Assembly (NCBI RefSeq): GCF_001541925.1 | Contig: NZ_LQMW01000017.1 | Span: forward strand, 124,001 to 188,000 | Direction of reading: 5' to 3' | DNA length: 64,000 bases | Origin: Nitrosopumilus sp. Nsub | Lineage (GTDB): Archaea; Thermoproteota; Nitrososphaeria; Nitrososphaerales; Nitrosopumilaceae | Part shown: in pieces, positions 1 to 64,000 of the stretch | Position numbering within the stretch: the stretch's first letter is position 1 | Layout of the letters: each line of letters starts with the position of its first letter | The notes under the pieces: model-generated | The model's input: the letters and a program-made list of their open reading frames with translations, nothing else | Told to the model about the DNA's origin: nothing | Database searches by the model: none | Position numbers and translations under genes: made by a program

Positions 1-1
1 A

Positions 2-940
2 TCAGAATTAATTTTATGTGAAGCAGGTTCTGAACAATGGGATAAAAACGGTAGAAAAGATGCATCATATATCCCAGATTCAACTATGAAAACATTAGAA
101 GAAGTAGACTGTTGTTTTAAAGGACCAACCACAACGATTCCAGTACCAGGTGCCCCTAGAAGTGTTGCAGTAACATTAAGACAAAAATTTGATCTTTACG
201 CTAACATTAGACCAACAAAAACATATGATAGATTAACACCAAACAGAAAACTTGATTGTGTATGTTTTAGAGAAGCAACTGAGGGTCTCTATACAGGAGT
301 AGAAGCAAAAATTACAGATGATGCAGCAATTGCAATAAGAAAAATCACAAGACATGGTAGTAGAAGATTAATTGATTCTGCAGTTGATTGGGCAAATAAA
401 TTTGAAATGAAAAAAATGGTTGCAATTACAAAAAGAAATATCTTAAAACAAACAGATGGAATATTTTGGGACGAAACACAAAAAGCAGTAGAAGGTACAG
501 GAATTGAATTATCTGAAATATACATAGACAACATGGCACAACAAATGGTAATTGCAACTGAACAGTTTAATGGTTCAGTGTTAGTTAGTACCAATTTATT
601 TATGGATATTATTTCAGAACTTGCATCAGCGTTAGTTGGTTCAATTGGATTAATTTATTCTGCCAATATCGGAGACAATTATGCAATGTTTGAAGCAGCG
701 CATGGAAGTGCACCTCAATTCGCAGGACAAAATAAAGTAAATCCAACAGCAACAGTATTGTCAGGAGCATGGATGGCAGATTATTTAGGTGAAAGAGAAA
801 TTAGAGATGCAATATTTGCAGCTACTGAACAAGTAATTAACGAAGGTAAAGATGTAACATGGGATATTGGTGGAAATGCATCCACTACACAAATGACAGA
901 TGCAATAATTACATATGCAAAAAATAATTTAAGAAAATAG
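2..940 (+). CDS. icd: Isocitrate dehydrogenase, NADP-type family (5'-truncated by window edge)
   Basis: The reading frame is open from base 2, so the true start lies outside the window; the ATG at 86 is internal. It belongs to the isocitrate/isopropylmalate dehydrogenase family, which oxidatively decarboxylates isocitrate to 2-oxoglutarate. Family marks visible are NIGDNYAMFEAAHGSAP near the C-terminus followed by the NPTA segment, the usual cofactor/active-site region, and the upstream RPTKTYDRLTP and TEGLYTGVE segments that resemble the substrate-binding stretch RP...SPL...RENTE. Isopropylmalate dehydrogenase is the alternative, but the sequence is more like archaeal ICDH. An aconitase at the other end of the window fits the same pathway. 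A spacer with hairpins follows the stop. Confidence 0.85.
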   Translation, partial: SELILCEAGSEQWDKNGRKDASYIPDSTMKTLEEVDCCFKGPTTTIPVPGAPRSVAVTLRQKFDLYANIRPTKTYDRLTPNRKLDCVCFREATEGLYTGVEAKITDDAAIAIRKITRHGSRRLIDSAVDWANKFEMKKMVAITKRNILKQTDGIFWDETQKAVEGTGIELSEIYIDNMAQQMVIATEQFNGSVLVSTNLFMDIISELASALVGSIGLIYSANIGDNYAMFEAAHGSAPQFAGQNKVNPTATVLSGAWMADYLGEREIRDAIFAATEQVINEGKDVTWDIGGNASTTQMTDAIITYAKNNLRK

Positions 941-959
941 ATAGTAATCAAAACCACAT

Positions 960-1012
960 AGTTACCGACGGGTAACTCCACTACACATTCTAACACCCTA
1001 ACATGCAATGTT
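960..1012. other. Two short hairpins downstream of icd (3' UTR element or small RNA candidate)
   Basis: In the 221-bp spacer 941-1161 there is a perfect 7-bp stem with a 4-nt loop (AGTTACC-GACG-GGTAACT, 960-977) and a 5-bp stem with a 3-nt loop (AACAT-GCA-ATGTT, 1000-1012). The stretch 957-1012 is clearly more GC-rich than its surroundings. T-rich tracts that could end transcription follow at about 1090-1112. The function is unknown; it could be a 3' UTR structure, a processed RNA or a protein-binding site. Confidence 0.35.
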
Positions 1013-1161
1013 TGGAATTATTCGATTGCTATCAAACAATAATACAGATTAATTGAATAAAAATATGATTTAGAAAAAAATGATCAAATGTTTATTTTTA
1101 AAAAATTTTTTAAATAATATTTCAATGAATTTCAGTCATTAGAGAGAGAACAAAATACATG

Positions 1162-1698
1162 TTAATTTATTGCCTCTACAAGAATTAATTCTTCAAAAAA
1201 TAATTTTTTTTGAGCAATAATTTTTGTTGTTAAACCTAATTTTTCTGCATAATCTATGAGTTTAGAATAATTTGATAATGAAGAAGTAACAAAAATGAAT
1301 TTTCCATTTTTTTTCAAATTTTTTAAAACAGAATCAAAAATATTTTTGGGAATTTCAAAACCTTCAGAACCACCATCAGTTGCAATATCCAAAATTTCAT
1401 CTGTTGCAAGATAGGGTAAATTACAAACAATAAAATCAAATTTTATTTTTAGTGCATCAGAACTATTACAGCAAATCAAATTATCTGTTTTGTAAGAACT
1501 TTGATTTTGTAATACTTTATAATTAACATCAGTTCCAATAACAAATGAAAAATTTTTACAAAGTAATTTTGTTAAATAACCAGAGCCACTTCCAACATCT
1601 AAAGCACACTCACCTTTTTCATTTTCAATATTATTGGCTATAAAAAAAGTATCTTCAGATGGAGGATATTCATCAGTTTTTAAGAATTTGTTTGGCAA
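1162..1698 (-). CDS. HemK/Mtq2-type N5-glutamine methyltransferase
   Basis: Class I SAM-dependent methyltransferase of the archaeal/eukaryotic HemK2 (Mtq2) group, whose known role is methylating the GGQ glutamine of the release factor, usually with a Trm112 partner. The N-terminus has the family signature EYPPSEDTFFIANN (residues 10-23), then the SAM-binding DVGSGSGY (34-41) and the catalytic NLPY (93-96; the family norm is NPPY). At 178 aa it matches the short archaeal form. It is the last gene of the eL21-rpoF-DUF655-dim1 operon, and its start lies 26 nt inside dim1. The substrate is inferred from the family; the Leu in NLPY is a mild deviation. Confidence 0.8.
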   Translation of the reverse strand: MPNKFLKTDEYPPSEDTFFIANNIENEKGECALDVGSGSGYLTKLLCKNFSFVIGTDVNYKVLQNQSSYKTDNLICCNSSDALKIKFDFIVCNLPYLATDEILDIATDGGSEGFEIPKNIFDSVLKNLKKNGKFIFVTSSLSNYSKLIDYAEKLGLTTKIIAQKKLFFEELILVEAIN

Positions 1699-2377
1699 GA
1701 TTAACTATTTCATCTCCTGTTAGGTCATCAATTCGTTTCTCTATTGTACTTTGTTGATTGAATTGTTTTAAAATATTTTTTACAGTTTTCCGCCTGTAAG
1801 AAAATATATCATTAATTAATGAAATTAATTGTTTGTCCAAATCAGTTTTCTTAGATATTTTTAAAATCATAGAATCAACTTTAGGAGGGGGAGAAAAATT
1901 ATTCTTTCCCACTATAGAAATTTTTTTGATATCTAGAGTATATGTTGCAATAATACTTACAGCTCTTCGATCTTTTGATTTTGCAAGTAGTTTTTCAGCA
2001 AATTCTTTTTGAACCATAATTACACCATGTGAAAAAGATTTTTGTGCCAACCATTCAACTGCGTCTTTACTTTTCGAGTAAGGTAAATTGGAAACAAAAA
2101 TTGAAAAAGTATCTTTTTTCTTAAAGCCATCACCAGATTTTAGTTCAAGATTATCAAATTGAGAGAAATTAGATCTTGCTTTTTTAGTTAATTTTTCATC
2201 AGCATCTACAGAAATCACTTTTTGAGCATTTTCACATAATAGAGGAATCAGAATGCCTGGACCAGTTCCTAGCTCAAAAACTACATCATTTTTAGAAATT
2301 TTAGCTTCTTTGACAATTAATTCCGCAATAGATTTTGAGTTAAGAAAATGTTGTCCCAATAATTTTCGTTTTATCAT
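1673..2377 (-). CDS. rsmA: 16S rRNA dimethyladenosine transferase (Dim1/KsgA)
   Basis: Dimethylates the two adjacent adenines in the 3' terminal helix of 16S rRNA during small-subunit biogenesis. LGQHFL (residues 7-12), SAM motif ELGTGPG (35-41) and catalytic NLPYS (97-101) are all present. At 234 aa it is slightly short for the family (usually 255-280), the loss being in the C-terminal helical domain. The ATG start overlaps the stop of the upstream DUF655 gene by 4 nt, which supports translational coupling within the operon. Confidence 0.93.
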   Translation of the reverse strand: MIKRKLLGQHFLNSKSIAELIVKEAKISKNDVVFELGTGPGILIPLLCENAQKVISVDADEKLTKKARSNFSQFDNLELKSGDGFKKKDTFSIFVSNLPYSKSKDAVEWLAQKSFSHGVIMVQKEFAEKLLAKSKDRRAVSIIATYTLDIKKISIVGKNNFSPPPKVDSMILKISKKTDLDKQLISLINDIFSYRRKTVKNILKQFNQQSTIEKRIDDLTGDEIVNLAKQILKN

Positions 2378-2940
2378 CTCTTAACAAAGAGATTCATCCT
2401 ACTTTCACCAGAAATTTCATCAATTATTCTTTCAGAAATATGTTTAACTGGATCTTTGAATCCAACTCTGTCTTGTAAATCCACATAACTTTCAAATTTT
2501 TGTTTTTCTCGTTCTTCCAACATGGTTTTCATGTATGTCTTTCCAATACCAGGAATTAATTCCAGTGCATGAATTCTAGGAGTTAATGGTTGTGCATTAT
2601 TAAGATATTTTACAAATTTTGTTTCATTGTCAGTGACAATTTTTTCTACGACATTTGATAATTCACTTTGAGCAGAACTAGATATTTTTTCATAATCCAT
2701 TTTACCCAATACAGATGAAATTTTTGTTCTACCGTCCTTACCAATGTAAATTTTTTCTCCAACTTCAAAAGTAGAATTTGAAATTCCTAAAACTTCTAAA
2801 AGCGTTAAACGATCCTCACCAATTGCAGTAACAATAATGCCTTCTCTTCCACGAACAGTTGTGGATTTGCCCCTAGGATTGAAATCTAAAACATATGCAT
2901 ACTCTTCATACTTTCTAGAAGTAGGTTGTCCCCGATACAA
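2374..2940 (-). CDS. DUF655 RNA-binding-type protein
   Basis: Conserved archaeal DUF655 protein with helix-hairpin-helix-like segments (ALELIPGIGKTYMKTMLEER), found across archaea between rpoF and dim1; its role is unknown but presumably in RNA metabolism. The longest frame opens at 3027, but that would overlap rpoF by 67 nt. I prefer the TTG at 2940, giving 188 aa: it lies 20 nt past the rpoF stop and is preceded by GGAGA (2949-2953) at an 8-nt spacing, and family members begin shortly before the EEYAYVLDF segment. The stop overlaps the dim1 start by 4 nt. Confidence 0.8.
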   Translation of the reverse strand: MYRGQPTSRKYEEYAYVLDFNPRGKSTTVRGREGIIVTAIGEDRLTLLEVLGISNSTFEVGEKIYIGKDGRTKISSVLGKMDYEKISSSAQSELSNVVEKIVTDNETKFVKYLNNAQPLTPRIHALELIPGIGKTYMKTMLEEREKQKFESYVDLQDRVGFKDPVKHISERIIDEISGESRMNLFVKR

Positions 2941-2960
2941 AATGTATTTCTCCAGAAAAA

Positions 2961-3287
2961 TTAAGAATGCTCCTGGATTATTTTGAGTATTTTTTCCAGG
3001 GTTTCGGCAAGAATTAATTTTTTCCAACCAAAAGTAAATGAACGTAATTCAGCCATACTTGTTGGTCTGATATTTACAATTTCAACTGCTTCGTCTTCTG
3101 TTAATTGACAATCTTTGATAAGTTTCTTTTTCATGTTTTTTGCATTTTTTGAATCTATTGTTACAAATTTTGAAACATAATCATATGTCCAACGTTGTAT
3201 TTGATCCATTTCTTCAACATCAACTTTACCCAAAATTTCTTTTACTTCAGAAAGTGAAATTGCTTGTTTTTTTTGTACTTCTTCCAT
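2961..3287 (-). CDS. rpoF: DNA-directed RNA polymerase subunit F (Rpo4/RpoF)
   Basis: Archaeal counterpart of eukaryotic Rpb4, which pairs with RpoE (Rpb7) to form the polymerase stalk. The 108-aa length and the C-terminal HRDC-like segment (TEDEAVEIVNIRPTSMAELR) match the family. It lies 2 nt after the eL21 gene, as in most archaea, and is followed by DUF655. This gene order is itself good evidence for the assignment. Confidence 0.9.
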   Translation of the reverse strand: MEEVQKKQAISLSEVKEILGKVDVEEMDQIQRWTYDYVSKFVTIDSKNAKNMKKKLIKDCQLTEDEAVEIVNIRPTSMAELRSFTFGWKKLILAETLEKILKIIQEHS

Positions 3288-3289
3288 AA

Positions 3290-3589
3290 TTATACACCGA
3301 ATGGTTTTATGTGATCTAACCTAGTGATTAAGGTTTTTGGTTTGTTTCCCAATTTGACACTTAATGTTACTGCACGTCTACCAACATTTGTAATAACACC
3401 TACTTTTCCATGGTATCTTCTATGCGGTAATCCTTTGTGCTGTCTAGGATCAATAATGACAAGTGCTTGTTGGCCTTCTTGATATTCACGTAACAAAAAT
3501 GATACTCCTCTAGGGGATTTTTTTGTCATTACAGATCTAGATTTATGTTTAAATCCATGTGAACGACCATGAGACTTCTTAGTTGCCAT
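3290..3589 (-). CDS. rpl21e: 50S ribosomal protein eL21
   Basis: Large-subunit protein specific to archaea and eukaryotes. The start MATKKSHGRSHGFKHKSRS and the RHQ-type block DPRQHKGLPHRRYHGKVG (about residues 46-63) are typical, and 99 aa is the normal length. It is the first gene of the operon running down to hemK. A TATA-like TTAAAATAGG on the minus strand at about 3611-3620 lies roughly 25 nt upstream of the ATG, so the transcript is probably leaderless. Confidence 0.95.
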   Translation of the reverse strand: MATKKSHGRSHGFKHKSRSVMTKKSPRGVSFLLREYQEGQQALVIIDPRQHKGLPHRRYHGKVGVITNVGRRAVTLSVKLGNKPKTLITRLDHIKPFGV

Positions 3590-3644
3590 GAGTCTAAAAC
3601 CTTGGAAAGCCCTATTTTAACACTTAGGACAATATTTTAAAAAA

Positions 3645-4700
3645 TTACCCAACAATATCAGTTCTAAGTTGTCCACATGCAGCTGAGATCTCTGTTCCTT
3701 TCTCAACTCTGATTGTACAGTTAATTCCTGCTTTTGATAAAATTCGTTCAAATTCATGAACACGATTATTTGATGGGCGTTTAAAATCACCAGCCGTAGG
3801 ATTGATAGGAATTAAATTTACATGAGAACCATTTCCACGTAATAATTTAGCTAACTTTTGAGCAATGTCAGGAGAATCATTAATCTCATTCATTAATGCA
3901 TATTCAAAAGTAACACGTCTACCAGTTTTTTTAAAATAAGCATGACCAGATTCAATTATTTCTTCAACAGAATTTGCAGTAGCAGTAGGAACCAATTTTT
4001 TACGTAAATTATTTGTAGGAGCGTGTAAAGATATTGCCAAGCCTATTTGCAAATTTTCGTCAGCCAATTTTTCAATTCCAGATGCAATTCCAATTGTTGA
4101 AATAGTTATGTGACGTTGACCTAATCCAAATCCTCTAGGATGAGTTAAAATTTTTACAGCCCTAATCATTTCATCGTAATTTGCCATGGGTTCACCCATT
4201 CCCATAAAAACTAAATTCGTTACGTGTTCTCCTCTTTGCCTTAAAATTTCTTCAAAATGAATTACCTGTGAAATAATATGTTCTGCCTTGAGATTTGTTT
4301 CAAAACCCATTTGTCCAGTTGCACAAAAAACACATCCCATTGCACATCCAATTTGAGTTGAAACACAAATAGTTGATCTTGGGTGACCTCCAATTTTTGT
4401 TGGTTCATATTGCATTAAAACAGTTTCAACAGATTTTTCATTTGTTAAATTAAGTAATAATTTTGTAGTGTCACCATCTTCACTTACAATTCTATGAGTT
4501 TCCTTTGCAGAACCTATTGTGTATCCAGCACCATCTAATTCTTCAATCAATTTTTTTGGTAGTTGTTTAATATCTGAAATTTTTTTTGGAAACTTGTAAT
4601 ATAGAGGAAGTAAAATTTGATCTGCCCTATAACGGGGATAACCCATTTCAATGACTAATTTTTCCATTTCTTCAGGAAAAAATCGATAAAGATCCACCAT
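3645..4700 (-). CDS. rlmN: 23S rRNA (adenine-2503-C2) methyltransferase RlmN family
   Basis: Radical SAM methyltransferase that methylates C2 of A2503 in 23S rRNA, and in bacteria also A37 of some tRNAs. The cluster motif CAMGCVFC gives Cys119, Cys123 and Cys126. The two catalytic cysteines are also present: Cys112 in CVSTQIG and Cys342 in AACGQL near the C-terminus. At 351 aa it is normal for RlmN. The family is essentially bacterial, so its presence here suggests an old transfer; base composition does not stand out. It sits alone between eL21 and radA, on the same strand as both. Confidence 0.92.
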   Translation of the reverse strand: MVDLYRFFPEEMEKLVIEMGYPRYRADQILLPLYYKFPKKISDIKQLPKKLIEELDGAGYTIGSAKETHRIVSEDGDTTKLLLNLTNEKSVETVLMQYEPTKIGGHPRSTICVSTQIGCAMGCVFCATGQMGFETNLKAEHIISQVIHFEEILRQRGEHVTNLVFMGMGEPMANYDEMIRAVKILTHPRGFGLGQRHITISTIGIASGIEKLADENLQIGLAISLHAPTNNLRKKLVPTATANSVEEIIESGHAYFKKTGRRVTFEYALMNEINDSPDIAQKLAKLLRGNGSHVNLIPINPTAGDFKRPSNNRVHEFERILSKAGINCTIRVEKGTEISAACGQLRTDIVG

Positions 4701-4790
4701 GATAAAATGTCACATTATCAGATGATATTAGAATTTAATGAATAATTAAAAAATAAAATAAGAAAAAGAGAAGAAAAAATCTCTCAGAGG

Positions 4791-5966
4791 CTAGAAATCA
4801 TCAGATGTGATATCTGCGCCGTGATCTTCAACTATATCTACTTCAGGTTCAGCAGTAGCATCTACTTCAGGTTCAGCAGTAGCATCTACTTCAGGTTCAG
4901 CAGTAGCATCTACTTCAGGTTCAGCAGTTTTAGTTTTTGTCTTAGTCTCTTTGGCTTTTTTTGTGGTTGCTTTCTTGGTAGTCTTTTTTGTCTTTTTCTC
5001 TGCCTCTTCAGGATCAATGATTCCTGCTTCGCCCAAAGCAAAGATTACTTCTTCTTCAGGATGATGAGGACTATCCACCATTCTAGCAATTCGTTTTTTG
5101 CCTGATTTTTTGAAGTAAATTCTATAGGTACTTGTATGTGCAACTACATTTCCACCAATAGGTCTAGTTGGATCTCCAAAGAAAACATCAGGTGATGCCA
5201 TTACTTGGTTTGTTGCAATTGCAGCACAATCATATGTTTCTGCAATTCGGACCAACAAGTGAACAAAATGATTTAATTTTTGTTGTCTGACAGATAATGT
5301 TCCTCTTCCAAGATATTCAGAACGGAATAATCCAACTGCAGAATCTGCAACGATTAATTTTACATTATGTTCTTCAATTATAGTACCAGCTTCTTCGAGA
5401 ATTAATGTTTGATGAGCACTGTTGTATGCACGTGCGACAATAATATTGTCCAAAACTTTTTCAGGATCCATTTCATGAGCTTGAGCAATTTGAACAATTC
5501 TTTCAGGTCTGAAAGTATTTTCTGTATCAATATACAAAACACCACCTTCAAGTCCACCTTCTTCTTTACTTTTTTGAACCATTACAGACATGGTATGAGC
5601 AAATTGTGTTTTACCACAACCAAATTCTCCATAAACTTCTGTCAAAGCTCTAGTTTCAAGACCACCATCAAATAGGGTGTCAAGACAATTAGTACCAGTA
5701 CTAATCTTACCAATACTTTGTCGAGTTTTATAGAGTTCACTTGCACTAATGAAATCTTTAGCAAGTAAACCACCTTCAACCAAATGTTTTCTTGCTTTAT
5801 TGACAATTTTTTCAGCTGTATCCTTTTCCATTCCAGTGATTTCTGAAATATCAACAGGGCCTCTAACGATGAGATCCATGACGTTGTGGACACCTGCATC
5901 GGATAATTTTCTTGTAGTTACAGGACCTACGCCCTCCAAACTATCTAATCTTAAATCTTCAACCAT
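4791..5966 (-). CDS. radA: DNA repair and recombination protein RadA with repetitive acidic tail
   Basis: Archaeal RecA/Rad51 recombinase that forms the ATP-dependent strand-exchange filament. Residues 1-65 hold the N-terminal helix-hairpin-helix domain; Walker A is GEFGCGKT (113-120), with a Walker B-like LIVADSA further on, and the full ATPase core follows. Unlike typical RadA (about 320-350 aa) it carries a tail: a Lys/Thr-rich stretch from about residue 327, then EPEVDATA repeats encoded by 24-bp DNA repeats, ending acidic. The start is fixed by a TATA-like box about 25 nt upstream, so the mRNA is probably leaderless; a palindrome lies between box and ATG. Confidence 0.95.
   Translation of the reverse strand: MVEDLRLDSLEGVGPVTTRKLSDAGVHNVMDLIVRGPVDISEITGMEKDTAEKIVNKARKHLVEGGLLAKDFISASELYKTRQSIGKISTGTNCLDTLFDGGLETRALTEVYGEFGCGKTQFAHTMSVMVQKSKEEGGLEGGVLYIDTENTFRPERIVQIAQAHEMDPEKVLDNIIVARAYNSAHQTLILEEAGTIIEEHNVKLIVADSAVGLFRSEYLGRGTLSVRQQKLNHFVHLLVRIAETYDCAAIATNQVMASPDVFFGDPTRPIGGNVVAHTSTYRIYFKKSGKKRIARMVDSPHHPEEEVIFALGEAGIIDPEEAEKKTKKTTKKATTKKAKETKTKTKTAEPEVDATAEPEVDATAEPEVDATAEPEVDIVEDHGADITSDDF
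4837..4928 (-). repeat. 24-bp tandem repeat encoding the RadA acidic tail
   Basis: Three complete, identical 24-bp units (4837-4860, 4861-4884, 4885-4908) and a 20-bp partial unit (4909-4928), all in frame in radA and encoding EPEVDATA units. The identity of the copies suggests recent expansion by slippage, so copy number may vary between strains. Confidence 0.95.
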
Positions 5967-5997
5967 ACCGTATAGTACGGTACCTGTACTTTATAAG
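5967..5997 (-). promoter_or_regulatory. radA promoter: TATA-like box plus 15-bp palindrome at the start site
   Basis: On the minus strand a TATA-like CTTATAAAG (about 5989-5997) lies about 25 nt before the ATG, the spacing of an archaeal leaderless promoter. Between box and ATG is a perfect inverted repeat ACCGTA-TAG-TACGGT (5967-5981), and three GTAC tetramers (5975, 5980, 5986). The position over the initiation site would suit a repressor operator. No regulator is identified; chance cannot be excluded for so short a palindrome. Confidence 0.55.
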
Positions 5998-6050
5998 GGT
6001 ATTGTTTAAAAATTTGATTGATAAATGATAAAAATACAGACGAAAATATT

Positions 6051-6233
6051 CTAACGTCTTTTTCTTCTTTGACCAGGTTTATTTTGACCTGGGAATCTGC
6101 CTAAAGCAAATCGTTTTTTGAAATTACTTTTGTTAGCTACACTAGAACTTGTTCCTACGATTTTTCTTCCTTCAACTTTAGGAGTTTGTCCTCTTACTTT
6201 ACCTGCTTTAGTTAATGAACCGTGTGTTGCCAT
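6051..6233 (-). CDS. rps30e: 30S ribosomal protein eS30
   Basis: Small basic ribosomal protein of archaea and eukaryotes. MATHGSLTKAGKVRGQTPKV is the diagnostic start, and the 60-aa length and Arg/Lys-rich end fit the family. It is a monocistronic-looking gene between the radical SAM protein and radA on the same strand. Confidence 0.93.
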   Translation of the reverse strand: MATHGSLTKAGKVRGQTPKVEGRKIVGTSSSVANKSNFKKRFALGRFPGQNKPGQRRKRR

Positions 6234-6276
6234 GTTTTACAGTTAGAATTAGTGAATTTATGTATTTGGATAATAA

Positions 6277-8010
6277 TTACCAGTACTTTGCCTTGATAGT
6301 TTCAATAACTTTTTCATGTTCTGGACTCTTTCTGCGGGCATATTTTTCCATAGCACCAAGAGGAACTCCACCAAGAGATCTAGCAATAGCATTGAAGAAG
6401 TATCTTTGTGGTCCTTTTGCACCAGTTTTAGTCATGAATTTTTGAATAGCATATTTGAAATTATGTTGCCATGTCTTGTATAAGACACCCAATTGTGCAG
6501 GAGTCATTTCATTTCCAATGTTAAAGAAATTAGATGTTTCCAACAGACCGATAGGAACAAAAGTCAAAGCAGTAGCAGTAAACATGGAATCGGGTTGTTC
6601 ATGTTCTAGTTCACTAAGAAGTCTAATAGTTTCCCAAGAATCTTCAGGGGTTTCATCATTATCTAGTCCCATAATTAATGTGAAAGCAGGAATCCAATAA
6701 TTTTCATTCATAGATTTGACACCTTCTTTAACAACCCAGTGCCATTCTGATGGATCATAAGGAGCTAATTTTCTATCGGCATATTTGCCAATTAATCTAA
6801 GACTACCAGTTTCAAATCCAGCTTGAACACCAATCATATTGTCTGGGCCAGCTTTCATAATTCTAGATAAGTTTGGAAGAAGTTTTTCATCAGCAATTGC
6901 TCCAGCTAAGGTTCCATGAGTTGGATTAGTGTGTTCAACCCCAGTAGACATGATTGCCGTAAATAATTCCTCTAATGCTTCTCTATTTGGTTCCATTCCT
7001 TTTGCAGTTCGTGGATCCATTCCGTAAACAAAAATATCATCACTGTGAATCCATGCAGATTTAGAACCTCCTTTCTTAATGTTAACTTCAATTTCTTTTT
7101 TGACTTTTTCAGGAGAATAGTATCTTAATGATCTTAATGTGACATCACAAAATTTACAACCTCTACCACAACCTCGCATTACCTCAACCATTCCATGCAT
7201 ACTAGGTTCTACAATATCAGGAATCTCTTCTAAATCAGGTCTATCCCAAAAATTAACAAATCTTCCATGAAGTTTCTTTCCATTTCTTTCAAATTCTTTT
7301 ATGTTAACTTTAAAATCACTTCTCTTTCTGAAAGGATCCATATTTTCAAAATCACCATTAATTAAATAATTAAAGAATCTACCAGCATGTCCATCAATCT
7401 CTGGTGCAATTCCACCTAGTTCACCTTCTAAGATAGCATAAATTCCAAATTCTTCAATTTTTTCTGGATCATAATTATATTGCCAAGTTCCAGATGCACC
7501 CGAAATTACTTTAGCCTTACTTCCAGTTCTTGCTTTAGCAGCTTTAATTCTATGATGTAATTCAGTGTTGTAAAATTCATCATAAGATGTTTGTTTTCTA
7601 CCATAAGTAAATGTCATAGTTACAGGACCCATTCCCAAAGGATCCATTTCATAAGTTCCAATTACTTCAGTTTCAGGACCAATAAATTTTTCAATGTGAT
7701 TTGGATGAGCAACAACTACATCACTACGTGCAAAACCATCACGTAACAATCCAGCTTCTAATTTTCTCAGCCCATATGGAGCATATTTTGCTGCACCATT
7801 GATGTCAGGAGACCAATTACAAATAAAATCAAACAGAACTTTAGGAGTTACTTGTTTTCCAAGAATTTTGTACCAAAAGCTCTTAGGATCTCTATGAGGG
7901 TCTAGTGCAGGAGCACATCCAAAAAATGTTGCAAGAGACAATCCCCTATACGGAGACATTAATGTTCTATCTGCGGTTAAAACGATTTTTGGAGTTCCCA
8001 TTACCTTCAC
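6277..8010 (-). CDS. Radical SAM protein (B12-binding-type radical SAM family), substrate unknown
   Basis: A 577-aa protein with the radical SAM cluster motif CGRGCKFC at about residues 277-284. The N-terminal 200 residues (PYRGLSLATFFGCAP..., then a Rossmann-like stretch with ADVVVAHP-type sequence) look like the domain that precedes the radical SAM core in B12-binding radical SAM proteins, though I see no clear DxHxxG cobalamin motif. Related archaeal proteins are annotated only as Fe-S oxidoreductases. The listed start is the GTG at 8010; the ATG at 8001 is an alternative. A TATA-like TTTAAAATC at about 8030-8038 favours the GTG as a leaderless start. The reaction is not known. Confidence 0.75.
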   Translation of the reverse strand: MKVMGTPKIVLTADRTLMSPYRGLSLATFFGCAPALDPHRDPKSFWYKILGKQVTPKVLFDFICNWSPDINGAAKYAPYGLRKLEAGLLRDGFARSDVVVAHPNHIEKFIGPETEVIGTYEMDPLGMGPVTMTFTYGRKQTSYDEFYNTELHHRIKAAKARTGSKAKVISGASGTWQYNYDPEKIEEFGIYAILEGELGGIAPEIDGHAGRFFNYLINGDFENMDPFRKRSDFKVNIKEFERNGKKLHGRFVNFWDRPDLEEIPDIVEPSMHGMVEVMRGCGRGCKFCDVTLRSLRYYSPEKVKKEIEVNIKKGGSKSAWIHSDDIFVYGMDPRTAKGMEPNREALEELFTAIMSTGVEHTNPTHGTLAGAIADEKLLPNLSRIMKAGPDNMIGVQAGFETGSLRLIGKYADRKLAPYDPSEWHWVVKEGVKSMNENYWIPAFTLIMGLDNDETPEDSWETIRLLSELEHEQPDSMFTATALTFVPIGLLETSNFFNIGNEMTPAQLGVLYKTWQHNFKYAIQKFMTKTGAKGPQRYFFNAIARSLGGVPLGAMEKYARRKSPEHEKVIETIKAKYW

Positions 8011-8052
8011 GCAAAATATTTTATGATTGATTTTAAACCTTACTCGAAAAAA

Positions 8053-8880
8053 TCAATAATCTTCAAGAATTCCAGCCTTATTTCTGTGCGTATAACCAAA
8101 TTCTTTGTTTTGAGACAGATGAGTTCCATCAAATATAGTTCCATCTTTACAGGCAAGATCCTCACCCACACAACAACTTCCACAAATCCCAACACCACAT
8201 TTCATCATTCGTTCAAGACTTGCTTGAACAAAAATGCCTTTAGAATGGGCAGATTGAACAGTTTTGTACATCATTTTTTCTGGACCACAAGTATACACAC
8301 CATCAAAGTGAGATTCGTTAACTAATTTTTCTACCACATCAGTTACAAATCCTTTTTCACCATAACTTCCATCATCAGTACAGACAATCACTTTGTGAGG
8401 ATTATTTTTTAATAGTTCATTTGCTAATGTTTCAAAGAAAACTTCATCTTTTGATTTTGCTCCAATCAACAATGTTACATTATCAGTTGGTTTAACATGT
8501 GTTAATAATCTCATCATAGGAACTAATCCAGTTCCACCTCCTACTAACAAAAGATTTCCTTCTTTAACATCAAAAGCATTTCCATAAGGTCCACGAACTC
8601 CAATTTTTTCACCCGACTTAATGTTGAAAAGTCCTGTGGATGCCTGACCATGTTTTCTAACAGTAAATGCTGCTTTTCCAGTTTCTTTAGAAATCATTAC
8701 ACTCATTGGTAATTCATTAATTCCAGGAATCCAAACCATTGCAAATTGACCAGGTAAAACATTAGACATAACATCATCTGAAAAATACAAAGTTCGAACA
8801 GTAGGCGTTTCATCTACTACTTTTTCAATTGTGAGAATCGTTGTATGATTAAAATTTCTTTGCAAGTCCCACCATCTCAT
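8053..8880 (-). CDS. pyrK: Dihydroorotate dehydrogenase electron transfer subunit (PyrK)
   Basis: Iron-sulfur flavoprotein that couples dihydroorotate oxidation to NAD+ in the class 1B enzyme. It has a ferredoxin-reductase-like FAD domain (TVRTLYF, GPYGNAF), an NAD-binding segment (LLVGGGTGLVPM) and a C-terminal [2Fe-2S] cysteine cluster, CGVGICGSCC plus a later Cys. 275 aa is normal. The start overlaps the end of pyrD by 32 nt, so the two are coupled. This is the fourth step of pyrimidine synthesis; pyrF is elsewhere in the window. Confidence 0.9.
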   Translation of the reverse strand: MRWWDLQRNFNHTTILTIEKVVDETPTVRTLYFSDDVMSNVLPGQFAMVWIPGINELPMSVMISKETGKAAFTVRKHGQASTGLFNIKSGEKIGVRGPYGNAFDVKEGNLLLVGGGTGLVPMMRLLTHVKPTDNVTLLIGAKSKDEVFFETLANELLKNNPHKVIVCTDDGSYGEKGFVTDVVEKLVNESHFDGVYTCGPEKMMYKTVQSAHSKGIFVQASLERMMKCGVGICGSCCVGEDLACKDGTIFDGTHLSQNKEFGYTHRNKAGILEDY

Positions 8881-9760
8881 TAATTGTTGAATAGTTTTTC
8901 TTTTTCATATATTGAAGTATTCCTTTATTGATATCATCAAAAACAGTTATCCAATTATCTCCAATTGCACTGCCGAGTTGAATTGCGGAAGCACCAGCTA
9001 AGAAAAATTCAATTGCATCTTCCCAAGTAGAAATTCCACCACATCCAATTATTGGGATATCGTATTTTGAAGAAATTTCATAAACACATCGTAATGCAAT
9101 AGGTTTGATTGGAGTACCAGATAATCCTCCAAATTTATTACTAAGAATTGGGCGTTGGGTTTCAACATCTATTGCCATTGCTCTAACCGTATTGATTGCA
9201 GTTATAGCATCAATTCCAGAATCAATTGCAGTTTTTACAGTATTAAGGTAATGAGTAGTTCCTAAACCAACTTTTGCAATTACAGGAATATTAGTAGAAT
9301 TTTTTACAGTTGTAACAATTTGTTTAACTAATTCAGGATCATCACCAACTTCTAATCCAACTTTGGCCACATGAGGACAAGATAAATTCAGTTCAAATGC
9401 AGTAACATTACAATTTTGGAATTCATTAACCATTTTTGCAAAATCTTCAGGAATTGAACCAACTAAACTTACCATAATGGGAACGTCTGCATTTGGTTCA
9501 ATCATTTTAGCAAAATTTGATGCTCCAGGATTGGATAATCCCACAGCATTCATCCACCCGCCACCATTTACGCTAAAAATAGTAGGGTTTGGATAACCTT
9601 CCCAAGGCTCATTACTCAAAGATTTTGTTACTACAGCTCCTGCACCTGAGCGATAAAGTCGATTAAAAACATCTAAAGAAATACCTAAAATTCCAGATGC
9701 AAGCATGGCTGGCTTTTCAAGTTCAATTTTACCTATAGAGGTGACAAGACTGGGTTCCAT
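8849..9760 (-). CDS. pyrD: Dihydroorotate dehydrogenase, class 1B catalytic subunit (PyrD)
   Basis: FMN enzyme oxidizing dihydroorotate to orotate. It shows NAVGLSNPG near residue 71, ELNLSCPH with the class 1B catalytic cysteine region, NTVRAMAID, GGLSGTPIKPIALR and the FMN-phosphate site IIGCGGISTWEDA. The 303-aa length and the overlapping pyrK partner both indicate class 1B (NAD-linked). It is the first gene of the pyrD-pyrK pair, with divergent nop5 upstream. Confidence 0.93.
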   Translation of the reverse strand: MEPSLVTSIGKIELEKPAMLASGILGISLDVFNRLYRSGAGAVVTKSLSNEPWEGYPNPTIFSVNGGGWMNAVGLSNPGASNFAKMIEPNADVPIMVSLVGSIPEDFAKMVNEFQNCNVTAFELNLSCPHVAKVGLEVGDDPELVKQIVTTVKNSTNIPVIAKVGLGTTHYLNTVKTAIDSGIDAITAINTVRAMAIDVETQRPILSNKFGGLSGTPIKPIALRCVYEISSKYDIPIIGCGGISTWEDAIEFFLAGASAIQLGSAIGDNWITVFDDINKGILQYMKKKNYSTINEMVGLAKKF

Positions 9761-9845
9761 CCTGATAATTGAACGTAGATTCGAATATAATAGTTGATTT
9801 GAGGATCTAGTACCTTTTTTAAAGGTGATTTAGGTTCAACTAGTC

Positions 9846-11183
9846 ATGTATTCTGTAATTTTAACAGAGTTAGGAATTTCCATTTTCAATGATGGACAAG
9901 TAGATAAAGCATTTCCATTTTCAAATTCTGTTAAAGAATATCTTGCAATAAAAAATAAAGAAGCAAAACCAAATGAACTAATTAATTATCTAGCAAAAAT
10001 TCAAAGAGGTGTTTCTGTAAGTGATGAATCATTACTTGCAATTTTAAAAAAATTCTCTATTGATTGTCATATGATGGATGAAGTAGAATTAGAAAAAATC
10101 CAGTCAACAAAACCACAGATTATTGTAGATTCAGGATTTGCATCAAATCTTCAAGATACGTTAGGAAAATTAAGAGAATTTGCATTAGGGTTTTCATCAT
10201 CAAAAGTTACTGAAGTTTCAGAAAGTCCAGATTTACATATCATTCAAGCAATTAATTCATTAGATGAAATTGATAAAATTGCAAATGGATTAAGTTCAAG
10301 ACTTAGAGAATGGTATGGATTACATTTTCCAGAATTAGATAATATGATAGACAGTATCAACGGATATGCACAAATTGTAATGGCAGGAAAAAGAGAATCA
10401 TTGTCAAAACAAGTTTTTGAAGAGGCAGGTTTTCCAGAATCTAAAGTCGATATGCTATCATTAATCTTATCAAAAAGTAGAGGAGGAGACATTTCAGATA
10501 TTAATTTAGCAATAGTTCAATCAATTGCAAAACAAATTTTAGATTTTCATGAATTACGTAAAAAGTTGGAAGAACATGTGGAATCAGAAATGCAAGAAAT
10601 TGCACCTAATCTTTCAGCTATTCTTGGTACTGCAGTTGGTGCAAGGATTTTGGGAAGAGCAGGAAGTCTAAAAAGAATGGCATCACTTCCTGCAAGTACA
10701 ATTCAAGTATTAGGAGCAGAAAAAGCATTATTCAGATCATTAAAAACAGGTTCACAACCACCTAAACACGGATTATTATTCCAACATGCAATGGTGCATG
10801 CAGCTCCAAGATGGCAAAGAGGAAAAATTGCAAGAGCAGTTGCAGCAAAAGCAGTGATTGCAGCAAGAGTAGATGTGTATGGAGAAGGATTGAATCAAAC
10901 ATTACTTGAGAAACTAAATGTAAGAGTCGATGAGATAGGCAAAAAATATGAAAATCCAACTGAAAAAGACATCAGAACACCTCAACAATTCAAACCACAA
11001 GGTGGAAGATTTGATGATGGAAGAAGAGAAGGTGGAAGAAGAGAAGGTGGAAGAAGAGAAGGTGGAAGAAGAGATGAAAGAAGAAATTATGGTGAACGAA
11101 GAAGAGAAGGTGGAAGATTTGATGATAGAAGAAGAGAAGATAGAAATTCAAGTAAAAAGAGAAAGAAGTTTGGAAGAAGATAA
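9846..11183 (+). CDS. nop5: C/D box RNP core protein Nop5 (Nop56/58-like) with Arg/Gly-rich tail
   Basis: Scaffold of the archaeal box C/D RNP, bridging L7Ae-bound guide RNA and fibrillarin for rRNA 2'-O-methylation. The NOP domain is clear around residues 255-330 (LSAILGTAVGARILGRAGSL, GAEKALFRSL, KHGLLFQH). The last 80 residues are a low-complexity Arg/Gly/Glu tail built on REGGR repeats, unusual for archaeal Nop5 but like the RGG or charged tails of eukaryotic Nop56/58 and fibrillarin. Fibrillarin follows and overlaps the end of this gene, the usual archaeal pair. Confidence 0.93.
   Translation: MYSVILTELGISIFNDGQVDKAFPFSNSVKEYLAIKNKEAKPNELINYLAKIQRGVSVSDESLLAILKKFSIDCHMMDEVELEKIQSTKPQIIVDSGFASNLQDTLGKLREFALGFSSSKVTEVSESPDLHIIQAINSLDEIDKIANGLSSRLREWYGLHFPELDNMIDSINGYAQIVMAGKRESLSKQVFEEAGFPESKVDMLSLILSKSRGGDISDINLAIVQSIAKQILDFHELRKKLEEHVESEMQEIAPNLSAILGTAVGARILGRAGSLKRMASLPASTIQVLGAEKALFRSLKTGSQPPKHGLLFQHAMVHAAPRWQRGKIARAVAAKAVIAARVDVYGEGLNQTLLEKLNVRVDEIGKKYENPTEKDIRTPQQFKPQGGRFDDGRREGGRREGGRREGGRRDERRNYGERRREGGRFDDRRREDRNSSKKRKKFGRR
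11031..11075 (+). repeat. 15-bp tandem repeat in the Nop5 tail
   Basis: Three consecutive 15-bp units (GGTGGAAGAAGAGAA; the third ends in T) starting at 11031, 11046 and 11061, each encoding GGRRE. Flanking bases are degenerate copies. The repeat opens long spurious frames on both strands. Confidence 0.9.
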
Positions 11184-11844
11184 TCAATCATATTTTTGGA
11201 TCAAATCAGAAGGAGAGCAAAAAATTTCTACTGAAAATTTAGTTCCAGGAAATCAAGTATACAAGGAAAAATTAATTATCAAAAAAGGAATTGAGTATAG
11301 ATTATGGGATCCTTTCAGAAGCAAATTAGCAGCATCAATAATGAATAGATTAGAAAATTTCCCATTTAAAAATAATAGTAAGGTATTGTACTTAGGAGCT
11401 TCAACTGGAACAACTGTTAGTCATATTTCAGACATTGTAGGTCCAACCGGAATTGTTTTTGCAGTTGAACATGCAAGTAGAGTTGCAAGGGATTTCTTAG
11501 ACAGAGTAGCATCATATAGAACAAACATCATTCCAATTCTTCAAGATGCAAGAAAACCTAAAGAATATTTTTCAGTATTTGGAAAAGTAGATGTAGTGTA
11601 TGTAGACATAGCACAACCAGATCAAACAAAAATTGCAATAGATAATTGTGACATGTTTCTAAAAAAAGAAGGATTATTCTTTCTAGTGATTAAAACCAGA
11701 AGTATAGATGTAACAAAAGCACCAAAAAAAATCGTTGAAGAAGAGATAGAGAAATTGAGAGAGAAGTTTGAAATTTTAGAATCAATAGATTTGCATCCAT
11801 ATGATAAAGATCATGCGATGGTAATTGCTAGGTATAAAAATTAA
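11170..11844 (+). CDS. flpA: Fibrillarin-like rRNA/tRNA 2'-O-methyltransferase (FlpA)
   Basis: Catalytic subunit of the C/D box RNP. The SAM motif VLYLGASTGTTVSHI, the acidic block DVVYVDIAQPDQ and FLVIKTRSID are diagnostic. The frame opens far upstream inside the nop5 repeats, which cannot be real coding. I chose the TTG at 11170, giving 224 aa, the usual archaeal length, with the family's N-terminal segment; it overlaps the nop5 stop by 14 nt. The gene converges on rnhB and their stop codons overlap in a TTAA. Confidence 0.9.
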   Translation: MEEDNQSYFWIKSEGEQKISTENLVPGNQVYKEKLIIKKGIEYRLWDPFRSKLAASIMNRLENFPFKNNSKVLYLGASTGTTVSHISDIVGPTGIVFAVEHASRVARDFLDRVASYRTNIIPILQDARKPKEYFSVFGKVDVVYVDIAQPDQTKIAIDNCDMFLKKEGLFFLVIKTRSIDVTKAPKKIVEEEIEKLREKFEILESIDLHPYDKDHAMVIARYKN

Positions 11845-12482
11845 TTTTTACCCATAATTTTTTGTACAGGTTTCCAACTTTTACGCACAAAAACTGGCAT
11901 GATATGATTTTTCTTGTAGTATTTTGTCACAAATTTAACAGTAGTTGAATCAGAAGGATAACCACTACCAAGATTATGAGATTTATTTAATTTTTCAATA
12001 GCCTTATCTCTAGTTACTTTTGCTAAAATTGATGCAGCAGATACCACAACAAATCTACTATCAGCATGATGATATGATTTAATTTTGTGACCATCAGAAA
12101 GTAAAGAAATTTCTTTCCCAAATCTCAGAGGTTTTACATCACAAGAATCAACATATGAGGCATCAGCATCTAATTTTGAAACTACTTTTGCCATGTATTT
12201 TGCTTCCAAATAATTCAAAAGATGTTTTTTCACACTTGCATCAATTGAACGGGGAGGGATTTTTGTGATGTAATAATCATCAACAATTTCAATTATTTTT
12301 TTATAGAGAATCTTTCGAGATTTTGAAGATAATTTTTTTGAATCTTTCACACCAAGTGCAGTTAATTTTCGCAAATTTTTTTTTTCTAAAGAAATTCCAG
12401 CAATTACTAAAGGTCCCAACATAGAACCACGTCCAGCATCATCAATCCCACATATTTGCACAAATTCTGTCTTAAAATACAA
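11841..12482 (-). CDS. rnhB: Ribonuclease HII
   Basis: Cleaves the RNA strand of RNA-DNA hybrids and embedded ribonucleotides. The N-terminal active-site motif is present as GIDDAGRGSMLGPLVIAG, and the later acidic sites (DASYVDSCD and HADSRFVVVSAASILAKVTRD) are in place. The family motif is DEAGRG, so here Glu is replaced by Asp; this is conservative and the protein is otherwise intact at 213 aa. Convergent with fibrillarin. Confidence 0.9.
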   Translation of the reverse strand: MYFKTEFVQICGIDDAGRGSMLGPLVIAGISLEKKNLRKLTALGVKDSKKLSSKSRKILYKKIIEIVDDYYITKIPPRSIDASVKKHLLNYLEAKYMAKVVSKLDADASYVDSCDVKPLRFGKEISLLSDGHKIKSYHHADSRFVVVSAASILAKVTRDKAIEKLNKSHNLGSGYPSDSTTVKFVTKYYKKNHIMPVFVRKSWKPVQKIMGKN

Positions 12483-12522
12483 GTATTAAACCGTTATACG
12501 TTATTAAAAATTAGAAAAAGAA

Positions 12523-13692
12523 ATGAGTGAGACAAAGGAATCATTTCAAGAAATTATAGAAGGAGATACAAAATTATTAGTTCCAAAAAAATCATTGACA
12601 GAAAAAGTACCGCCAATCAAACCAGCATTTTTCAATCCAAAAGCAAAAACAAATAGAGATTTTTCAATAATTGCATATGCAGCGTTTTTAAAAAAATTTG
12701 AAGGTCCAAAAATTTTCTTGGAGTCATTGTCAGGAGTAGGTGCAAGAGGGTTACGTGTTGCAAATGAATTAGAAATAGAAGAAATGAAAATAAATGATCT
12801 TAATCCAACTGCCTTAGAAATTGCAAAAAAATCATCCATTCTAAATAATTTAAACAACATTAAATTTTCTGAAAAAGAAGCATGTGTGTTCCTAAATGAA
12901 CACTCAAGAAAAGGAAATCGAGGTTCAATAGTAGATATTGATCCATTTGGTTCACCTGCAGCCTTTTTTGATTGTGGGGTTAGGGCAACCATGCACGGAG
13001 GAATATTATCAACAGCTGCAACAGATCTTCAGGTACTTAACGGCCTTTTTCAAGGAGCGTGTAAGAGAAAATACGGCGGAACTCCAATTAGAGTTGAATA
13101 CGGAAACGAGATGGCCATCAGATTGATTTTAGGATGTCTCAGATCAGTTGCTGCAAGATTAGGAGTAACAATGATTCCAATGTTTGTTGAAAGTGAAATG
13201 CATTATTATCGAACATATACTAGAATTTTGAACCGAACAGATCAAGAAGAAAATATTGGATATGTCTTACATTGTAAAAATTGCGGCCATAGAAAAACTG
13301 TTGTTGAACAACAACAAGAATGTGATTTATGTAAATCAAAAAACAGTATTGCAGGCCCATTATGGATAGGAAAAATATTTGATAAAGAATTTGTTAAGAA
13401 TATGATTGAAGAGAGTTCAAAGTTGAAAATACAAAAATCATGTGAAAAAACTATTCACAAATGCTTAGAAGAAACAGAGATGCCAGGATTTTATTTTACA
13501 TTAGATGAAATTGCTAAGAAAATAAAAACATCCCCACCAAAATTAGAAAAAATCATATCAAATTTAAAAGAAAATGGATTTACATCAAGTGTTACATCTT
13601 TTAATCCAACAGGATTTCGAACAAATGCAAATATTAATGAAATAATTAAAATTTTTAATTCAACCAGTGAAACCCATACAAACACAGTATAA
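12523..13692 (+). CDS. trm1: tRNA (guanine-26-N2) dimethyltransferase Trm1
   Basis: SAM-dependent enzyme that forms N2,N2-dimethylguanosine at tRNA position 26. The N-terminal FFNPKAKTNRD, ESLSGVGARGLR (SAM-binding) and DIDPFGSPAAFFD (catalytic D-P-F-G) are diagnostic. The C-terminal half has the zinc-binding CKNCGH...CDLC. Length 389 aa is normal. The last 33 bases overlap the end of the convergent rlmE gene. Confidence 0.93.
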   Translation: MSETKESFQEIIEGDTKLLVPKKSLTEKVPPIKPAFFNPKAKTNRDFSIIAYAAFLKKFEGPKIFLESLSGVGARGLRVANELEIEEMKINDLNPTALEIAKKSSILNNLNNIKFSEKEACVFLNEHSRKGNRGSIVDIDPFGSPAAFFDCGVRATMHGGILSTAATDLQVLNGLFQGACKRKYGGTPIRVEYGNEMAIRLILGCLRSVAARLGVTMIPMFVESEMHYYRTYTRILNRTDQEENIGYVLHCKNCGHRKTVVEQQQECDLCKSKNSIAGPLWIGKIFDKEFVKNMIEESSKLKIQKSCEKTIHKCLEETEMPGFYFTLDEIAKKIKTSPPKLEKIISNLKENGFTSSVTSFNPTGFRTNANINEIIKIFNSTSETHTNTV

Positions 13693-14253
13693 TTCACTGC
13701 TTTGTTTTCTACTTGCATCAGGTTTTGTTAAATTGATTCTTGCAAATTTTTTCTTAACATAATCTCTAAATTCTAAAGAATATTCACCATCAAAAACTTT
13801 GAAAACCGCGTTTCCTTTATGAGCTAAAACTTTATCCATGATTTTGGTACAATCATAATTTAAAGAAATTTGTCTAGCATGATCAACGGACCAATTACCA
13901 GTAACTTTTGGTGAAAGATCACAAATCACAGCACCTACTTTACGCCCAAAATAAGATAAAACATCATCAACTAGAGATTCATTTTCAATGTTATCTCTAA
14001 CAATATGAGCACCTGGAATTTCTTCAACATATGATAAATCAACTCCCATAACTTTTCCTTGATTTCCAACTAATTTTACAGCAACTTGAGTCCAACCACC
14101 GGGAGCACAACCAAGATCCAATACATAAAATCCAGGACCAATTAATCGATAAGACTGATTTAATTCTTTTAACTTGTATGCAGATCTAGCTCTAAACCCT
14201 TGTTCATGAGCTAATCTACGATAATGATCTTTTCGTGCATCTGCTAATTTCAT
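13660..14253 (-). CDS. rlmE: 23S rRNA (uridine-2'-O) methyltransferase RlmE/FtsJ
   Basis: Methylates the 2'-O of a uridine in the peptidyl transferase region of 23S rRNA. The FtsJ K-D-K-E set is visible: Lys in RARSAYKLKEL, VLDLGCAPGGWTQ for SAM, Asp in AVICDLSPKVTG, Lys in AVFKVFDGE. It is 197 aa, normal for the family. Its ATG overlaps the stop of the upstream TFE-beta-like gene by 4 nt, and its end overlaps trm1 by 33 nt. Confidence 0.92.
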   Translation of the reverse strand: MKLADARKDHYRRLAHEQGFRARSAYKLKELNQSYRLIGPGFYVLDLGCAPGGWTQVAVKLVGNQGKVMGVDLSYVEEIPGAHIVRDNIENESLVDDVLSYFGRKVGAVICDLSPKVTGNWSVDHARQISLNYDCTKIMDKVLAHKGNAVFKVFDGEYSLEFRDYVKKKFARINLTKPDASRKQSSELYCVCMGFTG

Positions 14254-14972
14254 TTTTTAGCCTTCGATGGTTTTTTGTATTCAGCTAGTACCCAATCTTC
14301 AATTAATTGACATGTTTTTGGACTAATTTCACCATCTAAAGAACACTTTTGTTCAACAGTACAAACTAAACAAGGAGAATTTTCAATTGATTGAGTACTG
14401 ATAGGAGTTTTCTTTAAAATTAATTTGTATGTCCAACGATCGTTTTCAAGAAGTTTTTCCCTATTGACTGTACCCATTCTTTCAAGTTTCAATGACAATC
14501 TAGAACCATCACGACTTGAAAGTTTCAATTTTTTCCACAATTCACTTTGAAGCATACCATCAGATTCTCGTTCAGCTAAAACATCATAAATTTTATTTGT
14601 CAATCTTTCCATGTCGACTTTTTCAATTTGGAAATTTTCAATTTCTTCTTCAGTTAATTGTTCTTCTAATTCTTCTTCAACAGTTCTTTCAGCTGCTTTT
14701 TTTTCTTCTTCTAATTCTTTTTTAGTTAGTTTCTTGGGCTTTTCAGGTTTTGCCTCAGCTTTCTTTGTTACTTTTTTAGCTGGTTTTGCCTCAGCTTTCT
14801 TTGTTACTTTTTTAGCTGGTTTTGCCTCAGCTTTCTTTGTTACTTTTTTAGCTGGTTTTGCCTCAGCTTTCTTTGTTACTTTTTTAGCTGGTTTTGCCTC
14901 AAGAATTTTTGTTTTCTTTTTTAATTCTTCAATTTCTGCTTTAATTTTTTTTGCTTCATCTAATTTTGTCAT
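14250..14972 (-). CDS. TFE-beta-like transcription factor (winged helix plus Cys4 Fe-S-type motif) with Lys/Ala repeat
   Basis: A 240-aa protein in three parts: residues 26-77 are four perfect AKPAKKVTKKAE repeats; 78-118 are charged helical sequence; 122-190 resemble a winged helix (IYDVLAERESDGMLQSEL, then SRLSLKLERMGTV). The end carries Cys201, Cys204, Cys210 and Cys221 (C-x2-C-x5-C-x10-C). Winged helix followed by four cysteines is the layout of archaeal TFE-beta, the relative of RNA polymerase III subunit hRPC39, which binds a 4Fe-4S cluster and helps promoter opening. The assignment rests on this architecture and is inference. The basic repeats could bind nucleic acid. Overlaps rlmE by 4 nt. 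Confidence 0.7.
   Translation of the reverse strand: MTKLDEAKKIKAEIEELKKKTKILEAKPAKKVTKKAEAKPAKKVTKKAEAKPAKKVTKKAEAKPAKKVTKKAEAKPEKPKKLTKKELEEEKKAAERTVEEELEEQLTEEEIENFQIEKVDMERLTNKIYDVLAERESDGMLQSELWKKLKLSSRDGSRLSLKLERMGTVNREKLLENDRWTYKLILKKTPISTQSIENSPCLVCTVEQKCSLDGEISPKTCQLIEDWVLAEYKKPSKAKK
14746..14901 (-). repeat. 36-bp perfect tandem repeat inside the TFE-beta-like gene
   Basis: Four identical 36-bp copies at 14746-14781, 14782-14817, 14818-14853 and 14854-14889, then a 12-bp partial copy to 14901. Each encodes one AKPAKKVTKKAE unit in the minus-strand gene. There is no spacer, so it is not a CRISPR. Synonymous sites are identical too, suggesting recent expansion or conversion. Confidence 0.97.
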
Positions 14973-15024
14973 ATAATCACCATTTCTAAATTCAATTTAC
15001 TACTATTCTTTGAATAATTCATTC

Positions 15025-15498
15025 CTATTTAACAGTAAATGTTCCAGTAGTGGAAAGATTTGTCAAATCAGTAGTAACAATATCTGCAACAATCTTGTAA
15101 GAACCAGGAGAATCAATTACTTTTGAAAAGGCGTCATTATTTGGAAACATTTTACCATCTTTTACACATTGATTGAAATAACCACCTTGTGTCACCACAT
15201 CAGCACTTCCAGAAGTATAAATTGTGATATACAAATCGCCACAACTTATAGAAGAATCATTAATTTTTACTTGAATTTGAACAGGTTCTAAAACAGTGTA
15301 ATGATTAGATAATCCAATAATTTCAATATCTGAATCATGAGAAGGTTTTCCGTGAGAAGACTCACCAGAGAAAGTCATAGGCCACATATTCAATTCTCTA
15401 TCAGGTTTTTGAAGAGTATCAGCCATTACTGCAGATCCAAACACAATTGAGAAAATTACAGGTAAAACAAACACAATCATTTGCTTTGAGGAGACCAT
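15025..15498 (-). CDS. Secreted protein of unknown function
   Basis: 157 aa with a signal peptide: MVSSKQ, a hydrophobic stretch (residues 7-24), and a likely cleavage after AVMA. The mature part is predicted beta-rich (HYTVLEPVQIQVKIND, GSYKIVADIVTTD), like an immunoglobulin-type or cohesin-like domain, with two cysteines (in ISCGDL and NQCVKDG) that could form a disulfide. I do not recognise the family. It is transcribed away from the OLD-type ATPase gene. Confidence 0.65.
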   Translation of the reverse strand: MVSSKQMIVFVLPVIFSIVFGSAVMADTLQKPDRELNMWPMTFSGESSHGKPSHDSDIEIIGLSNHYTVLEPVQIQVKINDSSISCGDLYITIYTSGSADVVTQGGYFNQCVKDGKMFPNNDAFSKVIDSPGSYKIVADIVTTDLTNLSTTGTFTVK

Positions 15499-15595
15499 TT
15501 TGTACTAAACTAGGCAATTCCCTTATATCTATTTAGCAAAAATTGAGGCTAGGACTAGATTGTGACGAATAAGTTAAATCGTATCCGTGTAGATA

Positions 15596-17695
15596 TTGCA
15601 TGTGCGACTTAGAAAATTCAGAGTTCGAGCATACCGATGTATTCATGATTCTGGTGAGATTACGGTAGGGGACTTAGCAGCATTTGTAGGACGAAATGAG
15701 AGTGGGAAAACAACCATTTTGCAAGCATTGACATTGTTAAACAGAGACGAAAAAATCTCAGAATTAGATCTTTGTGATGAAATGACTGAAGAGCTTAAAG
15801 AAGAGATCAGATTAGCTGAAGGAGAATTTGAATTAAATGAATATGAAATAGAAATACTCAAAGAAAAATTTCCAGAATTACCAGAAATCAAAAAAATCAA
15901 GTTATTTAGAACAAATAGAAACCCCAAAGTCCAATATGATTTTGAAGAGACAGAAATTAGTGATGTTGATGATGAGGGACTAAATTCATGGGAAAACTTT
16001 ACAAAAGAAATTCTTGAATTTTTAGATACATTACCAAATCACATAAGAATTCAAATTAATACAAAATTATTTGAAGAACAAGTTCCAAAAAATCAAGAAT
16101 CATTTGATAGTGGAATGGCAGAGTTCAGTAATGAATTACATGTAATAGCAATTGAAGAATCAAAAATTCTTGAAGAATGGGAAAAAATTTATCATAAACC
16201 AGAAAATCAATTTTCAAACCTTCTCAGTGGTGAAAGTCAAAAAGTTGCATTAAAGAATTTTATTTATTCAGAATTACATCCAAGGTTTGTATACTTTTCA
16301 GATTATAAGAAAATTTACGGGAATATCAATCTAAACGAATACCTAAGAAAAGAAAATGAACAAAAACAAGATTCAATTGAATTTATTGAGGAATTTGATA
16401 AAGCTGAAACTGTAAGAAATTTGTTTTATTTAGCAGAATTAGACATGAATGAATTAGATGAAGTAAAAGAACAACCATCAAAATGTATCAAATTACTTAA
16501 TACTGCAAGTAACAGATTAACTAAGAAATTAAATCCAGCATGGAAAGGAGATCCTATTCATGTTGATTTAAGATACAATCCAGGAAACATTATGAGTGTT
16601 GTAATTTCAGATGTTCACAAAGATGGAACAATAACAAACACAGGTTTACTAAATAGACGTGCAGAAGGTTTCAAATGGACATTTTCATTTATTGTAAATT
16701 TTGCAGCTGAAACACAACGTTCAGAACTTAAAGAAGCAATTTTACTTTTGGATGAACCAGCAAGAAACCTACACCCAACACAACAGATGGGAATTTCAGA
16801 TTTATTGAAAAATTTGGCAGGCTCTAATCAAGTTCTATATGCAACTCACTCACCATTTATGATATTTGATTATACACCAGGAAATCTATTAGTTGTGGAA
16901 TTAGATAAAAGAAAACATCTTAGTAGAATTTTCTATGATTATTGGAATGCAGATGACAAAACATTAACGCCTATCTTGTATGGATTGTGTAGAGGTCAAG
17001 TAGAAGCAATCGTAGATAGAGAAATTGGAACAAATTCCAGACCAGTTATCATTGTAGAAACAATGTCAGATTCCATGTATTTGAATTCATTTGACAAATT
17101 TTTACAGGATCCAAATATTTCCATGAATCCATTAAACGTAATTGCAGCATTTAATAAAAATTCAGTTTTACCATTGGCCATATTTTATAGAAATCATGGA
17201 TACAAAACATTTGTTTTATTGGATAATACAGAAGAATCAAAACAAATATCTGCACAATTAGAATCAAATCAATTTTCTGCAGTTCAAACAATATTTTTTG
17301 AAAGAGATGGTAAAAAAATGGAATCAATTGAAGATTATGTTGTAGTTGAAGATTATCTCCATGCAGTAAATCAAACATATGAAATTAAATTAAGGCAAGA
17401 AGGATACTCAAATCTTACACCAGAAAGTATTGATTCTAAAGATTCCAAGGGTATTTTAGAAAAATTAAGAAGAGTTTGGCAAGAACATAGTGATGACGAT
17501 TGGGGTGAATTTAACAATGAAGAAATTACCAGATACATTTGTGAAAAGATAACATTAGAAGAAACCAATTTCTTATCAGATAAAACAAAAGACCAATTTA
17601 GATCATTGTACAGATTAATTGCAGAAAGGATTAGACAATATCAAAATACAGTAACTAAACCAGATCTTGAAAAATTTCAAAGAAAGAAGGGTTAA
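15596..17695 (+). CDS. OLD-family-like AAA/ABC ATPase with probable TOPRIM-type C-terminal domain
   Basis: A 699-aa SMC/ABC-type ATPase. Walker A is GRNESGKTT (32-40), Walker B LLLDEP (383-388), followed by an H-loop ATHSPF. Between them is a long helical insertion (about 60-330). After the ATPase, VETMSDSMYL and FVLLDNTEE look like the E and D motifs of the TOPRIM nuclease domain of OLD (overcoming lysogenization defect) proteins, though the second motif is DN rather than DxD. OLD proteins are nucleases, some of them anti-phage effectors. No partner gene such as gajB is next to it. The start is TTG at 15596; the GTG at 15602 is equally possible. Confidence 0.7.
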   Translation: MHVRLRKFRVRAYRCIHDSGEITVGDLAAFVGRNESGKTTILQALTLLNRDEKISELDLCDEMTEELKEEIRLAEGEFELNEYEIEILKEKFPELPEIKKIKLFRTNRNPKVQYDFEETEISDVDDEGLNSWENFTKEILEFLDTLPNHIRIQINTKLFEEQVPKNQESFDSGMAEFSNELHVIAIEESKILEEWEKIYHKPENQFSNLLSGESQKVALKNFIYSELHPRFVYFSDYKKIYGNINLNEYLRKENEQKQDSIEFIEEFDKAETVRNLFYLAELDMNELDEVKEQPSKCIKLLNTASNRLTKKLNPAWKGDPIHVDLRYNPGNIMSVVISDVHKDGTITNTGLLNRRAEGFKWTFSFIVNFAAETQRSELKEAILLLDEPARNLHPTQQMGISDLLKNLAGSNQVLYATHSPFMIFDYTPGNLLVVELDKRKHLSRIFYDYWNADDKTLTPILYGLCRGQVEAIVDREIGTNSRPVIIVETMSDSMYLNSFDKFLQDPNISMNPLNVIAAFNKNSVLPLAIFYRNHGYKTFVLLDNTEESKQISAQLESNQFSAVQTIFFERDGKKMESIEDYVVVEDYLHAVNQTYEIKLRQEGYSNLTPESIDSKDSKGILEKLRRVWQEHSDDDWGEFNNEEITRYICEKITLEETNFLSDKTKDQFRSLYRLIAERIRQYQNTVTKPDLEKFQRKKG

Positions 17696-17728
17696 ACGAA
17701 GAATAATGATGAGAAATACTAAATTAAA

Positions 17729-19921
17729 ATGGAGTTTAAATTAAATATGAAAAAAATGATTAATGTGAAAAAATCTTCAAATAAAGGGATTTTACTTTCA
17801 GTGATCCTATTATTTTCAGTTTCATTAATTTTAGTTCCATCAAACGGATATGCTGAAGAAATTAATGTAAAAAGTATGGGAGTAGAAAAGACATCAATTA
17901 TTACATTCACAAACGATGGGACAAAAGAGATCAAAACATTTAGAATTTGGCTAAGTCAAGATGCAAAGTTTGAATCTTTTAAAACAGAGAAAGGATGGGT
18001 TGGTGAAAAAAATTCACAAGGAGTAATAGTTTTTTCATCATCAGAATCAATTAAAGAAAACCAATCAGTAAAATTTGGAATTAAAACAGATAAACCAAAC
18101 CCAGTCATTAATTGGAAGGGATTAGATAAAACAAATTCAGTCGTAGGTACAGGAGTAATCAGTACAACAAAAATTCAAAAAGTTGATCAAAATCCAAACA
18201 TCGAACCAAGTAAAAACGTCATAGATAATGATGGAGAGATATTTTCAAAATCAGAATTTAGAATAATACCAGATAAACCAAATGCAGGTTCAACAATTAG
18301 AGTAGTAGGCGAAAATTTTGGAGCATCTCAACTTTTTGAGTTTTATATCGACAGTAACAAAATTGGAAATTTTGAGACGGACAATAATGGAAAGTTCATA
18401 ACTACTATGAAAATTCCAAATAATATTTCGGAAGATAGAATAGAATTTAAGGTAAAAAACAATCAAGGTGAAGAAAAAATTGTTAGTTTAAGATTAGGAG
18501 ATAGTCAAAATAGAATTGAAAAGATAGATGATGTAAAAATTACCATTAACGGAATAGGCAAAGTAGTTCATAGAGGAGATAATTTAGAATTATTTGGAAC
18601 AGCCTCACCAGGTAGTGCCGTAATTATAGAAATAAAGGATCCGCAACAAAATATCATTAACAGCAGAACAGAAAAAGTTGATGGTACAGGAAATTGGAAA
18701 TTAGATAAAACAATTAATATTCCATTTGATGCTCCATTTGGAAAATACACCATTATAACTTCAGATGGAAAAAATCAAAATCTAAAATATTGGACAATTG
18801 AAACAGATAAAACAATTTTGCTAACCCCAGCGGAAATAATGTTTGATCCAGGTAGCATAATCAAATTTAACGGAACAGCAACACCAAATCAATTAATCGA
18901 ATTAGTATTAGAAAATAATTTAGGGAAAGAAATAACATCAGATATTATTAGTGTTGGAGAATCAGGATTTGTAGAATTTGAGTATCAAACAACAGAAAAC
19001 GATGATTTAGAAGGTACATGGACATTAATTGCCACTCAAAATAAAGTCAAAGAATTCATTTATGTTGGATATGGAGAAATGCCATCAATTCCAGTAAATA
19101 TTGAATTTGATAAAACAAATTACAAGTCATCAGAAAATGCAATTATCTCCCTATTAGGAAAACCATCAGAAGTGTTGAAAATTATGATAATTAATCCATC
19201 AGGAGCAATCATTGGAGAAGATATAGAAATCAAATTACAAGAAGATGGCCGTGCTACCTACACATTAGAATTGGGAGGGTATGGATCTGGAATTTATACA
19301 GCAGTTGCTCAAAAAGGCAATGCTCAAAGTAGTGAAAAATTCTCTGTAGGCTTACAATTAGGTTCAGGTCCTATTGAGGCACAAACGACACAATTAGAAT
19401 ATGAACAAGGAGAAAGAATTCTATTAATTGGTTCAACTAATCCAAATGTGCTATTGAACGCAGCATTAGTAGATCCTAATGGAGTAGAAATAAAGAAAAT
19501 AGAAATTCCATCAAATAGTGATGGAACATTCAAAGTAGAAGAATTTAAAATTCCAAATAACGCAATTTCAGGAACATGGAAAATTAATGTCAATAGTGGA
19601 TCAAACTTAGATAAAAGTGAATTTGAAGTAATTTTAACACAAGAAGAGGGAATCATAATAGATGTGGGAGACACAATAGAAATTCCAGGATTTGGAGAAA
19701 GTATCAAATTTGGAATTACAACTAGTCAAAAAACATCAGTTACAATACAAATTTTAGATAAAAATGATAGTCAGGTAGGAGAAAGTCTTTCTTGTACACC
19801 AACCACAGACTTCAAATGTGAAATTCTTTGGACATTTCCTAAAGACATAGTTCCTGGAACATATGTCATCAGTGTAAATGATTCAAAAATCACAGTAGAA
19901 AAAACGTTTGAGATAGAATAA
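17729..19921 (+). CDS. Large secreted protein with repeated Ig/MG2-like beta domains, probable cell-surface protein
   Basis: 730 aa with an N-terminal signal peptide (basic stretch, hydrophobic residues about 20-37, likely cleavage after NGYA). The rest is a chain of about seven beta-sandwich-like units of 90-100 aa with recurring themes such as DPGSIIKFNGTATPN, YEQGERILLIGSTNPN and GTYVISV, resembling MG2 or Ig-like surface domains. No C-terminal membrane anchor or sorting signal is visible. Two cysteines near the C-terminus (SCTPTTDFKC) may pair. It could be an S-layer-associated or adhesin-like protein; the function is not known. Follows the OLD-like gene after 33 nt. Confidence 0.65.
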   Translation: MEFKLNMKKMINVKKSSNKGILLSVILLFSVSLILVPSNGYAEEINVKSMGVEKTSIITFTNDGTKEIKTFRIWLSQDAKFESFKTEKGWVGEKNSQGVIVFSSSESIKENQSVKFGIKTDKPNPVINWKGLDKTNSVVGTGVISTTKIQKVDQNPNIEPSKNVIDNDGEIFSKSEFRIIPDKPNAGSTIRVVGENFGASQLFEFYIDSNKIGNFETDNNGKFITTMKIPNNISEDRIEFKVKNNQGEEKIVSLRLGDSQNRIEKIDDVKITINGIGKVVHRGDNLELFGTASPGSAVIIEIKDPQQNIINSRTEKVDGTGNWKLDKTINIPFDAPFGKYTIITSDGKNQNLKYWTIETDKTILLTPAEIMFDPGSIIKFNGTATPNQLIELVLENNLGKEITSDIISVGESGFVEFEYQTTENDDLEGTWTLIATQNKVKEFIYVGYGEMPSIPVNIEFDKTNYKSSENAIISLLGKPSEVLKIMIINPSGAIIGEDIEIKLQEDGRATYTLELGGYGSGIYTAVAQKGNAQSSEKFSVGLQLGSGPIEAQTTQLEYEQGERILLIGSTNPNVLLNAALVDPNGVEIKKIEIPSNSDGTFKVEEFKIPNNAISGTWKINVNSGSNLDKSEFEVILTQEEGIIIDVGDTIEIPGFGESIKFGITTSQKTSVTIQILDKNDSQVGESLSCTPTTDFKCEILWTFPKDIVPGTYVISVNDSKITVEKTFEIE

Positions 19922-19955
19922 AACAATTTTTATTTTAGTGAATTTAGCAATTGAT

Positions 19956-20468
19956 ATGAATCTTAAAGATAAAATTGCAGAATATCCCAATTTTCCAAAA
20001 AAAGGGATTTTATTTAGAGATTTTAGCCCAGTTCTAAAGGATCCATCATCATTATCACAAATTGCAGATGAATTTGCAAAGCATTTTCATCCAAAAAATG
20101 TAGACGTATTTGCAGGAATTGAATCAAGAGGATTTCTTTTAGCAACAATTTTGGCATTAAGATACAATAAAGGCATAGTAATGGTTAGAAAAGCAGGAAA
20201 GCTTCCTGGAAAAACTGCAAAATTATCTTATACAATTGAATATGGAAAAGACACTATTGAAATTCAAAAAGACATTCTTGAAAAAGGTCAAAGAGTGATA
20301 ATTTGTGATGATTTACTAGCTACTGGAGGCACAGCAAAAGCAGCAGGAAAACTAATTGAAAAAGTGGGTGGAGAAATCACAGGATTTGCATTCATAATTG
20401 AGTTAACAGAATTAAACGGAATAAAAGGACTAAGCAAGTACAATTGTAAATCATTGGTGAAGTATTAA
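19956..20468 (+). CDS. apt: Adenine phosphoribosyltransferase
   Basis: Converts adenine and PRPP to AMP. The N-terminus [22 protein letters not shown] is typical, ESRGFLLA follows, and the PRPP-binding loop is [18 protein letters not shown] at 19938 would give 176 aa, but the ATG at 19956 (170 aa) matches the family start and lies about 25 nt after a TATA-like TTTTTATTTT, suggesting a leaderless mRNA. The stop overlaps the mtnP start by one base (TAATG), so the two salvage enzymes are coupled. Confidence 0.92.
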
Positions 20469-21259
20469 TGGAAAAAGATGTAGAAATTGGAATTTTTGGT
20501 GGAACCGGAATTTATGATTCAGGATTACTTGAAAATCCACAAGAAATTGATATAGATACGCCGTATGGAAAACCGTCAGATACAATCACAGTGGGTGTTT
20601 TCAAAGGAAAAAAAATTGCATTTCTTCCAAGACATGGAAAAAAACATACCATTCCACCACATATGATTAATTTCAAAGCAAATATCTGGGCATTCAAAGA
20701 ATTAGGAATTACAAGAATTATTGCACCATCAGCTGTAGGTAGTTTAAAAGAAGAATTAGAACCAGGCCATGTAGTTTTACCATCACAATTTTTAGATTTT
20801 ACAAAATCAAGAGATGGTTCATTTTCTGAAGACGGCAGAGTTATTCATATTTCAGTTGCAGATCCATTTTGTCCAGAATTACAATCATCAATTCTCAAAG
20901 TAACAGATGAAGAAAATATCGGAATCCATAAAGATTGTACATATGTATGCATTGAAGGTCCACGTTTTTCAACTAGAGCAGAATCTAAATTTTATAGAAC
21001 AACAGGTTCAGATATAATTGGAATGACATTAGTTCCAGAATGTCAACTTGCAAGAGAAGCTCAAATTTGTTATGCATCAATTTCTACAGTAACAGATTAT
21101 GATGTATGGGCAGATAAACCAGTTACAGCAAAAGAAGTCCTTGAAACACTTGGAAAAAATGTTGAAACTACAAAGAAAATTTTGACAAAATTAATTGAAG
21201 AAATTCCAAAAACAAGAAGTTGTTCATGTGCTAAAGCATTAGAAGAAGCAGAATTCTAA
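20468..21259 (+). CDS. mtnP: S-methyl-5'-thioadenosine phosphorylase
   Basis: Splits methylthioadenosine, the by-product of polyamine synthesis, into adenine and methylthioribose-1-phosphate. It shows the phosphate-binding [37 protein letters not shown] and VTDYDVW of the MTAP group. 263 aa is normal. A C-terminal CSC motif (RSCSCAKAL) resembles the CXC disulfide seen in thermophilic archaeal MTAPs. The adenine product feeds Apt, encoded just upstream. Confidence 0.93.
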
Positions 21260-21540
21260 TCATCCACAAAAGATTCTTTCTTTAGTCCTTCTGGAACTGT
21301 CATATCTCCTTGAAGTAGATTTTGTTGTAATTTCATTATTACCTCATCTACATCATAACCTAATTTTTTTAGTTCAGTTTCAGTGGTTTGCGATAATTTT
21401 GCTCCAATATTTTGTCCACCAATCCTTCCAAATGCTATAGCAGTAAAACGAAACTCATTATCATCTAAAGTAAAATGACCTGTTATTTTTGCAGCCATTT
21501 GACTACCGTGTATATTATTTATGTGAACTTTAAGTTCCAT
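21256..21540 (-). CDS. Conserved hypothetical protein, 94 aa
   Basis: Acidic small protein ([20 protein letters not shown], then [20 protein letters not shown]) with no signal peptide or membrane segment. The family is not recognised. Its end overlaps the convergent mtnP by 4 nt (CTAA), and it follows a zinc-ribbon gene by 8 nt on the same strand, suggesting a small operon. Confidence 0.6.
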
Positions 21541-21548
21541 ATTCTGTT

Positions 21549-22001
21549 CTAAATCTCTATAGCTTTGTTAACATTATCTTCAATCAAAAAGCTCCAATGT
21601 TGATCATCCTCAATTTTGAAATTTTCAATTTTTAATGTTATGATTTCCTCATCAACAGTTTCAAACTTTATTGTTCCATTTTCTTTTAATTTTACTAATT
21701 TCCATCTATCCTTACCTTGTTGTAATTTACTTACACAAACTGCCCATTTTGCATCAGAATCAATTCTTGGCATTCCCACAATATCAGTGAGCTCTTCAAT
21801 TCCAAGCTGCTTTTCTTCACAGAAAATTTTCTTACAAACACCACATCTCCAAACATCAACAGAACCAATAGTTCTTTCATTTATGTTGAGATTCACTACA
21901 CCATAGTAAGTAATCTGAGGATTGTCACAACATTTGTAAACCGCTGGAGCTTTTACTTTTTCTTCTTCAGGTTTATCTACAGTTTTAGGGTCACTCAACA
22001 T
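21549..22001 (-). CDS. Zinc-ribbon hypothetical protein, 150 aa
   Basis: Two cysteine pairs (KCCDN near residue 24 and WRCGVCKKIFC near 52) suggest one zinc site in the N-terminal half. The C-terminal part (KWAVCVSKLQQGKDRWKLVK) is predicted alpha/beta. Family unknown. It lies in a minus-strand run with the wHTH gene upstream (19-nt gap) and the 94-aa gene downstream. Confidence 0.6.
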   Translation of the reverse strand: MLSDPKTVDKPEEEKVKAPAVYKCCDNPQITYYGVVNLNINERTIGSVDVWRCGVCKKIFCEEKQLGIEELTDIVGMPRIDSDAKWAVCVSKLQQGKDRWKLVKLKENGTIKFETVDEEIITLKIENFKIEDDQHWSFLIEDNVNKAIEI

Positions 22002-22020
22002 TGTTCACAAATTATTAGTA

Positions 22021-22374
22021 TTATTTAGTCCTTGCATCATCGTAAGGACGTTCTAAAATTACTCCTATATTATCAACAATTTTGTTTCGTTTAAATTCAA
22101 TATTTTCTCGTTCACACATTTTTCTATACATGTTAACTGCAGTAAATCGTGGATGCATTGCTTCAAATTCAGTTTCAGTAATATCAATAAAAGCACCTAG
22201 TCCCATTAGTTCTGTTGCAGTTTTTTTAGCAGAATCAGATGAAATTTTTAATCTCTCTGCAATTTGCGAAGAAGACATTTTTCCATACCAAGTAACTAAC
22301 AAGAAAATTTTAGCCTGAATAGGCGTTAGTTTAATTTCAGAAATTAAATCATTTTCAAGTTTTGAGGAATCCAT
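22021..22374 (-). CDS. Winged-helix transcriptional regulator, TrmB-like N-terminal type
   Basis: 117 aa. LTPIQAKIFLLVTWYGKMSS followed by QIAERLKISSDSAKKTATEL is a winged helix of the TrmB kind, here without a sugar-binding domain. The C-terminal half (FTAVNMYRKMCERENIEFKR) resembles the dimerization helix of this group. DNA target unknown. Confidence 0.7.
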   Translation of the reverse strand: MDSSKLENDLISEIKLTPIQAKIFLLVTWYGKMSSSQIAERLKISSDSAKKTATELMGLGAFIDITETEFEAMHPRFTAVNMYRKMCERENIEFKRNKIVDNIGVILERPYDDARTK

Positions 22375-22418
22375 AATTTCTAGAGAAAATACAAGTACAT
22401 AAAATATGAGTCAAAAGA

Positions 22419-22637
22419 TTATTTTTTAATTAATATTTTTTTTGAAATTTTTAAACTGAATCCCATTGCAATAAAATGTACAATTCCACCCACAATTGCA
22501 GCATTAATCAAATTATCAAGAACAGTCCAGGTAATTAAAAAGGCAATTAATGATGGAACTGTAAGAATAGTAGCCATAATAGTTCCTTTAACAATAATCT
22601 CACTAATCTTTAGTTTAGATTTAGAGGGATCAGACAT
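22419..22637 (-). CDS. Small membrane protein, two transmembrane segments
   Basis: 72 aa with hydrophobic stretches at about residues 18-38 and 44-60, a charged N-terminus and a Lys-rich end. Looks like a DUF-type two-helix protein; the function is unknown. Divergent from the membrane-anchored Hsp20-like gene, with which it shares a short promoter region. Confidence 0.6.
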   Translation of the reverse strand: MSDPSKSKLKISEIIVKGTIMATILTVPSLIAFLITWTVLDNLINAAIVGGIVHFIAMGFSLKISKKILIKK

Positions 22638-22708
22638 TATGAGAATTGTTAAAAATGGTAATAAAAATCAAAGATACTTTATATTTGGTGGGCACTGATT
22701 TGTATTGC

Positions 22709-23170
22709 TTGTCAAGTTACAAAAAAACATATTCAAATGAACAATCATTGAATTTTGTAATTCCAATAATTGTAATCTTATTTTTAGGAATAGTATACAT
22801 AATGAGTCAGAGAGCTGATTCAGGTTATGTCAGTTTTATTCTAATTGGAGCAGCCGCAATAACAATGATCTATTGGGTCAGAGTAATTAAAAAGATGGCA
22901 GTTGAACAAAAACCTGCAACATATGAACAAGCAAGAGAACAAGAAACAAAGAATTGGGTTTATGACTTAATCAAAGGTGAAGGAGAATTTGTTTTTGTAG
23001 CAGAGGTTCCAGGACCTGAAGATAAAATTGCAGTTAGATTAGTAGATGGGATATTATACGTTCGCGGTACAGGTGGATTTTCAAAAGAAATTCCAATTGA
23101 GGGAGCAAATGAAATGCAAATATTTGATTTCAAATATAGAAACGGGGTATTAACACTAAGAATAAAATAA
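22709..23170 (+). CDS. Membrane-anchored protein with Hsp20/alpha-crystallin-like C-terminal domain
   Basis: The frame opens at 22646, but I choose the TTG at 22709 (153 aa): a TATA-like CTTTATATTT (22677-22686) lies about 25-28 nt upstream, giving a leaderless mRNA. Two hydrophobic helices follow (NFVIPIIVILFLGIVYI and VSFILIGAAAITMIYWV). The C-terminal 75 residues (GEFVFVAEVPGPEDKIAVRL, DGILYVRGT, RNGVLTLRIK) have the beta-strand pattern and the closing GVLTLRI seen in small heat-shock proteins. Placing a chaperone-like domain on the membrane is unusual; function inferred only from this resemblance. Confidence 0.65.
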   Translation: MSSYKKTYSNEQSLNFVIPIIVILFLGIVYIMSQRADSGYVSFILIGAAAITMIYWVRVIKKMAVEQKPATYEQAREQETKNWVYDLIKGEGEFVFVAEVPGPEDKIAVRLVDGILYVRGTGGFSKEIPIEGANEMQIFDFKYRNGVLTLRIK

Positions 23171-24295
23171 TTAAAGACTTTTTGCTAGTTCCAATTTTTG
23201 TGGTAAATATTTGTCAGTAATATTCGTCAAACCATACTTTGAGAAAGCTTCCAATTCTGCTTTTCTTTTTAATCTCAAAAATACATCCAATTCTTTTTTC
23301 CAGATTCCATCTTGGTATCTAGGATCTTTTTGTAAGTCATAACATCTCTTAATATCAGATTCAGTCATAGGTATTGTTGGTAACTTGTATTTTTCAATAT
23401 CAGTAGCCCAAACTCCAACCCATTTAGCATCTGGAACGGTTAATTCTCGAAGATGTGCAGCATTTGCAGAACCAGATTTAATTACCATTGCAATATGTTC
23501 TCCATACACATCTCCATCAGTCAAACAAATGATAGGTAATTTCATTTCATCATGAAGTCTTTTCAATAAAGTTCTAGTTGAACGTGGTGCTTGTCCACCA
23601 GTGTTAATGATAATTGATTTGAATTTTTTGTCTACTTGTTCTTCAACAAATCTTGTAAAAAGACCACCTTTCTCAATTGCAATTACAATTTCAGCACTTG
23701 TATCAACTAATTCAGCAGTAGTTAAACTAGGACCAATAGAATAACCATCAGGGTGATTTGCTAAATTCATAGTTTTTCCCTCATATCCAGGAATCGTATA
23801 TTCAATATTCAAATCACCAAAAATCGAACTTCTTTCTTCAGGGAAAATATGAAAATCTTCTCTAGGCTTAGAAGTCACTGCCTCTAAATCTACAATAATG
23901 TTATCAGATTCAGATTGATCTTCAAATTCTACTGCAAATGCTTGAGATGAATAGTAAACATCTCTTAATGTAGATGATTTTTTTTCATTAGTTAATCGAT
24001 TTGCAAAAAATGCTAACCACATTAATTGTGTAAATGATCTTAATTGTGCAGAGTTTCGAGAACTTCTCAAAGCAGCATTATTTCCTAAAATGTATTGTCG
24101 AAGTTTTTTATCATATACAATATTACTTACAGATCTACTAGGAATAGAGAATTTTGGGAATTGTCCATTGTCTAAATCATCATAAATTTTTGCACCGTGG
24201 CTTTTTAACATTTCAAGAATATTCTTTTGTTTGTCATCAGCTTTCTTACTTCGTGCTTTAGCTTTAGAATCTTTTTTTGTTTTACTTGTTGCCAA
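23171..24295 (-). CDS. top6A: DNA topoisomerase VI subunit A
   Basis: Spo11-like catalytic subunit that cuts both DNA strands. The catalytic tyrosine region is RDVYYSSQAF (Tyr114 or 115), and the Toprim acidic motif is CLTDGDVYGEH (about residues 257-267). Length 374 aa is normal. Its start overlaps the end of top6B by 14 nt, so the A2B2 subunits are made together. The N-terminal 25 residues are Lys-rich. Confidence 0.95.
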   Translation of the reverse strand: MATSKTKKDSKAKARSKKADDKQKNILEMLKSHGAKIYDDLDNGQFPKFSIPSRSVSNIVYDKKLRQYILGNNAALRSSRNSAQLRSFTQLMWLAFFANRLTNEKKSSTLRDVYYSSQAFAVEFEDQSESDNIIVDLEAVTSKPREDFHIFPEERSSIFGDLNIEYTIPGYEGKTMNLANHPDGYSIGPSLTTAELVDTSAEIVIAIEKGGLFTRFVEEQVDKKFKSIIINTGGQAPRSTRTLLKRLHDEMKLPIICLTDGDVYGEHIAMVIKSGSANAAHLRELTVPDAKWVGVWATDIEKYKLPTIPMTESDIKRCYDLQKDPRYQDGIWKKELDVFLRLKRKAELEAFSKYGLTNITDKYLPQKLELAKSL

Positions 24296-26156
24296 TTTCT
24301 TTTTCCTCCTTTACAGCTTTTTTAGTTTCAGTTTCAATTTCAGTTTCAAGCATTTTCTTATAATTAGGTTCTTTTTTCTTTCCAGCTAATTCAGTACAAA
24401 ATTCTGCAATCATTGGAATATATTTTGCGTAGAGATTAGCTCTCTTTTTTGCTGCCTCTGCTTGACCACGTTTAGACATAAAGGAAGATAACTTTCTTGA
24501 TAAGAATTGCAAAGCTAATCTTAATTCTCTCTCTATTTCTTGTCTGTCTGCAACATTTTCTTTTCCAGCGGTTTTGTAAGGAATTCTTGTAGAACAAATA
24601 TGAGAAACAATAATGAATGGTGGTTCACCTTTTACTTTGTATCGTCCCCAATCAGTATCATTTACTACTTTGATAACTACATCACTGCCTTCATCATAAA
24701 GTAATGGAATTCTATTTGCATAACGATATACATGTGGGCCACCAGTTTTGATATCACCACCATAAGCTATTCCCATCTCAATTATGAATGGAAAACCAGA
24801 ATAAGCAGAAGCTGGGCGTTGAACTACAGCAACAAAATCAGGGTTAAAGAATTTCTTGATTCCTTTTTCTAGAGGTTCTGCACCTAATGGAGCCAAACAA
24901 CTAGAATCAGGAGCCATAAAATCATCAAATTTCTGAAGGGAGTCACTTAGATTGACAAGTTCTTGATTCGTTAGAGTTCCCATTCTTTTTTCAGGCTTTA
25001 ATTTAGCAAATTCTGCAAATTTTACTGCAGTTGTAGGCCCTACACGCTGAAATCTTTTTGTCAAAAATGTAGTTAGCGGCTCACCTTGAACAGTATTTGT
25101 TAGTTGTTTGTAATATTGACTTTCAGGATCCATGTCAATTGATTTTGATTGAGAATCACCAAAGTCCCAATAAAATAATTTTTTATTTGGCATGTCAATA
25201 TCCTCAATTCTAATTTTGTTTAATTTTTCAAAATCCATTTTCAAAAAGGACATTAAAGCAATTACAACTCGAACTTGACGTGGTAAATTTTTCCATTTCT
25301 TCTTTGCTTTATCCATGATAGAAGTAAAACTAAGATTCTTTTTTGATAAACCTAAATCTTTTCTAACTTTTTCAATCATTGCATCATCAATTGTAGGTAT
25401 TTCAAATTGAGACTCAACAATCATTCTTCTAATTCGTTCTACATCAATTCCATGTGGATGAGGACGAATAATAGTAGGTGGTGGTGGAATATCTTTTACA
25501 AATCTAGGATGACTGAATTTATTTCCTTTAGGATCATCAAAAGTAATTGATGCATATGGAGTAATTAAAGAAGTTTCATAAACATAATCTCTGATTTTGT
25601 TTCCAGCTTTTGAGTAATCACCTTCTAAACAAATACTTACACTCAAACCTTTTTTTGAAATATCTTTAGTAGTATGTTTCAAAATAACAGGTTTATTTTT
25701 TTGAATATCCAACAAAATTTCAAATTGATTTTGAATTTTTGCATCAGAAGAACTTTTAACAATTACAGGTTTGTTTGTTGTAATTTGTCCATACAAGATT
25801 GCCATTGTTGCACCCAATCCAAACATTCCTCTTGCCTGTTTTAATCCAAATTTTGAACCATAAAGTACAGTTCCAAATGCGAGAGGAATATGTTCTGCAT
25901 CAATTCCAGGTCCATTATCTTTTACAGTCAAAATATAGGGTTTAGGGTCAGGTTTATCAGGATCAACAGCCTTGATTGTAAGGTGTACATCTGGAAGAAT
26001 TCCCTTTTGATCACATGCATCTAATGCATTTTCAACAAATTCTCTAACTGCAGTATATAATGAGCGAGTAGGATTACTAAATCCAGCTAAATCACGATTG
26101 CTATAAAAAAACTCACTAGGCGAAATTTGGTTAAATTTTTCTTTAATAGAAGACAT
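24282..26156 (-). CDS. top6B: DNA topoisomerase VI subunit B
   Basis: GHKL ATPase subunit of topoisomerase VI. The ATP-binding motifs are EFVENALDACD (39-49), DNGPGI (80-85) and GMFGLGATMA (110-119). A helix-two-turn-helix and transducer domain follow; Lys in PGKEN-like segment YKTAGKENVADR. The C-terminal 20 residues are Glu/Lys-rich. 624 aa is slightly longer than many archaeal homologs. Gene order rio1-KH-top6B-top6A with 11-14-nt overlaps points to one transcript. Confidence 0.95.
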   Translation of the reverse strand: MSSIKEKFNQISPSEFFYSNRDLAGFSNPTRSLYTAVREFVENALDACDQKGILPDVHLTIKAVDPDKPDPKPYILTVKDNGPGIDAEHIPLAFGTVLYGSKFGLKQARGMFGLGATMAILYGQITTNKPVIVKSSSDAKIQNQFEILLDIQKNKPVILKHTTKDISKKGLSVSICLEGDYSKAGNKIRDYVYETSLITPYASITFDDPKGNKFSHPRFVKDIPPPPTIIRPHPHGIDVERIRRMIVESQFEIPTIDDAMIEKVRKDLGLSKKNLSFTSIMDKAKKKWKNLPRQVRVVIALMSFLKMDFEKLNKIRIEDIDMPNKKLFYWDFGDSQSKSIDMDPESQYYKQLTNTVQGEPLTTFLTKRFQRVGPTTAVKFAEFAKLKPEKRMGTLTNQELVNLSDSLQKFDDFMAPDSSCLAPLGAEPLEKGIKKFFNPDFVAVVQRPASAYSGFPFIIEMGIAYGGDIKTGGPHVYRYANRIPLLYDEGSDVVIKVVNDTDWGRYKVKGEPPFIIVSHICSTRIPYKTAGKENVADRQEIERELRLALQFLSRKLSSFMSKRGQAEAAKKRANLYAKYIPMIAEFCTELAGKKKEPNYKKMLETEIETETKKAVKEEKEIGNK

Positions 26157-26715
26157 CTTGATCTTCCCATAATTTCATTTTTTCTTGTTTGGTTCGTCTA
26201 TTAGCAGATTCCAATTTATCATAAACTGCACCGTGCATTCCACCACTAGATAAAGCAGAAATTGCATCAACCGCTAATCTTAATTTACTTGCATCACCTA
26301 TAATTGCAACAGTTCTTCCATAAACTGAAATGTGTGTATTAGTTAGATTTTCCATATTTTTTCTTGCTCTACCTCCTTCTCCAATGATCCTCCCTTTTAT
26401 CCGTTCAACATTAGCATTAGATTTTCCAACAAATTCTCTAAGATCAATTACATGTAAGGTATTTTCACCATCCAATAATGTCATTGCGTTTTCAGGAGAA
26501 AAACCTCTACCAATTGCAGTAACAATTTCAATTGCTTTGAAGGGTTGCATTTTTTCAACATCACCAGTAGATTTTATGAAAACTTCACCAGTATCACCAT
26601 CAATATCAAGTGAAACATAACATGATTTTTCAATTGAGGACTTTACATTTCCAGATTTTCCAATCAATGAACCAATTCTATCATTAGGTATACGAATTAA
26701 TTTTTCAAAGCTCAT
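26143..26715 (-). CDS. KH-domain RNA-binding protein, PNO1/Dim2-like
   Basis: 190 aa with two KH domains: IRIPNDRIGSLIGKSGNVK (residues 6-24) and GRIIGEGGRARKNMENL (about 107-123). This is the archaeal counterpart of Pno1/Dim2, a small-subunit assembly factor that in eukaryotes works with Dim1 and near Rio kinases. It follows rio1 with an 11-nt overlap and precedes top6B with a 14-nt overlap. Confidence 0.85.
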   Translation of the reverse strand: MSFEKLIRIPNDRIGSLIGKSGNVKSSIEKSCYVSLDIDGDTGEVFIKSTGDVEKMQPFKAIEIVTAIGRGFSPENAMTLLDGENTLHVIDLREFVGKSNANVERIKGRIIGEGGRARKNMENLTNTHISVYGRTVAIIGDASKLRLAVDAISALSSGGMHGAVYDKLESANRRTKQEKMKLWEDQDVFY

Positions 26716-27490
26716 TTACAATCTCCATAAATACATCATCAGAATTTTTAACAATCATTCCTCTTTTCTTAAAGAATCGTGTAATGTTATTAATGTCTCT
26801 TTTAAGAAATTCTTTTGAATTAGGATGTCTAAGATCCACAGCAGATCCTAAATCAAATACTACCAATCCAGAATCAGTTTTAAAAATATTATACTCTGAA
26901 AAATCACCATGAACTAGTTTGGCTTTATGATATAGATCCTTAAGTATAGAAATTGCTTGGGTGTAATCATTTTGTTCGATTTCAGAAGTTAATAGAGACT
27001 TACTGGGAGACCCATTAACACCTACAAAATCCATGGTAAGCACATTTTTTGTGATATAAAGCGGTCGTGGAACAGGAATTCCAGCATCATAGCATTGTGA
27101 TAAATTACGATATTCTTTTTTTGCCCAAAGATAGACTAAATTTTTGGTGCCTTTTTTGACATGTCTAAATCTAGGATCATCAGTTAGATAGGGTTCACGT
27201 TTTTTAAAATTTGAAGTACTAACCAAGTAAATTTTCAATGCCACATTTGAATCATCTTCAGCAACTCCCCAAAAAACAACAGATTCTTTTCCAGCACTCA
27301 CAGAACCATTAACATATGCAATTACATGATCTGTAATCATTTTGTAGAGGGTCATCACTGTTGGTTTGTCTAAAACTTCATTGATCACTTTTCCTTTTTT
27401 GAATCCATCATCAAGTTCTCTTCTTTTAGATTTTGAAATTAATTTTTTATCTATTTTAGATTCTAATTTTTTACTAAGAATGTCAGTCAT
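26705..27490 (-). CDS. rio1: RIO1-family atypical serine/threonine kinase
   Basis: Small-subunit maturation kinase. The ATP loop is degenerate as expected for RIO kinases (NGSVSAGKESVVFWG), the catalytic loop is VHGDFSEYNIF, and the metal-binding motif is VVFDLGSAVD. Length 261 aa matches Rio1. Its co-location with a PNO1-type KH protein and aIF2-beta is typical of archaea. Confidence 0.92.
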   Translation of the reverse strand: MTDILSKKLESKIDKKLISKSKRRELDDGFKKGKVINEVLDKPTVMTLYKMITDHVIAYVNGSVSAGKESVVFWGVAEDDSNVALKIYLVSTSNFKKREPYLTDDPRFRHVKKGTKNLVYLWAKKEYRNLSQCYDAGIPVPRPLYITKNVLTMDFVGVNGSPSKSLLTSEIEQNDYTQAISILKDLYHKAKLVHGDFSEYNIFKTDSGLVVFDLGSAVDLRHPNSKEFLKRDINNITRFFKKRGMIVKNSDDVFMEIVNEL

Positions 27491-27571
27491 TAGGTATTAT
27501 TTCTCACACTAGATAAAAGATATTTCTTTTTCAAAAAAATAGTTTGAAAAGAAGTATAGAAAAAATCCATC

Positions 27572-27868
27572 TTACGAATTAAAAACAATTAGAAATGGAA
27601 TTTCAGAGATTATTTTAACTCCAGATTCAGAACCAATTCCAAGACCAGTAGCTAAAGAAATTGTTTCTTTACCTACTAAATTTAAAATTGAAGCAGATTT
27701 CAATAGTGAGGCAGCTTCATTTTTATCAACTTTTTCATGCCCATAATAATTTTCACTGATGTGAATTTTTAATTCACCATCAATGACATCTTTTCCTATT
27801 AATTCGGCATCACACATATTCAACATTACATTTTTTTGATAATCAGTTATTCTAACAGAAAATTCCAT
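27572..27868 (-). CDS. DUF424 family protein
   Basis: 98-aa archaeal conserved protein. MLNMCDAELIGKDVIDGELK and VGKETISLATGLGIG are the recognisable blocks of the family. Structure-based guesses for the family suggest RNA binding, but the function is unknown. It starts at the TAATG junction with aIF2-beta, so it is translated with the initiation factor; this context is widely conserved in archaea. Confidence 0.8.
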   Translation of the reverse strand: MEFSVRITDYQKNVMLNMCDAELIGKDVIDGELKIHISENYYGHEKVDKNEAASLLKSASILNLVGKETISLATGLGIGSESGVKIISEIPFLIVFNS

Positions 27869-28290
27869 TATGCGTATTTACCTTTGAGAGTAGATTTTGC
27901 ACCACATGCTTCACAAATTAAAAATGAAATACGATTTTCTTTTGTAATTTTTGTATCAGGACTTTTACATGTAGGACATTCAACATAATCTTTAACATAA
28001 ATTTGAAATAATCTTGTAAAATCATCAGGAGCCCTACGACCAACAAACATTGCTTTATCCCCTAATCGTTCTGCGGGAACTGCAAATTCTTTTGATAAGT
28101 ATTGAAGTACTTTATCAGGTTCCCTTCGTAAAACTTTAGGAAATTCTGAAAAATTACGTAAAAATGTTTTTTGGCCTTCCCACATTACATCTACTACAGG
28201 TAGTTCAAATCTAGCTGAAGATTTTTCATTGGAATCACCTAATTTATCTTCAATACGTTTAAGCAATTTCTCATAATCAGATTTAGTCAT
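27868..28290 (-). CDS. eif2b: Translation initiation factor aIF2 subunit beta
   Basis: Subunit of the Met-tRNA delivery factor. The LLKRIEDKLG start, RHL-type middle and the C-terminal zinc ribbon, CPTC...CEAC (about residues 108-130), match aIF2-beta. Length 140 aa is normal. In a run with DUF424 and rio1 on one strand. Confidence 0.93.
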   Translation of the reverse strand: MTKSDYEKLLKRIEDKLGDSNEKSSARFELPVVDVMWEGQKTFLRNFSEFPKVLRREPDKVLQYLSKEFAVPAERLGDKAMFVGRRAPDDFTRLFQIYVKDYVECPTCKSPDTKITKENRISFLICEACGAKSTLKGKYA

Positions 28291-28356
28291 AAAAAAACGT
28301 GGAGAGTATTCCCTATATTGTTTTTGAAAAAGTGGAATCGAGTAAACTAATGTTCT

Positions 28357-28509
28357 CTATTCTTTTGGCATTGCACCAATACGGAATACATTTGTTCCAC
28401 AAGTTGGACATGAGCCTTTGACAGCTGGTCGTCCATTCTTTAATTTGACTTCTTTCGGATCTTTGATTTCCGTTTTTGCTCTACATTTTACACAATATGC
28501 TTGAACCAT
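28357..28509 (-). CDS. DUF5679-type small zinc-ribbon protein, 50 aa
   Basis: Minus-strand frame from ATG 28509 to TAG 28357 encoding MVQAYCVKCRAKTEIKDP at the start and RPAVKGSCPTCGTNVF later: two CxxC pairs forming one zinc ribbon, the pattern of DUF5679. It is short and often missed. It lies 66 nt upstream of aIF2-beta on the same strand and may be the first gene of that operon. Role unknown. Confidence 0.8.
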   Translation of the reverse strand: MVQAYCVKCRAKTEIKDPKEVKLKNGRPAVKGSCPTCGTNVFRIGAMPKE

Positions 28510-28764
28510 TATGAAATTAAACAAAGTTTGGAAGTATTTAGGAAGAGGCTGTAAAAATTATTTCACTATCAAACTAGATGTACGTAGTTTTTTTTTAGGC
28601 ACAAAAAAATATCAAAACTAAATATTTTTGATAAAAAGAAGTATTTTTTTATAAAATAAGTAGTTTTTATTAATTAAAATTATAGTTTTTTCAAGATCTA
28701 ATTAATTAATTTTTGATTTATGAAAAATTATCAAATATAAACTAGGTTGTAGTAAAGATAGAAA
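28510..28764. promoter_or_regulatory. Divergent AT-rich spacer with 8-bp inverted repeat
   Basis: A 255-bp spacer between the minus-strand zinc-ribbon gene and the plus-strand membrane protein gene. It has no convincing frame. It holds an inverted repeat TATCAAAA (28610-28617) and TTTTGATA (28626-28633) with an 8-nt centre, and nearby CTATCAAA (about 28567) and TTATCAAA (about 28729) half-sites. The rest is A/T runs. It could be an operator for divergent promoters; in AT-rich DNA chance is a real alternative. Confidence 0.35.
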
Positions 28765-29262
28765 ATGGCATCAAAAAAAGGAATTGCAGTAACTGCAATA
28801 ATTTTAGTTGCAATTACTGGAGCCAGTTTTTTACTTTGGGTAATTCCACAAGAAAATGAAACAACATTCATTGTTACAGATTATCAAGGATATCTTAATG
28901 GAGTCGAAAACATACATGAAGTATTACAAGAATCAATTGATATAGAATATCAAAATCTTCGTGAAGGAAAAATCTCACCAGAAGATTACATTACAGTTAC
29001 TGAAATAACATCATCGCAAGTAACAACTCAGATTAGTGAATTTATTACTTCAAAACCATCTGAACAATGGCAAGAAAGTTACATCAATTACATGGATGCA
29101 ATGAAGAAATTCAATGAATATATTCTGGAAACTAAAGTTTTAGCCAATCAAATTCAAAATGAAAATCCAAATGAAGATATTTCACAGACAATAGAAAAAA
29201 TTGAATCTATAAAGGCTGAATCAATGGAATATGTCAAAAAATCAAATGAATTAAGACCATAG
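28765..29262 (+). CDS. Membrane-anchored extracytoplasmic protein, 165 aa
   Basis: An N-terminal hydrophobic segment (residues 6-26) followed by an acidic, mostly helical extracytoplasmic domain (NIHEVLQESIDIEYQNLREG, IEKIESIKAESMEYVKK). No recognised family. Acts presumably at the outer face of the membrane. The ATG has a long AT-rich spacer upstream and the next gene begins 70 nt downstream. Confidence 0.6.
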   Translation: MASKKGIAVTAIILVAITGASFLLWVIPQENETTFIVTDYQGYLNGVENIHEVLQESIDIEYQNLREGKISPEDYITVTEITSSQVTTQISEFITSKPSEQWQESYINYMDAMKKFNEYILETKVLANQIQNENPNEDISQTIEKIESIKAESMEYVKKSNELRP

Positions 29263-29332
29263 GCTCAAAAACCGAATTATACTAATCAGAGATGTTGGAA
29301 ATCATTAAAAACCAATCCCTCGTAAAAAAGTC

Positions 29333-30472
29333 ATGTCTCAAAGATCTTCAAAAGTACAAAAAGACATCAGCAAATCAACAGCTAACAAATTAGTTGTAAT
29401 TTGTGTTGATAGAGACAATGATGTTGGTGAAAAAACAGGAATTAGTACTCCAGTAGTAGGAAGAGATGCTTGTATAGAGGCAGCACAAAGATTAGCATTA
29501 GAAGATCCAGAGGATGCAGATTCCAATTCAATTTTTGCAGCAATTAAGACATATGAAGATTTGATCAGTAAAGGATATCAAGTTGAAGTAGCTACCATTA
29601 CAGGAGTTAAAAATCGAGGAGTTCAAGCAGATGAAAAAATTTTACAAGAAGCAAAAAGGATTTTAGAAAAATTCGATGCAAATGGTGCAGTGATTGTTTC
29701 AGATGGTGAAGATGATGAAAGTGTAATTCCAGTTATTCAAAATGTTCTACCAGTAGTATCAGTACAAAGAGTTGTAATGAAAGTAAGTAGAAGTGTAGAA
29801 TATTCTTACGCAGTTTTTGGAAAATATTTAAAAATGATTGCTTATGATACAAAATATTCAAAATTCTTTTTAGGAGTTCCAGGAATTCTTTTGTTAATTG
29901 GAGGAATCGGAACTGTTTTTGGATATACTGCAGAAATTTTTGCAGTACTTGTAAGTATTTTGGGTGGAGCATTTTTAATCAGAGCATTTGACATAGATAG
30001 AGCATGGTCAAGCTGGTCAAAACCTACGCCGACAGGTTTTATCAGAATGTTTACAATGGTTACAGGAGTATTGCTGATTCTATCATCAGTGCCAGCTGGA
30101 ATTAGTACTATTGATCAACAAGTAATTGAATCAAATGATGGAGTTATTGAAAGTATGTCAAATCAAATTGTTCTTGGACAATTTGTAGCAGGCTCATTAC
30201 CAATTCTATGGATTGGTTTGGGAGCAATTTTTGCAGGAACGTTACTTAGTAATTGGATTGGAGGAATTCCAAGACAAATTAGCGATATACTAAGAATTAT
30301 TGTTTTAATTTCATTATATCCAATAATTGCTCAATTTACCAACATTATGATATTTGATGAAAGTTCATTCACATTAATTCCACCATTATTGGGCGGATTA
30401 GCAGTAACTCTAGTTTCAGCTACAATTCTGTTTAAAAAATACAGAAATCAAAAAGGACAAGAAATGGTTTAA
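29333..30472 (+). CDS. DUF373 family membrane protein
   Basis: 379 aa. The cytoplasmic N-terminal half starts KLVVICVDRDNDVGEKTG and has ANGAVIVSDGEDDESVIPVI, the alpha/beta domain of DUF373. The C-terminal half has about five hydrophobic helices (residues 180-200, 205-225, 240-262, 285-310, 320-365). The family is widespread in archaea with unknown function. A TATA-like TTAAAAACC lies about 25 nt before the ATG. A cis-prenyltransferase follows, so a link to polyprenyl lipids is possible but only inference. Confidence 0.8.
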   Translation: MSQRSSKVQKDISKSTANKLVVICVDRDNDVGEKTGISTPVVGRDACIEAAQRLALEDPEDADSNSIFAAIKTYEDLISKGYQVEVATITGVKNRGVQADEKILQEAKRILEKFDANGAVIVSDGEDDESVIPVIQNVLPVVSVQRVVMKVSRSVEYSYAVFGKYLKMIAYDTKYSKFFLGVPGILLLIGGIGTVFGYTAEIFAVLVSILGGAFLIRAFDIDRAWSSWSKPTPTGFIRMFTMVTGVLLILSSVPAGISTIDQQVIESNDGVIESMSNQIVLGQFVAGSLPILWIGLGAIFAGTLLSNWIGGIPRQISDILRIIVLISLYPIIAQFTNIMIFDESSFTLIPPLLGGLAVTLVSATILFKKYRNQKGQEMV

Positions 30473-30547
30473 GAAGAATAAAATCGATTTTTGATCTATT
30501 TTTTAAAAAACACTGATATCATCAGATAATCATCAATTTTTAGAGAA

Positions 30548-31339
30548 ATGAGTAAAGTAAAGGACATTGTTTTACAATTATCTGGATTATACAGAATATA
30601 TGGAAAAAAATTAGAAAATGAAATCAAAACAGGAGATATTCCTAATCATATTGCATTAATTTTAGATGGAAATAGACGATGGGCAAAAAGACATTTAGAA
30701 ATTAGTAAAAAAGGACATTGGAAAGGAGCAGATGCAGTTGAGAATTTACTTGATTGGTGTGAAGAATTTAATATCAAAATTGTTACGCTTTATGCATTAT
30801 CAGCAGAAAACTTAGAAAGAAAAGATAACGAACTAGAAGATCTCTATGAATTAATTAGAATGAGATTAGAAAAATTATACAACGATCCAAGAATACATAG
30901 ATGTAAAATGAGAGTTAAAGCAATTGGAAGAATAGAATTACTTCCAGAGTCAATTAAAGAAGTTTTAACTAGATTAGATAATGTAACAAAAAATTACGAC
31001 AATCATTTTCTAAATATTGCATTAGCTTATGGGGGTCAGTACGAATTAGTTGATGCAGTAAAAAAAATTGGAGAGAAAATTAAGGAAGGAGATTTGAAAA
31101 TTGAAGAAATCACAAAAAAAGAAATTGAATCTAATCTATATACATCACATTTACCACAATCAGCACCAGATATGATTTTACGCACATCAGGAGAAAAAAG
31201 ATTAAGTGGGTTTTTGATGTGGCAAAGTGCATATAGTGAATTAGTTTTCATGGATATTTTTTGGCCAGAATTTAGAAAGATTGATTTAATGAGAGCCATT
31301 AGAACATTTCAAGAAAGGAAAAGGAGATTAGGAAAATGA
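30548..31339 (+). CDS. uppS: Cis-prenyltransferase (polyprenyl diphosphate synthase, UppS family)
   Basis: Makes long-chain polyprenyl diphosphate, the lipid carrier for protein glycosylation and surface polymers. The catalytic P-loop is IALILDGNRRWAKRH (residues 36-50), with TLYALSAENLER and the C-terminal RTSGEKRLSGFLMWQSAYSE block all present. 263 aa is normal. The stop overlaps the Nudix gene start by 4 nt. Confidence 0.93.
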   Translation: MSKVKDIVLQLSGLYRIYGKKLENEIKTGDIPNHIALILDGNRRWAKRHLEISKKGHWKGADAVENLLDWCEEFNIKIVTLYALSAENLERKDNELEDLYELIRMRLEKLYNDPRIHRCKMRVKAIGRIELLPESIKEVLTRLDNVTKNYDNHFLNIALAYGGQYELVDAVKKIGEKIKEGDLKIEEITKKEIESNLYTSHLPQSAPDMILRTSGEKRLSGFLMWQSAYSELVFMDIFWPEFRKIDLMRAIRTFQERKRRLGK

Positions 31340-31755
31340 TTGAAGAGACATCTGCAGGAATTGTGATTTTTAGAAAAGAAGAAACAAAAAATTTATTTTT
31401 ATTATTGCATTATCCATCAGGTCATTGGGATTTTGTAAAAGGTAAAATGGAGAAAGATGAAACAACTCATCAAACAGCAATAAGAGAAGCAAAAGAAGAA
31501 ACAGGAATTACCGACATTACATTTATAGAAAATTTTGAAGAGTGGATTGAATATAATTTCAAATATCAAGGAGAATTAGTTCAAAAAAAAGTGGTGTTCT
31601 TTTTAGCAGAAACAAAAACAAAGGAAATTAAAATTTCACATGAACATAGTGGATATACATGGTTGGACTATAATTCATCAATGGAAAAAACAACATTTGA
31701 TAATGCAAAAACAGTTCTTACTAAAGCTCAAAAACTATTATCAAATACTTTGTGA
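31336..31755 (+). CDS. Nudix hydrolase (Ap4A hydrolase-like)
   Basis: 139 aa with a complete Nudix box, GKMEKDETTHQTAIREAKEE followed by TGI (residues 36-58). The N-terminus SAGIVIFRK and HWDFVKGK resemble bis(5'-nucleosyl)-tetraphosphatase of archaea. Substrate is inferred. It overlaps the cis-prenyltransferase by 4 nt and the convergent pyrF by 15 nt. Confidence 0.85.
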   Translation: MIEETSAGIVIFRKEETKNLFLLLHYPSGHWDFVKGKMEKDETTHQTAIREAKEETGITDITFIENFEEWIEYNFKYQGELVQKKVVFFLAETKTKEIKISHEHSGYTWLDYNSSMEKTTFDNAKTVLTKAQKLLSNTL

Positions 31756-32475
31756 TTGTAATTCTTTGGCAACATTAACAGGATTCTTAGCATTCAAAAT
31801 AGTTCTACCTACAATCAAGTAATTAGTTCCTGAAGATATCACTTCAGATGCATTTCCGCCCTGAGTACCAACTCCAGGTGAAAATATACTAAGATTTTTT
31901 CCTGCCTGCTTAGAACAGTATTGAATAATTTTTGGAAATGTTGCACCTACTACAATTCCATCTACTTTTGCTGTTAATGCCCAATTTAGAAATAATTGGT
32001 ATAATTGCTGTTTTTTACCCATTTTAATTTCCATATCATATGACAATTTAGCCTCAGGTGCGCTCATATGACACAAAGTAATCACACCATTTTTTTCTTT
32101 ATGAGAAGATTTTACTAAATTTTTCAAACTATCTAATCCCATGATAGGATTTGCAATAACAGCATCAAATCCCAAATTCCATAAATGTTCAGTTGTTACA
32201 CGATTAGTATTTCCAATATCATTTAATTTGATATCTGCAATTGTTTGTAATCCATAATCATGTGCCGTTTTATTGATTTTAATTATTTCTTTAGAACTTA
32301 AAGGAAGAAGTAAATGAAAATTTAATTTAATTCCACAAAGATATGGATTTAATTTTTTAATATTTTGAATAGTTTTGTTTTGTAAATTTTTTTCTGATGA
32401 ATCATAATCATTTGCAAGAATTACTTTGCCATTACTTTTTGATAATTGTGAAAGTCTAGTTTTGAAGGTGGCCAT
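31741..32475 (-). CDS. pyrF: Orotidine 5'-phosphate decarboxylase
   Basis: Final step of UMP synthesis. The catalytic DIKLNDIG (D-x-K-x-x-D) is present, with ILANDY at the N-terminus and the phosphate-binding end FSPGVGTQGGNA plus IVGRTI. The longest frame begins with TTG 32481, but the ATG at 32475 (244 aa) is preferred; either way it overlaps the end of the upstream hypothetical gene. Confidence 0.9.
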   Translation of the reverse strand: MATFKTRLSQLSKSNGKVILANDYDSSEKNLQNKTIQNIKKLNPYLCGIKLNFHLLLPLSSKEIIKINKTAHDYGLQTIADIKLNDIGNTNRVTTEHLWNLGFDAVIANPIMGLDSLKNLVKSSHKEKNGVITLCHMSAPEAKLSYDMEIKMGKKQQLYQLFLNWALTAKVDGIVVGATFPKIIQYCSKQAGKNLSIFSPGVGTQGGNASEVISSGTNYLIVGRTILNAKNPVNVAKELQSQSI

Positions 32476-33142
32476 AATCAACTAGTGGATGAGTATCCTT
32501 CAATTTTATTATTTTGATGTAAGAGTAGCCATGTTCAGAGGGATTTTGAACAAAAGTAGGTTCAATTCCATTTGTTGTAGAAAATTTGATAAATGGATTT
32601 TCAGGTTCACTGTTTAATACAACATGACAAAAATATGATGTTCCCTCATCATTAAAATTCATAAAAACTCCAAGAAGCCATTTATCGTTATGAGGAAATA
32701 AAAACAACGGGAAAGGAACCTCATCAAAACCCCATGTGAGTTTTGCAAGACTAGATAAATCCTCTAGTTCAATAGGCTGATACCGATCAAGTGTTCCATT
32801 ACCAGGTTGTAATGTTTTTGGAAGAGACTTAATTCTAATAATTGGAGAATATAATTTACTAGAGTCAGAAGTAGAATCTACAATTTGGGATTCTTCCTTT
32901 CCAGATTTTAATCCATAACAAAGGTAATCACCATTATGTTCTAAAGGAGTATAGTAAACAATTGGTTTTTCTTTTAATACATCCATTTGTACAGATAAAA
33001 TTTTTTTACCATCATGATTGTGTGAAAAAGATACACGTGGTGCACGCTCAAGTGCACAAACTAATCTTGTAAATTCTAAAGTTGAATGTACTTGAATGTA
33101 TCGAGGTAATTTATCAACAGTAGAAGTTTCTAATTTGTCCAC
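32456..33142 (-). CDS. Conserved hypothetical protein, 228 aa
   Basis: Soluble protein with mixed alpha/beta composition (LPRYIQVHSTLEFTRLVCAL, KPIVYYTPLEHNGDYLCYGL, FPHNDKWLLGVFMNF). No catalytic motif or family recognised. It overlaps pyrF by about 20 nt and so probably shares its transcript; that does not by itself indicate a pyrimidine role. Confidence 0.6.
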   Translation of the reverse strand: MDKLETSTVDKLPRYIQVHSTLEFTRLVCALERAPRVSFSHNHDGKKILSVQMDVLKEKPIVYYTPLEHNGDYLCYGLKSGKEESQIVDSTSDSSKLYSPIIRIKSLPKTLQPGNGTLDRYQPIELEDLSSLAKLTWGFDEVPFPLFLFPHNDKWLLGVFMNFNDEGTSYFCHVVLNSEPENPFIKFSTTNGIEPTFVQNPSEHGYSYIKIIKLKDTHPLVDYGHLQN

Positions 33143-33194
33143 ATAGATTTGTAAAAGATTATCAAATTAAACTTATCCAAAAATCTAGAGCCTG

Positions 33195-34193
33195 CTATCT
33201 TCTATCAACAACATCATTGATAGAAGGACCAGTTCCAATAATTGTTACAGGCGTGTTTAATTCATTTTCTATATTTTTGATAAATGATTTTGCATCTTCA
33301 GATAATTCATCAAAAGATGTTTTTCCAGCACAGTTAGTAAAAAGGACATCAAGTTTTGTAATAGAAATTTGTGTTGCACCATTAAGCATAATTGCACGCC
33401 TAGCTAAATCAAAATCAAAATCAGCTGCACGTCTTTGACGACCAGTTACAGTTCCAAATTCAGACCAATTTTTCTTTTCTGCTTCTTCTAAAGACAATTC
33501 TTTTGCTAATGGACCAGTTCCAACACGAGTAACATATGATTTGAAAACAACAATTACTTCATCAACTTTTGTTGGCCCCAAACCAATATCAGCACAAATT
33601 CCAGATGCTGTAACATCTTTAGAAGTAACAAAAGGATATGTTCCGTGCCATAAAGAAAGGAATGTTCCTTGAGTACCTTCAACTAGAACATTTTCGTTTG
33701 CAGATAATGCTGAGTTAATCTCTTCAGGCACATCAACAATCAAAGGAGATAATGAATCAAAATCTTTTGCCATTTTTAAAACTCGCATCGCTCTGTCAGA
33801 ATTTGCAGGGCCAGTTCCACTACCAGTACTGCCAATTTTTTCTTTTAATTCTCCTTTAGAATCTCTTTGTAAATGAGATTCCTCAATTACACCACAGTGT
33901 TTATCGATAAAAACACGACCAGATGCATCAAAATCCTGAATTTCTTTAGATAAAACTTCAGGATTAATTACAACACCAGGTCCAATCATTACTTTAGCAT
34001 TTTTATTCAAAAATCCACTTGGAAGCATTCTAACTTTGTAAACTTTGTCACCATCCATTATAGTGTGACCTGCATTTGGACCTGCGCCTCCACGAACTAT
34101 AATTTTAGGATCGTCTTTAATTGATAAATATGAAATAATTTTTCCTTTACCCTCATCACCAAAAAATCCTCCAACAACAACAGTGGATGTCAT
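33195..34193 (-). CDS. purA: Adenylosuccinate synthetase
   Basis: GTP-dependent ligation of IMP and aspartate, the first committed step to AMP. GFFGDEGKGKI (residues 8-18) is the signature, with GPNAGHT and TGRQRRAADFD. At 332 aa it is the short archaeal form (bacterial about 430). PurB, the next enzyme, is encoded at 49929-51293 in the same window. Confidence 0.93.
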   Translation of the reverse strand: MTSTVVVGGFFGDEGKGKIISYLSIKDDPKIIVRGGAGPNAGHTIMDGDKVYKVRMLPSGFLNKNAKVMIGPGVVINPEVLSKEIQDFDASGRVFIDKHCGVIEESHLQRDSKGELKEKIGSTGSGTGPANSDRAMRVLKMAKDFDSLSPLIVDVPEEINSALSANENVLVEGTQGTFLSLWHGTYPFVTSKDVTASGICADIGLGPTKVDEVIVVFKSYVTRVGTGPLAKELSLEEAEKKNWSEFGTVTGRQRRAADFDFDLARRAIMLNGATQISITKLDVLFTNCAGKTSFDELSEDAKSFIKNIENELNTPVTIIGTGPSINDVVDRR

Positions 34194-34272
34194 AATTTTA
34201 AAGATCCATCTCGTTTATTTAAGCTAAAGTATTATACATGATTTTATATTCAAGCAACATCAGATTAGATCG

Positions 34273-34734
34273 ATGTCAGAGGATAATCATGCTGGAAATA
34301 TTATTGTTAATTTAGCTAGTCTACCAGATTTTTTACGAACACCAATTTTAAAAAAAAGAATGATTGAATTTTTTTCAAAAGATGAAGCAGATAAAAAAGA
34401 AATTATTTTTAATGCATTAGAAGCAGGCCCCACAATCCCATTTCTTAATTTCTCGAAATTGTTTAAGTCATGGTTAAAGATTGTAGCAAATTTATCAGAG
34501 GAGCATAGGGAAGGAATGTTCCTAGCATACATCAACCAATCATTATTAGAACCAGAAAAATTAATTGCATTTAATTTAGATGGAATTTTAGAAATGTTTT
34601 TGCAATTAGAAGAAAATGAAAAAGAGACCATCTCAAGAACAATTAAAAGAATTATTGAAAATCTAAATGAACAAGATAGGAAAAAACTCCTAATTATGAT
34701 ACCAAATAACGCAAAAAGTCACTTGAAAATTTAA
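34273..34734 (+). CDS. Hypothetical protein, 153 aa, all-helical
   Basis: Highly charged, predicted helical protein (LPDFLRTPILKKRMIEFFSK, EENEKETISRTIKRIIENLN) without membrane segments or cysteine motifs. Not recognised. It converges on the YggX-like gene, the two stops sharing a TTAA (34731-34734). Confidence 0.6.
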   Translation: MSEDNHAGNIIVNLASLPDFLRTPILKKRMIEFFSKDEADKKEIIFNALEAGPTIPFLNFSKLFKSWLKIVANLSEEHREGMFLAYINQSLLEPEKLIAFNLDGILEMFLQLEENEKETISRTIKRIIENLNEQDRKKLLIMIPNNAKSHLKI

Positions 34735-35012
34735 TTGATTTGAGGTTCATCAGGTTTTCTATTATCTTCATTGGTATAATCAATGATTTCCCCTTCAGGA
34801 GATAATACACCGACAAAGATTTTTTCATGTTTTTTCAATAATTTTCTGTGATCAGCCATAGACATATCCAATTTCATTTCATTCATGACCATAATCTGAT
34901 ATTCTTTCCATTCAGCCCAACACTTTGTACAAGTTGGATATTTTTCATTTATTGGCCCTAATTGTTCAGTATCAGGAATAGAATTTTTACATTTGGTACA
35001 TGTACGACTCAT
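34731..35012 (-). CDS. YggX-like protein with N-terminal zinc-ribbon cysteines
   Basis: I choose the ATG at 35012 (93 aa) over the frame start at 35072; a TATA-like AGATAAAAGG at about 35033-35042 sits 25 nt upstream. The N-terminus has two CTKC pairs. The middle WAEWKEYQIMVMNEMKLDM followed by ADHRKLL lines up with the bacterial Fe(II)-trafficking protein YggX (W-x-W-x2-Q-x-M-x2-N-E-x-K-L-x-M, then A-x-H-R-K-L-L), including a YTNED segment like its YTPED end. YggX protects Fe-S proteins from oxidants in bacteria; a role here is inferred from similarity. Confidence 0.6.
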   Translation of the reverse strand: MSRTCTKCKNSIPDTEQLGPINEKYPTCTKCWAEWKEYQIMVMNEMKLDMSMADHRKLLKKHEKIFVGVLSPEGEIIDYTNEDNRKPDEPQIN

Positions 35013-35089
35013 AAATCTCAGCAAGAAATTACTCCTTTTATCTTTTTTTGATGTAAAGTAATAATAATTCATGAAGAGTATTCAGTAAT

Positions 35090-35305
35090 ATGAAAATCAA
35101 ATGTCCAAAATGCAAAGAAGATGCAGAAGTTGCAATGGATTATTCATTTGTCAAATGTGGATCATGTGATTTAGATATGAGTTATGGAGAATATGTAAAA
35201 TTTGTGGCACATAATCAACCTAGATATTCAGATATTTTAGGAGATTATGCATCAGGCGGAAGTACAGAAGGGCATACTGCAGGTTCCTTGGATGAATGGG
35301 ATTAA
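35090..35305 (+). CDS. Small zinc-finger protein, 71 aa
   Basis: Begins MKIKCPKCKEDAEVAMDYSF then KCGSCDLD: two CxxC pairs forming a rubredoxin-like zinc ribbon. The remaining sequence is acidic with a disordered end (SGGSTEGHTAGSLDEWD). Divergent from the YggX-like gene with a shared promoter region of about 77 bp. Function unknown. Confidence 0.7.
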   Translation: MKIKCPKCKEDAEVAMDYSFVKCGSCDLDMSYGEYVKFVAHNQPRYSDILGDYASGGSTEGHTAGSLDEWD

Positions 35306-35365
35306 CAAGATGGTAAAATGATTCATCAGATTAAAATAATTACTTTAACAAATTACTAAACATCA

Positions 35366-36013
35366 TTGGAATTTTTGTTAGAAAACATATTAAATCTTGT
35401 AGGATTTTTAGTAGGACTTGCAATTGGTATTATGTCATTTATTGGATTTCGAAATACAGGAAGTCCAACATTATTTAGATTAACAATCGCATTTTTTTCA
35501 ATTAGTATAGGATTTTTTGTCATTTGGTCTGGATATATGCTAGAAGATTATGTAATTAAATCAGGAAGTGTAGATAGAGGAATTCAGACATTAGGAATTA
35601 TTATTCAAACTGTAGGATATTTTTTTATTGCATTTTCCCACAGCATCAAAGCATTTTTTCCAAAATCAAATTATTTTAGATCAGTAGGAATTTTACCATT
35701 TTTCTTAGTTTCAACTGTACAACTAGAACACATTTTCAGATCAATTTCATTTATTTTATTGGTGTATGGTGCAATTGAAACAATACTATCATACAGAAAT
35801 AATAAAAACAAAGGTGCTGTTTCAGTTGCCTTAGGACTTGGACTTTTAGCGTTTGGAGAATTTTTGGGATGGTATTCTTTTGTATTCCCCGAATCAATAT
35901 TATACTCAATATCAATGACAATCAAAATTGCAGGATTAGTTGCATTATTCATTCCAGTAAGCAAGGTTCCATTGAAGAAGATAAAATTTGATGATGACTT
36001 GGATAAAATTTGA
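35366..36013 (+). CDS. Multi-spanning membrane protein, 215 aa
   Basis: About seven hydrophobic segments (residues 8-28, 36-56, 76-94, 105-120, 122-138, 150-168, 178-198) and a charged C-terminal tail. Family not recognised. The start is TTG 35366, with a TATA-like CTTTAACAAA about 23 nt upstream, consistent with a leaderless mRNA. Confidence 0.6.
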   Translation: MEFLLENILNLVGFLVGLAIGIMSFIGFRNTGSPTLFRLTIAFFSISIGFFVIWSGYMLEDYVIKSGSVDRGIQTLGIIIQTVGYFFIAFSHSIKAFFPKSNYFRSVGILPFFLVSTVQLEHIFRSISFILLVYGAIETILSYRNNKNKGAVSVALGLGLLAFGEFLGWYSFVFPESILYSISMTIKIAGLVALFIPVSKVPLKKIKFDDDLDKI

Positions 36014-36116
36014 AATAGGCTCAAAAATCCAGAGTTGTCAAATTCTTTTATCTTTTTAGTATATACGAAAATATCAATTGTTTCCTATACAGATTTGAGA
36101 AATATAATACAGAGAA

Positions 36117-36404
36117 ATGGGCGAATATAGAACACAAATGAAGATTATTGGAGATATACTGTCAACTACCAGAGATGACCTTCAAGATGAAAATGGAGCA
36201 ACTGTAACATATCTTATTAGAAAAGCAAATATTTCTCATTCTAGAATTTCTAGAATTTTAAAAACACTAGTTTCACAAGGTCTTTTAGAACAAGCTGATT
36301 CACAAGGTTCAAACAGATATAAAATTAGTCAAACAGGAAGAGAATTTCTTCAAGCATATCATTCATTTTCAAAATTTGCAGATGATTTTGGTTTAAATAT
36401 TTAA
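36117..36404 (+). CDS. Winged-helix DNA-binding protein (paralog of the gene at 43275)
   Basis: 95 aa. YRTQMKIIGDIL, then ISHSRISRILKTLVSQGLLE, and a wing with NRYKISQTGREFLQAYHSF: a winged helix like those annotated as archaeal DUF4364-/PadR-like or SSO-type single-domain regulators. It is clearly related to the protein at 43275-43556. Probably a dimeric transcription regulator; targets unknown. Confidence 0.75.
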   Translation: MGEYRTQMKIIGDILSTTRDDLQDENGATVTYLIRKANISHSRISRILKTLVSQGLLEQADSQGSNRYKISQTGREFLQAYHSFSKFADDFGLNI

Positions 36405-36514
36405 TTTTTTCTTTAATTCAAGTTATCAAAAACAAATACAATTTAAGTAAATTACAAAATTAATGAATACAAGTTGCCATAATGAAAAGAAAATAATAAT
36501 TAAAGAAAAAATTA

Positions 36515-37120
36515 ATGTTGATCATAATGAAAGTAAATTGTAACGATGAAGGAATTGAAAAAGCAATTCAAATTATTGGAAATGGAGGCATCATAATATT
36601 TCCAACAGATACAGTATATGGAATAGGTTGTGATCCATACAATGAAAATGCGGTAAAAAAAATTTATGAAATTAAATCAAGAGATAAAATAAAATCATTA
36701 CCAGTATTAGCACATTCAATAGGGATAGTTAAACAAATTACTACAATAGATGAATTTACTGAAAAAATTATTAGAAAATATTGGCCCGGACCACTTACAT
36801 TAATTTTAAAATTAAAAGATAAGAATTTAAAAAAATCATTAGATTTAGAAGATAAAATTGCAGTAAGAATTCCAAATTCAGAATGTTCTTTAAAATTATT
36901 AGAAAAGTGTGGTTTACTTGTTGGAACAAGTGCAAATATTTCTGGAGATTCAGCATTTACAAATCCAGAAAAATGTATCAAAAATGTCAAAAAATTTGAT
37001 GTTTTTGTAGATGGAGGAACAATTACAAGTAAAGGAGAATCAACAATAATTGAAATAGAAAATGAAAAAATTCGTATTATTAGGCAAGGGGCATTAAAAA
37101 AAGAGGATATCAAGATTTGA
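36515..37120 (+). CDS. tsaC: L-threonylcarbamoyladenylate synthase (Sua5/YrdC/TsaC)
   Basis: Makes threonylcarbamoyl-AMP from Thr, bicarbonate and ATP, the first step of t6A37 tRNA modification. The YrdC domain is complete (GGIIIFPTDTVYGIGCDPYN, KYWPGPLTLIL, VGTSANISG). 201 aa corresponds to the YrdC domain without the Sua5 C-terminal domain. ATGs at 36515 and 36527 are both possible. Its stop overlaps the THUMP gene start (TGATG). The Cgi121 fusion, also a t6A gene, lies just beyond. Confidence 0.92.
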   Translation: MLIIMKVNCNDEGIEKAIQIIGNGGIIIFPTDTVYGIGCDPYNENAVKKIYEIKSRDKIKSLPVLAHSIGIVKQITTIDEFTEKIIRKYWPGPLTLILKLKDKNLKKSLDLEDKIAVRIPNSECSLKLLEKCGLLVGTSANISGDSAFTNPEKCIKNVKKFDVFVDGGTITSKGESTIIEIENEKIRIIRQGALKKEDIKI

Positions 37121-37641
37121 TGAATCTAATTGTTACATGTGCTAGAAATTTAGAAGGAGAGACTGAAGAAGAAATAATAGATATTTTAGATGAATTAGGA
37201 GATCCTGATGTAAAAATTTCTGTTAGTAATATGTCTGGAATAATTACAGTTCAAACAAAATTAGATCCCATAGAAGTAGTTAGAAAAATGAAGGAGATGT
37301 TATTAGATGAACCTTGGAGTATCAGATACTGTCTAAGAGTCATTCCAATACAAAAAATTGTTGAAACAAATCTTGAAAAAATTCAAGAATGTATTTCTAG
37401 TATTTCAGACAAAATTGAAGAAAACGAATCCTACAGAATTTTGATTGAAAAAAGAAATTCAGATATTTCAAGTAAAGAAATAATCACAAATATTGCAAAT
37501 CAGATAAAAAACAAAGTTTCATTAGATTTTCCAGATAAAATTATTTTAATTGAGATATTAGGAATTGTTACAGGAATTTCACTCATTAAAAAATCAGATA
37601 TACTTAGTCTAGAAAAAACTAAACGAAGTATGTCAGAGTAA
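37120..37641 (+). CDS. THUMP-domain protein (Tan1-like)
   Basis: 173 aa. MNLIVTCARNLEGETEEEI, then a middle with TKLDPIEVVRKMKEML and the C-terminal VSLDFPDKIILIEILGIVTG match stand-alone THUMP proteins such as Tan1, which assists tRNA ac4C12 acetylation by binding tRNA. The frame opens at TTG 37117, but the ATG at 37120 is preferred. It shares one base with tsaC, so a common tRNA-modification transcript is likely. Its end overlaps the convergent Cgi121-fusion gene by 9 nt. Confidence 0.82.
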   Translation: MNLIVTCARNLEGETEEEIIDILDELGDPDVKISVSNMSGIITVQTKLDPIEVVRKMKEMLLDEPWSIRYCLRVIPIQKIVETNLEKIQECISSISDKIEENESYRILIEKRNSDISSKEIITNIANQIKNKVSLDFPDKIILIEILGIVTGISLIKKSDILSLEKTKRSMSE

Positions 37642-38406
37642 GATAGAAGCCTTTTCTACCAATATATCTTCTAGAGGAGTTTTTGAATATATTGAATCAA
37701 TATGTTTTTTTGAAATGTTGAAATATTTTTTAATAAATAAAGTATTATTTTTTAAAAATAAATTCACACATAATGGAGATAATTCAGAGTATAAAGAATT
37801 AAAATAATTTTTGTTCCCAATAACAATTAAAATAAAATTTACTGAAGGTTTCAAACCAACAGAAGAAATTGCGTTAGAAATTTGTAATGTCGATGCAAAT
37901 CTCATTAAAATATCAGTTTCAAGTTTATGAGATAACAAGATATTATTTTTTTCGGCATTAAGTGAGATTGATAAAATTTTCTTTAGATGAGAAGCATTTA
38001 GAATAAAATTACTTGAAATAACTTGAAATTTTAATTGTGGATATTTTGCTCTTAAATCATCAATAAATTGAATATCAATTTTTTTTTGACCACGAATTTC
38101 AAGTACATGGATTTGTTTTCTTTCAATTTCAAAAGTTAATTTTTTTGAAGAGCCACCATGAATTACAGGAATAATACTTACAACATCACCATCAGAAATT
38201 TTTGTATCTCTTCCATTCATTGCTGAAGAATCAGAACCATTAATTGCAATTAAGAGATTTTCAATATCAAGTTCAGAAGTGTTACTAGGTTTAATTTTTA
38301 CCAGATGTTCTAATAATTCACTCACAGATAAATTAGATTTTTCAATTTGCAATTGTTCAGAATTAAATGATTTTTTTGCACCTCCAACTAATTTGATAGT
38401 AATCAT
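37633..38406 (-). CDS. Fusion of MoaD/Urm1-like beta-grasp domain with KEOPS subunit Cgi121
   Basis: 257 aa. Residues 1-87 look like a MoaD/ThiS/Urm1 ubiquitin-like domain: MITIKLVGGAKKSF at the start, LLIAINGSDSSA, and DGDVVSIIPVIHGGSS with a Gly-Gly (84-85) at the position where such proteins normally end. Residues 88-257 resemble Cgi121, the KEOPS subunit that binds tRNA and the Bud32 kinase: LSHKLETDILMRFASTLQIS, AISSVGLKPSVNFILIVIG, and a C-terminal LEDILVEKASILL. The Gly-Gly is internal, so conjugation or thiocarboxylation would need processing. Nearby tsaC and THUMP genes support a tRNA-modification role. Domain calls are by eye. Confidence 0.72.
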   Translation of the reverse strand: MITIKLVGGAKKSFNSEQLQIEKSNLSVSELLEHLVKIKPSNTSELDIENLLIAINGSDSSAMNGRDTKISDGDVVSIIPVIHGGSSKKLTFEIERKQIHVLEIRGQKKIDIQFIDDLRAKYPQLKFQVISSNFILNASHLKKILSISLNAEKNNILLSHKLETDILMRFASTLQISNAISSVGLKPSVNFILIVIGNKNYFNSLYSELSPLCVNLFLKNNTLFIKKYFNISKKHIDSIYSKTPLEDILVEKASILL

Positions 38407-38448
38407 TTCAAAACCTCATTTTCAATTAAGAAATAAATATTTAATTAA

Positions 38449-38802
38449 TTATTCAGATTTCTCTTCTACAGATTCAGTTGTAGTATTGATTGTCTCGACT
38501 TCCTCATTTGTAAGAGTTATTTCTTCAACGGTTTCAGAAACATCTTCAGAGTCTGCAATTTCTAGTGAAGGATCTTGCTCTTCATTATTAGAAGAATCAA
38601 CATTGCCATCTTGTTTGTATTGCTCGTTGAGAATTTGTTTTTTATTAAATCTTGTAATATAACCTGCAACTTTATTTTTCAATCCTTTTGAGCGGATAAT
38701 AGTAATTTGATTTAGTGCTTTTTTATTTTCAGTAAAATCTTCACCAAACTTTGTCTTATGGTCATTTAATACTTCAAATGAAAGACGCTTTATTCTATCC
38801 AC
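38449..38802 (-). CDS. rps17e: 30S ribosomal protein eS17 with acidic C-terminal extension
   Basis: The first 57 residues (MDRIKRLSFEVLNDHKTKFG, DFTENKKALNQI, KGLKNKVAGYITRF) are eS17, an archaeal/eukaryotic small-subunit protein normally 60-70 aa in archaea. The remaining 60 residues are an acidic, Glu/Ser/Thr-rich low-complexity tail (EEQDPSLEIADSEDVSE...) not expected in the family. The start is GTG at 38802. The tail is real coding in frame; a frameshift is unlikely because composition stays biased and no other frame continues. Confidence 0.85.
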   Translation of the reverse strand: MDRIKRLSFEVLNDHKTKFGEDFTENKKALNQITIIRSKGLKNKVAGYITRFNKKQILNEQYKQDGNVDSSNNEEQDPSLEIADSEDVSETVEEITLTNEEVETINTTTESVEEKSE

Positions 38803-38832
38803 GCATGAATTAATGAGGGGGGTATTTTATAC

Positions 38833-39591
38833 CTATATTCCAAGATAGCGTTTTGTATTTTCTTCTAAGAGATATGACATATCATCAAATGTTTTTTCAA
38901 GAACTTTTGAGGCACTAAAAATGACACTTGGTATAAAACTGATCTGTCCAGATTTCATTTCAAAACATCTAGAAAATCTAACAGGACCATCAGTTTCAAC
39001 AAGAATTTTTGATTCATTAGCTTTTGACAATAAACTCTGTTTGTCATTTGCATAAATCATTACAGGACCAAAAGATACAAAAAAATCCATATCCATAGCT
39101 TTTTGAAGTTGTTTTTTGCTTCCATCAAACCAATGCAATAAAGCATGTTTTGTATCATACGAAGTCATTATTTCAAAAATATCATCAAGACTTTTTCGCG
39201 AATGAATAGATACAGGTTTATGAAATTTTTCTGCAGATGAAAGTAAAGATTCAAAGACATGAATTTGTCTTTGAGTATCATCATTATTTTTACAATAGGT
39301 TGGATCTAATCCAATTTCTCCAATTCCAGAAATTGTATTTTGATTTAATTCTATTAAGTCATTAATTTTTTCAAGATCATTATCATTTGCACATTCAGGA
39401 TGAATTCCAATAAAAGGTAAAACAAGATCACTTTTTTTTGATAAAGATAACGTTAAGAGAGAATTTTCAAAATTCATAGAAACACAACATGCTTTAATTT
39501 TAAGAGAATCCATTTGAGTTAAAATAAAATCAATTTCAGGCAAATATGCAGAATCAGACAGATGAATATGAGAATCAAATAACCAAGTCAT
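38833..39591 (-). CDS. tatD: TatD-family metal-dependent hydrolase
   Basis: TIM-barrel metallohydrolase; relatives are 3'-5' DNases or tRNA-quality nucleases. Metal motifs are FDSHIHLSD at the N-terminus, GEIGLDPTY, HKPVSIHSRKS, LLHWFDGS and VETDGP. Length 252 aa is normal. Lies directly upstream of eS17 on the same strand (30-nt gap). Confidence 0.88.
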   Translation of the reverse strand: MTWLFDSHIHLSDSAYLPEIDFILTQMDSLKIKACCVSMNFENSLLTLSLSKKSDLVLPFIGIHPECANDNDLEKINDLIELNQNTISGIGEIGLDPTYCKNNDDTQRQIHVFESLLSSAEKFHKPVSIHSRKSLDDIFEIMTSYDTKHALLHWFDGSKKQLQKAMDMDFFVSFGPVMIYANDKQSLLSKANESKILVETDGPVRFSRCFEMKSGQISFIPSVIFSASKVLEKTFDDMSYLLEENTKRYLGI

Positions 39592-39687
39592 AGTCTAATA
39601 AATTTTGAATATTGTCTGTATAAATCGATTCCTTAGTGATATTTTTTCACTCATTAGGTTTTTTCACAAAAAAGAAAAAGAAAAAAC

Positions 39688-39906
39688 ATGAAATCTTCAG
39701 AATTAGGATTATCAGCAATGTATAGAATTTTAAAAAAATCTGGTGCCGAAAGAGTTAGTGATGAATCTGCAGATGAATTAAGAAGAATCATAGAAGATAT
39801 TGCAGAAGATATTGCAAAAAATGCTGTAGATATGGCATCACATGCAGGTAGAAAAACAATCAAAGCTGAAGATGTAAAATTAGCTTCAAAATCATTTAAC
39901 AAATAA
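39688..39906 (+). CDS. Archaeal histone
   Basis: 72-aa histone-fold protein with the C-terminal signature HAGRKTIKAEDVKLASKSF and helix ADELRRIIEDIAEDIAKNA. Packs chromosomal DNA as dimers or oligomers. The length is a little above the 66-68 aa of euryarchaeal HMf, with no tail. A short A-rich leader precedes the ATG. tRNA-Cys follows 42 nt after the stop. Confidence 0.93.
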   Translation: MKSSELGLSAMYRILKKSGAERVSDESADELRRIIEDIAEDIAKNAVDMASHAGRKTIKAEDVKLASKSFNK

Positions 39907-39948
39907 TAATCTAAAGAGTTTAATTGTTCATTTCGTGTTTTTCAAAAC

Positions 39949-40020
39949 GGTACTCTGGCAGAACGGTTATGCGTGAGCCTGCAAAGCTTATACAAGGGGG
40001 TTCGACTCCCTCGGGTACCT
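39949..40020 (+). tRNA. tRNA-Cys (GCA)
   Basis: 72-nt cloverleaf. Acceptor GGTACTC pairs with GGGTACC and discriminator T40020; D stem GCA/TGC; anticodon stem TGAGC/GCTTA with loop CTGCAAA gives anticodon GCA; T arm GGGGG-TTCGACT-CCCTC. No intron, and CCA is not encoded. The last base abuts the stop codon of the cupredoxin gene on the other strand. Confidence 0.95.
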
Positions 40021-40446
40021 TTATTCTACAATTACTTGAGCGAACATCCAAGGATGTAATTCACAAAAGTAATCGTATGTACCAATTTCATCGAAAGACA
40101 ATGTGTAATACTGGTAGGGATCTAAATAACCACTATCAAATAGGTCAGTAGGCTCTTCATAAAATCCGGATGTTACAGTGTGAAAAGCAGAATCTTCATT
40201 TAACCAAGTTACAGAACCTCCTTTTTCTATAACAATCTTAGATGGAATATAGCAAATATCTTCAACATCACATCCAGGACGGGAAACTTTAGTTGGGATA
40301 AGTACATCTGCTTTTATTGCTTCTTCAGTTTGCAAACTAGTTTCGTCAGAATTAACTTCTTCAGAATTTAATCCAGAAAATGATAAGCCAATTACAGTTA
40401 CCGATATTCCCAATATTATTGTCAAAGCGATTATTTTTTTTATCAT
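40021..40446 (-). CDS. Membrane-anchored cupredoxin (type 1 copper protein)
   Basis: 141 aa. One N-terminal hydrophobic anchor (residues 5-24), a linker, then a plastocyanin-like domain. The type 1 copper ligands are visible: His89 (AFHTVTSG), Cys128, His131 and Met134 in YFCELHPWM. A second cysteine pair, Cys59 and Cys65, may form a disulfide. Faces outside the membrane. Such blue copper proteins are abundant in ammonia-oxidizing archaea, where copper proteins carry electrons in place of heme cytochromes; the redox partner is unknown. Confidence 0.9.
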   Translation of the reverse strand: MIKKIIALTIILGISVTVIGLSFSGLNSEEVNSDETSLQTEEAIKADVLIPTKVSRPGCDVEDICYIPSKIVIEKGGSVTWLNEDSAFHTVTSGFYEEPTDLFDSGYLDPYQYYTLSFDEIGTYDYFCELHPWMFAQVIVE

Positions 40447-40520
40447 TTCATGTCATATCCGTGTGAGAGTTATTACACAATTACCTAATTCTCTAAATAT
40501 ATAATATATTACAAAAATCA

Positions 40521-42272
40521 ATGTCACAGAATCCTAGTGGTTTATTAGAATATATTCCAGGCTCACATGCACTATTAGTACAAAAAAATTCTAGTCCACC
40601 TTTAGAAGGATTTGCAGAAAATATCAGAGAAAGTATTCATGAGTATGCAGAAGATTCAAAAAATGAAGTAGAAAAAGGAAATAACTTCCTTCAATGGATT
40701 TTGACAAGAGTTTTTGAGGCTACAGAAGATGATGCAGCAGATGCAATTGTTGATGGAGCAAATGACTTAGGAATTGATGCGTATCTGCCAGTGGATTTTT
40801 CAGACAATACTGTTAGATTATTTCAATCAAAATACGGAACATCACATTCACTTGAAGCAATTGCAAAATTTAAAGAGGATGCAAAAAGGTTACTTGCAAA
40901 AGACATTACAAAAATGAGGCCAGAATTAGCACAACTTGTAACAAAAATTAAAGAAAAAAATCTAAAAATAAAATGTTGTTATGTCACAGATCAAAAAGTC
41001 GATTATCATGATGAATTAGTAGAAATAATTGATGAAGAAAAAATTATTCAAAAATTATGGGATAGAATAAAAAAACCAGCAGCAGGAAAAAAATCATCAA
41101 TAAAATTAGAAAGAATGCTTAGACATGAAAATACCATTTTAGGAATTTTAAAACTACGTGAATTGACAGATTTTGTGAGTAAAAATCGAGATTATGTTTT
41201 TGAATCAAACATTAGACAATGGATGCAATTTAAGACTACAGTTAACAAAGGATTAAGAGATACTTTACAAACAAATCCAGGAAAATTCTTTTTTTACAAT
41301 AATGGAATTACAATTGTAGTTAGTGATTTTACAGAATTAGGAGAAAATATGATTGAACTTTTTGCTCCACAAATTGTTAATGGTGCACAAACATCAAATT
41401 CAATTTTAGATCATTCAAAGAGAACAAAAAATATGGATGGTTCAATGACAGTGACAATAATAAAAGCTGATGACGAACAAGAGCAAAACAATATTACAAA
41501 ATACAGAAACTCTCAAAATTCCGTAAGAGGAAAAGATTTAGTTTCATTAATGGATTTTCACAAATCAATTAAATCACAATTAAAAAATTGTGGATATTTT
41601 TATGAAATTCAAGCAGGCTCATTTGATACAAAAACAAAATCAAAACAATTAGAATATGGAGGGGATTCAGCTTACAATAATTATCTTCCAGACAATCATA
41701 AAAAAGTCATTGTTGCAAAAGATGCAATTCAATCATTAGTTGCAGGAATTGAACAAAGACCTACAGAATCATACAGTTCTCCAGCTCAATTTCTTCCAAG
41801 AGGTAGTAAATATGATCAAATTTTTAATGACAATCTAAAAGATGATTATAGAATTATACTATATCCATATCTTGTAAAGGAATTTGCAAAAAAATCTTTG
41901 AAATATGGAAAACAAGGAGGCCACAAAACAAAAAGATATGCAACATTATTCTTTGTAGCAGTTTATTTCAGAATACTACACAAAAAAATTTTAGAATCTA
42001 AAGGAGATTTTAAATCAGATGTAAGAAAATTAGAACCAATTTTTCACAGTTTTAAGCTTAATAATAGAATTTTAAAACTTACAGATGTTATTGTTACAAA
42101 ATTTCTAGAGGATACAGTAGTCGATGACGAAATTGAGTTAGCAAATACAAAACATAATTTCTTCTCTCAACATGTTTGGAATGACACAATGCTCAGAGTG
42201 ATAGATAAAAAAATTAGACAAGAAGAAGATGAAATAATAGCACTTAGAAAAATTGCAAATAATCTATTTTGA
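40521..42272 (+). CDS. AIPR-family protein with N-terminal PD-(D/E)XK-type nuclease motif
   Basis: 583 aa. Residues 80-104 contain NDLGIDAY (Asp86) and LFQSK (Gln102-x-Lys104), the D...QxK pattern of Mrr/PD-(D/E)XK restriction nucleases. The centre has FFYNNGITI (257-265) and IVNGAQTSNS (285-294), the hallmarks of AIPR, the abortive-infection phage-resistance family. The C-terminal part is helical and charged. In bacteria AIPR proteins are linked to anti-phage defence; that role here is inference, as the gene stands alone. A strong TATA-like element (TATATAATATATT, about 40500) precedes the ATG. Confidence 0.8.
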   Translation: MSQNPSGLLEYIPGSHALLVQKNSSPPLEGFAENIRESIHEYAEDSKNEVEKGNNFLQWILTRVFEATEDDAADAIVDGANDLGIDAYLPVDFSDNTVRLFQSKYGTSHSLEAIAKFKEDAKRLLAKDITKMRPELAQLVTKIKEKNLKIKCCYVTDQKVDYHDELVEIIDEEKIIQKLWDRIKKPAAGKKSSIKLERMLRHENTILGILKLRELTDFVSKNRDYVFESNIRQWMQFKTTVNKGLRDTLQTNPGKFFFYNNGITIVVSDFTELGENMIELFAPQIVNGAQTSNSILDHSKRTKNMDGSMTVTIIKADDEQEQNNITKYRNSQNSVRGKDLVSLMDFHKSIKSQLKNCGYFYEIQAGSFDTKTKSKQLEYGGDSAYNNYLPDNHKKVIVAKDAIQSLVAGIEQRPTESYSSPAQFLPRGSKYDQIFNDNLKDDYRIILYPYLVKEFAKKSLKYGKQGGHKTKRYATLFFVAVYFRILHKKILESKGDFKSDVRKLEPIFHSFKLNNRILKLTDVIVTKFLEDTVVDDEIELANTKHNFFSQHVWNDTMLRVIDKKIRQEEDEIIALRKIANNLF

Positions 42273-42290
42273 TTGAAAAGGCAGTAGTCT

Positions 42291-42392
42291 AACCAAGTAA
42301 AAATCTTGCAGGAGGTTTACATTGGTTAAACTAGCTACCTAATTTATTGGGAAATACGTATTATTTAACATAATTTTCTCAGTTGGGGAGAA
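42291..42392. other. Two hairpins in the spacer after the AIPR gene
   Basis: In the 163-bp spacer 42273-42435, stem AACCAA with TTGGTT (42291-42296/42322-42327), continued by TAAA/TTTA, encloses a loop containing GGAGG (42311-42315). A second stem TTCTC/GAGAA (42376-42380/42388-42392) follows. The first could be a 3' UTR terminator-like structure or part of a small RNA. It is moderately GC-richer than the flanks. Confidence 0.35.
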
Positions 42393-42435
42393 TCTAGTAT
42401 GTTTTTTATATTGATGAAAAATAGAAAAAATCACA

Positions 42436-42603
42436 TTGGGTTTAAAAGAAAAATGTGTCATTTGTAATGAAAAAATGAAACAACGCTATAATCCAATGGA
42501 TGAATGGGGAATTGAAGGAACACTTTGTGGAAAATGTTATTCAAAAAAAGTTGATGAGCATTATCCAGGGGATCACATTAGAGTTAACAAAGATTTAGAT
42601 TAA
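42436..42603 (+). CDS. Small zinc-ribbon protein, 55 aa
   Basis: Starts at TTG 42436, about 25 nt after a TATA-like TTTTTATATTG, and ends at TAA 42603. The product contains two CxxC pairs (KCVICNEKM and LCGKCYSKK), so it probably binds one zinc. Function unknown. It converges on the 196-aa gene, with the TTAA at 42600-42603 supplying both stops. Confidence 0.7.
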   Translation: MGLKEKCVICNEKMKQRYNPMDEWGIEGTLCGKCYSKKVDEHYPGDHIRVNKDLD

Positions 42604-43190
42604 TTCTGTTCTGTCTTTGAATATTTATTTACATTAAAGCAGTTCCATGCAAGTGGATCATCTTTAACATCTTTTTCTTTTAAAAATTTAATATCAGTTA
42701 TTGTTTTTTTTCTTTTCAACAAATTTACTTGAAAACTAGAAAATACTTTACAACTACAATCATTGAATAAACAAACATCATCATCACCTTCATCATGATC
42801 TTGTGCTTCATGACCACAATTACATAAATCACGTTTTTTTGCATCATTTAGAGATTTTTCGGTATAAACTCCTAATCTAAGATAAGCTTCACCGCCATGA
42901 CCTTTTTTGAATCGTTCATAATGTTCAGATTTTGGCAATATTTTGAAAAAAGCTAAATTTGTATCAGGTTTTTGAGAATCAGAACCCATAATGAACCAAT
43001 AATTATTTTCCATTTCAACAAATCGAATTTTTATTGATGGATCCACCCACCAATGAATAGAATCATGCCAAATAGAAGATGATTGCTTTCGATCAGTAAT
43101 TAAAGGAACTACATTCATTCTAAGGTCAAAGTACCTATATGCAACTCCTACAAAATCATCAAACCAAGGTATTGGCGATTGAGAGGACAT
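42600..43190 (-). CDS. Hypothetical protein with Cys/His-rich segment, 196 aa
   Basis: The frame opens at TTG 43205, but the ATG at 43190 is preferred: a TATA-like ATAAATAAGC lies about 25 nt upstream. The first 120 residues are Trp/Tyr-rich (SIWHDSIHWWVDPS). Near residues 123-148, LCNCGHEAQDHDEGDDDVC plus FNDCSCKVF gives five Cys and two His, a plausible metal site. No known family recognised. Confidence 0.6.
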   Translation of the reverse strand: MSSQSPIPWFDDFVGVAYRYFDLRMNVVPLITDRKQSSSIWHDSIHWWVDPSIKIRFVEMENNYWFIMGSDSQKPDTNLAFFKILPKSEHYERFKKGHGGEAYLRLGVYTEKSLNDAKKRDLCNCGHEAQDHDEGDDDVCLFNDCSCKVFSSFQVNLLKRKKTITDIKFLKEKDVKDDPLAWNCFNVNKYSKTEQN

Positions 43191-43274
43191 TGTACAAAAA
43201 TACAAGAGGAGCTTATTTATCTGATCTGAATAAATTGTAATACCCTTATATCAGAGTTTTTCACTATATTCCAC

Positions 43275-43556
43275 ATGGTAGTTTATAGAACAAGTATGCA
43301 AATTGTTGCAGATCTATTGACAGCTACCCAATTATCAGGTCAAGAAGGTATCAGAACTACATCTCTCCTTACAAAAGCAAATCTATCACATTCAAGACTA
43401 TCAAAATTTCTAACAAATTTGACAGGTGCAGGATTAATCAACAAAATTGAGTTTGATGGAAAAAACACTTTTGTCATCACATCGAAAGGAAGACAATACT
43501 TAGAATCATATGCTAATTTTTCTAGTATTGCCGAATCATTTGGTCTAGAACTTTAA
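43275..43556 (+). CDS. Winged-helix DNA-binding protein (paralog of the gene at 36117)
   Basis: 93 aa, aligned along its length to the protein at 36117-36404: YRTSMQIVADLL versus YRTQMKIIGDIL, LSHSRLSKFLTNLTGAGLI versus ISHSRISRILKTLVSQGLL, and a shared Phe-rich end. Probably another single-domain transcription regulator. TATA-like CTTATATC is at about 43233-43240, so a leader of about 15-20 nt is possible. Confidence 0.75.
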   Translation: MVVYRTSMQIVADLLTATQLSGQEGIRTTSLLTKANLSHSRLSKFLTNLTGAGLINKIEFDGKNTFVITSKGRQYLESYANFSSIAESFGLEL

Positions 43557-43558
43557 TT

Positions 43559-43777
43559 CTATTTCTTTTTAGATCTTTTTCTTTTAGCGTTAAGTTTCTC
43601 TCGTGCTTTTTTGTCTTTGTATCCACCGTAAAAAAGAATGAAAATAATACCACCAATAGAACCATAAAACAATGGAAGAAGGGGTTGTTCACGTACTTCT
43701 CCAGTCATTGGGGAAACCCAAGCAATAGGAATTCCTACAACCATGAAAATTAAGATGATTGTAAGATACTTGTCCAT
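43559..43777 (-). CDS. Small two-helix membrane protein with basic tail, 72 aa
   Basis: Hydrophobic segments at residues 4-22 and 35-50, ending in a Lys/Arg-rich tail. The segment LLPLFYGSIGGIIFILFY resembles LSPLFWGCAGGTLIIILY of the divergent neighbour, so the two are probably paralogs. Function unknown. Its stop lies 3 nt from the convergent wHTH gene. Confidence 0.6.
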   Translation of the reverse strand: MDKYLTIILIFMVVGIPIAWVSPMTGEVREQPLLPLFYGSIGGIIFILFYGGYKDKKAREKLNAKRKRSKKK

Positions 43778-43837
43778 GCAATATCCATTTTACAAAACCA
43801 TATATCTTTTTGATTCCAGAGAATAGCGTAGAAAAAG

Positions 43838-44032
43838 ATGGTAAAATTACTAGAAATGATAGGGTTGGTACTTGTATCAATTATGATTTTAGGATTTGTT
43901 GGAGCATTAGATACACTGATACCACTTGGAATTGAAAATGGATTATCACCATTGTTTTGGGGATGTGCAGGTGGAACTCTAATCATTATTCTATATAGAA
44001 AGAGAAAGAGAAAACAAGCAGGTCTAGACTAG
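43838..44032 (+). CDS. Small two-helix membrane protein with basic tail, 64 aa
   Basis: Hydrophobic segments at about residues 5-26 and 36-52, then RKRKRKQ. It shares its layout and second helix with the divergent 72-aa protein. A 60-bp shared promoter region separates them. Function unknown. Confidence 0.6.
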   Translation: MVKLLEMIGLVLVSIMILGFVGALDTLIPLGIENGLSPLFWGCAGGTLIIILYRKRKRKQAGLD

Positions 44033-44119
44033 AAATTATTTTACAAAAATTATCAAATGATCAATTATTTATCAACCGACAGATCTATTAAGGAGCATTT
44101 TAACAAAGTAAAAGGGAAC

Positions 44120-44197
44120 ATGACAGAACAAACTAAACAATGGTGGATAGGTTTAGGTAAAGAATTAGAAATAGATATTGAAACATTAGATGAATAA
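44120..44197 (+). CDS. Possible 25-aa microprotein
   Basis: ATG 44120 to TAA 44197 encodes MTEQTKQWWIGLGKELEIDI plus five residues. A TATA-like ATTTTAAC (about 44096-44103) lies about 20-25 nt upstream and AAAGGG just before the ATG. The sequence looks protein-like (Trp pair, amphipathic end) but is too short to judge by composition. Within the 338-bp spacer 44033-44370, which also holds tRNA-Thr. Confidence 0.35.
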   Translation: MTEQTKQWWIGLGKELEIDIETLDE

Positions 44198-44243
44198 TCC
44201 AATAATTTCTCCAAAAAATTTTAAAAATTTAATATAAAATAAA

Positions 44244-44317
44244 AGCCTTGAACGGGATCTGAACCCGCGACCTACTGATTACGAATCAGGTGCTCTACCA
44301 GGCTGAGCTACCAAGGC
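44244..44317 (-). tRNA. tRNA-Thr (CGT)
   Basis: 74-nt cloverleaf on the minus strand. Acceptor GCCTTGG pairs with TCAAGGC, discriminator T; D stem GCTC/GAGC; anticodon loop TTCGTAA gives CGT; T arm GCGGG-TTCAGAT-CCCGT. Position 27-43 is a C-U mismatch, the other anticodon-stem pairs are good. No intron, CCA not encoded. Confidence 0.93.
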
Positions 44318-44370
44318 ACGATTGGATAAATCCATCAGAGTTAATAAAAAGCCTTTCCGACTTTGAATAA

Positions 44371-45669
44371 TTGAAAAAAACAATTTCAGGAATTAGAGGA
44401 ATATTTGGAGAAGATCTTAATCTAAAAGAAATAATTGAATTTACTAATAATTTTTCATCATTAATTAAATCAAAAAAATGCGTTGTAGGAAGGGATACTA
44501 GACCCTCTGGAGAAATAATTCAGGATACAGTTAGTGCAGTTCTAATGAAAAATGGAATTGATGTATTTGATTTAGGAATGGTTCCCACTCCTGTAGTTTT
44601 TAGAGAATCAAGAAAATATGGTGCAGGCATAATAATTTCTTCATCTCACAATCCAATTGAATGGAATGGAATGAAATTCATTTTAGAAGGAAGAGGAATT
44701 AATGAAAAAGAACTTCCCAGCATAATCAATCATCAAAAAATTTTAAAATCAAAAATTGGTAAAATTGAGAAAATAAAATCAACATATGTTGAAGATGCCA
44801 AAAAAATCATTGGAGACATAGCAAATTCACCTAAAATTGTAATTGATAATGGAGGAGGAGCTGCAAAAGATTTTGCAAAAGATTTGTTAAAGAATCTTGG
44901 ATGTAATGTAGAAATGATAAATCAGGAACTATTAGGTTGTTCAAGAGGGCCAGATCCTACATCAGACGAATTAATTGAATTATCCAACATAACAAATGAT
45001 AAAGAAATTGGATTTGCATTTGATTTGGACGGAGATCGCTTAGTTGTTGTTAGAAATGGAAAAAAACAGAACCCAGATGTAACATTAGGTTTAGGTGTTG
45101 CAAAATCATTAGAATTAGGGTACAAAAAATTTGTGTTAAGTTTAGACACAAGTATATCAATTGAAAAATTCATCAAAAAAAAAGGAGGAACAGTTGTAAG
45201 ATCTAAAGTGGGAGAAGCAAATGTAATAGATGACATGATAAAAAATAATTCCCAAGCGGGGGGAGAAGGAAGTAGTGCAGGATTTATTTTACCAGAATTT
45301 AATTATTGTAGAGAAGGAATTCTAACAAGTGGTTTAATAGCATCAATGTTAAAAAATCCAGAATTTTCTGAAATAATTAATTATATGGAAAATTATTTTC
45401 AGATGAGAGAGAAAATAAATGTAAATACAAAATTTCATGATGAAATAATTGAAACTGTAAAAAATTATTTAATAAAAAAATATTCAGAGATAGATACACG
45501 AGATGGTGTTAAAGCAATCATAGATGAAAATACATGGATTCTAATCAGAAAATCAAATACAGAAGACATCATAAGAATTTCTGGAGAATCAAATGATAAA
45601 GAAAAATGCAAACTAATTATTAATAATGTAACAAAAATGGTAAAAGAACATTATGACAAAATTAAATGA
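44371..45669 (+). CDS. glmM: Phosphoglucosamine mutase / phosphomannomutase family
   Basis: Alpha-D-phosphohexomutase. The active-site serine motif is IISSSHNPIEWNG (about residues 88-100), the metal loop is DLDGDR, and GEGSSAGFI is the sugar-binding motif. 432 aa. GlmM-type mutases feed UDP-GlcNAc synthesis; phosphomannomutase activity is the alternative and cannot be decided here. The TTG start is supported by TTAATAAAAAG about 25 nt upstream. It overlaps the thiL start by 17 nt. Confidence 0.85.
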   Translation: MKKTISGIRGIFGEDLNLKEIIEFTNNFSSLIKSKKCVVGRDTRPSGEIIQDTVSAVLMKNGIDVFDLGMVPTPVVFRESRKYGAGIIISSSHNPIEWNGMKFILEGRGINEKELPSIINHQKILKSKIGKIEKIKSTYVEDAKKIIGDIANSPKIVIDNGGGAAKDFAKDLLKNLGCNVEMINQELLGCSRGPDPTSDELIELSNITNDKEIGFAFDLDGDRLVVVRNGKKQNPDVTLGLGVAKSLELGYKKFVLSLDTSISIEKFIKKKGGTVVRSKVGEANVIDDMIKNNSQAGGEGSSAGFILPEFNYCREGILTSGLIASMLKNPEFSEIINYMENYFQMREKINVNTKFHDEIIETVKNYLIKKYSEIDTRDGVKAIIDENTWILIRKSNTEDIIRISGESNDKEKCKLIINNVTKMVKEHYDKIK

Positions 45670-46603
45670 AAATCAAATAATTAATATTTTTCAAAAAAAA
45701 TTAGGAAACAAAAAATTTGTTTCTGAAGATGTTGAGAAATTTACCTTAGGAAAAACAAACATTGTAGCAAAAACAGATACCATGGTACAAAGTACAGATA
45801 TTCCCAATAAAATGGAATTATCTGATGCAGCACGAAAAAGTGTAATTGCATGTGTAAGTGATTTTGCATGTAAAGGAGTAAAACCAGAATATGGAATAAT
45901 TTCAATTAATCTGCCTAAATCAATTCCAAAAAATGAAATTAACAATATTGTAAAGGGATTTAAAAATGCATGTAAAGAATACAATATTTCAATAATTGGA
46001 GGTGATACAAATGAAGGTAAAGAAATTGTCTTTAACGTTTGTATTTTTGGAAATTCTAAGAAAATTGTTACTAGAAAAGGTTCCAACAAAGGAGATTTGA
46101 TATTCACTACAGGTCCATTTGGTTACACATCAGTTGGATTAAAGATTCTATTAGGAAATAATAAAAAAATGAATAATTTAATTAAAAAATCTATTAAATC
46201 AGTGACATATCCAAAACCAAAACTAAATTATGGTTTAAAAAATAAAAAATATTTTACATCGTCAATGGATTCCAGTGACGGATTATCCACTACCTTAAAT
46301 GAAATGGCAAAACAAAGTAAAAAGAAATTTGTTATAAATAAAATACCAATTAATAGAGATTTAGAGAATTATTTTAAAAAACAAAAGAATGATTTGAATT
46401 CAGCAGTATTTCATGGAGGTGAAGAGTATGAATTTGTCTTTACAATACCTTCAAAATTTAAAAAAATTATAATTAAAAATGCAAAATTATTGAAAACACC
46501 AATTTTTGAAATTGGTTATGTTGCAGTTGGAAATGGAGTATATCTAGAAAATCAAAATGGTGAAACTAAATTGAAAGATTTAGGATGGAGGCATTTTAAA
46601 TAA
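45653..46603 (+). CDS. thiL: Thiamine-monophosphate kinase
   Basis: AIR synthase-like fold kinase that makes thiamine diphosphate. KTDTMVQSTDIPNKM, GGDTNEG and SMDSSDGLSTTLNEMAK are the metal and substrate motifs of ThiL. 316 aa is normal. It overlaps glmM by 17 nt and ends directly against the convergent hypothetical gene. Confidence 0.87.
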   Translation: MTKLNENQIINIFQKKLGNKKFVSEDVEKFTLGKTNIVAKTDTMVQSTDIPNKMELSDAARKSVIACVSDFACKGVKPEYGIISINLPKSIPKNEINNIVKGFKNACKEYNISIIGGDTNEGKEIVFNVCIFGNSKKIVTRKGSNKGDLIFTTGPFGYTSVGLKILLGNNKKMNNLIKKSIKSVTYPKPKLNYGLKNKKYFTSSMDSSDGLSTTLNEMAKQSKKKFVINKIPINRDLENYFKKQKNDLNSAVFHGGEEYEFVFTIPSKFKKIIIKNAKLLKTPIFEIGYVAVGNGVYLENQNGETKLKDLGWRHFK

Positions 46604-46924
46604 TTATTCACCAAATGAAAAATCTCTTTCAACATTATTTACAATATTAAAAATTGATTCAGAGGGTAAAACAGAAACACATTCTTTCATCCACAAATCA
46701 TCAAGATACAACAATTGTTTCCTATCATCTTCTAAAAGGTCATCAGGATTTGAAGTGGGATATAGAGTATGCATTTTGTATCCTTCATTTGCAATTTCTT
46801 GACATTTTTTTTCTACAGGAGATAAAATAATATCATTGATCGATGTTGAAGATTGGATTAAAACAGAACCCAGTAATGCAACTGAAACAGCTACGATTAT
46901 TGCTAACAAGATAATTGAAGCCAT
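46604..46924 (-). CDS. Membrane-anchored hypothetical protein, 106 aa
   Basis: ATG at 46924 preferred over TTG 46927. One N-terminal transmembrane segment (residues 2-22) and a soluble domain with two cysteines (KKCQEIANEG and MKECVSVLP). Similar short anchored proteins are common in this lineage. Function unknown. Confidence 0.55.
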   Translation of the reverse strand: MASIILLAIIVAVSVALLGSVLIQSSTSINDIILSPVEKKCQEIANEGYKMHTLYPTSNPDDLLEDDRKQLLYLDDLWMKECVSVLPSESIFNIVNNVERDFSFGE

Positions 46925-47039
46925 CAAAAATAGCTAGAAATCATAGTATATCAATAATGAATAATTATAACCCAAGTGACCATAATAGTACAAGTTTGAG
47001 AAATCAATGTTTTTTAAACCCTTTAAGATCTGGTAAGCA

Positions 47040-47543
47040 TTGTCTGAAGTAGAAGCTGAAGTAGAAGCACCAGTTGAAACAACTGAGGCAGCAGTCGAAG
47101 AACAAAAAACTGAAGCACCAGTTGAAGAACAAAATCAACCTGAGACTAAAAAAGAAGGTCCAGAAAAATGGGGAATTGCTCATATTTACAGCAGCTATAA
47201 CAATACAATTATCCACATGACAGATCTCACCGGTGGTGAAACAGTTGCCATCAGTTCTGGGGGAAATCATGTAAATGCAGATAGATATGAATCATCACCA
47301 TTTGCTGCAATGAAAGCTGCAAATGCAGTTGTTGAATCAACAAGAACAAAAGGATTCACAGGATTTCATATCAGAGTTCGCGCAGTTGGAGGAGTTGGTT
47401 CAAGAGTTCCAGGTCCAGGTGCACAAGCAGCAATTAGAGCACTAGCAAGAGGCGGATTTAAAATTGGAAGAATTGATGATGTAACACCAATTCCTCACGA
47501 TACTACCAGAAAGAAAGGTGGTAAAAGAGGAAGAAGAGTCTAG
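47040..47543 (+). CDS. rps11: 30S ribosomal protein uS11 with acidic N-terminal extension
   Basis: From residue 43 onward it is uS11 ([58 protein letters not shown]). The first 42 residues are a Glu/Val/Ala/Thr-rich acidic extension ([20 protein letters not shown]) absent from most archaeal uS11. The start is TTG at 47040, about 25 nt after TTTTTAAAC. It stands apart from the other ribosomal proteins of the usual rps13-rps4-rps11 operon. The stop is shared with the convergent gene (CTAG). Confidence 0.93.
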
Positions 47544-47851
47544 GTAACAGATTTTACTTTAACATTACAACCTCTAGCAACAAAATAATCGCTCATAAAG
47601 TTAGTAAATTTTCCTGCATCATCATTGTATTGATATTTTGCAAGGATATCAGAAAATTTTTCAGATATACTAATTTGAAAATTAGATTTGAATTCTAATT
47701 TAAAAAATGTCCAACCAAATTTTGATGAAGGTTCACTAACATTATAACTTGCATAACAATTCAAAAGACTTTCCATATGAGAAAGATGTTTTTTTATACA
47801 AAGTAAATCATCCAAATAATTTTGTGTTCCAATTTCTAAAGTAATACTCAT
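47540..47851 (-). CDS. Hypothetical protein, 103 aa
   Basis: Soluble alpha/beta protein ([40 protein letters not shown]). Not recognised. It starts 4 nt inside the end of the PDCD5 gene, so the two are co-transcribed, and it ends in a CTAG shared with uS11. Confidence 0.6.
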
Positions 47852-48261
47852 TCCACATCATCATCTTTAGATTTGTTACTAAGTTTATCAGTTAAAGAAA
47901 CAAACTTCCCATCTTGTTGAATGTTAATTTTAGTATCCATTCTTACACTTAATCCAATTGAACGAAACAATCCTAATAATTTTCCACCATCAAGATTTTC
48001 AGTAATTTCTCCACTTTTAATTAATTCAGATAATTTGACAATTATCATTTTAGTTTCATTTGGAAACTGAGATTCAGCATTTGTTAAAACTTCCAATCCT
48101 CTAAACCCCAATTGTTTTATCAATACATCTCTAGGACTAACAGTTTTTTCTTCAGATGGCTCAGGAGTTTTAGTGTCATTATCTCGTGAAGAGATATTTT
48201 TTTGCATTTCAGCTAATCGTTTAGCTTGTAATCTCTGAAGTTCAGAATCGTCTTCGCTCAA
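47848..48261 (-). CDS. DNA-binding protein of the PDCD5/TFAR19 family
   Basis: 137 aa. The start RLQAKRLAEMQKNI, the helix-rich centre IVKLSELIKSGEITENLDGG and KLLGLFRSIG match archaeal PDCD5 homologs, small double-stranded-DNA-binding proteins. A Ser/Pro-rich insert (DTKTPEPSEEKTVSP) and an acidic end are features of this copy. Physiological role in archaea is not established. Confidence 0.75.
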   Translation of the reverse strand: MSEDDSELQRLQAKRLAEMQKNISSRDNDTKTPEPSEEKTVSPRDVLIKQLGFRGLEVLTNAESQFPNETKMIIVKLSELIKSGEITENLDGGKLLGLFRSIGLSVRMDTKINIQQDGKFVSLTDKLSNKSKDDDVE

Positions 48262-48349
48262 CCTTTAATCACACCTAAAGGTACCAATTTTGAACCTATA
48301 TGCGTTCTTACCTAATTTGCTAGTCATTGCAAAGATTAGTTAGTTAGAA

Positions 48350-49540
48350 TTAATCCTCTGGTCGTTCTCCAGAAGGTGCCATTTTCACCAATTTTGGATC
48401 AAATCGTGCTTGGATGTCTACCAAGTCTTGCTGGTCTTCCATGACTTTGTCAATGTTTTTGTAGACTGTTGGTACTTCATCTAAACCAGCAGATAGAAGA
48501 GTTACTCCTTTGCTTGCTAGGATCTTGTTTGCATCTTCCCAGTTTAGTTCTCTGTGTGCACGTTTTCTCGACATTACTCTCCCAGCACCGTGAGCAGCAG
48601 AGTTAAGTGATTCAGGTTTTCCCTTTCCTTTAACAACATAAGCAGGTGACGCCATTGATCCTGGAATAATTCCTAAAACATTTTTTCCGGCAGGTGTTGC
48701 ACCTTTTCTATGGACGATAAGTTCCTCACCATGATGTGTTTCTTTCCATGCAAAGTTGTGATGGTTTTCAATATCAAGTAAAACGTCAGTTCCCAAATAG
48801 TTTGTGACATGTTTATGGATACAAGCATGATTTGCTGCAGCATATTTTCCCATTAGTTCCATGGCATCCCAGTATTCTTCTCCATCTTCGGTATCAAGAT
48901 CAAGCCATGCTAAGTGTTTCAAACGATCTGGAAGTTCAAAATGCTTTTCCATTGCTAGTTTTGAATAGTGATCAGCAACTGCTGCACCAACACCTCTACT
49001 TCCAGAGTGAGACATGAGTGCCAAATATTTTCCTGGGGCTATCCCAAGATTTTTTTCTTTGATTGTAATGGGTCCAAATTCTACGAAATGATTACCTGAT
49101 CCTGATGTTCCTAACTGTGAGTGAGCTTTACCTTTCAATTTTTTTGTGATAGGAGATACATCCCAGTCTTCATCTATGACAGAATGTTCTCGTCGCATTT
49201 TGAATTTTGCCCCTACTCCAAACTTTGTTTCTGTCTCTATTGCTTTAGTTAGCTGTTCCATTCCTTGTTCATTTTCAAGCATTTCATGTGGAAGATCTAA
49301 GACAGATAGTTTTACTCTGCATGCAATATCAACGCCTACAGCATATGGGATTACTGAATTACGAGTTGCTAAAACTCCTCCTATCGGTAAGCCATAGCCA
49401 ATATGGGAATCTGCCATGAGAGCTCCTGAATCAGAAATGGGTAGATCACATGCATTCTTCATCTGTTGTTGTGCTTCTTCCATACCGGTCCCCCATTGCT
49501 TGAATTCTGCGGGTTTATCTCTGAGTGGTTTGTTTTCCAT
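48350..49540 (-). CDS. rtcB: RtcB-type RNA ligase, short form
   Basis: GTP/Mn-dependent ligase joining 2',3'-cyclic phosphate and 5'-OH RNA ends, used in tRNA splicing or RNA repair. All expected residues are present: Asp and Cys in GVDIACRVKL, Asn-His in GSGNHFVEF, His in SHSGSRGVG and IENHHNFAW, and the guanylated His in HGAGRVMSR. At 396 aa it is shorter than the usual archaeal enzyme (about 480 aa) and resembles a bacterial group. The codons are visibly GC-richer than in the neighbours, which suggests transfer or high expression. Confidence 0.85.
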   Translation of the reverse strand: MENKPLRDKPAEFKQWGTGMEEAQQQMKNACDLPISDSGALMADSHIGYGLPIGGVLATRNSVIPYAVGVDIACRVKLSVLDLPHEMLENEQGMEQLTKAIETETKFGVGAKFKMRREHSVIDEDWDVSPITKKLKGKAHSQLGTSGSGNHFVEFGPITIKEKNLGIAPGKYLALMSHSGSRGVGAAVADHYSKLAMEKHFELPDRLKHLAWLDLDTEDGEEYWDAMELMGKYAAANHACIHKHVTNYLGTDVLLDIENHHNFAWKETHHGEELIVHRKGATPAGKNVLGIIPGSMASPAYVVKGKGKPESLNSAAHGAGRVMSRKRAHRELNWEDANKILASKGVTLLSAGLDEVPTVYKNIDKVMEDQQDLVDIQARFDPKLVKMAPSGERPED

Positions 49541-49666
49541 CTTTCTATTGAAGACTAAACATCACATAGATATTAGACATTTGGCATGTATGAATTTCGT
49601 CAGCACTAGTTTAAACTAGAATTATATCAAAAGTAATTTAAAATTGATCAGATACAATTGTTGTAT

Positions 49667-49819
49667 ATGTTAGATAAAGCAACAATTACTCACAAAGCAA
49701 ATCAACTTCTTGCAGAACTTAGAGCAAATCCAGATTGGGCAATTGATGAGAAAAATTTCAAACAAGGGTATTTGAAAGCATTAGAATGGGTATTATCAGA
49801 TACAGGAATTAAACAATAA
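49667..49819 (+). CDS. Small protein, 50 aa
   Basis: ATG 49667 to TAA 49819; product begins MLDKATITHKANQLLAELRA and is helical and charged, with one Trp pair. A TATA-like TTTAAAAT at about 49637-49644 lies 25 nt upstream of the ATG, supporting a real leaderless gene. No family recognised. It is not near any obvious partner except purB downstream. Confidence 0.6.
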   Translation: MLDKATITHKANQLLAELRANPDWAIDEKNFKQGYLKALEWVLSDTGIKQ

Positions 49820-49928
49820 TCTAGAAAAATACTCATCAAAAGAATTCTCATCAGTAATTAATCACATAATGATCGCAAAAAAGAATGAAAAAACAAGTAG
49901 ATTTATTTTCTAATATGCAATTACCAAA

Positions 49929-51293
49929 ATGTTGGCAATTTTACCTATTGATAATGGTCGTTATGGGACCAAAGAAATGATGAAAATTTTTAGTGAACAA
50001 AAGAAAGTAGATTATCAATTAGAAATAGAAGGTGCTGCAGCGATTTCACAAAGTGAAATAGGAATGATTTCAAAAAAAATAGGTAAAGAGATTCACAAAG
50101 CTGCAATGTCAGGAAAAATTACCGCAAAAAGAATTAAACAATTAGAAGCAAAAAGTGATCATGATACAGCAGCATTAGTAGAATCACTAAGTGAAAAATG
50201 TTCTAAAAATGCAAGACCGTGGATACACTATGGTCTTACAAGTAATGATTTAGTTGATACAAGTAATTCTATGCAGATGAGAGATGCATTACAAATTATT
50301 GAGCCTAAAGTTGCCAAAATGGCATCAATTCTTGCAAAAAAATCTGTCAAATATGCAGAAATTCCAGCAGTAGGAAGAACTCACGGACAACATGCCAGCA
50401 TTATTTCATTTGGATTAAAATTTGCAAATTGGGCTGCAGAAATGGCAAAACATGTAGAAAGAATTGAAGAAATCAAAAAAAGAATTTTAATTTGTAAAAC
50501 ATTAGGAGTTGTTGGAACTGGTTCTTTGATGGGTGCAAAGTCACTTGAAGTACAAAAAAGAGCTGCAAAGAGATTAAAATTATTTCCAGCAGAAGTAACA
50601 ACACAAGTTGTACCAAGAGAAAGATATGCAGAATACGTATTTGAATTAGCATTAATTGGTTCAACATTAGAAAAAATTGCAATAGAAATTAGAAATTTAC
50701 AAAGAACCGAAATTGGGGAAGTAGCTGAACAATTCAAGAAAGGTCAAATGGGAAGCAGTGCAGTTCCTGTTAAAAGAAATCCAATTAAAAGTGAACGAGT
50801 TTCATCATTATCGAAATTAGTAAGAAGTCAGGTGGCATTATCTTTTGAAAACATACCATTATGGCATGAACGTGATCTTTCAAACTCAGCTAATGAAAGA
50901 TTTGTAATTCCAACAGTATCAATTCTAGTTGATGAAATGTTAGAAACAATGACTAGAATTGTTTCAAATTTGATGGTAAATGAAAAAAGAATTGTGGAAA
51001 ATCTATACATTACAAAAGGACAAATCTTTGCAGAATTTGTTTTAGAAGCATTAATCAAAAAAGGAATTCCAAGATTTGTGGCATATAGAGACGTACAAAG
51101 AGTTGCATTTGAAGCAAATGATAAAGGAATATTATACAAGGATGCAATTAAAAACGATAAAGTATTTTCCTCAAAATTAACAGATAAAGAAATTGATTCA
51201 ATTTTCTCGCCTGAAAAACACCTTGGTGCATCACCAAAAATCATCAATAACGTAGAAAAATCAGTTCAGAAAACAGTTAGAAGTTTTATCTAG
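49929..51293 (+). CDS. purB: Adenylosuccinate lyase
   Basis: Two-step enzyme of purine synthesis (cleaves SAICAR and adenylosuccinate). The fumarase/aspartase signature is present as GSSAVPVKRNPIKSERV (about residues 276-292), with TSNDLVDTSNSMQMRDAL and RTHGQHASI. 454 aa is normal. Its 3' end overlaps the convergent asparagine-synthetase-like gene by 8 nt. Confidence 0.93.
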   Translation: MLAILPIDNGRYGTKEMMKIFSEQKKVDYQLEIEGAAAISQSEIGMISKKIGKEIHKAAMSGKITAKRIKQLEAKSDHDTAALVESLSEKCSKNARPWIHYGLTSNDLVDTSNSMQMRDALQIIEPKVAKMASILAKKSVKYAEIPAVGRTHGQHASIISFGLKFANWAAEMAKHVERIEEIKKRILICKTLGVVGTGSLMGAKSLEVQKRAAKRLKLFPAEVTTQVVPRERYAEYVFELALIGSTLEKIAIEIRNLQRTEIGEVAEQFKKGQMGSSAVPVKRNPIKSERVSSLSKLVRSQVALSFENIPLWHERDLSNSANERFVIPTVSILVDEMLETMTRIVSNLMVNEKRIVENLYITKGQIFAEFVLEALIKKGIPRFVAYRDVQRVAFEANDKGILYKDAIKNDKVFSSKLTDKEIDSIFSPEKHLGASPKIINNVEKSVQKTVRSFI

Positions 51294-52041
51294 TTTTTAG
51301 CAAAGACTTGTGAATTTTTGAACCATATTGTAATGCTTTTTTTCTTTTATTACAAGAAAGTTCTGGAACATCAACTTCAATAGCTAATTTACGAATAATG
51401 TGTTTTCGATAAAGATCATCAGAACTAAGAATTTTTTCAGTGATAGGAACAGTTTTTGCATATTCAATGAATTTTGGAGACAATAAAGGCTGTAAAATTT
51501 TCACATCAAATTCAGAAGCAATCACATTAACAGCCTTCATCATTTTTAATTCATTATCTAATTTCAAATCCATTACTTCATTGATTTTTGTTTCACCACC
51601 AGCGAATGCTTCTCTATATGCATTATATCCACAAAATAATTCATCAATTCCATTTCCAGTTATCACAGTATCAAGATTCAAACTTCTTGCAAGTTTTGAC
51701 ACATAATAAAACGCAATACAATTTTCATTCCAAGATAAATTATCAGTGTTAATGACTTTATGAATGTCAGTAGTAATTTTAGGAAATGTTTTAGGATCAA
51801 TTTCTAAAATATGATGAGAATAATTTAGAAAATCATTTACTTCTTTGGAAAATACAATATCATGTGATTCAGAAAATCCAATAGTAAGTAAAACTACATC
51901 ATAACCCATATCGGTACAGATTTTTGAAACTAATGTGCTATCAACACCTCCAGAAAAAGCAATACCTATTTTCTTTTGAGGGACCACTTCAGTAATAGAA
52001 TTTTTAATATTTTTCAGTAATATCTGATGAATTGATTCCAT
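51286..52041 (-). CDS. Stand-alone asparagine synthetase-type (AsnB C-terminal) domain
   Basis: 251 aa. The PP-loop is IGIAFSGGVDSTLVSKI (about residues 26-42) and the AsnB motif ITGNGIDELFCGYNAYREAF follows. The N-terminal glutaminase (Ntn) domain of AsnB is missing, so this is an ATP pyrophosphatase domain alone. It may use ammonia, which is at hand in an ammonia oxidizer, or a different acceptor. Substrate uncertain. It overlaps purB by 8 nt at the 3' end. Confidence 0.75.
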   Translation of the reverse strand: MESIHQILLKNIKNSITEVVPQKKIGIAFSGGVDSTLVSKICTDMGYDVVLLTIGFSESHDIVFSKEVNDFLNYSHHILEIDPKTFPKITTDIHKVINTDNLSWNENCIAFYYVSKLARSLNLDTVITGNGIDELFCGYNAYREAFAGGETKINEVMDLKLDNELKMMKAVNVIASEFDVKILQPLLSPKFIEYAKTVPITEKILSSDDLYRKHIIRKLAIEVDVPELSCNKRKKALQYGSKIHKSLLKTR

Positions 52042-52153
52042 TTGACCTCATTTAGTATCAAAATTAATTTTACATATATTTCCATAAACCAAGAAAGACT
52101 GAGGAAAATAGTCATAAACACGACAATAATTAATAATTTCGCTGAAGAAAAAA

Positions 52154-52651
52154 ATGGAACCTGAAGATGTTTTTAAAAAAAGAAATTTATCAAAAGTTGA
52201 TTTTGAATATGAAGAATTAATTGGAAGAAATTTTTCAAATACGAATTTAAAAAATGTTAATCTTAAAAATAGAGATATTCACAATGCGAATTTTAGTGGA
52301 GCTGATTTAACTGGTTCTGATTTAAGTGATACAATATTATTTAATGTAAAATTAAGAGGAGCAAATTTACAAAATACAAATCTAAGTAATGCAAAACTTT
52401 GGGATACAGACATGTATGGTGTTGATCTAACAAATGCGAATATCAGTGGAGCTGATTTATTTAATGCAGATTTAAGAAATGCAGATTTGGTAAACACAAA
52501 TCTAAGTAATGTAAATTTAAGACACACAAATTTTGATGGAGCTACATTTTCATCAATAGATTTCACAAATGCGAATTATGATGAAAAAACATTAGAAACA
52601 ATTTCAAAAGACATTAAATTGATTTTAAAAATGCAAGGAAATCTTTGGTAA
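52154..52651 (+). CDS. Pentapeptide repeat protein
   Basis: 165 aa made mostly of A(D/N)LxN-type pentapeptides (LKNVNLKNRDIHNANFSGAD, LRGANLQNTNLSNAKL) from residue 30 to 145, which fold as a right-handed quadrilateral beta helix. No signal peptide or partner domain. Members include gyrase-protecting proteins, but most have unknown roles. Confidence 0.85.
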   Translation: MEPEDVFKKRNLSKVDFEYEELIGRNFSNTNLKNVNLKNRDIHNANFSGADLTGSDLSDTILFNVKLRGANLQNTNLSNAKLWDTDMYGVDLTNANISGADLFNADLRNADLVNTNLSNVNLRHTNFDGATFSSIDFTNANYDEKTLETISKDIKLILKMQGNLW

Positions 52652-52696
52652 GAGTAATTTATCAATCTTTTAATTTGACAAATTTTCAATAGTATT

Positions 52697-52975
52697 ATGA
52701 TGAAATTATCTGAAACACAAATTACAGAAGAATTAAAAAAATTGGAAGGATGGGAGATTAAAGAAAATAAATTGCATAAAGAGTTTCAGTTTGATAGTTT
52801 CAATCAAGCATTTGGATTTATGACAAGAGCTGCTATGGAAATTGAAAAAATGAATCATCATCCAGAATGGTTCAACGTATACAATAGAATTGCAGTTGAT
52901 TTAACAACTCATGATGCAGGTGGCATTACAAATAACGATGTCAATCTTGCTAGAATTTTAAATTCCTTTTTTTAG
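52697..52975 (+). CDS. phhB: Pterin-4a-carbinolamine dehydratase (PhhB/PCD family)
   Basis: 92 aa. The family motif is [20 protein letters not shown] with HDAGG near the end; the His-His pair and the second His of the active site are present. Dehydrates 4a-hydroxytetrahydropterins; some family members assist molybdopterin assembly. It lies 67 nt upstream of the PTPS/QueD-like gene, so a shared pterin or preQ0 role is possible. Confidence 0.87.
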
Positions 52976-53042
52976 TCATAAAACAATTTTTCAGGCACAT
53001 TGTTACAGAATTTATATTATATCCATAGACAAAAAATTTTAC

Positions 53043-53858
53043 ATGACTACAAACCCTACAATTATCGATTCAGATTTCAAATATATCGATAAAAAAGGAA
53101 ATTTGCTTAAAACAAGAACGGAATTAACAGTTGCTCAAATGCTCACATTTTTAGAAAATGAATATCAATACAATTATGAAATTAGTTTAAAAAATGGAAC
53201 CAAAGTCAAAATTGATTTTAAAACAGAAAAAGGGTTAATCGAAGTTATTGATAATGATGAAGATATTGAAAAATATAAACAAATCAAAGAAGACTTTCCT
53301 GAAGAAAAAATCATGGCAATAGGTCATGCAAAATATACTGCACAGATTAAAGAATTACAAGACATAGTATTTTATGAAAAAACACCTCAAACGGGTTCAA
53401 TATTTTTAGATGATGCATCATTCGCATTTGATTATGCACATATTCTTCCATTAGTTGAAAAATGTTCTATCTTACATGGTCATACATCTTCAGTAATGGT
53501 AGAACTAGTAGGACAAATGAAAAATAATTTATTAGTAGATTTTGGAATAGCAAAAAAAATCATAAAAGAAGTTGTTAATGAATTTGATCATAAATTTTTC
53601 ATTAACAGAAAATATCTAAAAAAAGAAGACGATACACATTATCAAATTAGTTTTGAAGGACCAAAAGGAATGTTTGATTTACAAGTTCCAAAACATACAA
53701 CATACCTACTTGAAGGAGAAGCTACAGTTGAAAATCTCTCAAGTGAAATAATTAAACTATTAGCTCCAAAGATGCCAGAAAACGTAGAAGCAGTAGGAGT
53801 TTACATTTACGAGGGTTACAACAAAGGATCTCACATTATTTCCAATATTAAAAGATAA
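53043..53858 (+). CDS. 6-carboxy/pyruvoyl-tetrahydropterin synthase (QueD/PTPS) fused to nuclease-like N-terminal domain
   Basis: 271 aa in two parts. Residues 121-271 are a COG0720 T-fold synthase: FAFDYAH (His133), CSILHGHTSS (Cys141, His145, His147; the CxxxHGH pattern), LVDFGIAKKIIKEVVNEFDH. The product could be carboxytetrahydropterin for archaeosine or a pterin cofactor. Residues 1-115 are an extra domain: TELTVAQML (Glu27), KIDFK (Asp58) and GLIEVIDND (Glu67) in the E...D...ExV order of a PD-(D/E)XK fold, with the usual Lys replaced. It may be inactive or structural. Domain reading is by eye. ValRS follows 3 nt after the stop. Confidence 0.75.
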   Translation: MTTNPTIIDSDFKYIDKKGNLLKTRTELTVAQMLTFLENEYQYNYEISLKNGTKVKIDFKTEKGLIEVIDNDEDIEKYKQIKEDFPEEKIMAIGHAKYTAQIKELQDIVFYEKTPQTGSIFLDDASFAFDYAHILPLVEKCSILHGHTSSVMVELVGQMKNNLLVDFGIAKKIIKEVVNEFDHKFFINRKYLKKEDDTHYQISFEGPKGMFDLQVPKHTTYLLEGEATVENLSSEIIKLLAPKMPENVEAVGVYIYEGYNKGSHIISNIKR

Positions 53859-53861
53859 AAA

Positions 53862-56180
53862 ATGGAACCTAAAATTTCAGAAAAAGCATGGAATCCAGAA
53901 TTAGAAAAAAATATTCTAAAACAATGGGAAGAGAACAAAGTTTATGATTTCATACCTAAAGAAGATAATTTTACAATAGATACGCCTCCACCATACCCAT
54001 CAGGAAGACCATGGCATATTGGTGCAGCAGCACATTACTCACAAATAGACATGATTGCACGTACGGCAAGAATGGCTGGAAAAAATGTGTATTTTCCAAT
54101 AGGCATTGATAGAAATGGATTACCAGTTGAGATCTATACTGAAAAGAAACACAAGATAAGAATGAGAGAGACAGAACGAGGAGAATTTCTCAATTTGTGT
54201 AGAGATGCTTTAGATGATTTAGAAGCAGAAATGATTCAAATTATGAAAAGTTTAGGAATAAGTGGAGATTTTTCAAATTATTACAGAACAGATTCTGAAG
54301 AATACAGATCATTGACACAATCAACTTTCATTAATTTATGGAAGAAAGGAGAGGTTTACCTTGCAAATAGACCCAATAATTATGATTGGGTTTCGGGTAC
54401 TACCATTGCAGATGCTGAAATAATTTATGATGATTTACAAACAAAGCTTGTTTACATGAAATTCAAGATTAAAGACATCGATAAAGAGATCATTATTGCA
54501 AGTACTAGACCAGAATTGCTTTGTGCATGTAGAACAATTATCGTTAATCCAGAAGATGAAAGGTATTCAGAATTTATTGGTAAAAAAATAATTGTTCCAA
54601 TTACTAATGCAGAAGTAGAATTAACAACACATCATTCAGCAAAACAAGAATTTGGTTCAGGTGCAGTAATGGTTTGTAGTTACGGTGATCAAAATGATGT
54701 AGCATTATTCAGAGAATTACAATTAGAAGAAATAGTTGCTATTGGACTAAATGGAAGAATGACAGATGTGGCCGGTGAATATGCGGGATTAAAACCAAAA
54801 CAAGCAAGAACAAAAATCATAGAAGATTTAGAAAATGGAGGATTTGTTGAAAAAATTGAAGATATTGTTCACAGAACTCCGATTTCAGAAAGAAGTAAAA
54901 CTCCAATAGAAATAATTCCAATGGAAGAATATTACCTTAAACAAAAAGATAAAATTGAAAAAATGAGGAAAGTTGGAAAAGAAATTACTTTTCATCCTAC
55001 AATGCACAAACAAATTTTGATGAATTGGTTAGAATCAATCAATATTGATTGGCCAATCTCAAGAAGAAGATTTTATGGTACAGAAATTCCAATTTGGTAT
55101 TGTAAAAAATGTTCAGAACCACATGTGCCTGAACCTGGAAAATATTATAGACCATGGAATGAAAAATGCCCAATTCCAAATTGTACAAAATGTGATTCTA
55201 GTGAATTTATTGGTGAAGAAAGAACATTTGATACATGGATGGATTCTAGTGTTTCACCATTATTCATAAGTAAATTTAGTAGAGATGATGAATTTTTCAA
55301 AAAAGTTTATCCTGCAACAATTAGACCTCAAGCAAAAGATATTGTGAGAACTTGGTTGTATTACACATTATTGAGATGTGAAGAATTAACTGGAGAAAAA
55401 CCATGGTCAGAAGCTTGGGTGATGGGATATGGATTAGATGAAAAAGGAATGAAAATGAGTAAAAGTAAAGGTAATGCAATAGATCCATTACCAGTTATTG
55501 AAAAACTAGGAGCAGATACTTTTAGATTTTGGAGTGCTAGTGAGATTAATCACGGATATGACTTTAGATGTAATGAACAAAAGATTGATTCAACCAAGAA
55601 ATTTTTAAGCAAATTATGGAACGTATCCAGATTTTTATCAAGTTTTCCAGTTATTGATTCAGGAAATCCAGCAGATTCAGATAAATGGATTTTATCAGAA
55701 TTAGACAAATTAGTAAAAGAGTGTAAAAAGGGATATGAAGAATATAATTTCTTTATTCCAGCAGTTGCAATTAGAGAATTCACATGGAATGTTTTTGCTG
55801 CACATTACATTGAAATGGTTAAAGCAAGAGCATATGGAATTGATTTTTCAGATGATGAAAGAGATGGGGCAATATTTACACTTCACAAAACTTTATCGAC
55901 AATTCTAAAATTATTAGCACCAATTACACCATTCATTACAGAACATCTATGGAAAACATTGTATTCAAATGAAAGTATTCATCAACAAAAACAAGTAGAT
56001 TTTGAAAATATTGAAGAACAATCAGAAATAACTAAAGCAATATCAGAATTCAATTCCAAAGTTTGGAATGAAAAGAAATCTCAAAATTTATCATTAAAAG
56101 ATTCAATCAAGGTGGATATTCCAGAAATTTTGCAGCCATTCAAAAAAGATTTGAGATCAATGCATAATTTGTTAGATTAA
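53862..56180 (+). CDS. valS: Valyl-tRNA synthetase
   Basis: Class I aminoacyl-tRNA synthetase charging tRNA-Val. TPPPYPSGRPWHIGAAAHYS is the HIGH region (HIGA), the editing domain includes ASTRPELLCACRTIIVNPED, the DTWMDSSVSPLF segment is typical of ValRS, and the KMSKS loop is GMKMSKSKGN. 772 aa is shorter than bacterial ValRS (about 880-950), as expected for archaeal forms lacking the long C-terminal coiled coil. Isoleucyl is the main alternative but the ValRS blocks are a better match. Confidence 0.9.
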   Translation: MEPKISEKAWNPELEKNILKQWEENKVYDFIPKEDNFTIDTPPPYPSGRPWHIGAAAHYSQIDMIARTARMAGKNVYFPIGIDRNGLPVEIYTEKKHKIRMRETERGEFLNLCRDALDDLEAEMIQIMKSLGISGDFSNYYRTDSEEYRSLTQSTFINLWKKGEVYLANRPNNYDWVSGTTIADAEIIYDDLQTKLVYMKFKIKDIDKEIIIASTRPELLCACRTIIVNPEDERYSEFIGKKIIVPITNAEVELTTHHSAKQEFGSGAVMVCSYGDQNDVALFRELQLEEIVAIGLNGRMTDVAGEYAGLKPKQARTKIIEDLENGGFVEKIEDIVHRTPISERSKTPIEIIPMEEYYLKQKDKIEKMRKVGKEITFHPTMHKQILMNWLESINIDWPISRRRFYGTEIPIWYCKKCSEPHVPEPGKYYRPWNEKCPIPNCTKCDSSEFIGEERTFDTWMDSSVSPLFISKFSRDDEFFKKVYPATIRPQAKDIVRTWLYYTLLRCEELTGEKPWSEAWVMGYGLDEKGMKMSKSKGNAIDPLPVIEKLGADTFRFWSASEINHGYDFRCNEQKIDSTKKFLSKLWNVSRFLSSFPVIDSGNPADSDKWILSELDKLVKECKKGYEEYNFFIPAVAIREFTWNVFAAHYIEMVKARAYGIDFSDDERDGAIFTLHKTLSTILKLLAPITPFITEHLWKTLYSNESIHQQKQVDFENIEEQSEITKAISEFNSKVWNEKKSQNLSLKDSIKVDIPEILQPFKKDLRSMHNLLD

Positions 56181-56192
56181 ATTTTAAATTAA

Positions 56193-56810
56193 TTAATTTT
56201 TTAAAGTGTTTGTAAGATTTACAAAATATTTGTGCAATGAAATATCACGGGTTAATTCAGGATGAAATGCAACTCCAATGACATTATTTTTTTTAACTGC
56301 AACAATTTTTTCATTGAATTTTGATAAAACTTCAACATCGGATCCTACATCAGAAATTGATGGTGCTCTAATGAAGACACCGTTGAATGAAGGAATTCCA
56401 ATAGAATTTAAAGAAATATCAGATTCAAAAGATTCTCTTTGGCGTCCAAAAGAATTTCGTTCTAGTTTAATATCTAATATATCTAATAGAGGTTGGTCAA
56501 TTTTTCCTACTACTTTGTCTTGTGCATTTTTGGACAACATAATCATTCCTGCACAAATTCCCAATACAGGCATTCCCTGGTCAATTTTTTCTTTTAAGAT
56601 TTTCAAAGTACCATTAGCCACAGATAATCTTCCAATCGTAGTACTTTCACCACCAGGAATAATGAGACCATCTACATTAGAAATTTCATCAGGAGTTCTA
56701 ACACTAGTAACAGTTCCATCAATGCCTAATTCATCAATAGCAGCTTTTACAGCAAGAACATTTTCAAGAATATCACCCTGAATGGATAAAACGCCTAGAT
56801 TAAGACTCAT
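56193..56810 (-). CDS. pdxT: Pyridoxal 5'-phosphate synthase, glutaminase subunit PdxT
   Basis: Supplies ammonia to Pdx[14 protein letters not shown], the nucleophile Cys in [12 protein letters not shown], and the His-Glu pair in [11 protein letters not shown] complete the triad. 205 aa. Its ATG overlaps the pdxS stop by 4 nt (ATGA), so the complex is translated together. Confidence 0.93.
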
Positions 56811-57775
56811 GCTGAACCTCCACGATCTTGCATACGCAAGTCTAATGTCTTAACATCTAATCCAGGAATAGATTGTCTTTCATCAATCATTTTTTGTGCT
56901 TCTTTAACTTTATCAGATTCATTCCAAAATGTTGTAGCTAAAACAATCGCATTTGCTCTTTCTTGTGCATCATCAGCACTAAAAATTCCAGAACCAACAA
57001 AAATACCGTCACATCCTAATGACATCAAATATGCTGCATCAGCTGGTGTTGCAATTCCACCTGCTGCAAAATTCACAACAGGCAATCTTCCAAGTTTTGC
57101 AGTTTGTTCTACAATATCATATGAAACTTTGAATTCTCTTGCCATACGTACTAATTCTTGATTATCACCAGAATCATAAATTGATTTAATTGTTCTTAAT
57201 CCATCATTAACTTTTTTGATATGCGTAATAGCTTCTGCAACATTTCCAGTTCCAGGTTCACCTTTTGTTCTAATCATAGATGCACCTTCCTCAATTCTTC
57301 TCAAAGCTTCAGCCAGAGATCTTGCACCATTAACAACAGGTGTTGTAAGATCCCATTTCCAAATATGACGTAATTCATCAGCAGGAGTTAAAACTTCAGA
57401 TTCATCAATCATATCAACATCAGTTTCTTGTAAAACTAAAGCTTCATTCACGTGTCCAATTCTACATTTTGCCATTACTGGAATAGTAACAGAATCCATA
57501 ATTTCTTCAATAATTTTTATGCTTGCAGTTCGTGCAACGCCACCAGCCTTTCTAACTTCAGATGGAAGTTTATCTAAAACCATTACAGAAACAGCACCAG
57601 CTTCTTGAGCAATTAATGCTTGTTCAACATTTGTAACATCCATAACAACACCATTTTTTTGCATGTGTGCAAAACCTCGTTTTAATGTGCTTGAACCACG
57701 TAATGTATCAACAGAATCTAATTTTTCAGAAATTATTCCTTTAGCATTTACTCTTTCACCAGAGAGTGGTAACAT
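56807..57775 (-). CDS. pdxS: Pyridoxal 5'-phosphate synthase, synthase subunit PdxS
   Basis: Builds PLP from ribose-5-phosphate, glyceraldehyde-3-phosphate and ammonia. [39 protein letters not shown] and [20 protein letters not shown] are diagnostic. 322 aa includes about 25 extra residues before the usual N-terminal block. This DXP-independent PLP pathway is shared by most archaea. Confidence 0.95.
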
Positions 57776-57805
57776 ACACTAATTTTTGCTACAGGCTATT
57801 TGTAC

Positions 57806-58339
57806 CTATTCACTAAATTCGGACATCACTTTATCCAATTCAGATTCGACCATGGTGATAATAGGTGGAATAAAATCAGGAGTTGCAGAGGATTCAGGCC
57901 AATGGATTTGATTGACACGTCCATTAAGAGTCACTTTGACTGAAGATTTTTGAAAATCAGTAACATTTTGAAAAACTGAAAAAGAATTTGGGTCAATAGA
58001 AATAAAACCAGTTTCTTTAATCAAGGCCTTGATTTTGTTCAAATCTTGTTCATTAATTTTTGATTTTATTGTAGGTTGCGGATATCCTTTTTTAGTAATA
58101 GTATATTTTGTTTCTCCATCATTTTTTATTAAAAGAATTTCAGTTTTTTCAGCACCAGTTCTTTCAGCAATTCCATTAGTAATTTTTTTTAATTGATGTT
58201 TTGTGTATTCAATTTCTACCTTATCAAAGGAATTTGTAGCAGATACAGGAATTTCATTTTTTGTAACTAATGGAACAGCAAGTAAAATTGCAACAATAAC
58301 GGGAATCGCGCCTAATACAAAATATACTGGTTTAACCAT
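57806..58339 (-). CDS. Membrane-anchored hypothetical protein, 177 aa
   Basis: ATG at 58339 preferred over the frame start at 58354. An N-terminal hydrophobic segment (residues 3-22) then an extracytoplasmic alpha/beta domain (KVEIEYTKHQLKKITNGIAE, FQKSSVKVTLNGRVNQIHWP). Lies between pdxS and tRNA-Trp. No recognised family. Confidence 0.6.
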   Translation of the reverse strand: MVKPVYFVLGAIPVIVAILLAVPLVTKNEIPVSATNSFDKVEIEYTKHQLKKITNGIAERTGAEKTEILLIKNDGETKYTITKKGYPQPTIKSKINEQDLNKIKALIKETGFISIDPNSFSVFQNVTDFQKSSVKVTLNGRVNQIHWPESSATPDFIPPIITMVESELDKVMSEFSE

Positions 58340-58427
58340 TGTGTCTAACAACACAGATTAGTGATTATTGCAAATAAATCTTGGTTAAAAATAAGTTAAA
58401 ATTCAAGCAAATTGTTCCGATTCTTGT

Positions 58428-58501
58428 GGGTTCGTAGCCTAGCCTGGTAGGGCGATGGTCTCCAAAACCATCGATCGTCGGTTCAAATCCGATCGGGCCC
58501 A
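58428..58501 (+). tRNA. tRNA-Trp (CCA)
   Basis: 74-nt cloverleaf. Acceptor GGGTTCG pairs with CGGGCCC, discriminator A58501; D stem GCCT/GGGC; anticodon stem ATGGT/ACCAT with loop CTCCAAA gives CCA; T arm GTCGG-TTCAAAT-CCGAT. No intron, although archaeal tRNA-Trp genes often contain one. CCA tail not encoded. The aconitase gene on the other strand ends 3 nt away. Confidence 0.95.
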
Positions 58502-58504
58502 CTT

Positions 58505-60772
58505 TTATTTCTGATTTCTTAAAACATTCAATGCAGAACCGTGTTTGAACCATTGAATTTGAGATTTATTATATGAGTGATTTAAATGAATTTCTTCTTT
58601 ATTTCCATCACTATGAGTAATAACACATGTGACTTGTTTTTGAGGTTCTAAATTATCTAAATTAATTAAACTAATTTTATCATCTTCAAGAATTTTTTCA
58701 TAATCACTTGGATCATTGAAAGTTAATGCTAAAACTCCTTGTTTTTTCAGATTTGTTTCATGAATTCTTGCTAAACTTTTTGTGATTACTGCTACACAAC
58801 CCAAATAACGAGGAGTCATTGCAGCATGTTCTCTGCTGCTTCCCTCACCATAATTATTGTCTCCAATTATTACCCAATTGAGATTTTGTTGTTTGTATTG
58901 TCTAGCAATTTTTGAAAAAGGTTCAATCTCATTATTTAAAATATTTTTACCATTACCTACTTGATCATTAAAAGCATTAACAGCGCCCAATAACATATTA
59001 TCACTTAGATTATCTAAATGACCTCTTAGGGACAACCATGCACCTGCAGGAGAAATATGATCAGTTGTACATTTTCCTTTTGCTTTAACCAGTATTGGAA
59101 GTTCAACAAAGTCAGTACCATTCCATTTTTCAAAAGGTGCTAAACGTTGAAGACGTTTACTGTTTGGATCAATTATTACATCAACATTTGTGGAATCAGG
59201 AGGAGGAGCAACAAAAATTCCATCAGGTATCTTAAATCCTTCTTCAGGTACTTCAGGTGCAATTGTTGGTGGTTCTAATTTGAACTTTGTTCCATCTGCT
59301 GCAGTAAGATCGTCTGTTAATGGATTAAAAGATAATTTTCCACCCAAAGCTAAAGCAATGATCATTTCAGGACTGCCAATAAAATTTAATGTAGATCTCT
59401 GGCCATCATTTCGTCCAGGGAAATTTCTGTTAAAGGTAGTTACAATAGAATTTTTTTCATTTTCCTCTAATTCTGGTCTATTCCATTGTCCAATACATGG
59501 TCCACATGCATTTGCCAATACTGTTGCACCAATTTCTTTAAGAGAATCCATTTGGCCATCTCTCTCAATTGTACCTCTAATTTGTTCAGAGCCAGGAGTT
59601 ACAAGTAATGGAATTTTGGATTTAATTCCTTTAGATTTTGCTTGTCTAGCTAAACTAGCTGCTCTAGACATATCTTCATACGAAGAATTAGTACAACTTC
59701 CAATTAATGCAACAGAAATTGGATCTACATAATCATTAGATGTTACATCACTTGCAAGTTCAGAAATAGATCTTGCCAAATCCGGTGTATGCGGTCCAAC
59801 AATATGAGGTTCCAAAGTGGACAAATTAATTTCAATTATTTTATCAAAATATTTTTCAGGTTCAGATTCAATTTCAGGATCTGCAACTAAAAGTTCTTTA
59901 TTTTGATTAGCTAATTCTGCAATTTCTTTTCTATTAGTATACTTTAGATAAGTTTCCATTCTTTCATCATAAGGAAATATCGAACAAGTTGCACCAATTT
60001 CTGCACCCATATTTGTTATAGTAGCCTTTCCAGTACAACTAATTGATGAAGTACCTGGACCAAAATATTCTACAATTGCATTTGTTCCACCTGAAACAGT
60101 TAATTCTTCTGCAACTTTTAAAATAATATCTTTAGGTGCAGTCCAACCTGTTAGTTTACCAGTTAATTTTACACCTACTCTTTTTGGATAAAGTAATTCC
60201 CAAGGCATTCCAGCCATAGTTTCTGCTGCATCTAAACCTCCAACACCAATAGCAATCATTCCGAGACCACCTGCATTTGGTGTATGTGAATCAGTTCCAA
60301 TCATCAATCCACCAGGAAATGCATAATTTTCTAAAACTACCTGATGTATGATCCCTGCTCCTGGTTTCCAAAATCCACATCCATATTTTGCACAAGCAGA
60401 TTGTAAAAATTTGAAAACTTCACTATTTTCATCTAATGAAACTTTCATGTCAACATCACCTTGAACTTCAGCACGAATTAGATGATCACAGTGAACAGTT
60501 GTTGGTAAAGCTGTTTCATTTAATTCTGCTTGCATGAATTGAAGCATTACCATTTGTCCAGTAACATCTTGAAGTGCTACTCTATCAGGTTTTAGAAAAA
60601 TGTAATCTTTTCCTCCAGAAAGATTTTTTTCAGAAATTTCATTGAAATGACCAGCTAGAATTTTTTCTGTAAGTGTCAATGGTCGATCCACAACATTTCT
60701 AAATTTTCCAATATTTTCTTGTAATTTTCGATATACATTAGAAACAAGTTCTGGGGTGGTATCAATTTCCAT
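58505..60772 (-). CDS. acn: Aconitate hydratase
   Basis: 4Fe-4S enzyme that isomerizes citrate and isocitrate. The cluster cysteines are in GSCTNSSYEDMSRAA and ACGPCIGQW; the C-terminal swivel domain has IIGDNNYGEGSSREHAAMTP with catalytic SSREH. 755 aa matches the mitochondrial-like group. With the isocitrate dehydrogenase at the other end of the window it serves the TCA pathway. The 3' end lies 3 nt from tRNA-Trp. Confidence 0.94.
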   Translation of the reverse strand: MEIDTTPELVSNVYRKLQENIGKFRNVVDRPLTLTEKILAGHFNEISEKNLSGGKDYIFLKPDRVALQDVTGQMVMLQFMQAELNETALPTTVHCDHLIRAEVQGDVDMKVSLDENSEVFKFLQSACAKYGCGFWKPGAGIIHQVVLENYAFPGGLMIGTDSHTPNAGGLGMIAIGVGGLDAAETMAGMPWELLYPKRVGVKLTGKLTGWTAPKDIILKVAEELTVSGGTNAIVEYFGPGTSSISCTGKATITNMGAEIGATCSIFPYDERMETYLKYTNRKEIAELANQNKELLVADPEIESEPEKYFDKIIEINLSTLEPHIVGPHTPDLARSISELASDVTSNDYVDPISVALIGSCTNSSYEDMSRAASLARQAKSKGIKSKIPLLVTPGSEQIRGTIERDGQMDSLKEIGATVLANACGPCIGQWNRPELEENEKNSIVTTFNRNFPGRNDGQRSTLNFIGSPEMIIALALGGKLSFNPLTDDLTAADGTKFKLEPPTIAPEVPEEGFKIPDGIFVAPPPDSTNVDVIIDPNSKRLQRLAPFEKWNGTDFVELPILVKAKGKCTTDHISPAGAWLSLRGHLDNLSDNMLLGAVNAFNDQVGNGKNILNNEIEPFSKIARQYKQQNLNWVIIGDNNYGEGSSREHAAMTPRYLGCVAVITKSLARIHETNLKKQGVLALTFNDPSDYEKILEDDKISLINLDNLEPQKQVTCVITHSDGNKEEIHLNHSYNKSQIQWFKHGSALNVLRNQK

Positions 60773-60926
60773 GAAATACTGAAAATCTTCCCCGAATTTA
60801 ATATTTACAATTTAAAAATTAAAAAAATATCAAAATATGCATATTAATTCTCAACAATTATAAGCCAAAACCAGCTTAAAAAGTCGTTGTCAACTAATTC
60901 AAAATATTCTGAGAGGATGTCATAAT

Positions 60927-61559
60927 TTGGTAAATAAAGGATTTCCAAAATTTGGCATGTCACAAGCAGGTTCATTTGTTGCTGCATTAAAAAATTATAA
61001 TTTACCAGATTTTATTTTAGTATTAATTGCAAAAGAATGTAAATCAGAATTACTTGAACGAGGCAGAATTGATGATAGATTACAAAGTATGAATGATGAT
61101 GCATTACATCTATTACACAAAATTTTTGTGGATTGTGAAGAAGATGATGCAGGGAAATTTGCACAATACAGATTTTTTGCGTATGTATCAAGCATGTATC
61201 ACAAATGTGAAGTGCTAGTTAATGAAACAATTCCAGGCAAATCTGGAAAAAATCACAAAATTCTTGTTGCTGTGAAAAATAATGGAATGTATATTTCAGT
61301 AGCACAAAATAAAGCCAAAGGAAATCCTGTAAATAAAAAAGAGACAAATAGATTTTACGATATGGTAGATGATATTAAAAAAGGAGACCATGGAACAATG
61401 TTAACTGATGCAGTTTATGGATCATCAGTTGGTTTTAGAAAAGATGCTTTAGAAGAGCTCAAAGAATTAAGTAAATCCAGAGACAATGATCCTGAAAATA
61501 AATTAGATTTTAAAACGGCAAATTTTGAAAATAACATTTACTCAGTAACAAAATGTTAG
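60927..61559 (+). CDS. Hypothetical protein, 210 aa
   Basis: Soluble mixed alpha/beta protein (DFILVLIAKECKSELLERGR, KNNGMYISVAQNKAKGNPVN). No family recognised. The TTG at 60927 is preceded by GAGAGG (60911-60916) and by a TATA-like CTTAAAAAG at about 60874-60882, so the mRNA has a short leader; the ATG at 60957 is an alternative. Two cysteine positions are scattered. Confidence 0.6.
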   Translation: MVNKGFPKFGMSQAGSFVAALKNYNLPDFILVLIAKECKSELLERGRIDDRLQSMNDDALHLLHKIFVDCEEDDAGKFAQYRFFAYVSSMYHKCEVLVNETIPGKSGKNHKILVAVKNNGMYISVAQNKAKGNPVNKKETNRFYDMVDDIKKGDHGTMLTDAVYGSSVGFRKDALEELKELSKSRDNDPENKLDFKTANFENNIYSVTKC

Positions 61560-61572
61560 AATTTCAAAAAAA

Positions 61573-62139
61573 TTAATTTTTGAATTTGCTAATATCCATT
61601 GTTAAGAACATCGGTTTTCCTTCGGTACTTTCAAAATCTTCTCCATATTGCTGAAATTCTAATTGATCAAAGAAATGCTTTGTCCAAACATCATGAACGT
61701 CATGAATGTATTTTTTATGTCCTTTGATTCTTAACATCTCATGAACTATTTCATGTGAAATAGTTGTACAATTTTTTTCTGCCAAAAATAAGTCGTCAGG
61801 AGATTCTTTTGGTTTTTGCCAAAAAATCATTCCAAAATTTTCTGCATGATAACCTTCGCAAGTGCAATCAGTCCATAGAGGTTTAAAATGAGTTAAGTAG
61901 AAATGATATGTGTCTTTTCCACGTTGTTCATGATCACGAACAAGTGTATGTGTATCTAGTTTTTGTAATATACTTCTAGGTTTTGTAATTAATTCATCAC
62001 ATTGAATTTCATAATCAATTCCAAAATTTTCATTAATCCATTTTTTATAAAATTGTGCCATTTTTTTGATATATTCAAATTCAGATTTACGTTTATCAAG
62101 TTCCTCTTCTTTAATTACAAAAATAAAATGTAGAAGCAT
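61573..62139 (-). CDS. Putative zinc metalloprotease (HExxH)
   Basis: 188 aa. The C-terminal half contains SHEIVHEMLRIKGHKKYIHD: HEIVH fits HExxH, with a downstream His/Asp cluster (HDVHD) that could supply a third ligand. The N-terminus is hydrophobic only for the first 9 residues. The family is not identified, so the peptidase call is tentative. Confidence 0.5.
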   Translation of the reverse strand: MLLHFIFVIKEEELDKRKSEFEYIKKMAQFYKKWINENFGIDYEIQCDELITKPRSILQKLDTHTLVRDHEQRGKDTYHFYLTHFKPLWTDCTCEGYHAENFGMIFWQKPKESPDDLFLAEKNCTTISHEIVHEMLRIKGHKKYIHDVHDVWTKHFFDQLEFQQYGEDFESTEGKPMFLTMDISKFKN

Positions 62140-62157
62140 GATTAGAAAAAAAAGGGG

Positions 62158-62397
62158 TTATGTTTGACCTTCAATACCCATCAGAGTAAGAGTAGAACGA
62201 ATCTTTTCAATTTTTCTGATTTTCCAGGTAATTGTTTCTCTCAGTTTTTCAACAGTGTCGGATTCAATCTTGGCCAAAATATCGTATGCACCAAAAGTTC
62301 CATGAACTTCTTTTACACCTTCTAAGCCCTTTAGTTGCCCAATAATAGCTTCCTCAGAACCTAGTTCACAGTTTATTAAAACATAAGCTGTTGCCAT
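62158..62397 (-). CDS. Stand-alone AsnC/Lrp ligand-binding (RAM) domain protein
   Basis: 79 aa. AYVLINCELGSEEAIIGQLK, EVHGTFGAYDILAKIESDTV and STLTLMGI match the C-terminal RAM domain of Lrp/AsnC regulators without the DNA-binding helix-turn-helix. Such proteins form oligomers that may bind amino acids. Ligand unknown. Confidence 0.85.
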   Translation of the reverse strand: MATAYVLINCELGSEEAIIGQLKGLEGVKEVHGTFGAYDILAKIESDTVEKLRETITWKIRKIEKIRSTLTLMGIEGQT

Positions 62398-62439
62398 AAT
62401 ACAATTAGATAATTCTACTATATCAATAAATCTATTACA

Positions 62440-62859
62440 CTAACTTTGTGAAATTTTGATAATTTCATTCCAAATTGGTTTAGGAACAGGCATTACAGAC
62501 AATCTAGAGATTCTAACTAATTCCCAATCTTTGAATTTTTTATTATTTTTTATTTCAGTTAATGTTACTGGTCTTTTCAATGTTTTTTTGTATTTTACAT
62601 CAACTACAATAAAACGTTCAACATCCTCTTTTGGATTAGAGTAAGGTTTTGAAGTAACTTGCATTATTCCTACTGCTTGTCTTTCATCACCAGTATGATA
62701 AAATAAAATTAAATCATTTGGGTTCATTTCCCTCATATGTTTTAATGCTAAATTATTATGAACCCCATCCCAAACCGTAGTCTTTTCTTTTTTTAGTTGT
62801 TCAAAATTATATCCTCTAGGTCCACTGGGTTCCTGTTTTGCCAACCAGTAGTTTACCAT
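62440..62859 (-). CDS. EVE-domain protein
   Basis: 139 aa. WLAKQEPSG, DGVHNNLALKHMREMNPNDL and FYHTGDERQAVGIMQV are EVE hallmarks (PUA-like fold). EVE domains bind modified bases and occur in both restriction and RNA-related contexts. Here it is a single-domain protein without a nuclease neighbour. TATA-like TTAAAC at about 62883-62889 lies 25 nt upstream of the ATG. Confidence 0.88.
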   Translation of the reverse strand: MVNYWLAKQEPSGPRGYNFEQLKKEKTTVWDGVHNNLALKHMREMNPNDLILFYHTGDERQAVGIMQVTSKPYSNPKEDVERFIVVDVKYKKTLKRPVTLTEIKNNKKFKDWELVRISRLSVMPVPKPIWNEIIKISQS

Positions 62860-62904
62860 TATTGTAGTTTGAAAATTACTAACGTTTAATGGTTTTTAGA
62901 AAAT

Positions 62905-63076
62905 TTAGTGTTCCCCGGTTCTGACTCGCAAAAAATCATTGGACATAGCCATACGCCTCATCACGTTCTGAAACCGGGGTTGCCCATAATGTAGCACACC
63001 TGGGTGAATTAGAAATCATTGGTATCGTTACGATCAGCGTCATCCTAATCCGTCTGTGTGCCTGCTCTTGGGCGTT
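62905..63076. ncRNA. Structured GC-rich intergenic element, candidate non-coding RNA
   Basis: The 289-bp spacer between the EVE gene and the small membrane gene holds a clearly GC-richer island without a plausible frame. Two nested helices are visible: CCCCGGTT (62913-62920) with AACCGGGG (62972-62979); and GCCCA (62982-62986) with TGGGC (63069-63073), enclosing GCACAC (62994-62999)/GTGTGC (63056-63061), ATTAG (63008-63012)/CTAAT (63045-63049) and a small ATCG/CGAT hairpin. TTTAGTG sits at both ends. In an AT-rich genome this pattern marks structured RNAs. Strand is unresolved; it does not match SRP RNA, RNase P or 5S motifs that I know. Confidence 0.55.
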
Positions 63077-63148
63077 TAGTGATTAGATGAACCTACTAAA
63101 AACTATTAGAGATTTATTAAATAGAAATTGTAGTTTTGTGAAAGGTTT

Positions 63149-63409
63149 TTGGAAATTAGAAATCAGAGAAAATTTTTAGTGGGATTAATAATTTTGATTT
63201 TAGGTTCGTTTGTAATAGTTTTTGATTATCCTCAAATTGAATATTTTAATTATTTAGAGAATGATAATTACATTACATTAGAAACAGACCAAAAAGAAAT
63301 ATTCCAAAAAATTCTTGTTGAATTTACAATTGGAGTAATTCTTTTTGTAAGTGGGATATCACTAATTATAATATCAATGTTAAAGAGATTTGAGAACAGA
63401 ATCAGATAA
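63149..63409 (+). CDS. Small membrane protein, two transmembrane segments, 86 aa
   Basis: Hydrophobic segments at residues 8-25 and 56-78, a polar loop between (FNYLENDNYITLETDQKEIF). The start is TTG 63149, about 28 nt after a TTTATTAAAT box at 63113-63122. Function unknown. Its end overlaps pheT by 30 nt on the opposite strand. Confidence 0.55.
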   Translation: MEIRNQRKFLVGLIILILGSFVIVFDYPQIEYFNYLENDNYITLETDQKEIFQKILVEFTIGVILFVSGISLIIISMLKRFENRIR

Positions 63410-64000
63410 TGAAATTTCAAATCCAACAACAGGTACACGAATCTTATAATTTTCAATTATAGTAGAATTTATTTCTCCAATAATTCCGATTGTGTTTCCG
63501 TCAAATAATATTTTTGCACAATGTCCATCTTTAAAAGTAGAATTAGAAACTGTTTTTGTTTCAATTTGAATTCCAAAACCAATTTTTAGTAAAGTTTGTA
63601 ACACAGATTTAATTTCAGTGAAATTTGCATCTTTATGAGCACTAATTACAGCAAGATTAATTTTTTCAGAAATAGGTTTATCAAGATTGAAAATATTTCC
63701 AGTTTCAAACATTTTTTGAGGATATGATTCATGAATATTTCTTGAGAGGTTTTCAATTAGTCCAGGAAGAATTGAATCACGTAAAATAGTATGCTCTTGA
63801 CTTTTTGAATCAAGTACAGATAGGATATTTTTAGAATCTCTATTTGTCATATCATATAGTACACGCTTACTACTCAAACTTGAATTTAATGCCTCAAGAA
63901 ATCCTAGTCCAATCATTGTTTGATTAAGAGATTTCAGATGTAGTGATACAGGGTTAGTTTGTCCAATTGTTTGAGATGGAGATACATTAGGCTCAAAATT
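63380..64000 (-). CDS. pheT: Phenylalanyl-tRNA synthetase beta subunit (5' part outside window)
   Basis: The frame is open to the right edge, so the gene begins beyond 64000; the ATG at 63916 is internal. The visible 206 residues are the C-terminal portion of the archaeal/eukaryotic type beta chain, with IGLGFLEALNSSL, TILRDSILPGLIENLSRNIH, FETGNIFN and the closing acidic-fold block IGIIGEINSTIIENYKI. It charges tRNA-Phe with PheS. Its 3' end overlaps the convergent membrane protein gene by 30 nt. Confidence 0.9.
   Translation of the reverse strand, partial: NFEPNVSPSQTIGQTNPVSLHLKSLNQTMIGLGFLEALNSSLSSKRVLYDMTNRDSKNILSVLDSKSQEHTILRDSILPGLIENLSRNIHESYPQKMFETGNIFNLDKPISEKINLAVISAHKDANFTEIKSVLQTLLKIGFGIQIETKTVSNSTFKDGHCAKILFDGNTIGIIGEINSTIIENYKIRVPVVGFEISLSDSVLKSL

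What the first reader, a model, noticed from the sequence alone, without database searches (positions are those of the whole stretch)
37633..38406. Ubiquitin-like (MoaD/Urm1-type) domain fused to KEOPS subunit Cgi121
Seen: residues 1-87 resemble a beta-grasp sulfur-carrier domain ending DGDVVSIIPVIHGG, and residues 88-257 resemble Cgi121. Known: Cgi121 delivers tRNA to the KEOPS complex for t6A; Urm1/SAMP/MoaD are sulfur carriers or protein tags that act through a terminal Gly-Gly. Inference: the fusion may be processed after Gly85, or the beta-grasp domain may act as a docking module in KEOPS. tsaC and a THUMP protein sit next to it. If it is conserved in the lineage it links sulfur-carrier biology and t6A in one polypeptide.
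Basis: partly seen in the sequence, partly recalled or inferred. Interest (0 to 1): 0.75.

Follow-up and report, generated by a model that had tools for sequence, protein, structure and literature searches.

The report
Urm1-like protein fused to KEOPS Cgi121
This archaeal gene joins a ubiquitin-like sulfur-carrier protein to a subunit of the tRNA-modifying KEOPS complex; the fusion was published in 2010, but relatives that encode the two halves as separate neighbouring genes, split at or just after the Gly-Gly, suggest it is made as one chain and then cut in two.

Summary
The minus-strand ORF at 37633-38406 encodes 257 aa: an Urm1/MoaD-like beta-grasp domain (residues 1-85, ending HGG), a short flexible linker, then a KEOPS Cgi121 domain (about 90-257). 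Family models, an AlphaFold2 model (pLDDT 92.9) and Foldseek hits to solved Urm1 and Cgi121 structures agree.

The fusion is not new: Makarova & Koonin (2010, PMC2948915) reported it as conserved in all thaumarchaea then available.

What I did not find in the literature: across the class and phylum the two halves are often separate neighbouring genes. In 54 such genomes (20 families) the Ubl carries HGG; in 38 the stop codon follows it directly. Fused and split states interchange at least 8 times on a quick tree, at this joint. One genome fuses the same Ubl, after HGG, to a phosphoribosyltransferase instead. HGG is invariant in 62/62 aligned fusions although the linker behind it varies.

Most likely this is a Ubl precursor cut after Gly85, probably by a JAMM protease (two with intact motif in this genome), releasing an Urm1-like carrier and Cgi121. 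Cleavage is inferred, not shown. The apparent lack of an E1 here coincides with an assembly gap.

The parts
37633..38406 (-). Ubl-Cgi121 fusion gene, 257 aa plus stop
   Evidence: ORF; homologous fused ORF in about 140 same-family genomes
38152..38406 (-). Urm1/MoaD-like beta-grasp (Ubl) domain, residues 1-85
   Evidence: Pfam ThiS/Urm1; AF2 model; Foldseek to Urm1, SAMP1, MoaD
38152..38160 (-). His83-Gly84-Gly85 motif, the proposed cleavage point and mature Ubl C terminus
   Evidence: Invariant in 62/62 aligned fusions; is the literal or near-literal C terminus in split relatives
38140..38151 (-). Linker, residues 86-89 (SSKK)
   Evidence: Low confidence in AF2 (block 81-90 pLDDT 68); variable columns in the alignment
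37636..38139 (-). KEOPS subunit Cgi121 domain, residues 90-257
   Evidence: NCBIfam NF011465 141 bits; Foldseek to Cgi121; 5 of the 7 alignable CCA-tail contact residues of M. jannaschii Cgi121 are kept
38449..38802 (-). Ribosomal protein S17e, immediately upstream on the same strand
   Evidence: Pfam Ribosomal_S17e 1.5e-14; the neighbourhood is conserved and was described in 2010
38833..39591 (-). TatD-family nuclease, same strand, upstream of S17e
   Evidence: Pfam TatD_DNase 2.9e-47; conserved neighbour
37117..37641 (+). THUMP-domain protein, convergent, 3' ends overlap by 9 bases
   Evidence: Pfam THUMP 8.8e-7; conserved neighbour
36515..37120 (+). TsaC/Sua5-family threonylcarbamoyl-AMP synthase (first step of t6A)
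   Evidence: NCBIfam TIGR00057 175 bits, cut-off 123

Best explanation
The gene makes a linear precursor of two proteins: an Urm1-like ubiquitin-fold sulfur carrier or modifier, and the KEOPS subunit Cgi121. A protease, most likely one of the JAMM (desampylase-like) metalloproteases in the genome, cuts after Gly85 (HGG|S). The released Ubl has a Gly-Gly end that a UbaA/MoeB-type E1 could activate for sulfur transfer (for example tRNA thiolation) or protein tagging. The released Cgi121 joins KEOPS and binds the tRNA CCA end during t6A synthesis. The fusion then mainly gives equal, coupled production of the two tRNA-modification proteins, much as ubiquitin is made fused to ribosomal proteins. 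Shown here: the architecture, the invariant HGG, the split relatives ending at or just behind HGG, the fusion of the same kind of Ubl to another partner at the same point, the JAMM genes, and the Cgi121 sequence features. Inferred: the cleavage, the protease, the activation by E1, and the functions of the products.
For: HGG is invariant in 62/62 aligned fusions down to about 30% identity, whereas linker columns 87, 90 and 91 have entropies of 2.4-3.3 bits. In 54 genomes from 20 families the Ubl is a separate ORF upstream of cgi121 on the same strand; in 38 the stop follows HGG directly, in 53 within 9 codons. At least 8 fused/split changes on a quick tree, at the HGG joint. In L151 the same kind of Ubl is fused after HGG to a phosphoribosyltransferase (Pfam Pribosyltran 3.3e-26), the gene that lies between ubl and cgi121 in related genomes. 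The second Ubl of the genus is likewise N-terminally fused, to its E1, with a GG|S joint (VAGGSE). JAMM genes occur in all 21 genomes tested; both in this genome keep the HSHx7SxxD motif, and one resembles desampylase (52 bits, below the family cut-off). Published precedents: MoaX, a MoaD-MoaE fusion, is cut between Gly82 and Ser83, which is required for activity (PMC4326299); a JAMM cleaves the Deinococcus MoaD-MoaE fusion (PMC8832034); in Caldiarchaeum, Rpn11 cuts the ubiquitin precursor after Gly-Gly and CsJAMM cuts SAMP precursors (PMC6043591).
Against: No direct evidence of cleavage in any of these archaea. HGG could be kept for an uncleaved role, such as an intramolecular contact. About 140 of 142 same-family genomes keep the fusion, which could mean the link itself is useful. 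An E1 gene could not be found in this genome's assembly, although its slot is an assembly gap. The two splits within the family (G028, G105) could be sequencing errors.
Confidence: 0.65

Rival explanations
1. Permanent docking module: the chain is never cut; the Ubl domain rides on KEOPS through Cgi121 and recruits a partner (for example an E1, a tRNA thiolase or the proteasome) non-covalently.
For: The fusion is stable across about 140 genomes of the family; the two domains are both confidently folded with a short linker.
Against: Does not explain why HGG is invariant while the linker behind it varies, why breakpoints in relatives fall at or just behind HGG, or why the same kind of Ubl is fused to a phosphoribosyltransferase elsewhere.
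Confidence: 0.17
2. Regulatory tag: the Ubl, once freed or as part of the fusion, modifies KEOPS or nearby proteins such as S17e covalently (SAMPylation) and so regulates t6A synthesis or translation, as suggested by Makarova & Koonin 2010.
For: Conserved S17e and Cgi121 linkage even in many split genomes; published hypothesis.
Against: No conjugates are known; gene linkage alone does not show modification. This rival is compatible with cleavage and differs mainly in the fate of the Ubl.
Confidence: 0.12
3. Folding or expression aid only: the Ubl is an N-terminal solubility partner for Cgi121 and has lost its own carrier function.
For: N-terminal Ubl fusions commonly aid folding (general knowledge).
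Against: Invariant HGG and other invariant Ubl residues argue for a retained carrier function; PF02597 finds no other Ubl in this assembly, though the Ubl-E1 gene may lie in the gap.
Confidence: 0.06

Closest known systems
Thaumarchaeal Ubl-Cgi121 fusion of Makarova & Koonin 2010 (PMC2948915)
   Same: The same fusion, in the same lineage, with the same S17 neighbour; they already proposed a link between Ubl proteins, tRNA modification and KEOPS.
   Different: They described it as conserved in all thaumarchaeal genomes then known; the wider sample here shows many families outside the window's own with separate neighbouring genes split at HGG, and one Ubl-phosphoribosyltransferase fusion.
MoaX (MoaD-MoaE fusion) of Mycobacterium tuberculosis and MoaD-MoaE of Deinococcus
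   Same: Ubl/sulfur carrier fused N-terminally to a partner; cleavage after the second Gly at a GG|S joint shown for MoaX, and cleavage by a JAMM shown for Deinococcus.
   Different: The partner is the molybdopterin synthase subunit that directly uses the carrier; Cgi121 is a tRNA-binding KEOPS subunit with no known sulfur chemistry.
Ubiquitin precursors (ubiquitin-ribosomal protein fusions; Caldiarchaeum CsUb precursor)
   Same: Ubl followed by extra sequence after Gly-Gly; in Caldiarchaeum an Rpn11 (JAMM) protease matures it.
   Different: The CsUb tail is 9 residues, not a functional protein; here the downstream part is a complete KEOPS subunit.
Urm1 / archaeal SAMP
   Same: Beta-grasp fold and HGG end; S. 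solfataricus Urm1 (4wwm) also has HGG, and Urm1 homologues of Sulfolobales neighbour S17 (PMC2948915).
   Different: Encoded here as the N-terminal half of a longer chain.

Membership tests
Urm1/MoaD/ThiS ubiquitin-like sulfur carriers | Beta-grasp fold | tested here: met
   Pfam ThiS and Urm1 above cut-off; AF2 and Foldseek to Urm1, SAMP1, MoaD
Urm1/MoaD/ThiS ubiquitin-like sulfur carriers | Gly-Gly motif | tested here: met
   HGG invariant in 62/62 aligned fusions
Urm1/MoaD/ThiS ubiquitin-like sulfur carriers | Gly-Gly at a free C terminus | tested here: inconclusive
   Internal in the encoded chain of the window; terminal in 38 of 54 split relatives; processing not shown
Urm1/MoaD/ThiS ubiquitin-like sulfur carriers | Cognate E1 (UbaA/MoeB/ThiF) in the genome | tested here: inconclusive
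   Not found in G000, but the syntenic E1 slot of G065 falls between the ends of contigs C11 and C5; all 12 single-contig genomes of the genus have it
Urm1/MoaD/ThiS ubiquitin-like sulfur carriers | Thiocarboxylate formation or conjugation | not testable with these tools
   Needs biochemistry
KEOPS subunit Cgi121 | Family profile match | tested here: met
   NCBIfam NF011465 141 bits vs 40; Pfam CGI-121 24.0 vs 25, just short
KEOPS subunit Cgi121 | Cgi121 fold | tested here: met
   Foldseek hits to 4ww5_B, 8up5_C, 7kjt_H and others
KEOPS subunit Cgi121 | tRNA CCA-tail contact residues of M. jannaschii Cgi121 (PMC7718258) | tested here: met
   Mostly kept: Gln28, Gln71, Ile72, Ile76, Gly80 correspond to Q128, Q175, I176, I180, G184 (58-62 of 62 rows); Lys56 and Met60 are replaced (H160 with K161 beside it, T164); Phe21 lies outside the alignment
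KEOPS subunit Cgi121 | Other KEOPS subunits in the genome | tested here: met
   Kae1 409.7 bits, two Pcc1-family genes; Bud32 not searched separately
KEOPS subunit Cgi121 | Binding to Bud32 and tRNA | not testable with these tools
   Needs biochemistry
Cleaved Ubl precursor fusions (MoaX-like, pro-ubiquitin-like) | Partner joined directly behind Gly-Gly | tested here: met
   HGG|S joint
Cleaved Ubl precursor fusions (MoaX-like, pro-ubiquitin-like) | Candidate processing protease with intact active-site motif | tested here: met
   Two JAMM genes with HSHx7SxxD in G000
Cleaved Ubl precursor fusions (MoaX-like, pro-ubiquitin-like) | Cleavage after the second Gly | not testable with these tools
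   Needs proteomics or an in vitro assay

The most novel reading that the evidence does not exclude
An old ubl-cgi121 gene pair of the Thermoproteota, repeatedly fused and unfused at the HGG, in which the fused form is a precursor cut by a JAMM protease, so that an Urm1-like carrier and a KEOPS subunit are produced in fixed ratio, tying an Urm1-type pathway and t6A synthesis together at the level of one translation product.
Probability: 0.55. Interest if true: 0.6.

Novelty: already known. Interest (0 to 1): 0.45.

Why it matters
The fusion is a clear genomic link between ubiquitin-like proteins and the KEOPS/t6A machinery in archaea, and I found no follow-up since 2010 in the open literature searched. 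The fused/split series found here turns a single fusion into a testable statement: the Ubl works as a free Gly-Gly-ended protein, and the fusion must be processed. If so, it would be an archaeal counterpart of the ubiquitin-ribosomal protein fusions of eukaryotes, with a KEOPS subunit as the passenger.

Tried and rejected
E1 loss as a natural experiment: PF00899 finds no E1 in this genome and in about 15 of 56 good genomes of the genus, which at first looked like a clade that keeps HGG without E1. Rejected for this genome: the E1 locus of the close relative G065 aligns on both sides to the very ends of contigs C11 (48,561 bases) and C5 (40,518 bases), so it is an assembly gap; all 12 single-contig genomes have E1. 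I therefore draw no conclusion from its absence.

The second Ubl being degenerate (which would leave the fusion as the only carrier): rejected, the Ubl of the Ubl-E1 protein keeps its GG (VAGGSE).

Phyla outside the window's own were not searched. The tree is a quick one with long branches and 25 weakly supported forks, so I use only the minimum number of changes, not their direction. A literature search for later work on the fusion found none in the open-access library; subscription papers were not searched.

Full report
What is there. The ORF at 37633-38406 reads on the minus strand from ATG to stop, 257 aa. The plus strand of the same stretch is full of stops in the frame read. Residues 1-85 are a ubiquitin-like beta-grasp domain: Pfam ThiS 45.3 bits (cut-off 22.5) and Urm1 22.6 (21.8). 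Residues about 90-257 are Cgi121: NCBIfam Cgi121 equivalog 141 bits (cut-off 40), while Pfam CGI-121 falls just short of its cut-off (24.0 vs 25). An AlphaFold2 model from an alignment of 62 homologues has mean pLDDT 92.9, dropping to 68 in block 81-90; pTM 0.68 says the relative placing of the two domains is uncertain. Foldseek against the PDB gives Cgi121 from yeast, human, plant and archaeal KEOPS, including the tRNA-bound complex 8up5, and, for the N-terminal part, Urm1, SAMP1 and MoaD, including the Uba4-Urm1 and MoeB-MoaD complexes.

Known already. [quoted passage not shown] No later paper on it was found in the open library.

Spread. In a sample of 250 genomes of the class, the fused ORF is open in about 140 of 142 matched genomes of the window's family (my count of the listed matches). 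Outside that family a profile of the fusion (A1) mostly finds the two halves as separate pieces, often lying next to each other, and many such pairs are found further out in the phylum. Reading the loci shows that the Ubl is a separate ORF on the same strand upstream of cgi121 in 54 genomes from 20 families and 41 genera; in 38 the stop codon follows HGG directly, in 53 within nine codons. These loci were picked because they matched, so the counts are not frequencies. First possible start codons of cgi121 often overlap or abut the Ubl stop. In several groups a phosphoribosyltransferase gene lies between the two. In genus g22 of family f3 the Ubl has no cgi121 within the fetched stretch but keeps its S17e neighbour, mostly with TatD.

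Fusion and fission at one point. Fused forms occur in the window's family, in part of one genus of family f3 (g26, which also holds split forms), and in single genomes of f17 and f19. On a quick tree of 85 concatenated Ubl-Cgi121 rows the fewest fused/split changes is 8. The tree has long branches and weak forks, so the number is approximate and the direction is not determined. Two splits inside the window's family (G028: HGGA then stop; G105: HGG plus seven residues then a frame change) may be real or sequencing errors. The many HGG-stop cases elsewhere are too consistent for that. In L151 the same kind of Ubl is fused, right behind HGG, to the phosphoribosyltransferase. The other Ubl of the genus is N-terminal to its E1 with VAGGSE at the joint.

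Conservation. His83, Gly84 and Gly85 are invariant in 62 of 62 aligned fusions, while the positions behind them vary (S/A/T/N and others at 86; 2.4-3.3 bits at 87, 90, 91). An inert linker would not be expected to behave so. In the Cgi121 half, five residues that contact the tRNA CCA end in M. jannaschii Cgi121 (Gln28, Gln71, Ile72, Ile76, Gly80; PMC7718258) are kept (Q128, Q175, I176, I180, G184), while Lys56 and Met60 are not. Kae1 and two Pcc1-family genes are in the genome.

Machinery. Two JAMM genes are present in this genome, both with the HSHx7SxxD motif; one is nearest to the desampylase model, below its cut-off. No E1 is found in the assembly, but the locus that carries it in the close relative G065 falls exactly between the ends of two contigs, so absence cannot be claimed. 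All 12 single-contig genomes of the genus have it.

Interpretation. The simplest account is a precursor that is cut after Gly85. The split relatives show that the Ubl is made as a free protein with HGG at or near its end; the fusion keeps exactly that motif; different partners are joined at that point; and precedents exist for cutting such joints: MoaX between Gly82 and Ser83 (PMC4326299), Deinococcus MoaD-MoaE by a JAMM (PMC8832034), and in Caldiarchaeum the ubiquitin precursor by Rpn11 and SAMP precursors by a JAMM (PMC6043591). Cleavage, the identity of the protease and what the free Ubl does (tRNA thiolation, tagging, or both) remain inference. A permanent docking module is the main rival and is less favoured because it explains neither the invariant HGG nor the breakpoints.

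Verdict. The fused/split series at the Gly-Gly is the addition of this study and makes the processing hypothesis directly testable.

Noticed in passing
38449-38802 (-): Ribosomal protein S17e here is 117 aa, with an acidic, Glu/Ser/Thr-rich C-terminal tail beyond the 67-position NCBIfam S17e model, which matches only residues 3-56.
   Followed up: no
L151 689-1621 (+) (G333:C10): Ubl domain ending HGG fused in one ORF to a phosphoribosyltransferase, followed by cgi121; in related genomes ubl, phosphoribosyltransferase and cgi121 are three separate genes in a row.
   Followed up: partly
L043 8413-9732 (+) and L039-L042: The Nitrosopumilus-type E1 is an N-terminal Ubl-E1 fusion whose Ubl also ends in a GG|S joint (VAGGSE), so it may be processed in the same way.
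   Followed up: partly
34731-35072 (-): 113-aa protein with a marginal match to the bacterial Fe(2+) trafficking family (Pfam PF04362, 27.8 bits vs cut-off 27).
   Followed up: no
G000 C12:27039-27254 and C5:4792-4989 (L166, L167): Two Pcc1-family genes in the genome; one may be a Gon7/Pcc2-like KEOPS subunit.
   Followed up: no

Follow-up and report, generated by a model that had tools for sequence, protein, structure and literature searches.

The 64,000-nt stretch of Nitrosopumilus sp. Nsub DNA analysed here (the window) contains an island of unusual composition at positions 62905 to 63076, in which 48.3% of the nucleotides are G or C, compared with 30.8% for the window as a whole. When 172-nt segments were sampled at a step of 10 (n = 6383), a single one attained 48.3% GC, and this was the island itself. 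A preliminary description of this DNA had drawn attention to the high-GC stretch in its AT-rich surroundings, had placed it in the spacer between an EVE-domain gene and pheT, and had listed a perfect 8-bp stem, a second, longer hairpin and a copy of TTTAGTG at either end. Each of these observations was borne out: Pfam matches confirmed the two flanking genes, the island is the 172-nt segment with the highest GC content in the window, CCCCGGTT (62913-62920) can pair with AACCGGGG (62972-62979), the longer hairpin spans 62982-63073, and TTTAGTG is found at 62904-62910 and 63075-63081. The TTTAGTG pair is not characteristic of the RNA, however, as just 1 of 50 related loci of the genus carries both copies.

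No strand had been proposed previously, and we assign the RNA to the minus strand. On this strand, the fold of the island is more stable than that of dinucleotide shuffles (z of -2.9, 1/200), as is the fold of the second hairpin by itself (z of -3.3), while the plus-strand fold of the island showed no excess stability over shuffles (z of -0.5). A transcript from the plus strand was rejected, since its fold is no better than that of shuffled sequences and the G-U pairs that are kept among homologues would turn into A-C.

The features of the locus are listed in Table 1. Covariance models R1 and R2, described below, match positions 62901-63080 of the minus strand. In 49 of 50 loci of the genus, a TATA-like element begins 28 to 31 nt upstream of the first helix (GCCC), and this fixed spacing suggests, as far as can be read from the DNA, that the RNA has its own promoter. 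A pheT gene was located upstream on the same strand in 83 of the 99 loci examined and never elsewhere, and the EVE-domain gene, where present, starts 27 to 57 nt downstream of the RNA. Three other reading frames in the vicinity deserve mention. Between pheT and the RNA, the opposite strand carries an 86-amino-acid ORF for which Pfam gave no match (63149-63409, plus strand); it is found in approximately 19 of the 50 genus loci (e.g., L013, L018, and L039) and is missing from the others, making it a patchy insertion. On the minus strand, a 188-amino-acid ORF without a Pfam match (61573-62139) contains the sequence HEIVH, an HEXXH motif, and could encode a small metallopeptidase, and positions 62158-62397 encode a 79-amino-acid stand-alone Lrp/AsnC ligand-binding domain that lacks the DNA-binding part.

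Table 1. Features at the pheT-proximal locus (positions refer to the window; RNA motifs are given as RNA)
Feature	Positions	Strand	Remarks
pheT (PheRS beta chain, 3' part)	63380-64000	-	Pfam PF17759; conserved upstream neighbour
TATA-like element TTTTTAGTA	63094-63102	-	Putative promoter; position kept in genus
Two-hairpin H/ACA-type sRNA gene	62903-63076	-	Predicted transcript; ends approximate
Hairpin 1, outer helix GCCC/GGGC	62982-63073 (63070-63073 with 62982-62985)	-	Covariation
Hairpin 1, lower stem GGCACAC/GUGUGCU	62993-63062 (63056-63062 with 62993-62999)	-	6/7 pairs with double changes
Hairpin 1, 5' guide arm GACGG	63050-63054	-	Unpaired; nearly invariant in phylum; complements 23S CCGUC
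Hairpin 1, upper stem with kink-turn-like GA (63040-63041) and AAUGA (63016-63020)	63006-63051	-	Covariation
Hairpin 1, 3' guide arm ACCCAG	63000-63005	-	Nearly invariant; complements 23S CUGGGU
Hairpin 1, ACA box	62990-62992	-	Kept in nearly all homologues
Hairpin 2, lower stem CCCCGGUU/AACCGGGG	62913-62979 (62972-62979 with 62913-62920)	-	5/8 pairs with double changes
Hairpin 2, 5' guide arm AGA	62967-62969	-	Intact or almost intact in most homologues; complements 23S UCU
Hairpin 2, kink-turn-like GA (62958-62959)/AAUGA (62936-62940) and apical loop	62936-62959	-	Conserved GAGG...CC-N-AUGA
Hairpin 2, 3' guide arm GUCAG	62921-62925	-	Conserved; fixed distance from ACA
Hairpin 2, ACA box	62909-62911	-	Invariant; lower stem then A-ACA
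EVE-domain gene	62440-62859	-	Pfam PF01878; downstream neighbour in genus and some related genera

Conservation of a small RNA gene

The island sequence is present in a single copy in its own genome, and BLAST searches returned matches in most genomes of the genus and almost none outside it. In an alignment of 49 sequences, 97.1% of the cells in the proposed stems are paired and 11 pairs have changed on both sides, giving a covariation score of 0.152, compared with 0.018 to 0.080 for slid versions of the alignment. Of 400 genomes of the order searched with a first covariance model, 276, representing 46 of 66 genera, contained a homologue. With a second model, the family was traced through the phylum, where 121 of 398 genomes gave a match, and the families represented include many that lie beyond the order. 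These distant homologues receive independent support from gene order, as their position next to pheT is kept. In a diverse alignment of 22 copies, 30 of 37 base pairs show compensatory changes on both sides, with a covariation score of 0.416 versus at most 0.077 for slid versions, a difference that is partly expected because the alignment was fitted to the model. Covariation extends throughout the stems in both alignments, with 92 to 97% of cells paired. Two genomes (G316 and G388) contain two copies of the RNA each, reflecting either real duplication or mixed assemblies, G388 being 5% contaminated.

The check for compensatory changes in related genomes that had been proposed in the preliminary description thus came out in favour of an RNA, and the covariation, the phylum-wide spread and the TATA-like element at a fixed distance support its suggestion of a structured non-coding RNA that matches no curated family. 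The island is a genuine small RNA gene. We give practically no credence to the idea that it is a functionless GC island that arose by chance or through a mobile insertion; its unusual composition is all that speaks for this, and it is opposed by the phylum-wide conservation and synteny and already refuted by the covariation. It is also conceivable that the sequence is not a free RNA and acts in cis, as a 3' untranslated region or leader of pheT or the EVE-domain gene, as would fit with its location on the same strand directly downstream of pheT and its constant proximity to the EVE-domain gene wherever the latter occurs. However, the RNA has a TATA-like element of its own, it persists where the EVE-domain gene, which is limited to a few genera, is missing, and its nearly invariant arms match rRNA and not the adjoining genes, making a cis-acting element very unlikely.

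Hairpin anatomy and relation to known RNAs

A search of the window against Rfam gave no family at threshold on the island, the only matches in the window being tRNAs; the RNA is absent from Rfam 15, in agreement with the earlier impression. That it is neither SRP RNA nor RNase P RNA was likewise correct, as both (RF01857 and RF00373, respectively) were found elsewhere in the same genome and did not match the island. tRNA and 5S rRNA were also considered and rejected. A box C/D sRNA was dismissed, since the GUGAUGA sequence of hairpin 2 gives way to CGAGGA or CAAGGA in relatives, there is no matching D box, and the strands in question pair as stems. The label "unassigned" given to the RNA thus holds in the sense that no curated family matches, but its class can be assigned from its anatomy, which is that of the box H/ACA RNAs.

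Each of the two hairpins has a lower stem, an open internal pocket and an upper stem, and an ACA box directly 3' of the lower stem that is invariant after hairpin 2 and nearly so after hairpin 1. The stems vary with compensation, while the unpaired arms of the pockets are nearly invariant. Both upper stems contain a conserved kink-turn-like motif with G-A pairs, U-GA...AUGA-U in hairpin 1 and GA-GG...CC-N-AUGA in hairpin 2. The distance from ACA to the upper stem is 15 nt in hairpin 1, and in hairpin 2 the GUCAG arm starts 14 nt from ACA; in productive archaeal guides, the spacing is 14 to 15 nt, with a range of 14 to 16 nt, and the upper stem has 10 pairs when G-A pairs are counted (PMC4652768). 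The upper stem of hairpin 1 conforms to this layout, with 10 pairs if a U-U and two G-A pairs are included; double changes were seen in 7 of 9 pairs, and its kink-turn motif was read from the sequence. The ACCCA of its 3' arm is located at a constant 13 nt from ACA in all 18 hairpin 1 copies outside the order. A peculiarity of hairpin 1 is that its ACA sits within an internal loop closed by the further, outer helix, in which all 4 pairs show double changes and 97.7% of cells are paired in the diverse alignment. Hairpin 2 has a short, imperfect and asymmetric upper stem, and helix 6 is only 86% paired. GUCAG is found in 34 of 34 hairpin 2 copies of the order at a constant 14 nt from ACA, and the same distance separates ACA from a GUUAG, GUUGG or GUCAG arm in approximately 8 of 20 loci of other classes.

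Some variation was seen between families. In family f8 (L098, L099, L104, L107 to L109, and L111), hairpin 1 is degenerate and hairpin 2 is intact; the hairpins are therefore independent modules, and this pattern suggests that the guide for the peptidyl transferase centre was lost or relocated in this family. In family f2 (L101 and L105), a long AT-rich spacer splits the two hairpins. In families f1 and f8, the apical loop of hairpin 2, UGGCUA (62945-62951, minus strand), shows strong conservation; it could make contact with rRNA, with a protein or with a different region of the RNA itself.

We put the probability that the RNA is a two-hairpin archaeal box H/ACA sRNA guiding modification of helix 69 and the peptidyl transferase loop at roughly 85%. 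The two-hairpin structure and the H/ACA class are well supported, and the modified uridines are predicted from pairing. A stable sRNA of about 170 nt would be transcribed from the minus strand and fold into two box H/ACA hairpins, with L7Ae expected to bind the kink-turns and Cbf5-Nop10-Gar1 the lower stem and ACA. The search for protein partners, which covered Cbf5 and Nop10, found genes for both in the genome (376 and 84 bits, respectively).

Among known guides, the RNA distantly resembles HgcG/Pab40/Pf7 of the Thermococcales, in which H/ACA hairpins with kink-turns and ACA boxes are also arranged in tandem. HgcG (RF00064) did not match within the window, nor, even at an E value of 1, in the whole genome, and a pattern search of the genome collection for Thermococcales HgcG retrieved solely an unrelated bacterium. 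Distant homologues of our RNA do match HgcG weakly but significantly over the hairpin(s) (L101, E value of 4.6e-4; L151, E value of 2.5e-5), with scores (28 bits for L101, 31 for L151, and 21 for L153) that are all below the threshold of 77 bits. HgcG has three hairpins rather than two, and its consensus helix 69 arm is GUUAC (for U1915), whereas the arm here is GUCAG (for U1921). The RNA and HgcG may share a common origin. The Haloferax HP1/HP2 guide, presumably the RNA named sR-h45, has its hairpins parted by a long spacer, as are hairpins 1 and 2 in family f2. One of the Haloferax hairpins has been proposed to act on E. coli position 2586 and the other on helix 69, and in Pf7, stem II has been linked to the peptidyl transferase loop, with E. 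coli 2586 as a candidate site, and stem III to E. coli position 1915 of helix 69 (PMC2584109). Unlike here, the helix 69 targets of HP1/HP2 are 1915/1917, as far as their description allows a comparison.

Predicted targets in 23S rRNA

The invariant arms were scanned against the organism's own 16S and 23S rRNAs. The sole all-Watson-Crick partner of hairpin 2 is CUGAC-UC-UCU at 23S position 2018, in the 3' strand of helix 69, where the arms flank the target and leave two bases unpaired. Among 2,000 trials with shuffled rRNA sets, such a match was obtained in 3.7%, and when G-U pairs were allowed, a match to the short arms was reached in 55%; the longer f8 arms gave values of 1.5% for hairpin 2 and 0% for hairpin 1. 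Taken alone, the arm match of hairpin 2 is modest evidence. The target is strengthened by the fixed 14-nt geometry, by a GUUAG/GUCAG exchange that preserves pairing, as GUUAG of other classes still pairs with CUGAC via one G-U, and by a known yeast pseudouridine at the site. A helix 69 target is plausible, in which the arms would hold CUGAC-U-C-UCU and U2023 (E. coli U1921) would become pseudouridine. This position corresponds to yeast Ψ2264, which is guided by snR3 (PMC8307265); the numbering was carried over via Ψ2258/2260, equivalent to E. coli 1915/1917 (PMC2584109). Together, yeast snR3 and snR84 guide Ψ2264 and Ψ2266 in helix 69, the same sites that are predicted for hairpin 2 (PMC8307265). 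These are eukaryotic snoRNAs without a kink-turn, and no homology is claimed.

For hairpin 1, the only all-Watson-Crick partner is CUGGGU-UUAGA-CCGUC at 23S position 2678 (E. coli 2579-2594), a match obtained in 0.3% of 2,000 shuffled rRNA sets, or in 7% when G-U pairs were allowed. The arms would grip this segment of the peptidyl transferase loop, pairing with 11 bases around E. coli U2585/U2586, and a uridine there would become modified, most likely 23S U2685 (E. coli U2586). The equivalent of E. coli 2586 in Haloarcula, Ψ2621, has been attributed to Cbf5 together with an sRNA (PMC2584109). Two targets considered earlier, 16S U1317 (GGUGAA-UA-CGUC) and 23S U920 (GCUCGC-UA-GUUC), were dropped, as they bypass the invariant ACCCAG and GUCAG arms.

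The target of hairpin 1 in the peptidyl transferase centre is partly non-canonical, with five target bases left unpaired instead of two. It is possible, though doubtful, that hairpin 1 represents a phylum-wide non-canonical H/ACA element, marked by the five-base gap and the ACA enclosed by the outer helix, which either applies a new geometry to U2585/U2586 or acts as an assembly factor. These same two peculiarities would also be in line with hairpin 1 being a folding or assembly factor that binds the peptidyl transferase loop without modifying it, leaving hairpin 2 as the only guide, and some H/ACA RNAs, such as snR30, do work without modification (PMC7991803). We think this unlikely, as the 10-pair upper stem, the kink-turn and the lower stem with ACA make up the arrangement required by Cbf5 and L7Ae, and E. 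coli 2586 is a pseudouridine in Haloarcula (PMC2584109). Distinctly less probable is that the H/ACA RNA acts through hairpin 2 at 23S U2025 (E. coli U1923, yeast Ψ2266) by means of a longer arm, GRGUCAG. This arm pairs with CUGACUC over 7 to 9 bases in most families, and the spacing of 16 nt would be inside the published range of 14 to 16 nt (PMC4652768), but the 5' arm AGA has no pairing beside U2025, and the GAG/GGG portion becomes CAG or CUG in families 13, 14, and 4 whereas GUCAG is constant.

Most of what is known about guide RNAs for rRNA pseudouridylation comes from Thermococcales, Haloarchaea and Crenarchaeota. Our literature searches found no such guide RNA described for Nitrososphaerota or Bathyarchaeia-like lineages and no H/ACA RNA in Nitrosopumilus. 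In summary, the RNA represents a new family within a known kind of RNA, and both its structure and its class are well supported. The family is missing from Rfam, is spread across the phylum and retains a single genomic location, downstream of pheT. That hairpin 1 has been lost from the pheT locus in one large family amounts to a natural experiment, and the RNA family as a whole leads to specific and cheaply testable predictions of pseudouridines, in helix 69 and in the peptidyl transferase centre, for archaea that are abundant in the sea and in soil.
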